Below are positions 1 to 44,266 of a DNA stretch of 44,266 nucleotides, one piece after another (within the stretch, counting starts at the first letter, position 1; each line of letters opens with the position of its first letter). Position numbers and translations under genes: made by a program. Origin of the DNA: Clostridia bacterium (GTDB taxonomy: Bacteria; Bacillota; Clostridia; Oscillospirales; Acutalibacteraceae); contig JAFTZU010000034.1 of the NCBI GenBank assembly GCA_017461005.1, forward strand, positions 1-44,266. Direction: 5' to 3'. A model generated the notes under the pieces. That model worked only from the letters and a program-made list of their open reading frames with translations. It had not been told where the DNA came from and ran no database searches.

Positions 1-293
1 ATGACGATGGTCGACCATGTGGCGCCGATGTCGCCCATCGCCCGCACGAAGAGAACGGTGGCGATGGCGGAAGCGCCGATGTTGACGATGTTGTTGCCGA
101 TGAGGATGGTCGACAGCATGGCATCGTAGTCATCGATGATCCGGAGGGCACGGGAGGCCGCTTTATTGCCTTCCTGCTCCATGGATTTCAGCCGGATCTC
201 GCTGGCGCTGGAGAACGCGGTCTCCGACGCGGAGAAGAATCCGGAAAGGATGACGAAAATGATCAGGACAATGATCATGGCTGTACTGCCCAT
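1..293 (-). CDS. HlyC/CorC-family (DUF21) membrane protein, N-terminal part only
   Basis: The gene enters from the left edge on the minus strand, so only about the first 97 residues are present. The frame opens at an ATG (MGSTAMIIVLIIFVILSGF) and reads through the window end without a stop. It shows a first hydrophobic helix followed by the motif SGFFSASETAFSSASEIRL and then a second hydrophobic stretch around IGNNIVNIGASAIATVLF. These are hallmarks of the DUF21 (CNNM) transmembrane domain of hemolysin C / CorC-type proteins, which usually carry cytoplasmic CBS and CorC_HlyC domains further on and are linked to magnesium or cobalt efflux. The GGAG upstream is about 14 nt from the ATG, rather far, so the start is slightly uncertain. 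The downstream domains cannot be seen. Confidence 0.82.
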   Translation of the reverse strand, partial: MGSTAMIIVLIIFVILSGFFSASETAFSSASEIRLKSMEQEGNKAASRALRIIDDYDAMLSTILIGNNIVNIGASAIATVLFVRAMGDIGATWSTIV

Positions 294-335
294 AAAAAAG
301 TGATCAACTCCAGTTGGTAAAAATCAAGATTGTTG

Positions 336-1799
336 TTATGCCTCTTCCCCGTCTTCCTCCGCGAATTCGTCTTCCGAGAAGGTGAACTGGGTACCGGCAC
401 CGAGTTCCACTTCGAGCTTCATGTGGATCTCCGGGAAATGGTACTTCTCGAGGATGAAGAACTCCATCGAGATGATGAGGAGGTAGAACATGGCGAAGAT
501 GCCGGGGTTCACGAGAGACATGAGTTCCAGCGCCAGGAACGACGCAGTGACCGTGTACGCGAACATGGAATGCTTCGACATGAGGAATTTCCAGCGGACA
601 ATCATCTGGTAGCCGTAGGTCAGGAGACCGACGAGACCGAAGCTGCCCCAGACCTGCGGGAGCGCGGACTGGTACCAGCAGAGGGATGCCGCCTTGGAGG
701 GGTGGATGTCCCGGTTGCCCATGTAGCCGAGGCCCATGCCGAAGATGGGATTGCGGTGGAAGTCCTCCACCGAGCGGCGCCAGAGGCCGAGACGGATGCT
801 GTACTGGTCCGCCGCCGTCATCCGGTTCAGCGTGTACTCCATGAGCTGCTCGAGCTGCGGGAAGCTGAAGAGGAACGCGAGGAAGATGACCGCGAGGATG
901 GCCGCGATGTACTTCCTGTGGCGTTTATCGAGGATGAGGTCGACGATGATGAGGATGAGGAGTTCAAAACCGCCCAGGATGAGACCGCCCCGGGAGCCGA
1001 GCATGATCATGGCACCGTAGGACGCGAAGGGCAGCAGGATGTACCAGAATTTCCGCGCGGACATATAGAACGCGAAGGGCATGGCCATCATGAACAACGT
1101 ACTCGCGTTGTTCCGCCACTGGAAGTAGAGGATGCCCGGGTCTTCCATGAATTTCGCCCAGCGCTCCACATAGCCTTCCAGGGTCGCCAGGATGAGGAAC
1201 AGCATGAGCCAGCAGGCGATCTTGGCGATGCGCTTGTCGATGCGGGTCGTGTAGTTCTTCCCTGCCCCCAGATGGTTGTAGCTGAGGAAGTACACGATGA
1301 CGATCATGAAGCCGAGGGCGAACATGTAGATGAGAGACGTCGGGCTGAAGTACGACTCCACCGGGATGGTCCCGATGCCGCCGAGGAAGTTCGTGATGGA
1401 CACGAGGATCATCGGCAGGAGCAGCGCGCCCGGTCTCTTCACCTTCGACTTGTCCCGTTCCCGGTAGAAGATGTGGTGGAACAGGATGGCGAAGATCGGG
1501 AATGCCGCGAAGGGTGCCAGGGCCATGTAGTCCCAGAGAGAGTCATTCGCCTGGATGCCGAAGGACGCGATGAGCATGATGGGCAGGAACACGGAGACGA
1601 TGTCATCGGACAGGATGAACACGAACCCCACGAGCACCGCCAGCAGGAACGCGCCGGGGATGATCCAGTTGAAACAGATGACCACGACCGAATAGAGCAC
1701 GACCAGTGCGCAGAAATAGTCGCTGGCCAGGAACATGCGCAGCTTGTAAAGCTTCGACGTGTCCGTCGTGTTGCGCAGTTCGGAAATGACGTTAGACAT
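336..1799 (-). CDS. O-antigen ligase / polymerase-like polytopic membrane protein
   Basis: A 487-residue protein with ten or more hydrophobic segments. Two motifs typical of the Wzy_C / O-antigen ligase family (PF04932) are visible: GSRGGLILGG near residue 275 and GLWRRSVEDF-HRNPIFGMGLG near 340-360, the conserved H-N-P-x-x-G-x-G-x-G signature that precedes the large periplasmic loop. Family members polymerise or transfer lipid-linked glycans at the outer face of the membrane. In a Gram-positive host the likely substrate is a capsule, teichoic-acid-like or S-layer glycan; this is inference. The C-terminus ends in an acidic tail (SEDEFAEEDGEEA). The ATG has AAAGGGG 10 nt upstream and its own promoter at 1845-1873. 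No glycosyltransferase or flippase gene is nearby, so it looks like an orphan. Confidence 0.75.
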   Translation of the reverse strand: MSNVISELRNTTDTSKLYKLRMFLASDYFCALVVLYSVVVICFNWIIPGAFLLAVLVGFVFILSDDIVSVFLPIMLIASFGIQANDSLWDYMALAPFAAFPIFAILFHHIFYRERDKSKVKRPGALLLPMILVSITNFLGGIGTIPVESYFSPTSLIYMFALGFMIVIVYFLSYNHLGAGKNYTTRIDKRIAKIACWLMLFLILATLEGYVERWAKFMEDPGILYFQWRNNASTLFMMAMPFAFYMSARKFWYILLPFASYGAMIMLGSRGGLILGGFELLILIIVDLILDKRHRKYIAAILAVIFLAFLFSFPQLEQLMEYTLNRMTAADQYSIRLGLWRRSVEDFHRNPIFGMGLGYMGNRDIHPSKAASLCWYQSALPQVWGSFGLVGLLTYGYQMIVRWKFLMSKHSMFAYTVTASFLALELMSLVNPGIFAMFYLLIISMEFFILEKYHFPEIHMKLEVELGAGTQFTFSEDEFAEEDGEEA

Positions 1800-1844
1800 A
1801 TCGCAAATACCCCTTTATTAATAAAAGGATGAGTAATCATAGCA

Positions 1845-1873
1845 AATATAAGACAAAGCGCCCCAAAAGTCAA
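1845..1873 (-). promoter_or_regulatory. Promoter for the O-antigen-ligase-like gene
   Basis: On the minus strand TTGACT (complement of 1868-1873) is followed after 17 nt by TATATT (complement of 1845-1850), a good sigma-A-type match. It lies directly downstream of the hairpin that ends the paaK-ACT unit. Confidence 0.6.
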
Positions 1874-1875
1874 TA

Positions 1876-1899
1876 AGCGCCCCGCCGAAGCGGAGCGCT
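1876..1899 (-). terminator. Hairpin ending the paaK-ACT operon
   Basis: AGCGC-x-CCGC, a four-base CGAA loop, then GCGG-x-GCGCT. This is a GC-rich stem located 15 nt after the ACT gene stop. The T-run following it on the minus strand is poor (TTATTGACTTTT), so termination strength is uncertain. Confidence 0.5.
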
Positions 1900-1913
1900 C
1901 ATGCAGATTCGTT

Positions 1914-2345
1914 TTATTCGACGTTCTCGAGGGACTCGGGCGTGTAGTACTGGACCTCCAGCGGCTCGAGGGCTTTCTCGGTGCCTTCGAGGTCATCGGT
2001 CTTGAAGGCGATGGACGCACCGGTGTCACCGGTCGAGAGACCGTACATGTACTTGATGTTGATACCGGCGTCGGCGATGGCGTTCAGGAACTTCGACAGG
2101 CTGCCGACCTCGTGGGAGATGTTGACGGCGAGCACGTCGACGACCTTCGCGGTGATGTTGTTGGCCTTCAGGGCGGCCAGCGCACCGTCGACATCCGAGA
2201 CGATCATACGGACGATGCCGTAGTCGGAGGTCTCGGCGATGGAGACAGAGACCACGTTGACGTTGGCTTCTTTCAGGATGTTGAAGATCTGCTGCAGACG
2301 GCCTTCCCGGTTTTCAAGAAAGACAGATAACTGTTTGACGGTCAT
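1914..2345 (-). CDS. Tandem ACT-domain amino-acid-binding protein
   Basis: A 143-residue protein made of two ACT repeats. The first (about 1-65) opens with KQLSVFLENREGRLQQIFNIL; the second (about 70-140) contains ISHEVGSLSKFLNAIADAGI, the characteristic ACT beta-alpha-beta start with a conserved glycine. There is no catalytic domain, so it is a stand-alone ligand-binding regulator, probably for an amino acid. It starts 12 nt after the stop of the adjacent paaK-like gene and is surely co-transcribed. Pairing of a small ACT protein with phenylacetate-CoA ligase paralogues is common in anaerobes, where these genes often also accompany indolepyruvate ferredoxin oxidoreductase (iorAB, absent here). 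A role in aryl-acid activation or its feedback control is inferred from context. Confidence 0.85.
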   Translation of the reverse strand: MTVKQLSVFLENREGRLQQIFNILKEANVNVVSVSIAETSDYGIVRMIVSDVDGALAALKANNITAKVVDVLAVNISHEVGSLSKFLNAIADAGINIKYMYGLSTGDTGASIAFKTDDLEGTEKALEPLEVQYYTPESLENVE

Positions 2346-2357
2346 GGTGGTTCCTCC

Positions 2358-3659
2358 TTAATCGTAGAGTTTTCTCTTGTCGAGAACGTGGACGGTCTTG
2401 CCCTGGCTGTGTTCGAGGCCGTTGGGCTCGACCAGTTTGATCTTGGCGTTGAGGCCGATGGCGGACTTCAGCTGGGCCTTGACCTTCTGGCTGAGTCTCT
2501 CGAGTTCGGCCATATCGTCGGAGAAGAAGCGGTCTTCGACTTCGACGGCGACTTCGAGGGTATCGGAGTTGTCGACACGGTCGACGGTCATGAAGTAGTT
2601 CGGGGTGACACCGTCGACGTTGAGCAGCGCAGCCTCGACCTGGGACGGGAACACGTTGACGCCCTTGATGATGAGCATGTCATCGGAACGGCCCTTGAAG
2701 CGCTGGATGCGGGCCATGGTACGGCCGCATTCACACTTCTCATACTCGAGACGGGTGATGTCTCTCGTGCGGTAACGGATGAGGGGCTGGCCCTCCTTGG
2801 TCAGGCAGGTGATGACGAGTTCGCCTTCGGAACCTTCCGGAAGCTGCTCGCCGGTCTCCGGGTTGATGACTTCCGGCAGGAAGTGGTCTTCCCAGATGTG
2901 GAGGCCTTTGTGGAAATCGCAGTCCGTGGCGACGCCGGGGCCGGAGATCTCGGTCAGGCCGTAGATGTCGTAAGCCTTGATGCCGAGACGCTTCTCGATC
3001 TGCTCTCTCATCTCATCGGACCAGGGTTCGGCGCCGTTGATGGAGCAGCGAAGCGAGATCTCGTTGATGCGTCCGCTTTCCTCCAGCGCTTCGGCGATGT
3101 GCAGAAGATAGGACGGCGTACAGCAGATGACCGTTGCTTTACAGTCGATGAGCATATCGATGAGTTTCTTGGTGTTGCCGGTACCCATCGGGATGACCAG
3201 AGCACCGAGTTTCTCAGCACCGTAGTGGGCGCCCAGGCCGCCGGTGAACAGGCCGTAGCCATAGGAGACCAGAACGATATCGTCGCTGGTGACACCGGCC
3301 ATGGCCATGGAACGAGCCACGCCTTCCGACCAGATGTCGATGTCCTTGCGGGTGTACAGCGCGATCTTCGGTTTGCCGGTCGTACCGGAGGAAGACTGCA
3401 GTCGGACACACTGGGACAGCGGGACCGAGCGCATGCCGAAGGGATAGGTCGCTCTCAGGTCTTCATAGGTGGTGAACGGAAGTTTGGACAGGTCCTCGAT
3501 CCCGTTGATGTCTGTGGGCTCCAGGCCGACTTCCTGCATCTTGTTGCGATAATACTCGTTGCCGTAGTAGACATGTTCGACGATCTTGCGCAGACGGGCG
3601 CTCTGCAGTTCATGCAGTGTATCGCGATCCATGCACTCCTTGGACGGGTTCCAGATCAT
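2358..3659 (-). CDS. paaK: Phenylacetate-CoA ligase (aryl-CoA ligase)
   Basis: A 433-residue AMP-forming ligase of the PaaK branch of the ANL superfamily, normal family length. It carries the P-loop-like motif SSSGTTGKPK (residues 89-98), the adenylate-binding YGLTEISGPGVA, and a C-terminal domain with FKGRSDDMLIIKGVNVFPSQ, typical of PaaK. The reaction is aryl acetate + ATP + CoA to aryl-acetyl-CoA + AMP + PPi. No phenylacetate catabolic genes (paaABCDE) are present, so the enzyme probably works in anaerobic aromatic amino-acid fermentation or scavenging; exact substrate unknown. The frame stays open upstream to 3770, but AGAGGAG lies 9 nt before the ATG at 3659 and a promoter overlaps the extension, so the short form was chosen. 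Confidence 0.88.
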   Translation of the reverse strand: MIWNPSKECMDRDTLHELQSARLRKIVEHVYYGNEYYRNKMQEVGLEPTDINGIEDLSKLPFTTYEDLRATYPFGMRSVPLSQCVRLQSSSGTTGKPKIALYTRKDIDIWSEGVARSMAMAGVTSDDIVLVSYGYGLFTGGLGAHYGAEKLGALVIPMGTGNTKKLIDMLIDCKATVICCTPSYLLHIAEALEESGRINEISLRCSINGAEPWSDEMREQIEKRLGIKAYDIYGLTEISGPGVATDCDFHKGLHIWEDHFLPEVINPETGEQLPEGSEGELVITCLTKEGQPLIRYRTRDITRLEYEKCECGRTMARIQRFKGRSDDMLIIKGVNVFPSQVEAALLNVDGVTPNYFMTVDRVDNSDTLEVAVEVEDRFFSDDMAELERLSQKVKAQLKSAIGLNAKIKLVEPNGLEHSQGKTVHVLDKRKLYD

Positions 3660-3701
3660 AACTTGCATCTCCTCTGACGTTACAGAATTTATTACTTTAA
3701 T

Positions 3702-3730
3702 ACTATAAAGCATTAAAGAGCCGATGGCAA
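3702..3730 (-). promoter_or_regulatory. Promoter of the paaK-ACT operon
   Basis: Minus strand: TTGCCA (complement of 3725-3730), 17-nt spacer, TATAGT (complement of 3702-3707). The -10 box lies about 42 nt upstream of the chosen ATG. Confidence 0.6.
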
Positions 3731-3768
3731 CCCCTGTAAACGTCTGTTTTCCATTAACACATGATACC

Positions 3769-3803
3769 AAAAAAAGCAGCCTTCTGAGAAGACTGCTTTT
3801 GGT
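3769..3803 (-). terminator. Rho-independent terminator of groES-groEL
   Basis: An inverted repeat (GCAG-x-CTTC, short loop, GAAG-x-CTGC, flanked by A and T runs) lies 15 nt past the groEL stop. On the minus strand it is followed by seven T residues, a textbook intrinsic terminator. Confidence 0.85.
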
Positions 3804-3817
3804 TTTGTATGGGCGAT

Positions 3818-5467
<1,650 letters not shown>

Positions 5468-5502
5468 TTACCTCTTTGTGATTGATTTTTCAGAAAACGT
5501 GC

Positions 5503-5829
<327 letters not shown>

Positions 5830-5856
5830 TTAGCACTCTTTTCTTTTGAGTGCTAA
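5830..5856 (-). promoter_or_regulatory. CIRCE operator (HrcA binding site)
   Basis: A perfect TTAGCACTC-N9-GAGTGCTAA inverted repeat lies just downstream of the groES -10 box, in the 5' untranslated leader. CIRCE is the target of the HrcA repressor, which releases on heat shock. hrcA itself is not in this window. Confidence 0.97.
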
Positions 5857-5860
5857 ACCT

Positions 5861-5888
5861 ATTATAGAGCTTTCCCGTAAAAATACAA
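5861..5888 (-). promoter_or_regulatory. Promoter of groES-groEL
   Basis: Minus strand: TTGTAT (complement of 5883-5888), 16-nt spacer, perfect TATAAT (complement of 5861-5866). The transcription start would fall at the edge of CIRCE. Confidence 0.7.
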
Positions 5889-6057
5889 CCCCTAATTTTA
5901 GGTACTTTCGATTTTATTTGGCGATTTACGCCTTATTGAGTAAAATGGTATCAAAGAGGGCTTTCTCGGAAGCGTTCTTTATCGGTTCCGTTTTTCCGTC
6001 CGTTTTTGCTTGCCAATCCTCGAAAGCTTGCAGGACCCTTTTGGAAGGAGAATGACA

Positions 6058-7806
6058 ATGAAGCTAGACTCCAAGTATACGAAAGCCGTCGACGCGATGC
6101 CGCTGGCGGAATATCCCCGCCCGCAGATGCGCCGGGACAGCTACCTCTGTCTCAACGGCACATGGCAGTATGCCATCCTGCCGGAGTTCTCAAAACTCGA
6201 GGACTACCAGGGCGACATCCTCGTCCCCTTCTCTCCCGAGACGCAGCTGTCCGGCGTGGAGAAGACCGTCACGCCGAAGGACGCCCTCTACTATAAGAAA
6301 GAGTTCACCGTCGAGCGGAAGTTCTTCCAGGACATCACCCTCCTGCACTTCACGGCCGTCGACTACTACTGTGAAGTCAGCCTCAACGGTCAGGACCTCG
6401 GCTCCCACAAGGGAGGCTTCCTCCCCTTCACCTTCGATGTTTCCAACGTGCTGCATGAAGGAAAGAACGTCCTGACCCTCAAGGTGCTCGATCCGACGGA
6501 CACGTCGTACATCGCCAGAGGAAAACAGGTCTCGAAGCCCGGGAACATCTGGTATCCGGGGCAGTCCGGCATCTGGGGCACCGTGTGGCTCGAAAGCGTG
6601 TCGAAGGGCTATGTGAAGGACCTGCACATCGTCCCGGACATCGACCTTGAGAAAGTGGACATCACGGTCACGTCCGACTCCCCCACCGTCTCCGTCGAAG
6701 TGCTGGAGAACGGCAGAATCGTCCAGGAGGCCAAGGGCAAGACCGGCACGCCTCTTACCATCCCGATGAAGGACGCGAAACTCTGGGCACCGGAGCACCC
6801 GGACCTCTACGACCTGCGGATCACCGCCATCAACTCGAACGGGCTCATCGCCGACACGGTCACCTCGTACTTCGGCATGCGGAAGTTCTCCGTCGGGAAA
6901 GACAAGGACGGCATCTCGCGGCTCTGGCTCAACAACGAGCCCTACTTCCACAACGGGGTCCTCGACCAGGGCTACTACCCGGACGGGCTGCTGACGCCGC
7001 CCACCGACAAAGCGATGGTGGACGACATCAAGCTCCTCAAGGACATGGGCTTCACGATGGTGCGCAAGCACATCAAGATCGAGCCCCTGCGCTGGTACTA
7101 CTACTGCGATAAGATGGGCATCCTCGTCTGGCAGGACATGGTCAACGGCGGCGGGAAATACAACCCGCTGATGATCGCGGTCCTCCCCTTCCTGAACGTC
7201 ATGTTCAAGGACAACACGAAGGGCGCCTACAAGCTCTTCAGCCGTGCGGACGCCGCCGGCCGGGAAGAATTCGAACGGGAGACCTTCGAGACCATCGACC
7301 TTCTGAAGAACGTCGTCTCCCTCGCCATGTGGGTCCCCTTCAACGAGGGCTGGGGCCAGTTCGACTCCGACCGCATCTCGGAGCTCATTGCGAAGAAGGA
7401 CCCGACCCGGACCATCGACCGCACGAGCGGCTGGCACGACCAGCACACCGGCGACTTCGTGTCGAAACACATCTACTTCACACCCATCTGGGTCCCGAAG
7501 GATGAACGGTGCTACCTGCTCTCCGAGTTCGGCGGTTTCTCCCGTCCCATCCAGGGCCACATGCTGAGCGACGCCATCCCCTTCGGCTACCGGATGTACT
7601 TCACGAAATGGCGCCTGCAGAGAGCCTATAAGAAGACCTACGAGAAGCGGATCATCGCGAACATCCCCCGCGGCCTGTCCGCCTGTGTCTTCACCCAGCT
7701 CTCCGACGTCGAGGGCGAGATCAACGGTCTCATCACTTACGACCGCCGCGTCGACAAAATGGACCGCGACTTCGTCCGCTCGGTCAACGAACGTGCAAAG
7801 TACTGA
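6058..7806 (+). CDS. Glycoside hydrolase family 2 protein (beta-galactosidase-like)
   Basis: A 582-residue cytoplasmic enzyme with no signal peptide. Domain order: jelly-roll sugar-binding domain (about 25-180, with WYPGQSGIWGTVWLE near 165-179), immunoglobulin-like beta domain (about 185-275), and a TIM barrel (about 280-560). The likely acid/base is Glu430 in WVPFNEGWGQF and the nucleophile Glu490 in LLSEFGGFS. These motifs fit retaining GH2 enzymes that hydrolyse beta-galactosides, beta-glucuronides or beta-mannosides; this compact form lacks the long C-terminal domains of LacZ, so the sugar cannot be fixed. AAGGAG lies 7 nt before the ATG. It is monocistronic, divergent from groES, and no sugar transporter or regulator is adjacent. 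Confidence 0.85.
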   Translation: MKLDSKYTKAVDAMPLAEYPRPQMRRDSYLCLNGTWQYAILPEFSKLEDYQGDILVPFSPETQLSGVEKTVTPKDALYYKKEFTVERKFFQDITLLHFTAVDYYCEVSLNGQDLGSHKGGFLPFTFDVSNVLHEGKNVLTLKVLDPTDTSYIARGKQVSKPGNIWYPGQSGIWGTVWLESVSKGYVKDLHIVPDIDLEKVDITVTSDSPTVSVEVLENGRIVQEAKGKTGTPLTIPMKDAKLWAPEHPDLYDLRITAINSNGLIADTVTSYFGMRKFSVGKDKDGISRLWLNNEPYFHNGVLDQGYYPDGLLTPPTDKAMVDDIKLLKDMGFTMVRKHIKIEPLRWYYYCDKMGILVWQDMVNGGGKYNPLMIAVLPFLNVMFKDNTKGAYKLFSRADAAGREEFERETFETIDLLKNVVSLAMWVPFNEGWGQFDSDRISELIAKKDPTRTIDRTSGWHDQHTGDFVSKHIYFTPIWVPKDERCYLLSEFGGFSRPIQGHMLSDAIPFGYRMYFTKWRLQRAYKKTYEKRIIANIPRGLSACVFTQLSDVEGEINGLITYDRRVDKMDRDFVRSVNERAKY

Positions 7807-7861
7807 TAAAAGGGACCCCAAGTTCCGGGGCAGAGCCCTCGAGACGATCATAAACAAAAAG

Positions 7862-7889
7862 AAAGTCTTCTGCGTTCGCAGAAGACTTT
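7862..7889. terminator. Bidirectional terminator between GH2 gene and DUF4956 gene
   Basis: A perfect 12-bp stem (AAAGTCTTCTGC / GCAGAAGACTTT) with a GTTC loop, preceded by an A-run and followed by T-runs. It is placed between two convergent genes and can serve both. Confidence 0.9.
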
Positions 7890-7902
7890 TTCTTTTGGTT
7901 TG

Positions 7903-8577
7903 TCACAGGGTGTTCTTTTCGACGATCCGGCCGAAGACGATCCGCAGGTTGCCGTTGCGGCAGCGCAGCGCGTCCATGAACTGCTTTGCCTGTCGTTCAT
8001 CTTTCATGAGGACGTCATACCAGAGTTCGTAGAGCGTTCCCATGTTCGTCGTCTTGACCCGGGTCAGTTCCCACTCCTTCGTGTACTGTTCGAACAGGTC
8101 ATCGAAGAGTTCATAGTAGTCGAGGTCTTCCGGGATCGTGATGCGGATCTGCCGCATCTTCGCCGATTTATCGCCAAAGCCGACCAGGGTCAGGACGATG
8201 ACCGAAACAGCCATGATGGCGAAGAAGATGGCGGCCAGAAGCAGCTGGTTCATGCCGCAGGCCAGACCGACGGCCATGGCGACGAAGATGCCGGCGATCT
8301 CCCGGGCGGTGCCGGGCATACTGCGGAAGCGGACCAGCGCAAATGCGCCTGCGACCGCGACACCGGCGCCGATGTTGCCGTTGACCAGCATGATGACAAG
8401 GGCGATGGCCGGCGGCATGATGGCCAGCGTGATGGCCATGGAAGCCGTGTGTTTCGTCTTGAACTGGAAGATCAGCGCGGTGCCGATCCCCAGCAGCAGT
8501 GCGGCGCCGATACAGGCCAGAAAAGTCATGATCGGCATATTGAAAACTTTATCGGAATAAGTGATGCTATCCAGCAT
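7903..8577 (-). CDS. DUF4956 membrane protein
   Basis: A 224-residue protein with four to five hydrophobic helices in the first 135 residues (about 15-37, 46-66, 68-83, 93-110, 112-134) and a soluble C-terminal tail of about 85 residues. The loop RFRSMPGTAREI (84-94) is the conserved signature of DUF4956. The tail (RQIRITIPEDLDYYELFDDLF) resembles an ACT-like or ferredoxin-like fold, which is a guess. The function is not established. Its ATG lies inside the end of the VTC-type polymerase gene (11-nt overlap), so the two are translationally linked, which supports a physical or functional partnership. It is the last gene of the CotH-SGNH-VTC-DUF4956 operon. Confidence 0.85.
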   Translation of the reverse strand: MLDSITYSDKVFNMPIMTFLACIGAALLLGIGTALIFQFKTKHTASMAITLAIMPPAIALVIMLVNGNIGAGVAVAGAFALVRFRSMPGTAREIAGIFVAMAVGLACGMNQLLLAAIFFAIMAVSVIVLTLVGFGDKSAKMRQIRITIPEDLDYYELFDDLFEQYTKEWELTRVKTTNMGTLYELWYDVLMKDERQAKQFMDALRCRNGNLRIVFGRIVEKNTL

Positions 8578-9310
8578 AGCGCGGAGCCTCCCGTTGTTGA
8601 TGTTCTTCTCTTCTGCGGGCCATCATCTTCTGATAGCACCTCCCGTACTTCGAGAACGAAGTCGGATAGATCTCGAGGGCGCTCAAAATCTGTGTCAGCC
8701 ACATCGGAGCGGCACCCGGGATCTTGATCTCCATGACGCACAGGTCCTCATCGAAGAGGTACTCACCGTAGTCTCCGTATACGAGGTCCATGTGGTCCGT
8801 CCGGAACCGGATGTTCCAGTCGAAGGTGATGCGCAGGTCCGGGTCTTCCTTCGCCCGGAAGGCATACCGGTCATAGGCAAGGAACATGCCGGGCTGCAGT
8901 TTGCGGTAGGTCCGGCAGAACCAGTCGATCTCGTTCATGATCTGCCGGTTCGTCACCTGTGGTTCCGGCCCGCCGTTCATGTAGTCGACCGCGTCGTGTT
9001 CACAGGCCCGGACCCGCCGTTTGTAGACGACGCCGTCATATTTCTTCTTGATCTCCATGAAGACCTTTCCGTCCTCTTCGGGGACTCCATAGCTGCGAAG
9101 ACGGAATTTCTCCTTGTAGACCGGTTTCTCGAGCGAACGGCTGATGAGCAGATAATCCGGCGTGTCGTAGTAGACATTGCAGATGGTGCTCTTCGGATAG
9201 TCGTCCGCTTCGAGGTACTCACACAGAGCAGCCCGGAGGAGCCGGTACTGCTTCCGCGTCAGCAGATATTTCTTTTCCACACGCCGAAATGACAATTGTG
9301 TCGCTTTCAC
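8567..9310 (-). CDS. VTC-domain polyphosphate polymerase
   Basis: A 247-residue soluble protein matching the VTC catalytic (triphosphate-tunnel) domain, PF09359. Visible tunnel residues: RRVEKKYLL (9-17), EKFRLRSYG (67-75) with paired arginines, MEIKKKYDGVVYKRR (85-99), YDRYAFR (146-152), VMEIKIPG (192-199) with the metal-binding glutamate, and SFSKYG (218-223). In yeast Vtc4 the equivalent residues make polyphosphate from ATP. No membrane helix is present, so membrane coupling would need a partner such as the overlapping DUF4956 protein. The start is GTG with GGAG 10 nt upstream. It lies 21 nt after the SGNH hydrolase gene. A triphosphatase activity instead of polymerase is possible, since both share the tunnel fold. 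Confidence 0.85.
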   Translation of the reverse strand: MKATQLSFRRVEKKYLLTRKQYRLLRAALCEYLEADDYPKSTICNVYYDTPDYLLISRSLEKPVYKEKFRLRSYGVPEEDGKVFMEIKKKYDGVVYKRRVRACEHDAVDYMNGGPEPQVTNRQIMNEIDWFCRTYRKLQPGMFLAYDRYAFRAKEDPDLRITFDWNIRFRTDHMDLVYGDYGEYLFDEDLCVMEIKIPGAAPMWLTQILSALEIYPTSFSKYGRCYQKMMARRREEHQQREAPRYAG

Positions 9311-9331
9311 GGGGAATCATCTCCAGTTCGT

Positions 9332-10381
9332 TTATGCGTTGATCTCTTTGAGTTTCTTCAGGACCTGTTTGGCGATGTACTGATGGCCCTTCGCACTCGG
9401 GTGGACACCCATCAGGATGAAGCTCGTATCGCTCAGCCATTCGAAAACGGTCGTGCCCTTCGGATAGACGACGTCCGCATCCGGAGCATCGACGAAGTAG
9501 ACGTTTCCGTACTGCTTCGACACGGTCTTATAGTAGCTGTTGAAGGACATCAGGACTTCATCGACCACGTCGAACAGGAAGGAGCGGTCGGTGCCCGGGA
9601 TGACCCGGATGCCCTGGACGGCCTTGTGGTAGCCGACGACAAGGATGTCCGCGTCCTCCGGAGCGATCTCCGTGAGTTCCTTCATGACGACCCGGATGTT
9701 CTTCCGCAGTTCCGCCACTTCTTTGGCGAAGACCGTCAGGAAGTTATCGATGATGACCGGATCGTTCTTCAGGTTGCCGAAGGCAAAGGCCAGATAGTTG
9801 ATGACATCCTGCAGACCGTCGAGGGACTGGAGTTTGTCGAGGTCGATGACGCCGGTCGCATATGCCGCGTTGATGAGGCAGGCCGTGATGTCATTGAGCC
9901 CGCACTGGAACGTAACGAGGTCCGAGTCGGACAGCCATTTGACGACCTCCGGACCCATCGCGCGAAGGCGGACGGTCCGTTCCGGCTTTCTCATGCCGTA
10001 CCAGTCGTTTTCCCGATCGTAGGGGTCCTGATAGCCGAGGCCCCGTTCAAAGAGGATCCGGTAGTCGCAGACCCGGCTGCCGGAGCTGGCGGCGGGCTGG
10101 ACGACGGTTTTTTTACTATTTGTCTGCAGTACATCGCCCACGAGATCAGTGTAGGAACCCTTGACCCGGTTGCCGACACTGAAAGGGTCGGAGCTCTCTT
10201 CCTGCGAGACGAGACCGTACCCGAAGGGGATGCTGTCCCCGAGATAGGTGTACTTCTTATATTGGATCCCTTTGTAGGGTTTTGCGCTGATCGCGAATGC
10301 AGAGACACTGAGGGCACTGACCATCAGGAACGTGCACAGGAGCACCGCCAGCATCCGTTTCCATACTGTTTTCATATCCAT
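9332..10381 (-). CDS. Secreted SGNH/GDSL hydrolase
   Basis: A 349-residue exported hydrolase. A signal peptide covers about residues 1-30 (basic MKTVWKR, then a hydrophobic core, then SVSAFA). Block I is YLGDSIPFGYG with nucleophile Ser50. Block III is QCGLNDI (Asn163). Block V is GVHPSAKGH, giving His327 as the catalytic base, with Gly-Val where Asp-Gly is usual. SGNH enzymes remove acyl or acetyl esters from sugars, lipids or peptidoglycan; the substrate here is unknown. GGAG lies 7 nt before ATG 10381; ATG 10375 is an alternative. The gene begins 22 nt after the CotH gene and is followed 21 nt later by the VTC gene, so it belongs to the operon and acts on the same side of the membrane as CotH. 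Confidence 0.85.
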   Translation of the reverse strand: MDMKTVWKRMLAVLLCTFLMVSALSVSAFAISAKPYKGIQYKKYTYLGDSIPFGYGLVSQEESSDPFSVGNRVKGSYTDLVGDVLQTNSKKTVVQPAASSGSRVCDYRILFERGLGYQDPYDRENDWYGMRKPERTVRLRAMGPEVVKWLSDSDLVTFQCGLNDITACLINAAYATGVIDLDKLQSLDGLQDVINYLAFAFGNLKNDPVIIDNFLTVFAKEVAELRKNIRVVMKELTEIAPEDADILVVGYHKAVQGIRVIPGTDRSFLFDVVDEVLMSFNSYYKTVSKQYGNVYFVDAPDADVVYPKGTTVFEWLSDTSFILMGVHPSAKGHQYIAKQVLKKLKEINA

Positions 10382-10403
10382 TACCTTTCTCCGTTGAATC
10401 GGA

Positions 10404-12107
10404 TCAGGAGTTCGTGTGGTCGGAGAGCCACAGGACTCGTTTGTTACACCACTCCGCCAGGTTGTCGACATAGTCCGTCCAGGACGTCGTCACCCGGTAG
10501 TTGAGTTTGTATTTGCCGGTGCCGATCGCGCGCATCGTGTTCGGGGCCACGACGTACTCGGCACACAGGTTGTTGGTCACCCAGCGGACATTGTTCATGA
10601 GAGCGGAGTCGCGGATCTGGACCGCCTGACGGCCCACGTTCGCTTCACAGTCTTTGAATGCCCACTCATACTCTTGGTAGATCTTGTTGACATGCTGGCG
10701 GAAACTCTTGTGTTTGCCGAGTTCTTGCAGGAGGCTGATCGGCTGGTCGGAAAGGTCCATACCGATATGGTCGATGTACCAGCCTTCCGCGTTGATCTGC
10801 ATCGGTTCGGAAACGCCGACGAAGAACTTGTGGAGCGTGCGGCCGAAGGCGACATCGTAGTCCCAGGCCGGTCCGGCGATGAGCTTGTCGTTCTTCGAAA
10901 GTCCGTCGCGGTGCATGAGCAGGCTGCCGGCATAGCAGTCATAGATCTTCGCAACCTCATACATGAGGTACATCTTCGCCCAGGAGTCCATGTCGAAATA
11001 CTGCTGATACGCTTCCGAGTCGTAATCTTCCAGCGCTTCCCAGGCATTCAGGAAATGTTTCTCGATCGTCTTTTTGGTAGCACCGTTCGCTTTGGCGGTG
11101 TCGCCGACATCCTTGACCGTGATGCGGTTGAAGTAGCCGCTGCCCATGATCGAGACGCCGGGGACACTGTTGATTTCAAACATGCCGGGGATCTGGAACG
11201 AATCCGGGTCGACATAGTTGTCGTTCTCCAGCGCGTAGCCGTTGTCCGGCGTGTTGTAATCGTTCTTCGGTGTCACAAGGTAGTTGCCAAGGTAGGTGCC
11301 GTTCATCCAGACATCCATGAACCGGGTCTTCATCCCGATCCCGAGGTTGTCTGCGAGGTCCATCGCGATCTTATTACGAAGCAGCGAATTGTCGAAGTAG
11401 TTCGCCACAAGGGACCACTTCTTCGCCTTCACGTCCTTGACCATTTTGACACCGTCTTTGCTGTCATAGGAGGCGTCGTCATAGAACGTGATATTGTAAG
11501 GCTTCTTCGGGAGGATCCACGTGGAGTTCCCGCGCCCTTTGATGCTCATATATTTGGTTTTGCCGTCGAACATCGCCTTGCCGTAGCAGGTCTTCTCATG
11601 GTCCGGGTCGTTGTTCATGGACTTGATGGTACCCTTTTTCTCGTCGACCGTCAGGAACAGAGAACCGACAGTCGAGGAACCGCGCACCGTTTTGATGGTA
11701 AGCACTGCCCCGTTGTTCGTCGTGTAGGTCACAGACTGTCCCACTTTGGCGATTGGAGCCTTTCCGCTCTGATACGTCTTTCCACCTTTGGAAAGGGTCA
11801 GGTCCGGATCATCCCAGGAGAAGCACATGCCGGAGGGGTCTACATCGCCCGGGAAATAGACGGCACCGTTCAGGTCCTCATACTGGAACTGGACTTTCGT
11901 TTTCGTCGACAGGCCGGCTTTCTTGTCCGCTTTGACATAGAGTTTGGTGTTGGAACCCACATAGGCGGTATCCAGTGCACCGAGCACATCTGATAAAACA
12001 CCCATATCCCCTTCCTCTTCCGCCGGTGCTTTTGCCGCAAACGACGGGACACAAAGCAGAACGACGAACAGGCACAGAGACATGAGTGCCGCGAGTGCTT
12101 TTTTCAT
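10404..12107 (-). CDS. Secreted CotH-family kinase-like protein
   Basis: A 567-residue exported protein. The signal peptide is about residues 1-24 (MKKALAALMSLCLFV, cleavage near SFA-AKA). A Big/Ig-like N-terminal region (about 50-155) precedes the CotH domain (about 180-490). CotH motifs: KGRGNSTW-ILPKKPYNITF (190-208), NYFDNSLLRNKIAMDLA (236-252), FMDVWMNGTYLGNYLV (263-278), and GPAWDYDVAFG (412-422), the acidic metal- and ATP-binding segment. CotH proteins are atypical protein kinases; in Bacillus CotH phosphorylates spore coat proteins. The signal peptide here argues for a cell-surface rather than spore role. GGAG lies 7 nt before ATG 12107. First gene of the four-gene operon. Confidence 0.88.
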   Translation of the reverse strand: MKKALAALMSLCLFVVLLCVPSFAAKAPAEEEGDMGVLSDVLGALDTAYVGSNTKLYVKADKKAGLSTKTKVQFQYEDLNGAVYFPGDVDPSGMCFSWDDPDLTLSKGGKTYQSGKAPIAKVGQSVTYTTNNGAVLTIKTVRGSSTVGSLFLTVDEKKGTIKSMNNDPDHEKTCYGKAMFDGKTKYMSIKGRGNSTWILPKKPYNITFYDDASYDSKDGVKMVKDVKAKKWSLVANYFDNSLLRNKIAMDLADNLGIGMKTRFMDVWMNGTYLGNYLVTPKNDYNTPDNGYALENDNYVDPDSFQIPGMFEINSVPGVSIMGSGYFNRITVKDVGDTAKANGATKKTIEKHFLNAWEALEDYDSEAYQQYFDMDSWAKMYLMYEVAKIYDCYAGSLLMHRDGLSKNDKLIAGPAWDYDVAFGRTLHKFFVGVSEPMQINAEGWYIDHIGMDLSDQPISLLQELGKHKSFRQHVNKIYQEYEWAFKDCEANVGRQAVQIRDSALMNNVRWVTNNLCAEYVVAPNTMRAIGTGKYKLNYRVTTSWTDYVDNLAEWCNKRVLWLSDHTNS

Positions 12108-12144
12108 GACAGATCTCCCTCTTTCTCCAAAGCTTTTTGAATGG

Positions 12145-12180
12145 TGATACGGACAAATAGTTAACATATGTTTCGTATCA
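12145..12180. repeat. Inverted repeat upstream of the CotH operon
   Basis: Perfect 7-bp arms TGATACG (12145-12151) and CGTATCA (12174-12180) enclose a perfect inner palindrome AACATATGTT (12163-12172). The element lies about 40-70 nt upstream of the CotH start, downstream of a possible promoter (TTAAGA-18-TATAAA on the minus strand). It could be an operator or a 5' leader hairpin. The rest of 12108-12263 is A/T-rich with nothing else recognised. Confidence 0.4.
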
Positions 12181-12263
12181 ATTTATTTTATATTCAGAAT
12201 CTTAAACACATCTTAACGCAAGGCCAAAATGTACCATAAAACAGCACATCTTCGGAAAATTGT

Positions 12264-12313
12264 AAAAAAAGAAACCGCACAGCTTGTCATAAAAGACAAT
12301 TCTGTACGGTTTC
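12264..12313 (-). terminator. Terminator of the tRNA operon
   Basis: GAAACCG-x-ACAG (12271-12282) pairs with CTGT-x-CGGTTTC (12302-12313), with further pairing inside. On the minus strand it is followed by seven T residues. It lies directly after the CCA end of tRNA-Thr. Confidence 0.88.
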
Positions 12314-12315
12314 TA

Positions 12316-12391
<76 letters not shown>

Positions 12392-12395
12392 ATAA

Positions 12396-12471
12396 TGGCA
12401 GGGGCAGAAGGACTTGAACCCTCGGCACGCGGTTTTGGAGACCGCTGCTCTACCAACTGAGCTATACCCCT
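12396..12471 (-). tRNA. tRNA-Trp (anticodon CCA)
   Basis: A complete cloverleaf on the minus strand. Acceptor AGGGGTA pairs with TGCCCCT, discriminator G, CCA encoded. Anticodon stem GCGGT/ACCGC has loop CTCCAAA, giving anticodon CCA. Middle gene of the operon, 4 nt from tRNA-Thr. Confidence 0.96.
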
Positions 12472-12484
12472 ATGTAAAAGGTCT

Positions 12485-12561
12485 TGGTGGACCATCAGGG
12501 ACTCGAACCCCGGACCCACCGGTTATGAGCCGGTTGCTCTAACCAACTGAGCTAATGGTCC
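12485..12561 (-). tRNA. tRNA-Met (anticodon CAT)
   Basis: A complete cloverleaf on the minus strand. Acceptor GGACCAT pairs with ATGGTCC, discriminator A, CCA encoded. Anticodon loop CTCATAA gives anticodon CAT. The fully paired first acceptor position argues for elongator rather than initiator tRNA. A tRNA-Ile with a lysidine-modified CAT anticodon cannot be fully excluded. Confidence 0.93.
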
Positions 12562-12604
12562 ATACGCGATCTTCGGAGCGCCGGGCCCCAAAAGCTACTT
12601 TGAT

Positions 12605-12633
12605 ATTATATTGAGAATGTCCACTAAAGTCAA
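12605..12633 (-). promoter_or_regulatory. Promoter of the tRNA Met-Trp-Thr operon
   Basis: Minus strand: TTGACT (complement of 12628-12633), 17-nt spacer, perfect TATAAT (complement of 12605-12610), about 44 nt before tRNA-Met. It is followed by a GC-rich stretch of the kind seen at stringently controlled stable RNA promoters. Confidence 0.8.
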
Positions 12634-12661
12634 CCCAAAAATGACCTTTTTCGAAAAATAA

Positions 12662-13126
12662 TCAGGCGCCGTAAAAATGCAGTTCATTGGACACCAGTAC
12701 ATCGCCTTCGTAGCAGAGTTTCAGGGAGAAAAACGGGTGCGGTTTCGCCATGAGACGGAGAAAGATCCGGTCCCCTTCCCAGCCCGGCAGCTCCGGCACT
12801 TCTGCCTTCGGGACCCAGACGAGGTCGCCTTCGGGACACTCTTTGACGGTGCCTTCCCAGTCCTCGCAGGAGAAAAGGTGCATGTACTCCCCTTCATACC
12901 GGTCCGAGACGAAGGTCACGATGCCGTGGTAGCGCAGATCGCCCAGGGTGAGGCCGGTCTCTTCGAAGGCTTCCCGGCGCGCGCACTCCTCAGGGCTCTC
13001 GTCTTCCTCGCACTTGCCCCCTACCCCGATCCACTTGTCGTGGTTCAGGTCGTTCTCCTTCTTGGTCCGGTGCAGCATCAGGTACTCCCCGTCCCGTTCG
13101 ATGTAGATGAGTGTCGTGTTCAGCAT
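12662..13126 (-). CDS. Nudix hydrolase, MutT / 8-oxo-dGTP diphosphatase-like
   Basis: A 154-residue Nudix hydrolase. The Nudix box is complete: Gly37, Glu43, Arg51-Glu52, Glu55-Glu56, Gly58 (in REAFEETGL). The N-terminal strand TTLIYIERDGEYLMLHR and HDKWIGVGGKCE resemble Firmicutes MutT-like enzymes annotated as 8-oxo-dGTP diphosphatase, which clean oxidised nucleotides from the pool. The substrate cannot be proved from sequence. It has its own -10 box (TATAAT, complement of 13156-13161) embedded in the terminator region of the next gene upstream, and AGGAGG before the ATG. Monocistronic, between the tRNA operon and lipase 1. Confidence 0.87.
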   Translation of the reverse strand: MLNTTLIYIERDGEYLMLHRTKKENDLNHDKWIGVGGKCEEDESPEECARREAFEETGLTLGDLRYHGIVTFVSDRYEGEYMHLFSCEDWEGTVKECPEGDLVWVPKAEVPELPGWEGDRIFLRLMAKPHPFFSLKLCYEGDVLVSNELHFYGA

Positions 13127-13165
13127 GTTTGTGCCTCCTGTGGCGATGTACCCCTATTATACGAA

Positions 13166-13191
13166 AAGGGACCGGCTTGCGCCAGTCCCTT
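13166..13191 (-). terminator. Terminator of lipase 1
   Basis: AAGGGAC-x-GGC, loop TTGC, GCC-x-GTCCCTT. A 10-bp stem with one mismatch, 18 nt past the lipase stop; on the minus strand it ends in a short T-run (CCCTTTTCG). It overlaps the promoter region of the Nudix gene. Confidence 0.75.
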
Positions 13192-13209
13192 GACTGTTTT
13201 TGAGAGTCC

Positions 13210-14367
13210 TTACTCGATGACCGGAAGGTCAGTGACACGGTCCGCGATCTCCAGGAAGAAGTTCTTGTAGTCCTCTTTGGTCTCGAGGACGCCCATGTAG
13301 GAGGTGTGGTCCTTGTACTCCTGCGGCATGACGTTCCAGATGCCCGGTTTGATGTCCGCGGCGTCGAAGTCCTGCCAGGGCTGGCCGATCGGGTGGTGCG
13401 CCGCCGGGATGTTGACGAGGCCGTCGTTCGGTAGCCACTCATCGGAGACCTGCTTCCGCTTCCAGTTACCGGTCATGTAACCGAAGGGACGCATGGGAAG
13501 CCACATGTCTTTCGTGCCGGACTGGCCGCCCTTCTTGTTCTTCTCGGTGCGGACACCGTAATATGAGAAGTAGTAGATATTGTCGTAGATCTTGTAGTCC
13601 TTTGTCATTTCCTGACAGACTTCTCTGCTCAGTTCCCAGCCGATATTGTCTTCCCGAAGGTTGACGAAGTGCTGGATGAGGGTCGGGTCCAGGGACAGAT
13701 GCTTCGTCTGGCTGGAGACGCCAAAGCGGTCCAGATGGAAGCCGTAGACTTTGGAGAACCAGGTGCCGGAAGTCAGCATGGCGAGAGCACCGACCGCCCA
13801 CTCGGCAATATCCATAGTCCGCTTGCCCAACTGTTCCGGCAGGGTAACGCCGTTGTGCGTACCGGCGAGGGTCGTGCAGCTGTGGACCCATTTCTCCTTG
13901 CCGCCTTCGAACAGCGGGCTCAGGTCGTCGGGATCGGTGCCGGCGCGCTCTTCCTCCGAGCCTTCTGCCAGAAGATGGAGCAGCGTCGTGACAGTGGGGC
14001 CGCCGAAGCTGTGGCCGATGATATTGATCTTCTGGATCTTCCCGGCCTCGTCGAGTTCGCCCCAGTTCGGGACGACGCCCGGATAGGTCTTGCCGTAACG
14101 GTCATGACCATACTTTTCGGAGTGGACCTTGCCGTAGTCGACACGGCCGCCCTTGATGTAGGCATACAGCAGGCAGGCTCTGTCCCACATACCTGAGAAC
14201 ATGCCGACGGACGGTGTGTCCGCAGTGTAGCCGGCATCCTGCAGGGTCTCTTTGGCGCTGCCGTTCCACATACCGAACAGCGGGCAGATATCGTTGATGC
14301 GGTCCTCTTCGCCCCAGCACAGGAATCCGTGGACCAGGACAAAAGGATAGTTGTTGGTCTTTCTCAT
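13210..14367 (-). CDS. Triacylglycerol lipase-like hydrolase (staphylococcal/Geobacillus type), paralogue 1
   Basis: A 385-residue alpha/beta hydrolase of lipase families I.5/I.6. YPFVLVHGFLCW (7-18) is the oxyanion-hole region. The nucleophile elbow is GHSFGG with Ser120; the predicted triad is completed by Asp315 (LPNDGLV) and His354 (KDHTSYMG). The structural zinc ligands known in Geobacillus L1 lipase are matched by Asp62 (MWDRAC), His82 and His88 (VHSEKYGH), and Asp213 (HLDRFG). These enzymes hydrolyse long-chain glycerides and esters. Unlike classical members it has no signal peptide or propeptide; the catalytic domain begins right at the ATG, which has GGGAG 9 nt upstream. A diverged paralogue lies at 20015-21145. 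Confidence 0.85.
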   Translation of the reverse strand: MRKTNNYPFVLVHGFLCWGEEDRINDICPLFGMWNGSAKETLQDAGYTADTPSVGMFSGMWDRACLLYAYIKGGRVDYGKVHSEKYGHDRYGKTYPGVVPNWGELDEAGKIQKINIIGHSFGGPTVTTLLHLLAEGSEEERAGTDPDDLSPLFEGGKEKWVHSCTTLAGTHNGVTLPEQLGKRTMDIAEWAVGALAMLTSGTWFSKVYGFHLDRFGVSSQTKHLSLDPTLIQHFVNLREDNIGWELSREVCQEMTKDYKIYDNIYYFSYYGVRTEKNKKGGQSGTKDMWLPMRPFGYMTGNWKRKQVSDEWLPNDGLVNIPAAHHPIGQPWQDFDAADIKPGIWNVMPQEYKDHTSYMGVLETKEDYKNFFLEIADRVTDLPVIE

Positions 14368-14532
14368 AAAACATGTCTCCCTTACATATTTCTTTGATAC
14401 ATTGTTATTGTTTTGACAAAAAACTGTCCGCGTACAAATTACCATTAATAGTATATCATGATTTACTTAGTCTGAACCGCCAAAAATCGACCGTTCATTT
14501 TCGACATTTTGACGAACGGGAAAACAAAACAA

Positions 14533-14562
14533 AAAAGACCGCTCCAAACGGAACGGTCTTTT
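14533..14562 (-). terminator. Terminator of the heptad-repeat membrane protein gene
   Basis: AAAAGACCG-x-TCC, loop AAAC, GGA-x-CGGTCTTTT; 12 of 13 positions pair and the minus-strand side continues into T residues. It lies 30 nt past the stop. The remaining 14368-14532 is the A/T-rich leader of lipase 1, with a possible -10 TATACT on the minus strand but no convincing -35. Confidence 0.85.
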
Positions 14563-14592
14563 CGATATTCAGTGTTCGATCAGAAGATCGGC

Positions 14593-16035
14593 TCAGTCTT
14601 TCGCGACCGGGACGTCTTCCCCTTCGACCTTGACCTTTTTGGTCTTGTCGCGGGTGAAGAACGTGACGACTGCGAAGCAGCAGGCTGCCAGTGCGAACAG
14701 GATGATGCCCGCCATCTGGAGTTTGCCGGTGGCGCCGCCGTCGGGCAGCAGGAAGACATAGTCGTTGAACTTCGTGGCGATGCCGCCGATGAGTGCCGCA
14801 AGACCGGCCACAGCAGCGATGACGCCGGGGACGAAGCCCTTGGTCTTCAGGAGACCGCGAATGGCGGCGATGAGACCGAAGATGGAACCGAGGACGAGCA
14901 GAGCGGACATGATGAGACGTCCGACGATCTCCTTGGTGGCGTTCTGGGTCATGTCATCGACATAAGTCGCGAGGGTATCGCGGACCTTGGTCGCCTGATC
15001 GAGGTCGATGTAGTTCTTGGTCTCGTCGAGCATCTCGACTTTGGAACCGTCTTTGTTGTACTTGATGTAGTCAAAATCTTTCCCGAGGTTGTCAGCGGGA
15101 GACGCAACGACGACCGTGCCATCCTTGCGGATGTAGTTCTTCTGGGCGAGGACTTCATCGAGACCGTCCTGCAGCTGGCCCATACCGTCTTCGAACTGTT
15201 TGAGCTGGGCACGGCCCTCTTTCAGCTGTTTCTGACCGTCTGCATAGTCGGAGTAACCCTTGGCAAGGTCTTTCTCACCCTGGGCGACCTGTTTACGGCC
15301 GTCCGCGAGCTGAGCTTCGCCGTCCTGGAGCTGCTTCTTGCCGGCGGCAAGAGCCTTCTTACCTTCGGCGAGCTGCTTCAGACCGTCTTCGTACTGCTTG
15401 AGCTGGGCCTTACCGTCTTTGACCATATCGGTGACATACTTCGGCAGATCGCGAACGTCGTTCGGGATGTCGAAGAGGCCGAGTTTCTTCATGAGAGGAC
15501 GGACGATGGACATGAACCATTCCTGAGCGGTCTCAAAGCCCGGGAGCTTTGCGATGGTGCCGTCACGGAAGGCGATGTACTGGTTGAGATAAGGAATGAT
15601 CGGCTCGATCTTGGCGAGCGTCGCCTTACCTTCTTTGTAGGCAGCAGTGTTGTCGTCGATCTGCTTCTGGCCGGCAGCGAGCTGCTTCTGACCGTCGGCA
15701 TAATCCTTATAACCCTGCGCGAGCTGGGCTTCGCCGTCTTTCAGCTGCTTTTTGCCGTCTGCAAGCTGGACTTCACCGTCTGCGAGCTGGGCAGCGCCGT
15801 CTTCGAGCTGGACAAGGCCGTCCTTGTACTGGACGACACCGTCGAGGTAAGCGGTCTCGTTCTCTTTGAGCTGAGAGATACCGTCCGTCAGCTGTGCGAC
15901 GGGGTCGCCTTCCCCGCTGGTCAGAGAATCTTTGACTGCCAGACCGTCACGGATGCCGAGGCCGCCGGCGATGATGCCGAAGATGCTGGCAAGCGCGAGC
16001 AGGATGCTGACAAGTTTATGGGTCGTCTTGTTCAT
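14593..16035 (-). CDS. Membrane-anchored heptad-repeat (YhgE/Pip-like) protein
   Basis: A 480-residue protein of unproved function. Layout: N-terminal membrane helix (about 8-28), a first block of seven-residue repeats (about 64-138, units such as QLADGEV, QLKDGEA, QLAAGQK), a unique hydrophobic segment (about 139-205), a second repeat block (about 206-292, units such as QLQDGEA, QLADGRK), a unique domain (about 293-365), and three C-terminal membrane helices (about 371-393, 401-422, 439-461) with a charged tail. The L-x-x-G-x-x-x-L-x-x-G pattern is that of the external coiled stalks of YhgE/Pip and some MMPL-type proteins linked to type VII secretion or phage infection. AGGAG lies 8 nt before the ATG; it is monocistronic. 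Confidence 0.75.
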   Translation of the reverse strand: MNKTTHKLVSILLALASIFGIIAGGLGIRDGLAVKDSLTSGEGDPVAQLTDGISQLKENETAYLDGVVQYKDGLVQLEDGAAQLADGEVQLADGKKQLKDGEAQLAQGYKDYADGQKQLAAGQKQIDDNTAAYKEGKATLAKIEPIIPYLNQYIAFRDGTIAKLPGFETAQEWFMSIVRPLMKKLGLFDIPNDVRDLPKYVTDMVKDGKAQLKQYEDGLKQLAEGKKALAAGKKQLQDGEAQLADGRKQVAQGEKDLAKGYSDYADGQKQLKEGRAQLKQFEDGMGQLQDGLDEVLAQKNYIRKDGTVVVASPADNLGKDFDYIKYNKDGSKVEMLDETKNYIDLDQATKVRDTLATYVDDMTQNATKEIVGRLIMSALLVLGSIFGLIAAIRGLLKTKGFVPGVIAAVAGLAALIGGIATKFNDYVFLLPDGGATGKLQMAGIILFALAACCFAVVTFFTRDKTKKVKVEGEDVPVAKD

Positions 16036-16070
16036 GATTGTTTCTCCTTTCTCACAAAAAGACAAAATCA

Positions 16071-16111
16071 TATCAACCTTGATAATACACTAAGCTGTGC
16101 GGACAAATCAA
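16071..16111 (-). promoter_or_regulatory. Promoter with palindrome for the heptad-repeat protein gene
   Basis: Minus strand: TTGATT (complement of 16106-16111), 18-nt spacer, TATTAT (complement of 16082-16087). An inverted repeat TATCAA-CC-TTGATA (16071-16084) overlaps the -10 box and the expected start point, a plausible repressor site. Confidence 0.5.
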
Positions 16112-16115
16112 GAGC

Positions 16116-16151
16116 AAAAAAGATCCCGCAGATCTTCGAATCTGCGGGATC
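16116..16151 (-). terminator. Terminator of the Fe-S/FAD oxidoreductase gene
   Basis: A perfect 12-bp stem GATCCCGCAGAT / ATCTGCGGGATC with a six-base loop, followed on the minus strand by six T residues. Confidence 0.93.
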
Positions 16152-16168
16152 GTGATCACAAACGGTTG

Positions 16169-19030
16169 TTAGCCGGTGACTTTGGAGATGGCCTTTTTGA
16201 GTTCGAGGCCGGCGATGTGTGCCCAGCGCTTCGGAGCATTCTGGAGAACGATCAGCTTGTCGCTGTCCTCGCAGCGTTCCATTCTGGAACGGTCCGGATG
16301 GGTTCTCTCAAGATGGATGGCGTCGAAGGCGCACTTCGTGGTGCAGATACCACAACCGATGCAGGCGACCGGATCGACGACGGAAGCACCGCAGCTCAGG
16401 CAGCGGGCGGTCTCGATCTTGACCTGCTCTTCGGTGAAGCACTTCTTGAACTCTTCGAAGGTCTTGGCAGTATCGATGCCGGTGACCATTTCGGGTTTCT
16501 GTCTCTTGGAGTTGTCGTAAGACTCAACGGAGATGTTGTTCTTGTCGAACTCGAAGAAGTGTCTGTGCTCACGGCCAAGGGTCAGGGAGTCACAGGTCGG
16601 ACGGACGAAACGGTGGAGGGATTCAGCCGCTTCGTGGCCTTCGCCGATGGCGTTGACAACGAAGGACGGACCATGGTAGACGTCACCGCCGACGAAGATG
16701 TCTTCGACGGAAGTCTGATAGGTGAACGGGTCAGCCTTCGGATAGTTACCATGGACGAATTCCATGTCTTCGCCTTCGAGGAGGCCGCCCCAGTCGATGC
16801 ACTGACCGATGGAGGTGATGACATAGTCGGCTTCGACCGTGATGGTGTCGTTCTCATCGTACTTCGGAGCGAACTTGTGGTTCTCGTCGAAGACGGAGAG
16901 GCACTTTTTGAAGACGACGCCGGTGACTTTGCCCTTCTTGTCCTTCAGGAATTCCTTCGGGCCCCAGCCGTTGTTGATGGCGATGTTCTCGGCGAGGGTC
17001 TCTTCGACTTCCTCGTCAGAGGCGGGCATGGTCTCGCGGGACTCGAGGCAGAACATCTGGACGTCCTCGCCGCCAAGTCTTGCAGAGGTACGGGCTGCGT
17101 CGACCGCAACGTTACCGCCGCCGACAACGACGACCTTCTTCGGGACCTTCATCTTGTCGCCAAGAGCATGGACATTGTAAAGATGGTCGACCGCGGAGAT
17201 GACGCCTTCTGCGTCCTCACCCTCGACGCCGGCTTTACGGGAGCCCTGGCAGCCGATGGCGATGTAGAATGCCTTGTAGCCCTGATCTCTCAGTTCCTGG
17301 ATGGTGACGTCCTTACCGACTTCGACGCCGCAGCGGATCTCGACACCCAGCTGACGGATGACATCGATCTCAGCAGCAACGACGTCCTTCTGGAGTTTGT
17401 AGGACGGGATACCGTAGACCATCATACCGCCGGGTTCGTCATGTTTCTCGAAGACGGTGGGTTTGTAACCCTTGGTGGCCAGGTAGTTGGCAGCGGACAG
17501 ACCGGCAGGACCGGCGCCGATGATGGCGATCTTCTCGCCCCATTCGGTGTACTGGTTGGAAGTCAGAACGACTTCGGGGATGAAGCGGGTCTCTTCGAAG
17601 AGGTCGCGCTGAGCGATGAACTTTTTGACTTCATCGATGGCGACGGCTTCGTCGATGGTGCCGCGGGTACAGGCTTCTTCGCACTTGCGGTTACAGACAC
17701 GACCGCAGACTGCCGGGAACGGGTTCTCTCTCTTGATGAGCTCGAGAGCCTCGTCGTAGCGGCCTTCCTTGGCCATCTGAAGGTAACCCTGGATGGCGAT
17801 GTGAGCCGGGCAGGCGGACTTACAGGGAGCGGTACCGGACTCATAGGTCTCTTCGCGGTTCTCGTCTCTGTAGTTCGGGGTCCAGCGATCTTTCAGCCAG
17901 ATGTGATCGGCCGGATCATCACGGAATTCATAGGTCATTTCGGAACCGTCTTTGCACTTCAGCTTCTGGCCAAGCTTGACAGCACCGGCCGGGCAGAACT
18001 CGACGCAGCGGCCGCAGGCGACGCAGTTCTGCGGGTTGACCTTCGCGGTATAAGCGGAAGCGGAGAGGTTCGGGGTGTTGAAGAGCATCGAGGTACGAAG
18101 CGCGTTACAGATTTTGACGTCGCAGTTGCAGATCGCGAAGATCTTGTCTTTACCGTCGATGTTGGTGGTCTGATGGACGAAGCCGTTCTTCTCAGCGACT
18201 TCGAGGATGCGCATGACTTCGTCACGGTCGATGTAGTGGCCGGGTTTCTTGGACTGGACCATGTAGTCCGCCATGTCACCAACGGCGATACACCAGTGGT
18301 TCGGGTCATCGGCGCAGCCGACACCGCGCTCGTGGCGCTCCTGACGGCAGGAACACGGAGAGACGGCATATTTGCCATCGTACTTGTCGAGCCAGTGAGA
18401 GATGTGCTCGATGTCGATGGACTCGTTCTCGGATTCGATGGCCTTTTCAACGGGGATGACGTGCATACCGACACCGGCGCCGCCTTCGGGGATCATCTGA
18501 GTGAGACCCATGGCTTTGACGCCCATCATGGCACCGTCGAACGGCTGATAAGTCATGAGCTCGAAGTGCTCGGCCAGTTCCGGATATTCCTCATACCACT
18601 CGGCATGCTCGTTGAGCATCTCAGCGATACCGGGAACGAAGGACTTGATGGAGTACTTCTTGATCTTCTGGGGATTCTCACGATCGAATTCGCAGACGCC
18701 GAGATAGCACATCTCTTCGAGGACGTCTTCCAGGTGAAGTTTCTCGGTGTCGTTCTTGCAGCCCATGAGGACCGCGATCTCGTCGAGAGACTTCGGTTTA
18801 CGGAATTCCATCTTGAGAGCGATCTGACCCATCTCTTCGGTGGCGACCGCTTCCAGACCGACCGTATCGTAGTCGTGGGGTTTGGCTTTGCGGCGGACAT
18901 GAGTGATCATGTTGGTCCAGTCAAGGATGCTCTGCGCCGGATTGTCAGAACCATAGGTTCCCATACGGCCGCCCAGCATCTGAGCCGCATCAAAATTTCT
19001 TTGTTCCTTTTTGATCGGAATGTTAGGCAT
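16169..19030 (-). CDS. Iron-sulfur/FAD NAD(P)H oxidoreductase (GltD-like, multi-cluster)
   Basis: A 953-residue fusion. Order: a winged-helix-like N-terminal region (about 55-130, EMGQIALKMEF...SLDEIAVLM); a cysteine-rich segment CSCRQERHERGVGC...C (226-247) plus CNC (301-303); a ferredoxin cluster CVACGRCVEFCP (336-347); a GltD-type Fe-S domain CKSACPAHIAIQGYL...CGRVCNRKCEEAC (403-454); FAD site IGAGPAGLSAANYL (504-517); NAD(P)H site VVGGGNVAVDAARTS (636-649); and a C-terminal ferredoxin pair (877-900, CLSCGA and CIGCGICTTKC). The core matches glutamate synthase small subunit-like electron-transfer flavoproteins, but no gltB is near. Electron transfer between NAD(P)H and ferredoxin or an unknown acceptor is likely. 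GGAGG lies 6 nt before the ATG at 19030; an upstream in-frame codon was rejected. It is divergent from a GntR regulator that probably controls it. Confidence 0.85.
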   Translation of the reverse strand: MPNIPIKKEQRNFDAAQMLGGRMGTYGSDNPAQSILDWTNMITHVRRKAKPHDYDTVGLEAVATEEMGQIALKMEFRKPKSLDEIAVLMGCKNDTEKLHLEDVLEEMCYLGVCEFDRENPQKIKKYSIKSFVPGIAEMLNEHAEWYEEYPELAEHFELMTYQPFDGAMMGVKAMGLTQMIPEGGAGVGMHVIPVEKAIESENESIDIEHISHWLDKYDGKYAVSPCSCRQERHERGVGCADDPNHWCIAVGDMADYMVQSKKPGHYIDRDEVMRILEVAEKNGFVHQTTNIDGKDKIFAICNCDVKICNALRTSMLFNTPNLSASAYTAKVNPQNCVACGRCVEFCPAGAVKLGQKLKCKDGSEMTYEFRDDPADHIWLKDRWTPNYRDENREETYESGTAPCKSACPAHIAIQGYLQMAKEGRYDEALELIKRENPFPAVCGRVCNRKCEEACTRGTIDEAVAIDEVKKFIAQRDLFEETRFIPEVVLTSNQYTEWGEKIAIIGAGPAGLSAANYLATKGYKPTVFEKHDEPGGMMVYGIPSYKLQKDVVAAEIDVIRQLGVEIRCGVEVGKDVTIQELRDQGYKAFYIAIGCQGSRKAGVEGEDAEGVISAVDHLYNVHALGDKMKVPKKVVVVGGGNVAVDAARTSARLGGEDVQMFCLESRETMPASDEEVEETLAENIAINNGWGPKEFLKDKKGKVTGVVFKKCLSVFDENHKFAPKYDENDTITVEADYVITSIGQCIDWGGLLEGEDMEFVHGNYPKADPFTYQTSVEDIFVGGDVYHGPSFVVNAIGEGHEAAESLHRFVRPTCDSLTLGREHRHFFEFDKNNISVESYDNSKRQKPEMVTGIDTAKTFEEFKKCFTEEQVKIETARCLSCGASVVDPVACIGCGICTTKCAFDAIHLERTHPDRSRMERCEDSDKLIVLQNAPKRWAHIAGLELKKAISKVTG

Positions 19031-19081
19031 AATTTCCCTCCCAAAACAATTTTGAATCAATTGATACCTATGAATATAAAT

Positions 19082-19120
19082 TCACACAATAATTTTAGTG
19101 TGACATTGTCAAACTTTCAA
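19082..19120 (-). promoter_or_regulatory. Promoter and palindrome upstream of the oxidoreductase gene
   Basis: Minus strand: TTGAAA (complement of 19115-19120), 17-nt spacer, TAAAAT (complement of 19092-19097). The -10 box sits inside an inverted repeat with perfect arms TCACAC (19082-19087) and GTGTGA (19098-19103). This would place a bound protein directly over the promoter. Confidence 0.55.
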
Positions 19121-19166
19121 CAAAGTTACCCGGCGCTAACCGAGGTTCATAAGATGTCACAAAAAC

Positions 19167-19201
19167 TATATATTGTGCCATGGCAAAATGTATAGTATAA
19201 T
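19167..19201 (+). promoter_or_regulatory. Promoter and 28-bp palindrome of the GntR-type regulator
   Basis: Plus strand: TTGTGC (19173-19178), 17-nt spacer, TATAAT (19196-19201). The -35 and spacer coincide with a palindrome at 19167-19194 centred between 19180 and 19181, with 12 of 14 paired positions; its core is TTGTGCCA-TGGCAAAA. GntR/FadR proteins bind short palindromes of this kind, so autoregulation is likely. Confidence 0.6.
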
Positions 19202-19276
19202 CCTATCGTGGTCTGTGGTACGGCCAGAGCCAGAACGGACCAGACTTCATTTTGTTAGAAAAGAGCAACATTTCTT

Positions 19277-19984
19277 ATGAAACTTGAACAACTCACTGCC
19301 CCTTCCCTGCGCGACCTGTTCGTCAAGACCATCCAGGATGCGATCATCTCCGGAGAGCTCCAGATCGGCGAAGTCCTCCCCACCGAACGCGAATTCGCCG
19401 AGCAGATGAACATCTCCCGGTCGGTCGTCAACAGCGGGCTCAACGAGCTCCAGAACCGGGGCTTCATCGAGATCAAACCACGAAAAGGCGCGGTCGTCGC
19501 CGACTACATCTACACCGGCAACATCAACACCCTGACGGCCCTCATGGAATATAAAGGCATCGCCTTCACCAAGGAGTCCGTCCGCTCCATCCTCGAGATC
19601 CGCAAATTCGCCGAACTCATGGTCGTCGACCGCATCTGCGAGACCGCCACGGAAGAAGACCTCGACGTCCTCGGCAAACTCCTCGGCGATATGTCGGCGG
19701 CGAAGACCCCGAAGGACGCGGCGCTCATCGCCTTCGAGTTCTGGCACGAACTCGCCTACCGCAGCGGGGACATCATCGTGCCCCTCGGCATCCAGTCCTT
19801 CAAGGCCCCGGTCATCACCCTCTGGGAACGGTACTGCAAGAAGTACGGCATCAGCGAAATGGTGGAAAACAACCGGCAGCTGTTCGACTACATCTCTGCG
19901 CGGGACGTCGTCAGCGCCCGCGCCTGCGTCATCGACTACATGGACAAGTCCATCGAAGGCGACCTCGAGATCTACGACACTTAA
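19277..19984 (+). CDS. GntR-family (FadR subfamily) transcriptional regulator
   Basis: A 235-residue regulator. An N-terminal winged helix-turn-helix spans about 8-75, with the GntR signature LRDLFVKTIQDAIISGELQIG and PTEREFAEQMNISRS followed by LNELQNRGFIEIKPRKG. An all-helical ligand-binding FCD/FadR-like domain spans about 95-225 (ILEIRKFAELMVVDRI, then FHxEL-like EFWHELAYRSG). FadR-type regulators sense organic acids or acyl-CoA. It is divergently transcribed from the Fe-S/FAD oxidoreductase across 246 nt with two palindromes, so it most likely controls that gene and itself. The ribosome-binding site is weak (AAAGAG-like), suggesting low expression. The effector is unknown. Confidence 0.88.
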   Translation: MKLEQLTAPSLRDLFVKTIQDAIISGELQIGEVLPTEREFAEQMNISRSVVNSGLNELQNRGFIEIKPRKGAVVADYIYTGNINTLTALMEYKGIAFTKESVRSILEIRKFAELMVVDRICETATEEDLDVLGKLLGDMSAAKTPKDAALIAFEFWHELAYRSGDIIVPLGIQSFKAPVITLWERYCKKYGISEMVENNRQLFDYISARDVVSARACVIDYMDKSIEGDLEIYDT

Positions 19985-20013
19985 AAAGAGCCTGGCATTT
20001 GCCAGGCTCTTTT
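19984..20013. terminator. Bidirectional terminator between regulator and lipase 2
   Basis: A perfect 13-bp stem AAAAGAGCCTGGC / GCCAGGCTCTTTT with loop ATTT, filling the gap between two convergent stop codons. Confidence 0.92.
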
Positions 20014-20014
20014 C

Positions 20015-21145
20015 TTATTTGTCCAGGGCGGCGATGAAGTTGCCGAGCTGGAGGATGTACTCCTTATAGACCTCGGGGTCGACCTCTTCGCCGATGTAGA
20101 AATTGTGGTCTCTCGGCTGTTCGACCGGGAAGACGTTCCAGATGCCTTTCTGCACCGGTCCGCGATACGAGAACCCTTCGCCGGGGTCGAACTCCTGCCA
20201 GGGTTCGTTCTTCGGATGGAGTGCGGAGGCCAGCGGGACCCGGCCGTCATTGGGCCGCCATTCGGGGCCGTAGTATTTTGAATGCATGCTGCCCATGATG
20301 ATGGCGGACGAGCGGTGACGCTCGACGAGCTCGTCGGTCGGCCACTGGGCTTCGCCGCCGAGGATCGGCTGTGTGCCGACGGCAGCCACAGAGAAGTAGT
20401 AGACGTTTTCATAGGGGTGGAAGTCTCCGGTGAAGCGGTCCGCGCCCGACGGGGTCAGTTCGTAGAAGCAGTTGTCTTCCTTCCGTCTGAGATAGCCGCG
20501 GATCTTCTCCGGCGCGTAGCGGAGCCGCAGTTTGTCGCTGGTGAAACCGAACCGGTCGAGGTCGTATTTGTCCGCGTCGTCTTTCGTCGTGCCGCTGTTG
20601 AGGTTCGCCTTGGAGAACTCCATGAAGTAGGACGTGTAGATGTACCCGCCTGCCATGGTCAGAACGGTCGTGCCGTTGTGGGGCGCTGCCAGTGTGAAGA
20701 TGGAGTGGATCCAGTCCTCGTGGCCGCCCTGGAAGAGCGGGTGGAGCTGGTCGGCCGGGGTGACGGCCTTTTCCCGTTCATCGCCTTCGACGAGCAGGTG
20801 CAGAAGGAAGCGGATGGTGGCGCCGCCGAAGCTGTGGCCCACGAAATTCGCCTTGACCCTCTCCCCGTTCTCGTCGAGCTCGCCCCAGCGCGGGAACATG
20901 CCCTCAAAGGTCTTGCCGTACCGCGGATGGTCGCAACGCTCCGAATGCGCGATCCCGTAGTCGACGGTGCCGCCCTTCAGCATGGCATACAGTTCACAGC
21001 AGCGGTCCCACAGACCGTTGAACGGGCCGATGTGAGGAGAGTAACACTCATAGCCCGCTTCCGTGAGGATCTCACGGGCAGGCGCAAACGTATCCGTCAT
21101 GTTGTTGTAGCCATGGATCAGAACGAAGGGATAGTTGTTAGGCAT
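20015..21145 (-). CDS. Triacylglycerol lipase-like hydrolase (staphylococcal/Geobacillus type), paralogue 2
   Basis: A 376-residue alpha/beta hydrolase clearly homologous to the gene at 13210-14367 (shared starts NNYPFVL-HG, WDR-C, KGG-VDYG, GHSFGG, PHNG/THNG, PW-DFD/PWQEFD, GIWNV). Ser105 (GHSFGG), Asp300 (RPNDGRV) and His347 (RDHNFYIG) form the predicted triad. Zinc-site equivalents are Asp47 (LWDRCC), His67 and His73 (AHSERCDH), and Asp197 (YDLDRFG). No signal peptide is present, so it appears cytoplasmic. AAAGGA lies 9 nt before the ATG at 21145; longer in-frame upstream codons lack a ribosome-binding site. Monocistronic with its own promoter. Sequence divergence from paralogue 1 suggests an old duplication with separate substrates. 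Confidence 0.84.
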   Translation of the reverse strand: MPNNYPFVLIHGYNNMTDTFAPAREILTEAGYECYSPHIGPFNGLWDRCCELYAMLKGGTVDYGIAHSERCDHPRYGKTFEGMFPRWGELDENGERVKANFVGHSFGGATIRFLLHLLVEGDEREKAVTPADQLHPLFQGGHEDWIHSIFTLAAPHNGTTVLTMAGGYIYTSYFMEFSKANLNSGTTKDDADKYDLDRFGFTSDKLRLRYAPEKIRGYLRRKEDNCFYELTPSGADRFTGDFHPYENVYYFSVAAVGTQPILGGEAQWPTDELVERHRSSAIIMGSMHSKYYGPEWRPNDGRVPLASALHPKNEPWQEFDPGEGFSYRGPVQKGIWNVFPVEQPRDHNFYIGEEVDPEVYKEYILQLGNFIAALDK

Positions 21146-21191
21146 GTTTGCGGGTCCTTTCCAAAAACCTTGGTTTGCTGAACTTCGGTTT

Positions 21192-21220
21192 ATTATCGCC
21201 CTTTTTGGCAATGGACGCAA
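21192..21220 (-). promoter_or_regulatory. Putative promoter of lipase 2
   Basis: Minus strand: TTGCGT (complement of 21215-21220), 17-nt spacer, GATAAT (complement of 21192-21197), about 47 nt before the ATG. Confidence 0.5.
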
Positions 21221-21266
21221 GTCATAATTTTTACCAAACTGACAGTCGCACAAATCTGTCAGACAA

Positions 21267-21297
21267 AGACCGCCCGGCAGTATATGTCGGGCGGTCT
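21267..21297 (-). terminator. Terminator of ackA
   Basis: A perfect 10-bp stem AGACCGCCCG / CGGGCGGTCT, 21 nt past the ackA stop, followed on the minus strand by TTTGTCTG. Confidence 0.85.
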
Positions 21298-21317
21298 GAT
21301 TTCGTTACTGTTTGAGT

Positions 21318-22520
21318 TTACTGTGCTTCCACGAGGCGCTTCGTGTCTCTCGCGATGGCCAGCTCTTCGTTGGTCGGGATGACCCAGACTTCGACGGCGG
21401 AGTCGTCGGTCGAGATCTTGATTTCTTTTCCTCTGCAGTCGTTGGCTTCCGCATCGAGTTTGATGCCGAGCCAGCCGAGTTCGCTGACGACGGCCTCTCT
21501 CGTCGGGATGGAGTTCTCGCCGATGCCGCCCGCGAAGATGATGGCGTCGACACCGTTCATCGCCGCGACATAGGAGCCGATGAACTTGCGGATCTGGTAG
21601 AACAGCATATCGGTGGCGAGTTTCGCGTTCTCATCGCCCTTGTCACGGGCATCGATGTTGTCGCGCATGTCGCTCGAGAAGCCGGAGACACCGAGGAGAC
21701 CGCACTTCTTGTTGAGGAATTCGGAAGTCTCTTCCGGGGTCCAGCCCTCATGCTGCTGCAGGTAGGTCACTGCAGAGGCGTCGATGCAGCCGGAACGGGT
21801 GCCCATGATGAGGCCGTCGAGGGGCGTGATGCCCATGGAGGTATCGATGCACTTTCCGTCCTTGACCGCGGTGATGGAAGAGCCGTTGCCGAGGTGGCAG
21901 GTGATGATCTTCGTGCCTTCAAGGGAGATGCCCTTCATCTCGGCATAGCGCTCGACGAGGTACTTGTGCGAGGTGCCGTGGGCGCCGTACTTGCGGCACT
22001 GGTGTTTTTCCGCAAGGTCCTGCGGAATGGCGAAGCTGTAAGCGTACTTCGGCATGGTGCTGTGGAACGCGTTGTCGAAGACGACGACCTGGGGTTTCAG
22101 GTTGCCGAAGACTTCCGTGCAGGCGTTGATGCCCTGGATGTGGGCCGGGTTGTGGAGCGGTGCCAGCGCGGAGAGCTTGTCGATCTCACGGATGACTTCC
22201 GGTGTGACCATGACGCTCTGGTTGTAGACGGCGCCGCCCTGGACGACACGGTGGCCGATCGCGGTGATCTCATCGAGGGAGTCGATGACTTTGCAGTCGC
22301 CCTCGAGGAGCGCGTCCTTGACATAGCTGAACGCGGTGGTGTGGTCCGGAAGGTCCGGGTCTGCCGCGTACTCACGGCCATCGAAGGTCTTCCCTTCGAT
22401 ATGGCTGCCGGCGATGCCGATGCGTTCGCAGAGGCCTTTGGCGATGACCTGCTCATTGTCCATATCGATGAGCTGGTACTTGAGGGAGGAACTCCCGCAG
22501 TTGATGACTAAGATCTTCAT
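21318..22520 (-). CDS. ackA: Acetate kinase
   Basis: A 400-residue enzyme of normal length, ATP + acetate to ADP + acetyl phosphate, the last ATP-yielding step of acetate fermentation. N-terminal signature MKILVINCGSSSLKYQL and the second signature DTSMGITPLDGLIMGTRSG are both intact; ACHLGNGSS-type phosphate loop (TCHLGNGSSI) and IIFAGGIGENS are present. AGGAG lies 7 nt before the ATG. Monocistronic with its own promoter; the phosphotransacetylase partner (pta), often adjacent, is not here. Confidence 0.97.
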   Translation of the reverse strand: MKILVINCGSSSLKYQLIDMDNEQVIAKGLCERIGIAGSHIEGKTFDGREYAADPDLPDHTTAFSYVKDALLEGDCKVIDSLDEITAIGHRVVQGGAVYNQSVMVTPEVIREIDKLSALAPLHNPAHIQGINACTEVFGNLKPQVVVFDNAFHSTMPKYAYSFAIPQDLAEKHQCRKYGAHGTSHKYLVERYAEMKGISLEGTKIITCHLGNGSSITAVKDGKCIDTSMGITPLDGLIMGTRSGCIDASAVTYLQQHEGWTPEETSEFLNKKCGLLGVSGFSSDMRDNIDARDKGDENAKLATDMLFYQIRKFIGSYVAAMNGVDAIIFAGGIGENSIPTREAVVSELGWLGIKLDAEANDCRGKEIKISTDDSAVEVWVIPTNEELAIARDTKRLVEAQ

Positions 22521-22563
22521 AGGTTATCTCCTGTAAAAACGTAGGCTTTTTATTGTTTTTCTT

Positions 22564-22591
22564 ATTGTAACAATAAAATACAGAATTGCAA
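22564..22591 (-). promoter_or_regulatory. Promoter of ackA
   Basis: Minus strand: TTGCAA (complement of 22586-22591), 16-nt spacer, TACAAT (complement of 22564-22569). It sits directly behind the terminator of tRNA-Ala. Confidence 0.55.
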
Positions 22592-22595
22592 AGAA

Positions 22596-22625
22596 AAACA
22601 GACCACTTTCTCAAGTGATCTGTTT
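22596..22625 (-). terminator. Terminator of tRNA-Ala
   Basis: AAACAGA-x-CACTT, loop TCTC, AAGTG-x-TCTGTTT; 12 of 13 positions pair. On the minus strand it continues into a T-run (TCTGTTTTTC), 2 nt after the tRNA CCA end. Confidence 0.85.
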
Positions 22626-22627
22626 CA

Positions 22628-22703
<76 letters not shown>

Positions 22704-22739
22704 ACATAGGCATGTCCCAGCCGTGGCTGCGACTTTGAT

Positions 22740-22768
22740 ATAATATCACGCACTTTACAAAAAATCAA
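22740..22768 (-). promoter_or_regulatory. Promoter of tRNA-Ala
   Basis: Minus strand: TTGATT (complement of 22763-22768), 17-nt spacer, TATTAT (complement of 22740-22745), 36 nt before the tRNA. Confidence 0.65.
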
Positions 22769-22802
22769 CACCTAAATCGCCAATATAAAAAATAATCCTC
22801 CG

Positions 22803-22831
22803 TTGTTAGCTCCGTCTAATTTATGTATAAT
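22803..22831 (+). promoter_or_regulatory. Promoter of fbp
   Basis: TTGTTA (22803-22808), 17-nt spacer, perfect TATAAT (22826-22831), 43 nt before the fbp ATG. Confidence 0.75.
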
Positions 22832-22874
22832 GAAAAGGAATGAAAAAGCATCGACCCTGGAAGGGAGAAAACCT

Positions 22875-24875
22875 ATGAGCAAGAAGAAAGAATACTCACA
22901 GGCGGAACTCGAATACCTGCGGCTGCTCGGCAAGGAGTACCCGACGGAACAGTCCGCCGCCACCGAGATCATCAACCTCAACGCCATCCTGAACCTGCCG
23001 AAGGCGACGGAGCATTTCATGTCGGACGTCCACGGGGAATACGAACCCTTCGTCCACGTCATGAACAGTGCCTCCGGTGCCATCCGTGAGAAGATCGACG
23101 GTCTGTTCGCCGATGAGCTGACGGCAGATGAAAGAGACACCCTCGCCACCATCGTCTACTACCCGGAAGAAAAGATGGCGGAACTGCTGGAAGGGGTCGA
23201 GGACGAGACGGCCTTCTACCACGAGACCCTCCACCACCTCATCGAGCTCACCCACGTCATCACCTCGAAGTACACCCGGTCGAAAGTCCGTAAAGCGCTC
23301 CCCCCGGAGTACGCCTACGTCATCGATGAGCTCATCAACATCGACTTCGACCTCCACAACAAGAAAGAGTATTACGACAACATCCTCAACACCATCATCG
23401 AGATCGGCAAGGCACAGGACTTCATCGTCGCGGTCTGCAGCGTCATCAAACGCCTCATCGTCGATCGCCTCCACCTGGTCGGCGACATCTTCGACCGGGG
23501 CCCCCGTGCCGACATCGTCATGGACGCCCTGATGGAGCACCACTCCCTCGACATCCAGTTCGGCAACCACGACGTCGTGTGGATCGGCGCCGCGGCGGGC
23601 TCCCCCATCTGCATCGCCACCGTCCTGTCGAACTCCATCCTTTACAACAACCTTCCGGTCCTCGAGATCGGCTACGGCATCAGCCTTCGCCCGCTGTCTC
23701 TCTTTGCGAACGAGTACTATGCCCTCACCGACCTCTCGAGCTTCGCCACGCGCATCCTCGACAAGGAGGAAAAGAAGCACACAAAGAACCGCGATCTGCT
23801 GCTGACGGCCCGCATGTCCAAGGCCATCACCATGATCCTCTTCAAACTGATGGGCCAGGTCGTCAAACGCAACCCGGACTTCGACATGATGGACCGCGCG
23901 TCCCTCGAGCACATCAACTACGAGGACAGCACCGTCGAGATCGACGGCAAGATCTACCCGATGAAGGACTGCGACTTCCCCACCGTCGACCCGGAAGACC
24001 CCTACACCCTGACGCCGGAAGAGCAGGACATGATGAACGAGATGGTCAAGGCGTTCCGCGGTTCCGAGAAGCTCCAGAAGCACGTCCGCTTCCTCCTCGA
24101 CAAGGGCTCCATGTACAAGTGTTACAACGGCAACCTGCTCGTCCACGGCGGCGTCCCGATGAACGCGGACGGCACCTTCAAAGTCTTCAACTATGAAGGC
24201 AAAGAGTACAGCGGCAAAGCGCTCCTCGACTACTGCGACAAGAAGGTCCGCGACGGCTACTTCGCCGCTGACACCGATCCGAACCGCCAGCGCGGCCAGG
24301 ACTTCATGTGGTTCCTGTGGTGCGGCAAGTGGGCACCCACCTTCGCCCGGGAGAAGATCACCACCTTCGAACGCCGGTTCATCGCCGACAAGTCCACCTG
24401 GACCGAAGCCAGAGACCCGTATTACCAGATCACCCAGACCGCGGAAGGCTGTAAGATCATCCTCCACGAGTTCGGCCTCGACTCCGACTTCTCCCACATC
24501 ATCAACGGCCACACCCCCGTCAAGACGACCAAGGGCGAGACCCCCATCCGCGGAGAAGGCAAACTCTTCCTCATCGACGGCGGGTTCTCCAAGGCCTATC
24601 AGAAGACCACCGGCATCGCCGGCTACAGCCTCATCTTCAACTCCCACGGCATGCGCATCTCCGCTCTGGAACCCTTCGAAGGGTTCGAAGACGCGGTCCG
24701 GTTCAACAAGGACATCATTCCCGAGACGGTCCTCATGCAGCCCTGCGACCACCGGATGAAGATCTATGAGACCGACATCGGCAAGAAGCTGCAGAAGAAC
24801 ATCGACATGCTGACCCGGCTGATGGACGTGTATCGCCGCGGCATCCTGCCGGAACACCCGGACAAACTGGACTGA
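22875..24875 (+). CDS. fbp: Fructose-1,6-bisphosphatase, class III
   Basis: A 666-residue class III (Firmicutes-type) FBPase, fructose-1,6-bisphosphate to fructose-6-phosphate, a gluconeogenic step. The metallophosphatase core is intact: DVHGEYEPF (51-59), GDIFDRGPRAD (203-213) and GNHDVVW (230-236), with the family-typical C-terminal motif NGHTPVKTTKGETPIRGEGK and DGGFSKAYQKTTGIAGY. These residues bind the catalytic divalent metals. GGGAG lies 7 nt before ATG 22875; the open frame upstream overlaps the promoter and was rejected. Monocistronic, divergent from tRNA-Ala. Confidence 0.96.
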   Translation: MSKKKEYSQAELEYLRLLGKEYPTEQSAATEIINLNAILNLPKATEHFMSDVHGEYEPFVHVMNSASGAIREKIDGLFADELTADERDTLATIVYYPEEKMAELLEGVEDETAFYHETLHHLIELTHVITSKYTRSKVRKALPPEYAYVIDELINIDFDLHNKKEYYDNILNTIIEIGKAQDFIVAVCSVIKRLIVDRLHLVGDIFDRGPRADIVMDALMEHHSLDIQFGNHDVVWIGAAAGSPICIATVLSNSILYNNLPVLEIGYGISLRPLSLFANEYYALTDLSSFATRILDKEEKKHTKNRDLLLTARMSKAITMILFKLMGQVVKRNPDFDMMDRASLEHINYEDSTVEIDGKIYPMKDCDFPTVDPEDPYTLTPEEQDMMNEMVKAFRGSEKLQKHVRFLLDKGSMYKCYNGNLLVHGGVPMNADGTFKVFNYEGKEYSGKALLDYCDKKVRDGYFAADTDPNRQRGQDFMWFLWCGKWAPTFAREKITTFERRFIADKSTWTEARDPYYQITQTAEGCKIILHEFGLDSDFSHIINGHTPVKTTKGETPIRGEGKLFLIDGGFSKAYQKTTGIAGYSLIFNSHGMRISALEPFEGFEDAVRFNKDIIPETVLMQPCDHRMKIYETDIGKKLQKNIDMLTRLMDVYRRGILPEHPDKLD

Positions 24876-24881
24876 CAGAAA

Positions 24882-24910
24882 TTGACAACCCTTTGAAAGT
24901 ACAGTAAAAT
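24882..24910 (+). promoter_or_regulatory. Promoter of the small zinc-ribbon gene
   Basis: Consensus TTGACA (24882-24887), 17-nt spacer, TAAAAT (24905-24910). It starts 7 nt after the fbp stop, so the small gene is probably expressed independently. Confidence 0.7.
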
Positions 24911-24942
24911 AACAATAATCTGGGTTTGAAGGAGACTTGACA

Positions 24943-25239
24943 ATGAAAAAGACATCAGACGCCATCGGATTCTTTGGAGATTCCAAACCGGTCGCCTGCC
25001 CGCACTGCGGCAAGACCGTCAACATGCAGATGCTCCGTTCCTCCAACGGGATCGGCGCCTTCGGCATCAGTGTCCTGAACTACAAGCACGACCTGTTCGC
25101 CATCTGCCCCGAGTGCTCCGCCCTCTTCGGCGTGGACCGCAAGGTCTCCCGCATCGAAGCGAGAAACACGATGGACCAGTATGCCGACATCCCGGCTGAG
25201 AGCCTCATCTTCCAGCAGGTCCTCCCCATCAAAGGCTGA
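24943..25239 (+). CDS. Small zinc-ribbon-like hypothetical protein
   Basis: A 98-residue protein I do not recognise by name. It has two CxxC pairs (CPHCGKTVNM near 18-27 and CPECSALFGVD near 55-65), spaced as in a zinc ribbon that binds one zinc ion. The part between (RSSNGIGAFGISVLNYKHDLFAI) looks like beta strands, and the C-terminus is helical. No transmembrane or catalytic motif is visible. AAGGAG lies 8 nt before the ATG, and the gene has a near-consensus promoter and strong terminator, so it is a real, probably well-expressed single gene. Similar small CxxC/CxxC proteins are common in Clostridia with unknown function. Confidence 0.75.
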   Translation: MKKTSDAIGFFGDSKPVACPHCGKTVNMQMLRSSNGIGAFGISVLNYKHDLFAICPECSALFGVDRKVSRIEARNTMDQYADIPAESLIFQQVLPIKG

Positions 25240-25267
25240 AACACCGTCTGACCATAAACGAACACGA

Positions 25268-25299
25268 AACACCGGTAACACTGTTACCGGTGTTTTTTT
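25268..25299 (+). terminator. Terminator of the zinc-ribbon gene
   Basis: A perfect inverted repeat AACACCGGTAACA / TGTTACCGGTGTT followed by a run of T residues, 28 nt after the stop. Confidence 0.93.
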
Positions 25300-25675
25300 C
25301 GCGTTTTTTACTGAATATTTTAACCGAATATTTGAGTAAAATGTTTTTTTATAAATTGATTCGGCAAAGATTTTACATTATTCCTTATCTTTTGTGCATT
25401 TTTTGTACACGTTAAAGAGAATCCAATTCCCACGCATTTATCCCATTCCTGCCATACGGTTGACAAGTGTAAAGGTTGTGTTCTGTAAGCTGTACGATTT
25501 TGTAAAGTGATTTCCTTGTCGCAATCGGACACATTTTAAAAAAATGATTCAGAATCTATTAAGATTGTTTCCGTATATTTGAGCCATAACATACACTATG
25601 TGTATATGTTGTACGATTTGTATTCAGTTTTTCGTACAACATCTGTCAGAGAAAAGGATTGAAAGAGGAATCATT
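25300..25675 (+). other. Long A/T-rich gene-free leader of the acyl-CoA synthetase gene
   Basis: With the terminator before it this is the longest gene-free stretch in the window, and its base composition contrasts strongly with the GC-rich genes. No convincing reading frame is seen. A TTGACA at about 25462 has no good -10 partner at the right distance. A partial direct repeat occurs: TGTACGATTTTGTA (about 25491) and TGTACGATTTGTA (25610-25622). The 3' end carries the inverted repeats listed separately. A regulatory leader or a non-coding RNA is possible but unproved. Confidence 0.5.
25591..25642. repeat. Two adjacent inverted repeats upstream of the acyl-CoA synthetase
   Basis: First: ATACAC-TAT-GTGTAT (25591-25605). 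Second: perfect 11-bp arms ATGTTGTACGA (25606-25616) and TCGTACAACAT (25632-25642) with a 15-nt spacer, ending 33 nt before the ATG. These could be operators for a dimeric regulator or a hairpin in the mRNA leader. Confidence 0.6.
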
Positions 25676-27445
25676 ATGAGTGCTATGGAAATGACGAAAC
25701 GACTCCCCTCCCAGGAAAGACCCTGGATGCAGTTCTTCAGTGAAAAGGCGCAGAAGGCTGAAGTCCCGAAAGAGACGATCTATGAGGCGGTCGTCCGCCG
25801 CAATAAAGGCTTTGAAAACAATGTCGCCATCAATTATTTCGATCGGAAGATCACGTATCGCGAACTGATCGACCGTTCCAACAATGCCGCGGCAGCTTTT
25901 GCCTCCCTCGGTGTCGAAAAGGGCGATATCGTCGCCTGTGCGACCGTCACGTTCCCGGAGCCTGTCTATTCCCTGTACGGACTCAACAAGCTCGGCGCGA
26001 CCCTGATGACCCTCGACCCGCGCCTGACCGCAGATCAGATCAAGGAGTTCGTCGATCGCTCCGGAGCGAAGATCCTCCTTCTGGTCGACCTCTTCTATGA
26101 TAAATTGAAAGAAGACCTTCAGAAGATGGGCCTCGAGCAGATCATCATCATCTCTGCCGACACCTCCCTCCCGAAAGCCCTCAAATTCGTCAAACAGTTC
26201 AAGATGCCGGCCCCGAAGATCAAAGAAGAAGGAAACGTCATCACCTGGAACACGTTTGCAAAGATGGGCAGCTCCGACCCGAGTGCTTCCTACACGGCAG
26301 CGTACGGCGAGAACGACTGTGCCGCGATCACACTGACCGGCGGTACCACCGGCATGCCCAAGGGCGTCATGCTGAGCCATGACGGGTTCAATGCGATCGC
26401 CACCTCCTTCGAAAACTGCGGCGTCTCCTATACGAGAGACCAGCGCTTTTTGAACATCATCCCGATGTTCTCCTCCTACGGCATCGTCTCGAGCCTCCAT
26501 ATGCCCTTCTGCCTCGGTCTCGAAGACGTCGTCATCCCGAAGTTCGACCAGGAGAAGGTCGGCCACTACGTCAAGAAATACCGCCCGGCCCACACCCTGA
26601 TGGTCCCGGCGCACTACGAAAAACTCATGAACAGCAAGGAGATGGCGAACGGGTTCGACCTCAGCTTCTTCGAGACGGCCGGTTCCGGCGGCGACACCAT
26701 GAATGCCGGCACCGAAGCGAAACTCAACGGCTTCCTCAAAGAGCACGGTTCCCGCTTCCCGCTGTCCCAGGGCTACGGCATGAGCGAAGTCAGCTCCGCC
26801 GGTTCCTGCTACTGCAACGGAAACTTCCGTTCCCTCAGCGTCGGCTATCCCCTGCTCATGAACACCATCTCCATCTTCAAACCGGGGACCACCGAAGAGG
26901 TCGGCTATAACGTGGAAGGCGAGATCTGCATGACCGGTCCCTCCAACATGCTCGGCTATCTCAACGATCCGAAAGAGACCGAGAACGTCATGATCGAGCA
27001 TCCGGACGGCAAGGTCTGGATCCACTCGGGCGACATCGGTTACATGGATGAAGACGGTTACCTCTACATCAAGGGCCGCATCAAGAGAATGATCACGCCG
27101 TTCAACGGCCATAAGATCTTCCCGGCTCAGATCGAAGGACTCATCGGTCACCACGATGCTGTCAAGAGCTGCGCCGTCGTCGGTGTCAAAGACTTTGACC
27201 ACGTCCAGGGCGAATGGCCCGTCGCGTACGTTGAACTGAAGGAAGGCGAAGACATCGTTCCCGAGACCGTTCTCGAGGAACTGAAGGCGATGTACGTCGC
27301 AGAGCTCGATGACCTCGCCCGCCCGATCGAGACGATCGTCCTCGATGAAATGCCGAGAGAAGGCATGGGCAAGATCGCCTACAAGCAGCTCTCCGCAAAA
27401 TACAACGCGGAACAGGAAGCCGCCAGAAAGAAGGCCGCCAGCTGA
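25676..27445 (+). CDS. Acyl-CoA synthetase / AMP-dependent ligase
   Basis: A 589-residue ANL-superfamily enzyme that would activate a carboxylic acid with ATP and CoA. The AMP-binding P-loop is TLTGGTTGMPKGVMLSH (219-235), the adenosine motif YGMSEVSSAGS, the hinge-region motif HSGDIGYMDEDGYLYIKGR, and the catalytic C-terminal lysine lies in EGMGKIAYKQL (Lys566). The sequence is closer to long- or medium-chain acyl-CoA synthetases than to acetyl-CoA synthetase, but substrate is not assignable. GAGGA lies about 6 nt before ATG 25676; upstream frame is A/T-rich and non-coding. Monocistronic with an unusually long leader and convergent with rubrerythrin. Confidence 0.87.
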   Translation: MSAMEMTKRLPSQERPWMQFFSEKAQKAEVPKETIYEAVVRRNKGFENNVAINYFDRKITYRELIDRSNNAAAAFASLGVEKGDIVACATVTFPEPVYSLYGLNKLGATLMTLDPRLTADQIKEFVDRSGAKILLLVDLFYDKLKEDLQKMGLEQIIIISADTSLPKALKFVKQFKMPAPKIKEEGNVITWNTFAKMGSSDPSASYTAAYGENDCAAITLTGGTTGMPKGVMLSHDGFNAIATSFENCGVSYTRDQRFLNIIPMFSSYGIVSSLHMPFCLGLEDVVIPKFDQEKVGHYVKKYRPAHTLMVPAHYEKLMNSKEMANGFDLSFFETAGSGGDTMNAGTEAKLNGFLKEHGSRFPLSQGYGMSEVSSAGSCYCNGNFRSLSVGYPLLMNTISIFKPGTTEEVGYNVEGEICMTGPSNMLGYLNDPKETENVMIEHPDGKVWIHSGDIGYMDEDGYLYIKGRIKRMITPFNGHKIFPAQIEGLIGHHDAVKSCAVVGVKDFDHVQGEWPVAYVELKEGEDIVPETVLEELKAMYVAELDDLARPIETIVLDEMPREGMGKIAYKQLSAKYNAEQEAARKKAAS

Positions 27446-27469
27446 TTTATCCAGACATCTCAATACAAG

Positions 27470-27507
27470 AAAAAGACTGCATCGGCGAATGCCGGTGCAG
27501 TCTTTTT
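27470..27507. terminator. Bidirectional terminator between acyl-CoA synthetase and rubrerythrin
   Basis: AAAAAGACTGCA-x-CGGC, loop GAAT, GCCG-x-TGCAGTCTTTTT: a 16-bp stem with one mismatch and T-runs on both strands. Confidence 0.92.
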
Positions 27508-27573
27508 TCAGGAATATGGTTTCACCGGTCGAATGCCGATGGAAACATCATTTCCGATGGGAAGCCCAGAAGC

Positions 27574-28122
27574 TTAGCCGAAGTATCTCTTCAGAAGAGC
27601 GTCGAAGGCTTTGCCGTGGCGGGCTTCGTCTCTGCCGATCTCATGGACAGTGTCATGGATGGCGTCGAGGTTCAGAGCCTTGGCGCGCTTTGCGATGTCG
27701 ACACGGCCTTCGGTGGCACCGAACTCGGCATCGACACGGACGCGAAGGTTCTCTTCGGTGGACGGAGACAGGACTTCGCCCAGGAGTTCTGCGAATTTGG
27801 CAGCGTGGTCGGCCTCTTCGAACGCGGCGGTCTTGTAGTATTCGCCGATCTCCGGATAGCCTTCACGGATGGCCTGACGGGCCATGGCAAGGTACATACC
27901 GACTTCCATGCATTCGCCGTTGAAGCAGTTTCTCAGGTCTTCCTTGATGTCTTCCGGAGCGTCGGAAGCGACACCGAGGACATGCTCGGCAGCCCATGCT
28001 CTCTCGCCGGTCTGCTCGATGAACTTGTCGGCAGGAGCCTTACAGATGGGGCATACGAAATCGGCCGGAAGGGACTCGCCCTCATAGATGTAACCGCAAA
28101 CGCTGCATACGAATTTTTTCAT
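27574..28122 (-). CDS. Reverse rubrerythrin (N-terminal rubredoxin, C-terminal di-iron ferritin-like domain)
   Basis: A 182-residue protein. Residues 1-35 form a rubredoxin centre ([20 protein letters not shown]; Cys6, 9, 24, 27). Residues about 45-180 form a ferritin-like four-helix bundle with iron-binding motifs [21 protein letters not shown] and [10 protein letters not shown]. The domain order is opposite to classical rubrerythrin, as in the clostridial revRbr, which reduces hydrogen peroxide and oxygen with electrons from NADH via a partner oxidoreductase. It protects anaerobes from oxidative stress. GGAGG lies 8 nt before ATG 28122. Monocistronic; regulation by PerR is common for this family but no clear PerR box was seen. 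Confidence 0.93.
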
Positions 28123-28211
28123 GGTGATAACCTCCAAAAAATAGAATTCAGGACAGGACCTCAAAATGATAAAGACACCATATTCCCATACAGGTCCGTC
28201 CCGTTATATTA

Positions 28212-28241
28212 ATCGTAAAGGGTCAGACCTCGGTTAGTCAA
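28212..28241 (-). promoter_or_regulatory. Putative promoter of the rubrerythrin gene
   Basis: Minus strand: TTGACT (complement of 28236-28241), 18-nt spacer, TACGAT (complement of 28212-28217), leaving a leader of about 85 nt. Confidence 0.45.
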
Positions 28242-28304
28242 TGACAACCGGACAAGTTAGCCTGAGGCAACTTTTTGACTTCGAAAAAATCGCATAGATA
28301 CGCA

Positions 28305-28338
28305 AAAAATGACCGCTCCCGGGAAACCGGAAGCGGTC
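28305..28338 (-). terminator. Terminator of the arginine operon
   Basis: GACCGCT-x-CCGG, loop GAAA, CCGG-x-AGCGGTC (28311-28338), 41 nt past argD, followed on the minus strand by ATTTTTT. Confidence 0.9.
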
Positions 28339-28379
28339 GTTTTCGTTCTGTTTTAATGCAGCTTCGCAACGTTTGCGGC

Positions 28380-29561
28380 TCAGTCGCCCAGCAGGGACTG
28401 CATGATGGCGAGGCCCTTGTCGATCTCCTCGATGGTGATCGTCAGCGGCGGCAGGAGCCGGAGCACGTTGCCGTGGGCCGTCAGGGTCAGGAGCCCGCGG
28501 GTGGCCAGCGCGGCGGAGGTCTGTCCCGCGTCCGCGCCGATCATCTGAAGGCCGATCATGAGGCCTTTGCCCTTGATGGCTTCGATGTTGCCGGAGCGCA
28601 TGTTGTGGACAGCCGCGGCGATGTAGTTCCCCTTCTCCCGGACTTCCAGCAGGAGCTGGTCGTCGAGGGTGTTCAGGACTTCCAGCGCAGCCGCAGCGGC
28701 GATGGGGTTGCCGCCGAAGGTGGAGGCGTGGGTGCCGGGTCCGAGGGTCGGACGGGCCTTCTCGGAGACGAGGAAGCCGCCCATCGGCAGACCGCCGGCG
28801 ATGCCCTTCGCGAAGGAGACGGCGTCGGGCTCGATGTCATAGTCCTGGAACGCGAAGAGCGTACCGGTCCGGCCGACGCCGGTCTGGACTTCGTCGATGA
28901 GCAGGAGCCAGTCGTTCTTCTTACAGAGTTCCGCGACGTTCTTCACATACTCCTTATCGAGGGGGTTGACGCCGCCCTCGCCCTGGATGAGTTCCATCAT
29001 GACGGCACAGACCGTGTCATCGGCCGTCAGGACCAGGTCGGAGAAGTCGTTGGGTCTCGCATAGAGGAACCCTTCGGTGAACGGGAAGAAATACTGGTGG
29101 AACATGTCCTGACCGGTGGCGTTCAGCGTGGTGATCGTCCGGCCGTGGAACGAGTCCTTCAGAGTGACGACCGTGGATCGCCCCTCCCCGTATTTGTCAT
29201 AGCTGTATTTCCGGGCCAGTTTGATGATACCTTCATTGGCCTCCGCGCCGGAGTTGCCGAAGAAGGCGGCGCTCATGCCGGTCCGGGTGCAGAGCTGTTC
29301 GGCGAGTTTCGCGCAGGGCTCGGTGTAGTAGAGGTTCGACATGTGGCCGAGTTTCTGCGCCTGGTCGTAGATCGCCTTTGCCCAGTTCTCGTTGCCGTAG
29401 CCGAGGCAGTTGACACCGATACCGCTCGTGAAGTCGATGTATTCGTTCCCCTCCGGGTCATAGACCGTGGCACCTTTGCCGTGATCGATGGCGATGGGGT
29501 TGCGGCCGTACGTCCCCAGCACATACTGCTGGTCGAGGGCCATGAGTTCTTTCGTGGTCAT
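28380..29561 (-). CDS. argD: Acetylornithine aminotransferase
   Basis: A 393-residue class III PLP-dependent aminotransferase, N-acetylglutamate-5-semialdehyde + glutamate to N-acetylornithine + 2-oxoglutarate. Family motifs: GNSGAEANEGIIKLARKY, FHGRTITTLNATGQ, LLIDEVQTGVGRTG and SFAKGIAGGLPMGGF, where the lysine binds PLP. In many bacteria ArgD also acts as N-succinyl-diaminopimelate aminotransferase, which is relevant because lysA lies in the same operon. Its ATG overlaps the argB stop by 4 nt (translational coupling). Last gene of the operon. Confidence 0.95.
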   Translation of the reverse strand: MTTKELMALDQQYVLGTYGRNPIAIDHGKGATVYDPEGNEYIDFTSGIGVNCLGYGNENWAKAIYDQAQKLGHMSNLYYTEPCAKLAEQLCTRTGMSAAFFGNSGAEANEGIIKLARKYSYDKYGEGRSTVVTLKDSFHGRTITTLNATGQDMFHQYFFPFTEGFLYARPNDFSDLVLTADDTVCAVMMELIQGEGGVNPLDKEYVKNVAELCKKNDWLLLIDEVQTGVGRTGTLFAFQDYDIEPDAVSFAKGIAGGLPMGGFLVSEKARPTLGPGTHASTFGGNPIAAAAALEVLNTLDDQLLLEVREKGNYIAAAVHNMRSGNIEAIKGKGLMIGLQMIGADAGQTSAALATRGLLTLTAHGNVLRLLPPLTITIEEIDKGLAIMQSLLGD

Positions 29562-30469
29562 GTGTTGTCCTCCCCTCTCCAGACCATGGTCCCGATACCC
29601 TTGTGGGACAGGACTTCGATCAGGATGGAATGCGGGATGCGTCCGTCGAGGATATGCGTGCGGGCGACCCCGTTCTTGACGGCGAATTCACAGCATTCGA
29701 CCTTCGGGATCATGCCGCCCTGCAGCACGCCGGACTCCTTGAGTTCCGGGATGTCGTCGAGGGTGATGCGCCCGATGAGCGTGGACTCGTCGTCCTTGTC
29801 TCTCAGGACACCGGTGATGTCCGTGAGCAGGATGAGTTTGGAAGCGTGACAGGCGATGGCGATGCGCGCCGCGGCCGTGTCCGCGTTGATGTTGTAGCAC
29901 TTGTTGCCGTCGGTGCCCATGGCGACCGTCGAGATGACCGGGATCATGCCGCTGCCGATCGTGTGGAAGATGACCTCGGGGTCGATGTCCTCGATCTCGC
30001 CGACGAGGCCGTAGTCACAGCCGTCGCCCTTGTCGAGCTTGACCGCCTGGATCATGTTGTCATCCATACCGGAGAGGCCGACCGCCTTACCGCCGGCGTC
30101 GTTGATGAGCTTGACGAGGTCCTTGTTGACCTTGCCGCAGAGGACCGACTGGACGATGTCCATGGTCTCTTCATCGGTGTAGCGCAGACCGTTGACGAAG
30201 CGGCTCTCCTTGCCGGTCTTCTTCAGCATGGCGGAGATCTCCGGGCCGCCGCCGTGGACGACGATGACGCGGACGCCGATCAGGGACAGCATGACGATGT
30301 CGTCGATGACCGCCTTGCGCAGGTCCTCCGAGATCATCGCGTTGCCGCCGTACTTGATGACGATGGTCTTGCCATAGTAGCGCTGGATGTACGGGAGCGC
30401 CTCGATGAGGGTCTGTGCCCGCTGTTCCGGCGTGATGTTCACGTGGTTGATGTTGTCGAAATTATCCAT
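29558..30469 (-). CDS. argB: Acetylglutamate kinase
   Basis: A 303-residue amino-acid kinase that phosphorylates N-acetylglutamate. Motifs: TIVIKYGGNAM (ATP site), VVHGGGPEIS, GLSGMDDNMI, NINADTAAARIA, LLTDITGVLRD and GGMIPKVECCEFAV. The N-terminal extension of about 30 residues (NINHVNITPEQRAQTLIEALPYIQRY) resembles the N-terminal helix of hexameric, arginine-inhibited NAGK, suggesting feedback control by arginine. AGGAG lies 9 nt before the ATG; 25 nt separate it from argJ. Confidence 0.96.
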   Translation of the reverse strand: MDNFDNINHVNITPEQRAQTLIEALPYIQRYYGKTIVIKYGGNAMISEDLRKAVIDDIVMLSLIGVRVIVVHGGGPEISAMLKKTGKESRFVNGLRYTDEETMDIVQSVLCGKVNKDLVKLINDAGGKAVGLSGMDDNMIQAVKLDKGDGCDYGLVGEIEDIDPEVIFHTIGSGMIPVISTVAMGTDGNKCYNINADTAAARIAIACHASKLILLTDITGVLRDKDDESTLIGRITLDDIPELKESGVLQGGMIPKVECCEFAVKNGVARTHILDGRIPHSILIEVLSHKGIGTMVWRGEDNT

Positions 30470-30494
30470 GAAGATTCTCTCCTAAAGGCGCCCG

Positions 30495-31721
30495 TCAGGT
30501 CCGGTAGTCGCCGTTGATTTTGACGTAGTCATAGGTCAGGTCGCAGCCCCAGCAGATGGCCTGTTCGGTGCCCTCCTGCATGCGGATGTCGATGATGACC
30601 TCTTCCTGGGACAGGATCTCTTTGGCGTCCTCCTCCGAGAAGTCGACGCCCCGGCCGTTCTCACAGACGAGGACCTCCCCTGCGTCGGAGACGAAGGAGA
30701 TGGACACCTTGTCCGGATCGAAGTCTTCGCCGGAATAGCCCATCGCGCACAGCACACGGCCCCAGTTGGCGTCGGCGCCGAAGATGGCGGCCTTCGTCAG
30801 AGACGAGTTGATGACGCTCTTCCCGATGACTTCCGCGGACTGTTCGGTGGCTGCCCCGGAGACCCGGCAGGTCATGAGGTGCGTGGCCCCTTCCCCGTCC
30901 TTAGCCATCAGCCGGCAGAGGTACAGGCAGACCGCGAACATGGCCGTTTTGAAAGCCTCGAAGTCCTTCCCTTCTGTGGCGATGCACGGGTTCTCCGCCA
31001 GACCGTTCGCCATGACGATACAGGTGTCGTTCGTCGACATGTCACCGTCCACCGAGATCCGGTTGAAGGTCTTGCCGACGACTTCCCGCAGCGCCTTGTC
31101 GAGCATCTCGGCAGAGACGCAGGCGTCCGTGGTCAGGTAGCAGAGCATGGTGCCCATCTGCGGGTGGATCATGCCGCTGCCCTTGGAGATGCCGCCGATG
31201 TGGGCGGTCTTCCCGCCGACCGTGAACTCATAAGAGATCTCTTTTTTGACGGTATCCGTCGTCATGATGGCGCGGGCGACCGCGTCGGAGCCTTCCGCCG
31301 AAGCCTCCAGCTTCGAGACCAGTTCGGGCAGAGCCGCCTCGATGGCCTCGACGTTCAGGCGGACGCCGATGACACCGGTGCTGGAGACCAGCACGTCGGA
31401 CGCCTCGACGTTCAGCGCGTCGGCGACCAGTGCCATTTCCTTCCGGCAGGTCTCTTCCCCTTCCGGTGCGCAGGCGTTGGCGATGGAGCTGTTGGCGATG
31501 ACGACCTGAGCCGTCCCGTTCGCCAGCTGCTCTTTGTCGAGCCAGACCGGAGCCGCCTTGACGCGATTGGTCGTAAAAACGCCTGCCGCGGCGCAGGGAA
31601 CGCTCGAGACGATGAGTCCGAGGTCATTCTTGTCTGCGGGCGAAGTCGGCTTGATGCCGGCTCTGAGCCCCGCTGCGGAAAAGCCCTTTGCGGCACAGAT
31701 GCCGCCGGGGATCTGTTTCAT
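30495..31721 (-). CDS. argJ: Glutamate N-acetyltransferase / amino-acid acetyltransferase
   Basis: A 408-residue ArgJ, which transfers the acetyl group from N-acetylornithine back to glutamate and may also use acetyl-CoA. The self-cleavage and nucleophile motif is QMGTMLCYLTTDA with Thr191 as the nucleophile; the precursor splits before it into alpha and beta subunits. SISVDGDMSTNDT-type motif (ISVDGDMSTNDT) and FGADANWGRVLCA are intact. AAGGAG lies 9 nt before ATG 31721; a longer in-frame start would overlap lysA and was rejected. The presence of argJ implies the acetyl-recycling arginine route. Confidence 0.96.
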   Translation of the reverse strand: MKQIPGGICAAKGFSAAGLRAGIKPTSPADKNDLGLIVSSVPCAAAGVFTTNRVKAAPVWLDKEQLANGTAQVVIANSSIANACAPEGEETCRKEMALVADALNVEASDVLVSSTGVIGVRLNVEAIEAALPELVSKLEASAEGSDAVARAIMTTDTVKKEISYEFTVGGKTAHIGGISKGSGMIHPQMGTMLCYLTTDACVSAEMLDKALREVVGKTFNRISVDGDMSTNDTCIVMANGLAENPCIATEGKDFEAFKTAMFAVCLYLCRLMAKDGEGATHLMTCRVSGAATEQSAEVIGKSVINSSLTKAAIFGADANWGRVLCAMGYSGEDFDPDKVSISFVSDAGEVLVCENGRGVDFSEEDAKEILSQEEVIIDIRMQEGTEQAICWGCDLTYDYVKINGDYRT

Positions 31722-31734
31722 ATGAATTATCTCC

Positions 31735-33009
31735 TTAGAAATCGAGCTTGTTGTAGAAGTCGGTGCCCTCGAAAGTGGCATAGTAGTCCTTCGCGGTCTC
31801 CGCGCGGCGGATCAGGTCGACGGAACCGTCCTCCTTCAGGAGCAGTTCGGCACACTTGAGTTTGCCGTTGTAGTTGTAGCCCATCGAGTAGCCGTGGGCA
31901 CCGGCGTCGTGGATGAACAGATAATCGCCCATCTCGATCTCCGGCAGTTCCCGGTCGATGGCAAACTTGTCGCTGTTCTCGCAGAGAGAACCGGTGACGT
32001 CGTAGACGTGGTCACAGGGCTCGTTTTCTTTTCCGAGGACCGTGATGTGATGGTACGCGCCGTAGATCGCCGGACGCATCAGGTTGACGGCACAGGCGTC
32101 GACCCCGATGTACTCTTTGTAGATGTGCTTCTCGTGGATCGCCTTCGTGACGACCGCGCCGTAGGGCGCCAGCATGAAGCGGCCCATCTCGGTGTAGATG
32201 GCGATGTCGTCCATGCCCGCCGGGACCAGAGTCTCCTCATAGGCCTTGCGGACGCCCTCGCCGATGACGAGGATGTCGTTCGGGGTCTGGTCGGGCCTGT
32301 AGGCCACGCCGACGCCGCCGGACAGGTTGATGAAGGCGATGTGCGCGCCGGTCTCATTTCGGAGGTCGATGGCCAGTTCGAAGAGCTCTTTCGCGAGCTT
32401 CGGATAGTACTCGTTGGTGACCGTGTTGGACGCGAGGAACGCGTGGATGCCGAAGTGTTTGACGCCCTTTGCCATAAGGGTCTTGTAGGCCTCGATCATC
32501 TGCGCTTTGGTCATGCCGTACTTCGCGTCGCCGGGGTTGTCCATGATGCCGTTGGAGAGCGTGTAGACGCCGCCCGGGTTGTACCGGCAGCTCATGGTCT
32601 CCGGCAGTTTGCCGCCGCAGGCCTCTTCGCAGAAGTCGATGTGGGTGATGTCATCGAGGTTGATGATGGCGCCCAGTTCGTTCGCGTAGGTGTATTCCTC
32701 GAAGGGCGTGTCGTTCGAGGAGAACATGATGTGGTCGCCGGAAAGTCCCAGCGCCTTCGCCATCATGAGTTCGGTCCTGGACGCGCAGTCCGTACCACAG
32801 TCATACTCTGCAAGAAGCTTGACGATGCTCGGGTTCGGCGTCGCCTTGACGGCAAAGTACTCCCGGAAACCCGGGTTCCAGGAAAACGCCTTTTTCACGT
32901 TTTCCACATTGCGGCGGATGCCCGCCTCATCATAAAGGTAAAACGGTGTCGGATACGTCTTGACGATCTCCTCGACCTGTTCTTTCGTTACGAATGCCTT
33001 CTTTTCCAT
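31735..33009 (-). CDS. lysA: Diaminopimelate decarboxylase
   Basis: A 424-residue fold-III PLP decarboxylase, meso-diaminopimelate to lysine. N-terminal motif TPFYLYDEAGIRRNV; PLP-binding Lys55 in YFAVKATPNPS; glycine-rich LSGGVGVAYRP; the substrate-side cysteine/acid motif GSLCENSDKFAIDRELP; and the C-terminal DAGAHGYSMGYNYNGK with the conserved tyrosines. Other fold-III decarboxylases (arginine, ornithine, carboxynorspermidine) look similar, but the GSLCEN-SDKFA motif and length fit LysA. It sits inside the arginine operon, 146 nt after argC and 13 nt before argJ. AGGAG lies 10 nt before the ATG. Confidence 0.85.
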   Translation of the reverse strand: MEKKAFVTKEQVEEIVKTYPTPFYLYDEAGIRRNVENVKKAFSWNPGFREYFAVKATPNPSIVKLLAEYDCGTDCASRTELMMAKALGLSGDHIMFSSNDTPFEEYTYANELGAIINLDDITHIDFCEEACGGKLPETMSCRYNPGGVYTLSNGIMDNPGDAKYGMTKAQMIEAYKTLMAKGVKHFGIHAFLASNTVTNEYYPKLAKELFELAIDLRNETGAHIAFINLSGGVGVAYRPDQTPNDILVIGEGVRKAYEETLVPAGMDDIAIYTEMGRFMLAPYGAVVTKAIHEKHIYKEYIGVDACAVNLMRPAIYGAYHHITVLGKENEPCDHVYDVTGSLCENSDKFAIDRELPEIEMGDYLFIHDAGAHGYSMGYNYNGKLKCAELLLKEDGSVDLIRRAETAKDYYATFEGTDFYNKLDF

Positions 33010-33047
33010 AGTGAGAGTGCTCCTTTCCGGGGCGATTTAGTCAGTCA

Positions 33048-33149
33048 GGCATTTCCGTTTCCCTCCGCGTTCACCCCCGAAGCCCACAGCCCCGCATCGC
33101 TGCACACAGCGACACTCGCCGGATGAACGCTCCGGGAAAGGAAATAGCC
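33048..33149 (-). other. Structured intergenic element between argC and lysA
   Basis: Two 26-nt arms, 33048-33073 and 33124-33149, are inverted complements with about 20 of 26 positions paired (blocks ATTTCC, TTCCC and CGTTCA). They enclose a 50-nt apical region that holds a perfect hairpin TCGCTG-CACA-CAGCGA (33097-33112). The whole 146-nt gap is GC-rich, unlike other gaps here, and has no T-run, so it does not look like a plain terminator. It may be an mRNA-stabilising element, an attenuator or a REP-like repeat. Confidence 0.55.
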
Positions 33150-33155
33150 TTGCCT

Positions 33156-34088
33156 TTATTTCAATCCTTTGTTTTCCTCAAAACCTAACATAAGATTCAT
33201 GTTCTGGACGGCGGCACCGCTGGCGCCTTTGCCGAGGTTGTCGAGGAGCGCCGTGATGGTCACACGCTCGTCGTTGCCGGTGACGTTCAGTAAGATCTTG
33301 TTCGTGCCGGCCATGCTGTTCGCGTAGAACTTGCCCTCCTGCACGAGTTCCGGGTTCACGGAGACGTTGCAGGTGTTGCGGTAGTAGGTGTAGAGCATGT
33401 CGTGGATCTGGGACGCCGAATAGCCGTTCAGGAATTCCTGGTGCAGCGGCACCGCCACTTCCATGCCCTTGTAGTAGTCGTCAACGATCGGGTTGAAGAC
33501 CGGTTTCTTCTCGAGGCCGCAGATGACCTGCATCTCGGGGATGTGCTTGTGGTCTCCGTTCAGCGCATAGTGGCTCGGAGCAAACAGCGCTTCGGCCTTG
33601 TCATCGGACTCATAGTCCGCGATCATCTTCTTGCCGCCGCCCGAGTAGCCGGAGAGGCCCCAGGAGGTCAGCGGGACGGACTTGTCGAGGATGCCGAGTT
33701 TCACCAGCGGATAGACGATGCTGATGAAGCCGGAGGCATAACAGCCCGGGTTCGCGACCCGTTTGCTGCGGATGATGTTTTCCCGGTGCTCGAGAGACAG
33801 TTCCGGGAAGCCGTAGTCCCAGGCAGGATCGGTGCGATGTGCGGTCGAGGCGTCGATGATCTTCGTCTCGGGGTTCTCGACGAGGCCCACCGCTTCGATG
33901 GCGGCGGCGTCCGGCAGACACAGGAACACGAGGTCTGCGGCGTTCATGAACTTTTTGCGCTCTTCGACGTCTCTGTGAAGTTCATCGGAGATGATGAGCA
34001 GTTCGATGTCGTCTCTCTGTCCGAGACGGTCATAGATCTGCAGGCCCGTGGTGCCCGCCTGACCGTCGATGTAGATCTTAGGTTTCAT
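33156..34088 (-). CDS. argC: N-acetyl-gamma-glutamyl-phosphate reductase (short, type 2)
   Basis: A 310-residue NADPH-dependent reductase, N-acetylglutamyl phosphate to N-acetylglutamate semialdehyde. Nucleotide-binding start KIYIDGQAGTTGLQIYDRL and catalytic Cys116 in VANPGCYASG. The length and the GQAGTTG motif identify the shorter type 2 ArgC, distinct from the about 345-residue type 1. HKHIPEM is the conserved histidine region. GGGAGG precedes the ATG by 5 nt. First gene of the argC-lysA-argJ-argB-argD operon, under the ArgR-box promoter. Confidence 0.96.
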   Translation of the reverse strand: MKPKIYIDGQAGTTGLQIYDRLGQRDDIELLIISDELHRDVEERKKFMNAADLVFLCLPDAAAIEAVGLVENPETKIIDASTAHRTDPAWDYGFPELSLEHRENIIRSKRVANPGCYASGFISIVYPLVKLGILDKSVPLTSWGLSGYSGGGKKMIADYESDDKAEALFAPSHYALNGDHKHIPEMQVICGLEKKPVFNPIVDDYYKGMEVAVPLHQEFLNGYSASQIHDMLYTYYRNTCNVSVNPELVQEGKFYANSMAGTNKILLNVTGNDERVTITALLDNLGKGASGAAVQNMNLMLGFEENKGLK

Positions 34089-34123
34089 GGGATCCTCCCT
34101 GGATCGATGGAGTATTGTTACGT

Positions 34124-34152
34124 ATTATAATGCATATTTATGCGTATTTCAA
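34124..34152 (-). promoter_or_regulatory. Promoter of the arginine operon
   Basis: Minus strand: TTGAAA (complement of 34147-34152), 17-nt spacer, perfect TATAAT (complement of 34124-34129), about 35 nt before the argC ATG. The spacer itself is an ARG box. Confidence 0.85.
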
Positions 34153-34177
34153 TAGAATATACGAATATTTATACATT
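34129..34177 (-). promoter_or_regulatory. Two ARG boxes (ArgR operators)
   Basis: Proximal box 34129-34146 reads TACGCATAAATATGCATT on the minus strand, filling the promoter spacer. Distal box 34160-34177 reads AATGTATAAATATTCGTA. Both match the general ARG-box pattern (WNTGAATWWWWATTCANW) at most positions. Their centres are 31 bp apart, about three helical turns. ArgR is encoded at 37226-37684. Confidence 0.8.
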
Positions 34178-34202
34178 CTATTTCGAGTCATAAATCGCAT
34201 GA

Positions 34203-34237
34203 ATGGCAGTACAGGTCCAATGGACCCATACTGCCAT
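34203..34237 (-). terminator. Hairpin downstream of tyrS
   Basis: ATGGCAGTA-xx-GGTCC, loop AAT, GGACC-xx-TACTGCCAT: 14 pairs in two blocks, 20 nt past the tyrS stop. There is no T-run, so it may be a weak or Rho-assisted terminator that insulates the arginine promoter. Confidence 0.5.
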
Positions 34238-34257
34238 CTCTTATGTTCGTCGTATCG

Positions 34258-35481
34258 TCAGCCGAGGCGGACTTTATGGTAGACCTTCTTGCCCTTCTTG
34301 ACGACGACCCCTTCGCCGGAGAGCTGATCGGCCGTGAACTGGGTGTTCGGAGCCGTCACCTTCTCGCCGTCGACGGAGACACCACCCTGCGTGACGAGGG
34401 TGCGGGCTTCCTTGTTGGAGGAAACCAGACCGGCCTTGACCATGAGGGTCAGGATGCCGATGCTGCCGTCGGTCAGGTCGTCTGCGGCCAGGACAGTCTC
34501 GGGGATGTTCTCGAAGTTGCCGCCCTGGAACGCCGCGCGAGCGGTGGCCTGGGCCTTGTCGGCCTCTTCCTTGCCGTGGACGAGCTGGGTGAGCTCATAG
34601 GCGAGGATCTCTTTGGCCTCGTTGAGCTGGGCGCCTTCCCAGGAGTCCATCTCGTCGATCTGCTCGAGGGGCAGGAACGTCAGCATGCGGATACACTTGA
34701 GGACATCGTCGTCGCCGACGTTTCTCCAGTACTGGTAGAACTCGTACGGAGTGGTCTTCTTCGGGTCGAGCCAGACAGCGCCGTTCGCGGTCTTGCCCAT
34801 CTTCTTGCCCTCGGAGTTCATGAGGAGCGTGATGGTCATCGCGTAAGCGTCCTTGCCGAGCTTCTTCCGGATGAGTTCGGTACCGGCCAGCATGTTGGAC
34901 CACTGGTCGTCGCCGCCGAACTGCATGTTGCAGCCGTAGTTCTGGTACAGGTGGTAGAAGTCATAGGCCTGCATGATCATATAGTTGAACTCGAGGAAAC
35001 TGAGGCCCTTCTCCATCCTCTGCTTATAGCACTCGGCACGAAGCATGTTGTTGACGGAGAACTGGGCACCGACTTCACGGAGCAGTTCGATGTAGTTGAG
35101 TTTCAGGAGCCAGTCCGCGTTGTTGACCATGACCGCTTTGCCTTCGCCGAATTCGATGAAGCGCTCCATCTGAGCTTTGAAGCAGTCACAGTTGTGCTGG
35201 ATGGTCTCCGGCGTCATCATGGAACGCATGTCGGAACGACCGGAGGGGTCGCCGATATAACCGGTGCCGCCGCCGACCAGGACGACCGGCTTGTTGCCCG
35301 CCATCTGCAGTCTCTTCATGAGGCAAAGCGCCATGAAGTGGCCGACATGGAGGCTGTCCGCCGTCGGGTCGAAGCCGATGTAGAAGGTGGCTTTTCCCTC
35401 ATTGATGAGTTCCTTGATTTCGTCTTCGTCCGTCACCTGGGCAATGAGGCCGCGGGCAACGAGTTCGTCATAGATGGTCAT
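34258..35481 (-). CDS. tyrS: Tyrosyl-tRNA synthetase
   Basis: A 407-residue class I synthetase charging tRNA-Tyr. The HIGH-type motif is HVGH (in DSLHVGHFMAL) and the KMSKS-type motif is KMGKT; DPSGR and QFGGDDQWSN line the tyrosine pocket. A C-terminal S4-like RNA-binding domain (about 340-400) is present. The frame extends three codons upstream to a TTG, but AAAGG lies 9 nt before the ATG at 35481, so that start was chosen. Only 55 nt separate it from recN, so it may be read from the upstream operon. No T-box leader fits into that gap, unlike many Firmicutes tyrS genes. Confidence 0.95.
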   Translation of the reverse strand: MTIYDELVARGLIAQVTDEDEIKELINEGKATFYIGFDPTADSLHVGHFMALCLMKRLQMAGNKPVVLVGGGTGYIGDPSGRSDMRSMMTPETIQHNCDCFKAQMERFIEFGEGKAVMVNNADWLLKLNYIELLREVGAQFSVNNMLRAECYKQRMEKGLSFLEFNYMIMQAYDFYHLYQNYGCNMQFGGDDQWSNMLAGTELIRKKLGKDAYAMTITLLMNSEGKKMGKTANGAVWLDPKKTTPYEFYQYWRNVGDDDVLKCIRMLTFLPLEQIDEMDSWEGAQLNEAKEILAYELTQLVHGKEEADKAQATARAAFQGGNFENIPETVLAADDLTDGSIGILTLMVKAGLVSSNKEARTLVTQGGVSVDGEKVTAPNTQFTADQLSGEGVVVKKGKKVYHKVRLG

Positions 35482-35536
35482 CAGACCCAACCTTTCTTAA
35501 AAGAATTCTTTTAATCTTAAAGCATTGCTTAATAAT

Positions 35537-37213
35537 TTAGTCGTTTCTTGCCGCAAAGTCAAGCATTTCCGCGGCATTCCGGAGCTGGAGCTCCGAGACC
35601 TGTTCCCCGCCGATGATGCGGGCGATCTCCGCCTCTCTGCCCTTCCGGTCGAGGGGCGTGACCCGGGTATAGGTCTTCCCGCCCTCCACAGTCTTCTCGA
35701 TGAGGTAGTGGGCATCGGCGAAGGCGGCCACCTGGGGGCTGTGGGTGATGCAGAGGACCTGGCGGTCTCCCGACACTTCCTGCAGCTTTCGGGCGATGCG
35801 TTCCGCGGCGCTTCCGGACACACCCGTATCGATCTCATCGAAGATCATGGTGCCGACGTTCCCGCCCTTGGAAAGGACGTTCTGGATGGCCAGCATGATC
35901 CGGGAGAGTTCACCGCCGGAGGCGATCTTCGACAGGGGCTTCAGCGCCTCGCCGGGGTTCGGCGAGATGAGGAATTCGATGACGTCCGCCCCGGTGGGGT
36001 TCAGCTTGCAGCGTTCGAAGGACGTCCCCAGTTCCACGTAGGGCATGTTGAGGAATTCGAGTTCTTTTTTGACCCGTTCTTCAAAAGTCTTCGCGGTCGC
36101 TTTCCGGGCGTTGGACAATGCCTCCGCGTCGGCGAGGAGCACGGTCTTCTTCTGTTCGAGGACTTCCTCGAGTTTCTTCCGGTCCGCGTCGGAGACCTCG
36201 ATGGACTGCAGTTCCGCTTTCTCCTCCGCGAGCTTCGCGAGGATCTCCTCTTCGGTGTTGCCGAAGCGGGAGCGGAGCTTGTTCAGTTCGGCGATGCGGT
36301 CTTCGACCTCATCCTGCTCGGAGGGGTCGTAGGCACAGGCGTAAAGAGCGTCGTTCAGTGCATCGCGCACCCCCTGCAGGGCGTATGCCGCGTCGGTCAG
36401 CTGGGTCTCGAGTTCCCGTGCCTCTTCCAGGTGCTGCGCCGGGACCTTCAGGTCCGAGAGCGCATCGAAGGCGAGGCTGACGGCACCGCTCTGTTCATCG
36501 CCGTCGGAGAGAGCGGCCATGGCGCTGTTGAGACCTTTCACGATCTTCTCCGAGTTGCGGAAGAAGGTCCGCCGGTCCATGAGTTCGTCGTATTCCCCGA
36601 CCCGGATGTTGGCCGCTTCGATCTCCCCGATCTCGAACTTCAGGAAGTCGATGCGCCGGAGCAGGGCGTCTTCATCGGTGGAAAGCTGTTTGTAACGGCG
36701 GTAGAGCGTCGTGAACTCTTCATAGTGCTCCCGGTAGGTGTCGATGAGGGCACCGTAGTCCCCCATGGCGTCGAGGTACCGATAGTGGACTTCCGGGTTC
36801 AGGAGGTCCTGGCTGTCGTGCTGACCGTGGATGGAGATGAGGCTCTGTCCGAGGCGTTTCAGCATGGCGACCGTGGCCGGGGTCCCGCCGATGCGGCACT
36901 GGTTCCGACCTTCCGCGAAGATGGTCCGGGAGACGAGGAGCTCTCCCCCTTCCGTCGGTTCGAGATCCATGTCCTTCAAAAGGTCGTCGATCTCCGTCGG
37001 AAGACCGGTGAACACCGCGGAGACGCGGGCGCTGTCGGCCCCGGTCCGGATGAGTTCCCGGGAGGTCCGTTCGCCGAGGACCGCGCTGAGGGCATCGACG
37101 ATGATCGATTTGCCGGCGCCGGTCTCACCGCTCAGCACATTGAAGCCGGGCTCGAACGAGATGTCCGCCGACTCGATGACCGCGATGTTCTGGATATTCA
37201 GTTCCGAGAGCAT
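35537..37213 (-). CDS. recN: DNA repair protein RecN
   Basis: A 558-residue SMC-like ATPase that acts early at double-strand breaks. Walker A GETGAGKS (29-36), a central coiled-coil region (about 150-350) and the C-terminal signature LSKIASGGELSRIMLAIQ with Walker B TMIFDEIDTGVSG. Conserved FN-VLSGETGAGKSI and HSPQVAAFAD are present. Starts 12 nt after argR, as in Bacillus (ahrC-recN). The gene that follows is tyrS; spoIVB and spo0A, which follow recN in many spore formers, are not here. Confidence 0.97.
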   Translation of the reverse strand: MLSELNIQNIAVIESADISFEPGFNVLSGETGAGKSIIVDALSAVLGERTSRELIRTGADSARVSAVFTGLPTEIDDLLKDMDLEPTEGGELLVSRTIFAEGRNQCRIGGTPATVAMLKRLGQSLISIHGQHDSQDLLNPEVHYRYLDAMGDYGALIDTYREHYEEFTTLYRRYKQLSTDEDALLRRIDFLKFEIGEIEAANIRVGEYDELMDRRTFFRNSEKIVKGLNSAMAALSDGDEQSGAVSLAFDALSDLKVPAQHLEEARELETQLTDAAYALQGVRDALNDALYACAYDPSEQDEVEDRIAELNKLRSRFGNTEEEILAKLAEEKAELQSIEVSDADRKKLEEVLEQKKTVLLADAEALSNARKATAKTFEERVKKELEFLNMPYVELGTSFERCKLNPTGADVIEFLISPNPGEALKPLSKIASGGELSRIMLAIQNVLSKGGNVGTMIFDEIDTGVSGSAAERIARKLQEVSGDRQVLCITHSPQVAAFADAHYLIEKTVEGGKTYTRVTPLDRKGREAEIARIIGGEQVSELQLRNAAEMLDFAARND

Positions 37214-37225
37214 AAGATCGCCCCT

Positions 37226-37684
37226 TTACCGTCCGATGAGTGTATTGATGCTGTCCCGGAAATTCCGGGCCTTGGTCTCTGTTCTGCAGAGCACGAACAC
37301 GGTGTCGTCGCCGGCGATGGTGCCGAGGATGCCGTCCCAGTTCATGCTGTCGAGGGCCGCGCCGACCGCATTCGCCATGCCGGCGTGGGTCTTGATGACA
37401 CAGGTGTTCATCGCATAGTCCGTCGAGACGATGGCGCCGGGCAGGATGGACCCCGCACCGTTCGGATAGCCTTCCGGCTCCCGGGTACCGGCGCTGTAGA
37501 TGGACTTGCCATCGAGGCCGATCTGTTTGATGAGTTTCAGCTCCTTGATGTCCCGGGAGATGGTCGCCTGGGTCACCTCATAGCCGTGTTCCCGCAGCTT
37601 CAGGATGAGTTCGTCCTGGGTGGCGATGGGCTCGTTGGCGATGAGCGTGAGGATCTGGTTCTGTCGATCTTTACGGGCATTCAT
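37226..37684 (-). CDS. argR: Arginine repressor ArgR
   Basis: A 152-residue repressor. N-terminal winged helix (about 1-65, with QDELILKLREHGYEVTQATISRDIKELKLIK, split here only for description: HGYEVTQATISRD is the recognition helix). The C-terminal domain (about 80-150) has the arginine-binding and hexamerisation motif GTIAGDDTVFVLCR. ArgR with arginine binds ARG boxes such as those before argC. Frame continues three codons upstream to a TTG inside the nadK end, but GGAGG lies 10 nt before the ATG at 37684. Part of the tlyA-nadK-argR-recN run. Confidence 0.97.
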   Translation of the reverse strand: MNARKDRQNQILTLIANEPIATQDELILKLREHGYEVTQATISRDIKELKLIKQIGLDGKSIYSAGTREPEGYPNGAGSILPGAIVSTDYAMNTCVIKTHAGMANAVGAALDSMNWDGILGTIAGDDTVFVLCRTETKARNFRDSINTLIGR

Positions 37685-37689
37685 TTCGG

Positions 37690-38553
37690 TCAAACCTCCG
37701 TTCCGGCAAGCTTGTTGTTCAGGATCTCAAAGAAGGGGTCGGTCTTGATGCGGATGAACTTCGCATCGTACTCTGAGCGTTCGATGGAGATGATGTCCCC
37801 TTCCATGACTTTGATGGAATCTCCGCCGTCGAGCGACAGGACCACGTCTTTACAGCGGGAGTCCGGGCTGATGGCGATGGAGAGCTTGTTGTCCGCACTG
37901 AAGACGATGCTTCGGGCGAACAGGCTCTGCGGGCAGATGGGCGTGACGACCGTGCCCTGCATGCTGGGGTTCAGCACCGGACCGCCGGCTGCCAGGCAGT
38001 AGGCCGAGGAACCGGTCGGGGTCGAGACGACGACGCCGTCTGCGCGGTAAGTATTGATGAGCCGGTCGTCACAGAAGACGTCGAGGTCGATGATCTTGAC
38101 CTTCGAGCCCCTGCAGACGACCACGTCGTTGATGATGTTCTCCTCCTGGAGGACCCGTCCGTTCCGGATGAGCCGGACCGTCAGGAGCATGCGGGGGTCG
38201 AGCCGGTACTCGCCGTCGATGAGCGATTTCAGCAGATGCAGCTCATCGCGCTCGAGACCGGCCATGAACGCGAGGCGTCCGGCGCCGATGCAGAGCAGCG
38301 GTTTGCCGTACGAGACGGTCATCTTGGCGGCCCGCAGCATGGAGCCGTCTCCGCCGACGGTGATGATGGCGTCGCACCACGGGATGAGGTCTTCAAAGGC
38401 CATGACGCCCATGGAAGGGACATCGGAAAAGACGGACCGGTCTTCCTCCTGGCAGGCGTAGTCCGCGCCGTACTTCCGGAGCCAGTCACAGATGTCCTTC
38501 GTGATCTTCCCGCCCATGTCCCGGGTCAGGTTCGGCAGCAATGCGATGTTCAC
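37690..38553 (-). CDS. nadK: NAD kinase
   Basis: A 287-residue kinase, NAD + ATP to NADP + ADP. The phosphate-binding GGDGSMLRA (about 67-75) and ADGVVVSTPTGSSAY are intact. In the second conserved motif, usually I-N-x-G-x-L-G-F, the sequence reads CIGAGRLAFMAGL, with glycine in place of the asparagine and alanine in place of the second glycine. Start is GTG with a G-rich ribosome-binding site (AAGGGGGG). Gap of 22 nt after tlyA and 5 nt before argR. Normal in overall length. Confidence 0.92.
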   Translation of the reverse strand: MNIALLPNLTRDMGGKITKDICDWLRKYGADYACQEEDRSVFSDVPSMGVMAFEDLIPWCDAIITVGGDGSMLRAAKMTVSYGKPLLCIGAGRLAFMAGLERDELHLLKSLIDGEYRLDPRMLLTVRLIRNGRVLQEENIINDVVVCRGSKVKIIDLDVFCDDRLINTYRADGVVVSTPTGSSAYCLAAGGPVLNPSMQGTVVTPICPQSLFARSIVFSADNKLSIAISPDSRCKDVVLSLDGGDSIKVMEGDIISIERSEYDAKFIRIKTDPFFEILNNKLAGTEV

Positions 38554-38575
38554 TGGGGTCCCCCCTTCGAGTCGT

Positions 38576-39397
38576 TTAATGGTCCAGTGCTTCGTGCGAA
38601 GCGTCCGCGAGTTCCGCGGCGGTGACAGCGGTCCGGCGTTCCGGCGCCTCTGTCTTTTCGAGATACATGAGGTACTCGATGTTTCCCTCGGGTCCCTTGA
38701 TGGGCGAATAGGTAAGGCCTAACAGGCTGAAGCCGTTCTCCAGCGCGAAGGTCGTGATGGTCTCGATGACGTCCCGGTGGACGGCCTTGTCCCGGACGAC
38801 GCCCTTCTTCCCGACGTTCTCCCGTCCGGCTTCGAACTGGGGCTTGATGAGGCAGACGGCCTGTCCGCCCTCCGCGAGCCGTTCTCTCAGCACAGGCAGG
38901 ATGATCCGCAGTGAGATGAAGGAGACATCCACGCTGGCGAAGTCCACCGGCTCCGGGATCTGCTCTTCGGTCACGTAACGGAAGTTCGTGCGTTCGAGGT
39001 TCACGACCCGTTCGTCGGTCCGCAGTTTCCAGGCGAGCTGGCCGTAGCCGACGTCGATCGAATAGACCTTCACGGCGCCGTTCTGCAGCATGCAGTCGGT
39101 GAACCCGCCGGTGGAGGCGCCGATGTCCATACAGACCTTGCCCTCCAGTGTGAGGCCGAATTCGTTCATCGCCTTTTCCAGCTTGAAGCCCCCGCGGCTG
39201 ACGTAGGGCATCTTCTCGCCCCGGACTTCGATGACATCGTCCTCCGTGACGTTCGTGCCCGCCTTCAGCTGCTTCTGGCCGTTGACGTAGACCGCGCCGG
39301 CCATGATGAGGGCTTTCGCCTTTTCCCGGCTCTCGGTGTGTCCCCGTTCGAACACGGCGAGGTCCAGCCGGGTCTTTTTCGGTTTATTCTGACTCAT
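38576..39397 (-). CDS. tlyA: TlyA-family rRNA 2'-O-methyltransferase / hemolysin A
   Basis: A 273-residue protein with an N-terminal S4 RNA-binding domain (about 10-70, RLDLAVFERGHTESREKAKALIMAGAVYVNG read in short pieces: RLDLAVFERG and VYVNGQ) and a FtsJ-type methyltransferase domain. SAM motif MDIGASTGGFTDC; catalytic-type residues in DVSFISL and LIKPQFEAG. TlyA methylates 16S and 23S rRNA cytidines; in B. subtilis it is YqxC in the same cluster. The ATG lies inside the dxs end (14-nt overlap), so they are translationally coupled. Confidence 0.94.
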   Translation of the reverse strand: MSQNKPKKTRLDLAVFERGHTESREKAKALIMAGAVYVNGQKQLKAGTNVTEDDVIEVRGEKMPYVSRGGFKLEKAMNEFGLTLEGKVCMDIGASTGGFTDCMLQNGAVKVYSIDVGYGQLAWKLRTDERVVNLERTNFRYVTEEQIPEPVDFASVDVSFISLRIILPVLRERLAEGGQAVCLIKPQFEAGRENVGKKGVVRDKAVHRDVIETITTFALENGFSLLGLTYSPIKGPEGNIEYLMYLEKTEAPERRTAVTAAELADASHEALDH

Positions 39398-41288
39398 GGT
39401 CTCCGCCTTTCACGTCCCGCACCATGGACGCCGCGTCGATGCCGAACTCGGCCCGGAGCGCGTCCTGCTTGGCATGATGGACGAAGGTGTTGTCGACGGC
39501 GATGTACCGGTACTCCCCGGCAAACTTGTGCTGCAGGAGCTGATATCCGTAGCTCTCGCCGATGCCGCCAGACTTGGCGCCCTCTTCGTAGAAGAAGACT
39601 CTGTCGCAGTCGAGGGCGGCCTCCACGGCCCCTTCGTTGATGGGCCAGACCTTGTTGAGCTTGATGATGCGGACGCGCTTGCCGGCTTCCTTCAGCTCGT
39701 CCCGGGCCTTCGCGGCCTCCGGGAACAGACTGCCGAAGGTGACGAGGCAGGCGTCCGGTGTCCGGCTCTCGAGGGGAGTGCCGGCGTAGTATTCCTCACC
39801 GTCGAGGACGGTGTAGTCGTCGTAGGTGTTCTGGTTGAAATCGTCCGGGATGTACCCCTGCTTCCCTCTCGGGTAACGGACCGCGATGACCTTGCCGTCG
39901 TCGTAGAGCGCCCGGTACAGGAACTGTCCGACGCCCTTGTAGGTGGACGGCGAATAGATGACGCTGTTCGGGATGGTCCGCAGGAACGCGAGGTCGAAGA
40001 TGCCCTGATGGCTGCGCCCGTCGTCGCCGACGAAGCCGGCGCGGTCGACCGCCAGGACCACTTTCTGGTTCTGCATGGCCACGTCGTGGACGATCTCGTC
40101 ATAGGTCCTCTGCAGGAACGTCGAGTAGACGGCGAAGACCGGGATGAGCCCGCCCTTTGCCATGCCGCCGGCGAAGGTCACCGCGAACTCCTCCGCGATG
40201 CCGACGTCGAAGAACCGGTCCGGGAACTGTTTCGCGAACTGCTCGAGGCCGGTGCCGAGGGCCATGGCCGCCGTGATGGCGACGATGTGTTTGTCCTGTT
40301 CCGCAAAGGTGCAGAGCGCTTTTCCGAATTCCGCGGAAAAGTTCGTGCCGCCGGCCGGTGTCTCCCCGGTCTCTCGGTCGAAGCTGCCGATGCCGTGGAA
40401 CTTCGAGGGGTTCTCCTCCGCCGGGCGGTAACCTCTGCCCTTCATGGTGCGGACGTGGAGGATGACCGGGTCGTCGATGGTCTTGGCACTCCGGAACGCG
40501 TCGCGGAGCGCGCCGAGGTCATGTCCGTCGATGGGGCCCATGTAGTTGAAGCCCATGTCTTCGAACATGTTGCTCTGGTAAAGCCGGTCTTTCAGGAACT
40601 TCTTGACGCCGACGATGCCTTTGACCGCCGCGTCGCCCACGACCGGGACTTTTTCGAGAGTGTTCTTGACCTCGTCCTTGAACAGGTAGTAACCGGGGTT
40701 CGTGCGGATAGCCGCGAGGTACATCGCGAGGGAACCCACGTTCGGCGAGATGGACATCTCGTTGTCGTTCAGGACGACGATGAGTCTCGTGTTTTCGTGG
40801 CCCGCGTTGTTGAGGGCTTCATAGACGAGGCCGCCGGTGAAGGAGCCGTCGCCGATGACCGCCACGGTGTAGGACGGGTCGCCCTCGAGGGTCTTGGCCA
40901 CGGAGAGACCGTAGCCCGCCGCGATGGACGCACCGCTGTGGCCCGCCGCGAAGGTGTCGTGTTCGCTCTCCTCCGGGTTCGGGAAACCGGAGAGCCCGCC
41001 GTTCTGCCGGAGCGTGTGGAACTGCTCGTAGCGGCCGGTCAGGAGCTTGTGGGTATAGACCTGGTGCCCGACGTCCCAGACGAAGGAGTCCTTCGGGGAC
41101 TCGAACTCGAGATGCATGGCGAGGGTCAGTTCCACCGCGCCGAGGTTCGACGCGAGGTGTCCGCCGTTCTGAGAGACGGTGTCGACGATCGTCTCCCGGA
41201 TCTCCCCGGTCAGTTCCTGCAACTGCTGGTCGTTCAGCCTGCGGAGGTCTTCCGGAGAGTGGATCTGCTGCAATAGTTTCATGTCCAT
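39384..41288 (-). CDS. dxs: 1-Deoxy-D-xylulose-5-phosphate synthase
   Basis: A 634-residue thiamine-diphosphate enzyme, pyruvate + glyceraldehyde-3-phosphate to DXP + CO2, first step of the MEP isoprenoid pathway. NGGHLASNLGAVELT near the start, the ThDP-binding GDGSFTGGLVYEALN...NDNEMSIS, and the transketolase motif DRAGFVGDDGRSHQGIFDL are intact. Starts 9 nt after ispA. Two starts are possible (41288 or 41282), with AAAGGA 5 and 11 nt upstream respectively. Confidence 0.97.
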   Translation of the reverse strand: MDMKLLQQIHSPEDLRRLNDQQLQELTGEIRETIVDTVSQNGGHLASNLGAVELTLAMHLEFESPKDSFVWDVGHQVYTHKLLTGRYEQFHTLRQNGGLSGFPNPEESEHDTFAAGHSGASIAAGYGLSVAKTLEGDPSYTVAVIGDGSFTGGLVYEALNNAGHENTRLIVVLNDNEMSISPNVGSLAMYLAAIRTNPGYYLFKDEVKNTLEKVPVVGDAAVKGIVGVKKFLKDRLYQSNMFEDMGFNYMGPIDGHDLGALRDAFRSAKTIDDPVILHVRTMKGRGYRPAEENPSKFHGIGSFDRETGETPAGGTNFSAEFGKALCTFAEQDKHIVAITAAMALGTGLEQFAKQFPDRFFDVGIAEEFAVTFAGGMAKGGLIPVFAVYSTFLQRTYDEIVHDVAMQNQKVVLAVDRAGFVGDDGRSHQGIFDLAFLRTIPNSVIYSPSTYKGVGQFLYRALYDDGKVIAVRYPRGKQGYIPDDFNQNTYDDYTVLDGEEYYAGTPLESRTPDACLVTFGSLFPEAAKARDELKEAGKRVRIIKLNKVWPINEGAVEAALDCDRVFFYEEGAKSGGIGESYGYQLLQHKFAGEYRYIAVDNTFVHHAKQDALRAEFGIDAASMVRDVKGGDHESE

Positions 41289-41297
41289 AAATGTCCT

Positions 41298-42182
41298 TTA
41301 TTTCTCACGGGTCAGGAGAGACTCGGTGAGGTCTTTGAGGAAGTCGTTCTCAGCAAAGGCCTCCAGCGCCGTGAAAGCCTGATCGGTGTAATCTTTGGCC
41401 GTCTGTTTCGCCTGCTCCAGACCGAGCAGAGTGACGTACGTGGCCTTCTCCTCTTCCGCGTCGGAGCCGACGGGCTTGCCGAGGAGGAGTTCGTTACCGG
41501 TGACATCGAGGATGTCATCGCAGACCTGGAACGCGAGGCCGAGGTTCTTCCCGTACTCGACGGCCGCTTTGCGGAGCTCTTTGGAAGCCCCTGCGGCGAT
41601 GCACCCCAGTTCACACGCGACGCGGATGAGCGCGCCGGTCTTCTTCTGATGGGTGGCCTCGAGGCGGTCGAGGGTGACGTCGTCCCGGGACTCGTTCTCC
41701 ACATCCATGATCTGTCCGCCGAGCATGCCGTAGGGACCGGTGGCCTTTGCCAGCAGCTTCACGGCTTCGACGGTCGCTTTCGCGGGAAGGTCCGCGCCGG
41801 CCGCCACTTCGAAGGCATACGCTTCCAGCGCGTCGCCGGCCAGGAGCGCCGTGTTCTCGCCGAACTTTTTGTGGCAGGAGGGCTGGCCCCGGCGCATGTC
41901 ATCGTTGTCCATGCAGGGCATGTCGTCATGGATGAGCGAGGAGGTGTGGATCATCTCGAGGGCACAGGCGAGGTCGAGGGCATGGTCCGGGTCTCCGCCG
42001 CAGACACGGCAGAACTCGAGGACGAGCACGGGACGGATGCGTTTGCCGCCGATCATCGTGCTGTAGCGCATGGCGTCGGTCAGGTCCTGTACCGGTTTCT
42101 CCTCCCCTTCCAGCAGCCGTTCGAGGCGGCTGTCGACGAGGTCGGAGTAGGACTCGAGGATGAGAGAGTTCAGTTCCTTCAT
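41298..42182 (-). CDS. ispA: Polyprenyl synthetase (farnesyl/geranyl diphosphate synthase)
   Basis: A 294-residue prenyltransferase condensing IPP with DMAPP or GPP. The first aspartate-rich motif is [11 protein letters not shown] (85-95), the second is [18 protein letters not shown] (45-51) binds diphosphate. The DDxxxxDNDD form is typical of bacterial FPP synthases. Its ATG overlaps the xseB stop (4 nt). It supplies precursors for undecaprenyl phosphate and quinones in concert with dxs. Confidence 0.95.
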
Positions 42183-42385
42183 GCTTCCGCTTCCCCGCTG
42201 TTCAGTTTCGTGATCTTCAGTTCCGCCTCATCGAGGGTCTTGTTGCAGAAGCGGGCAAGCTTCGTGCCCTCCTCGAAGAGTTTCAGGGATTCGTCGAGGC
42301 TCAGGGTATCGGTCTCCAGCATGGAGACGATCTTCTCGAGCCGGGTCATCGCTTCTTCGTAAGTGAGTTCTTTTTTCTCTGCCAT
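42179..42385 (-). CDS. xseB: Exodeoxyribonuclease VII small subunit
   Basis: A 68-residue all-helical subunit, with the family pattern [18 protein letters not shown] and [20 protein letters not shown]. It partners with XseA to degrade single-stranded DNA. An upstream in-frame GTG at 42394 was passed over because AAAGG lies a better 8-10 nt before the ATG at 42385. Gap of 11 nt from xseA; overlap with ispA. Confidence 0.95.
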
Positions 42386-42396
42386 AGTAGTCACCT

Positions 42397-43674
42397 TTAT
42401 TTCGTTTCCGTGCGCTCGACGACCGCGTGGACGGTGCCATCAGAGACACGGACATGGAGTTTGTCGTTGGGTTTCACATCGCCCACCGTTTTCACGATGA
42501 CGCCTTCGTCCGTTTCGGCGATGGAATATCCGCGGGCCAGGACGGCGAAGGGGTCGAAGGCTTCCATTTTCGCGGCGGCCTTCGAGAGGCGGGACCGTTC
42601 CGCGTTCACACGGTCGGTCATCGCATGGTCGAGGGTGATGGTGGCGCGGTCGAGCCGCATGCCTTCCCGGCGGACCTGTTCCGCGACGTTGCGGGCCATC
42701 CGCTCGGTCAGCTGGTCGATCTTCAGCCGCTTCTCGTTCACGAGGGAGTCGAAGCTGCGGAGGACATTGCTGGTCTCGAGGGTCGAGAGCCGCGTCCGCT
42801 CGCTGTTGAGCCGGTTCTGCAGGGACGACCGCATATGGTTGCTGCAGGCGAGGATGCGATCGGACTCGTCGTACCAGTCAGGTGTGCACAGGTCCGCGGC
42901 GGCCGAGGGCGTCGGGGCCCGGAGGTCTGCGACGAAGTCGATGATCGTGAAGTCGGTCTCGTGGCCGACGCCGGAGACGACCGGGTGTTCACAGGCGGCC
43001 ACCGTGCGGGCCACGGTCTCGTCGTTGAAGGCCCAGAGGTCTTCCATGGAACCGCCGCCGCGGGCCGCGATGATGACGTCGACGTCTTCCCGGTCGAGCA
43101 GCTGCAGTGCCCGGGCAATCTGCGCCGGTGCTTCCAGACCCTGGACGAGAGTCGGGCTCAGGACGACTTCCGCCATGGGCCAGCGCCGCCGCAGGACATT
43201 GCAGATGTCCTGGAACGCGGCCGCCGTCGGAGACGTCACGACGCCGATGCGCTTCGGGTAGACCGGCAGCGGTTTCTTCCGGGCCGGGTCGAACAGTCCC
43301 TCTTTTGAGAGCTTCTCCTTCAGCTGTTCGAAGGCGAGGTTCAGGGAACCGAGGCCGTCGGGCTGGAGGTCGTTGAGATAGAGCTGGTACTGGCCGCCGG
43401 CCTCATAGACGGAGACCGAGCCGAAGGCGATGACCTTCATGCCGTTCTCCGGCCGGAACTTCAGCCGCATGGCGCTGCCCCGGAACATGACGGCCTTCAG
43501 CGCGGACTTGTCGTCCTTCAGGGTCATGTAGAGGTGGCCGGACCGGGCCTCGGTGAAGTTGGAGATCTCACCGGTGACGAGGATGTTCCGCAGGCGGTAG
43601 TCCTGGTCGAACACCGACTTGATGTACGTATTCAGTTGGGAGACCGTGAGCATGGTCGGCTGGACGGATTCCAT
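42397..43674 (-). CDS. xseA: Exodeoxyribonuclease VII large subunit
   Basis: A 425-residue catalytic subunit. An OB-fold N-terminal domain (about 8-105, [20 protein letters not shown]) is followed by the catalytic region with [31 protein letters not shown] and [12 protein letters not shown], and a long coiled-coil C-terminal half (about 260-370). It digests single-stranded DNA processively in repair. GAGGGG lies 6 nt before the ATG. It begins 19 nt after the TsaD-like gene. Confidence 0.97.
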
Positions 43675-43693
43675 GCAGTTCCCCTCTTTTCTG

Positions 43694-44266
43694 TTATTTC
43701 TGGGATGCGAGCACCGCGACCCCTGCGGCGGTGTCCGCGGAAAACTCAGGTGCCGCGAAGCTGCAGTCGTAGCGGGCTTCGAAATCCTTTCGGATAATGC
43801 CGTTGCTCATGACGCCGCCGGAGAACACGAGGTGTTTTCCCGGGTGCTGTTCGAGCAGGGCGTCGGCCATGCTCTGCAGGGCCGCTTCGACGGACCTGAG
43901 ACAGAAGAGCGCGATGTCTTCCGGGGCTTCCCCGTCGCTGAGCATCTTCTGACATTTGTTCTCGACGCCGGAGAGGCTCACATCGAGTCCCTGGGCCGAG
44001 GGCCGGATCTTGAATGTCTTCGACGACTTCAGCGCCAGCTGCTCGAGGGCCGGGCCCGCCGGGAACGAAAGGCCCAGCATGACACCGGTGCGGTCGATGG
44101 CCTGACCGGCCTTGAGGTCGGTCGAGGTGCCTTCGAGATGCGCTTCCACCGGGCATTCGGTCCCGGACGTCACGTAGAGTGACTCGGTCGTGCCGCCGGA
44201 GACATGGAACGCGCAGAAGTCGGTCCCGATGAGGTCCAGACGGCCGGCGGAGTACAGCGCCGCGGC
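43694..44266 (-). CDS. TsaD/Kae1-like (peptidase M22 family) protein, C-terminal part
   Basis: The gene enters from the right edge; 190 residues of the C-terminal side are visible with a stop at 43694. FHVSGGTTES near the visible start is the ASKHA phosphate-binding motif of TsaD/Kae1; SLSGVENK and VFSGGVMSNGIIR match the second half of the nucleotide site. TsaD makes threonylcarbamoyl-adenosine in tRNA, but Clostridia often carry a second, diverged copy next to xseA, and this looks like that copy. The HxxxH metal motif would be outside the window, so its role cannot be decided. Very likely co-transcribed with xseA. Confidence 0.78.
   Translation of the reverse strand, partial: AAALYSAGRLDLIGTDFCAFHVSGGTTESLYVTSGTECPVEAHLEGTSTDLKAGQAIDRTGVMLGLSFPAGPALEQLALKSSKTFKIRPSAQGLDVSLSGVENKCQKMLSDGEAPEDIALFCLRSVEAALQSMADALLEQHPGKHLVFSGGVMSNGIIRKDFEARYDCSFAAPEFSADTAAGVAVLASQK

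Follow-up and report, generated by a model that had tools for sequence, protein, structure and literature searches.

A Pel-Free, SGNH-Bearing CotH–VTC–DUF4956 Operon Containing a Conserved VTC–DUF4956 Pair in a Clostridia Bacterium

Closest Described Systems

Three described systems resemble the locus studied here. The yeast VTC proteins combine the VTC domain with SPX and PF02656 membrane domains, according to the accessible part of the source (PMC12526157). CotH, a polyphosphate polymerase, DUF4956 and DUF4832 form the accessory group of Gram-positive Pel loci in the available text of two studies (PMC7112168; PMC12345266). The second of these, as far as its accessible text goes, assigns to the Pel locus of S. 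intermedius a secreted CotH, a polyphosphate polymerase and a membrane protein of four TM segments that shows features of MgtC and ACT, and states that the pel genes are required. Loss of the four-TM ACT protein SIR_1592, which would correspond to the DUF4956 position, led to more Pel and loss of the CotH protein SIR_1594 to less Pel, and both strains showed >50% less aggregation in 10% ASM; for deletion of the polyphosphate polymerase SIR_1593 no aggregation change is reported there (PMC12345266). Taken together, these outcomes are not the pattern of one tight pathway. In 2025 the same authors stated that their own analyses had found these three genes arranged together nowhere but in the Pel locus (PMC12345266). 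Thirdly, C. perfringens NELoc-2, a set listed in 2010, contains VTC proteins, membrane proteins of 222–226 amino acids named tubulin/FtsZ GTPase and CotH (PMC2879425, accessible part), and the VTC or polyphosphate polymerase proteins and CotH recur in the available text of PMC11677781. These membrane proteins are probably DUF4956 proteins.

We analysed a window of 44,266 nucleotides, positions 1 to 44,266 of contig JAFTZU010000034.1 of a Clostridia bacterium (GCA_017461005.1). Its VTC protein shares the tunnel domain fold and basic residues with the yeast complex (Vtc4/Vtc3/Vtc1), but has no SPX or membrane domain and is partnered by DUF4956 instead of PF02656. The CotH, polyphosphate polymerase and DUF4956 families stand side by side as in the described Pel accessory group, whereas the window has an SGNH gene, no DUF4832 among its four products, another VTC lineage and a genome without PelG. 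In NELoc-2 each VTC protein is likewise followed by a 222–226 amino acid membrane protein and then CotH, but that locus has two VTC genes, a resolvase, a HEAT protein and a glycosyltransferase, and the gene table seen lists no SGNH. The preliminary description of this locus took the added SGNH gene and the joint function to be undescribed; the trio itself is known from Pel loci (PMC7112168), and a similar set was reported from NELoc-2 in 2010 (PMC2879425). The term SGNH is absent from the accessible text of PMC7112168, and a full-text search, to which most subscription papers are closed, returned no literature with CotH, ‘VTC domain’ and DUF4956 together. Pel loci already provide examples of this kind of operon; the version with SGNH and without Pel appears to be new.

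Organization of the Operon

Four minus-strand genes (12107–7903) follow each other in the transcription order CotH, SGNH, VTC and DUF4956, and the products all exceed their Pfam cut-offs:

10404..12107, minus strand: secreted CotH-family protein with atypical kinase fold, 567 aa, operon gene 1 (ATG at 12107, stop ends at 10404; Pfam CotH 92.7 bits)
9332..10381, minus strand: secreted SGNH/GDSL-type hydrolase, 349 aa (ATG at 10381, stop ends at 9332; Lipase_GDSL_2 44.4 bits)
8567..9310, minus strand: VTC domain protein of 247 aa that lacks SPX and membrane domains, probably a polyphosphate polymerase (GTG at 9310, stop ends at 8567; VTC 151.8 bits)
7903..8577, minus strand: DUF4956 polytopic membrane protein, 224 aa, with weakly MgtC-like membrane part and ferredoxin-like C-terminal domain (ATG at 8577, stop ends at 7903; 56.2 bits)
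7862..7889, minus strand: intrinsic terminator-like hairpin with T-rich tail, 3' of the operon (12-pair stem, loop of 4; pattern match only)

The coordinates reported earlier are exact: CotH and SGNH are separated by 22 nt and SGNH and VTC by 21 nt, and VTC and DUF4956 overlap by 11 nt. Co-transcription of the four genes is likely from this spacing. A purine-rich stretch lies upstream of all four starts. The terminator proposed at the end of the operon was recovered as a 12-pair stem with T-rich tail (7889–7862), a pattern match from a scan that gave nine terminator-like sites in the scanned region against a mean of 5.6 in shuffles. The promoter scan gave no minus-strand promoter-like site immediately 5' of CotH; upstream of the operon lies a tRNA Met-Trp-Thr cluster, ahead of which a promoter-like site was found (12633–12605). 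Hydropathy, on which these topologies rest, agrees with the earlier assignment of signal peptides to CotH (hydrophobic segment 1–29) and SGNH, both with an N-terminal stretch of the signal-peptide type, and with a polytopic DUF4956 product.

The CotH-SGNH-VTC-DUF4956 order is kept in all five other window-type loci of the genus, and the arrangement is therefore beyond chance. In two of these five CotH is incomplete: the L145 contig begins within the gene, and in L147 a stop near a contig end interrupts the frame. In another relative (L148) a partial second CotH frame (1–474, cut by the contig start) precedes the full CotH (534–2222), which is followed by SGNH. One genus genome that is 99% complete (G200) lacks any VTC, so the system is dispensable.

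A Conserved VTC–DUF4956 Pair

Within a sample of 197 genomes of the order, VTC occurred in 138 and DUF4956 in 133, in counts uncorrected for relatedness or shared ancestry. All 133 genomes with DUF4956 also had VTC; five had VTC only, none had DUF4956 only and 59 had neither. Among control genomes, the same three of 14 matched both families. Corynebacterium glutamicum gave matches to VTC, DUF4956 and CotH. The two genes are also neighbours: a listed DUF4956 started within 3 kb of 129 of the 150 VTC genes among the matches listed, and DUF4956 lay within 500 nt of VTC in 76 of the best 80 of 592 relatives of the window VTC (confirmed relatives ranked by likeness to it; 35 of the 80 loci are without 4.5 kb on one side). 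In the loci compared, DUF4956 was on the same strand in 106 of 111 VTC rows, with open frames touching or overlapping in 83. Pairwise distances of VTC and DUF4956 correlated with r 0.95 over 102 pairs, and the best of 500 shuffles reached 0.24. The open frames compared included no VTC-DUF4956 or CotH-VTC fusion, which would be direct proof of contact. VTC and DUF4956 are thus a strongly conserved, co-inherited unit with a near-strict bond, a more useful result than the Pel-free, SGNH-bearing variant: DUF4956 is a domain of unknown function, and as it is found only in VTC genomes of the order sample it now has a role to test.

The VTC protein matches PF09359 with 151.8 bits (cut-off 23) and its fold is nearest to polyphosphate polymerase (Vtc4-type tunnel domains). 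Sixteen conserved positions of the VTC profile are identical in Vtc4, including K200, R264, R266, E279, K281, K294, R361, R373 and D377 (numbered as in chain 8i6v_E), which we take to be tunnel-lining. E194, K196, S220 and K221, which lie in the rest of the domain, are invariant in 20 aligned sequences. The earlier view of a soluble domain with all tunnel residues agrees with hydropathy, which gives no membrane segment, and for the residues it holds as far as the 16 positions mapped onto Vtc4, which cover part of the domain. Sequence and fold suggest that the protein is a probable polyphosphate polymerase.

DUF4956 has an invariant basic loop (R83, R85). The window protein scored 10.5 bits (E 0.78) against MgtC (PF02308), short of the cut-off of 31.4, and 28 of 61 aligned DUF4956 proteins matched PF02308 at E ≤1 (best E 0.002), which weakly suggests a distant kinship to MgtC. 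The C-terminal domain of DUF4956 looks ferredoxin-type. Sequence search against solved structures gave nothing useful, and Foldseek gave no match at E ≤0.001, with a list of matches filled by the C-terminal domain and barely covering the membrane part. A Pfam search at E 0.01 found neither the PF02656 membrane domain nor an SPX domain in any of the four products. The proposed bacterial analogue of the VTC complex finds support in its conserved unit (133/133; r 0.95) and in the polymerase-like VTC fold, but DUF4956 is unlike the yeast VTC membrane domain by Pfam.

Recurrent Association With CotH

The window CotH belongs to PF08757 by its match of 92.7 bits and a conserved Asp pair: D390 and W415-D416 do not vary among 20 aligned CotH sequences, and a profile alignment sets them opposite the FDG and PWD motifs of 5jd9, a Bacillus CotH. 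D390 and D416 are presumably the catalytic pair. The Asn of the HNYYLY motif, present in many CotH proteins, is not kept in the window protein, nor in L163, L164, L171 and L174.

A CotH gene (150 matches listed plus the two of the source genome) started within 6 kb of 33 of the 150 VTC genes among the matches listed, in 31 genomes including the source of the window; a rough estimate expects about 1.4. These counts reject chance adjacency and uphold the earlier statement that CotH-VTC-DUF4956 neighbourhoods recur. The other 117 VTC genes had no CotH nearby, only 31 of the 76 genomes with both families among the matches listed had them close together, and CotH was near VTC in two of the best 80 of 592 window-VTC relatives and not near in 78. 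As a survey for conserved partners, the neighbourhoods make DUF4956 near-obligate and CotH recurrent, but place CotH away from most VTC genes and, within the order sample and these 80 relatives, SGNH in this genus only.

Twenty loci of the order were compared. Eighteen were drawn from the 33 loci in which CotH stands near VTC, and G062 and G114 were added because they head the CotH list, so that the following numbers are not a frequency. Sixteen loci have the order VTC-DUF4956-CotH, two of these with intervening genes; three have CotH-VTC-DUF4956, and one lacks DUF4956. L187–L189 are laid out like NELoc-2, as VTC, DUF4956 and CotH. L187 also has a long protein and a HEAT protein, and in L189 a deacetylase with SLH domains stands between VTC and DUF4956. 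In L198 a TIR-domain protein (8123–9529, minus strand) directly precedes VTC-DUF4956-CotH.

The SGNH Gene

The SGNH protein has the motifs of its family: the GDS serine (S50), GxND and a last block with His (HPSAKGH). The Asp usually found three residues before the His is absent: the window protein and five orthologues have Met or Leu at that position, and seven distinct aligned paralogues have no Asp there either. No other genus member is part of the 197-genome order sample. In that sample, only four genomes besides the source genome had an SGNH match (best E 3e-9, 24% identity, partial), and the best 80 of 592 window-VTC relatives had none near VTC. Of eight genus genomes, the five others holding a window-type VTC have a close orthologue (59–82% identity). 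The SGNH-bearing form was thus seen in this genus only, as judged from the order sample and these 80 relatives. Each genus genome has 11 to 25 SGNH family matches, some of them pieces, so the operon copy is likely a captured member of a genus family. In the source genome (G000) the expanded family is found on contigs C95, C112, C200, C28, C151, C33, C119 and others, partly in tandem (C95).

Changing Secreted Partners

A Cthe_2159 protein (PF14262) lay within 4.5 kb of VTC on the same strand in 41 of the best 80 of 592 window-VTC relatives. The source genome itself has a second VTC-DUF4956 pair of this type on contig C82, with a two-component system upstream:

L003, 833–6200 (G000 C82): sister module of response regulator, histidine kinase, VTC, DUF4956 and Cthe_2159 protein in a row

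These loci have the VTC lineage and DUF4956 partner in common with the window operon; the Cthe_2159 carbohydrate-binding protein and the upstream two-component system replace CotH and SGNH. The VTC-DUF4956 pair is thus nearly constant in related genomes while its secreted partners vary.

A VTC tree was built from 109 of 111 rows (rows ≤180 aa dropped; uneven sampling, rough and unsettled bootstrap values). A long branch with full support divides it: 19 of 20 CotH-linked order rows fall to one side, and the window and its five genus relatives form a clade (100/100) in the other part, together with Cthe_2159-type and DUF4956-only rows. L184, L071 and L109, which have CotH near, also fall on the window's side. 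The simplest reading of this tree is that CotH may have joined VTC-DUF4956 pairs at least twice, independently. In a CotH tree, of which only the placement of the window CotH is used because duplicate short loci spoiled the near/far labels, that protein falls on long branches in a genus clade with the second CotH of the source genome, away from the main CotH clade.

Possible Function

The source genome (95% complete) gave no PPK1 match, an absence that this completeness leaves uncertain, and PPK2 was found in none of eight genus genomes. In the order sample 46 genomes have VTC and PPK1, 92 VTC only, 23 PPK1 only and 36 neither. For the 92 of 138 VTC genomes in which PPK1 was not matched, VTC may thus provide the polyphosphate system, yet the literature consulted, with the accessible part of PMC12526157, names no tested bacterial VTC enzyme.

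We propose, with about even confidence, that the operon is a cell-surface phosphate module in which VTC makes polyphosphate, DUF4956 handles the chain, and CotH and SGNH modify the surface. Its gene content, the VTC fold, the co-occurrence and co-inheritance of VTC and DUF4956, the recurrent CotH association and the four-gene order in the genus are direct results; we infer that the organism makes polyphosphate, that it is transferred through DUF4956, and that CotH and SGNH share a task outside the cell. At the inner face of the membrane, VTC would use cytosolic ATP to elongate polyphosphate, and its tunnel exit would be served by DUF4956, the near-obligate partner from the overlapping gene. 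Provided that the C-terminal domain is cytosolic, the basic loop of R83 and R85 would face the cytosol. DUF4956 would most likely receive, hold or pass the chain across the membrane. CotH and SGNH, both secreted, would take part in this process by modifying a protein or glycan of the cell surface, an outer role that in sister systems may fall to Cthe_2159, Pel enzymes or the deacetylase of L189. Several points count against the proposed surface module. All four activities are predicted from sequence, and the co-inheritance could reflect regulation rather than polyphosphate transfer. CotH stands apart from most VTC genes, SGNH has no Asp at the usual place, and the S. intermedius deletions are discordant in the text available. 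The genome counts are also uncorrected for relatedness, and G200 does without VTC altogether.

A narrower form of the proposal would make VTC and DUF4956 a prokaryotic polyphosphate synthase-exporter with a membrane part unrelated to yeast VTC, the exported polyphosphate being the phosphate donor or cargo of CotH and SGNH trimming the receiving glycan. We consider it improbable. If true, the lack of ATP outside the cell would be solved for a secreted CotH; with exported polyphosphate, secreted kinases would gain a plausible donor. The preliminary interpretation as a whole survives in the VTC-DUF4956 unit, the VTC fold and the CotH association, but not in a match of DUF4956 to the yeast VTC membrane domain.

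The main competitor is a regulatory DUF4956 with internal polyphosphate. Here DUF4956, with its MgtC-like part and ACT/ferredoxin-like domain, would be a sensor or regulator gating VTC or phosphate balance, and CotH and SGNH would be co-regulated surface enzymes with no use for polyphosphate. Secreted proteins (CotH, Cthe_2159) recur beside the pair, however, which suggests an outward task; this is not decisive, and we hold the regulatory reading to be possible, although rather unlikely. There is a small chance that the VTC protein acts as a triphosphatase, or as some other tunnel enzyme, and not as a polymerase.

Relation to the Pel Loci

It is highly improbable that the operon is a remnant of a Pel exopolysaccharide locus. 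In favour of that view, CotH, polyphosphate polymerase and DUF4956 are the described accessory group (PMC7112168, available text), and PelG, the pel gene searched, is beside CotH in all three of the 197 order genomes where it exceeds its cut-off (four more genomes have weak matches below it). Against it, the source genome (95% complete) has no PelG match, PelG over cut-off is missing from 28 of the 31 genomes in which CotH lies near VTC (one of the 28, G153, has a weak match below it), and in the VTC tree the window VTC lies outside the clade of the two Pel-linked VTCs (L194, L195). In this order the restriction of the three-gene arrangement to the Pel locus, as claimed in 2025, thus fails; the scope of that survey lies beyond the text seen. 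With the arrangement found without Pel, the question moves from Pel regulation to a more general module.

Other Observations

Two Lip_C lipase-like proteins are encoded in the window on the minus strand (13213–14445 and 20018–21253). Three large minus-strand open frames (14596–16071, 22899–25067 and 25649–27463) have no Pfam match at 1e-4 and are candidate genes. Genus mates and named rumen assemblies (roe deer rumen; RUG351) share identical VTC rows (L083/L150 and L097/L151), an indication of a rumen habitat for the genus; the group of the source bacterium includes rumen species.
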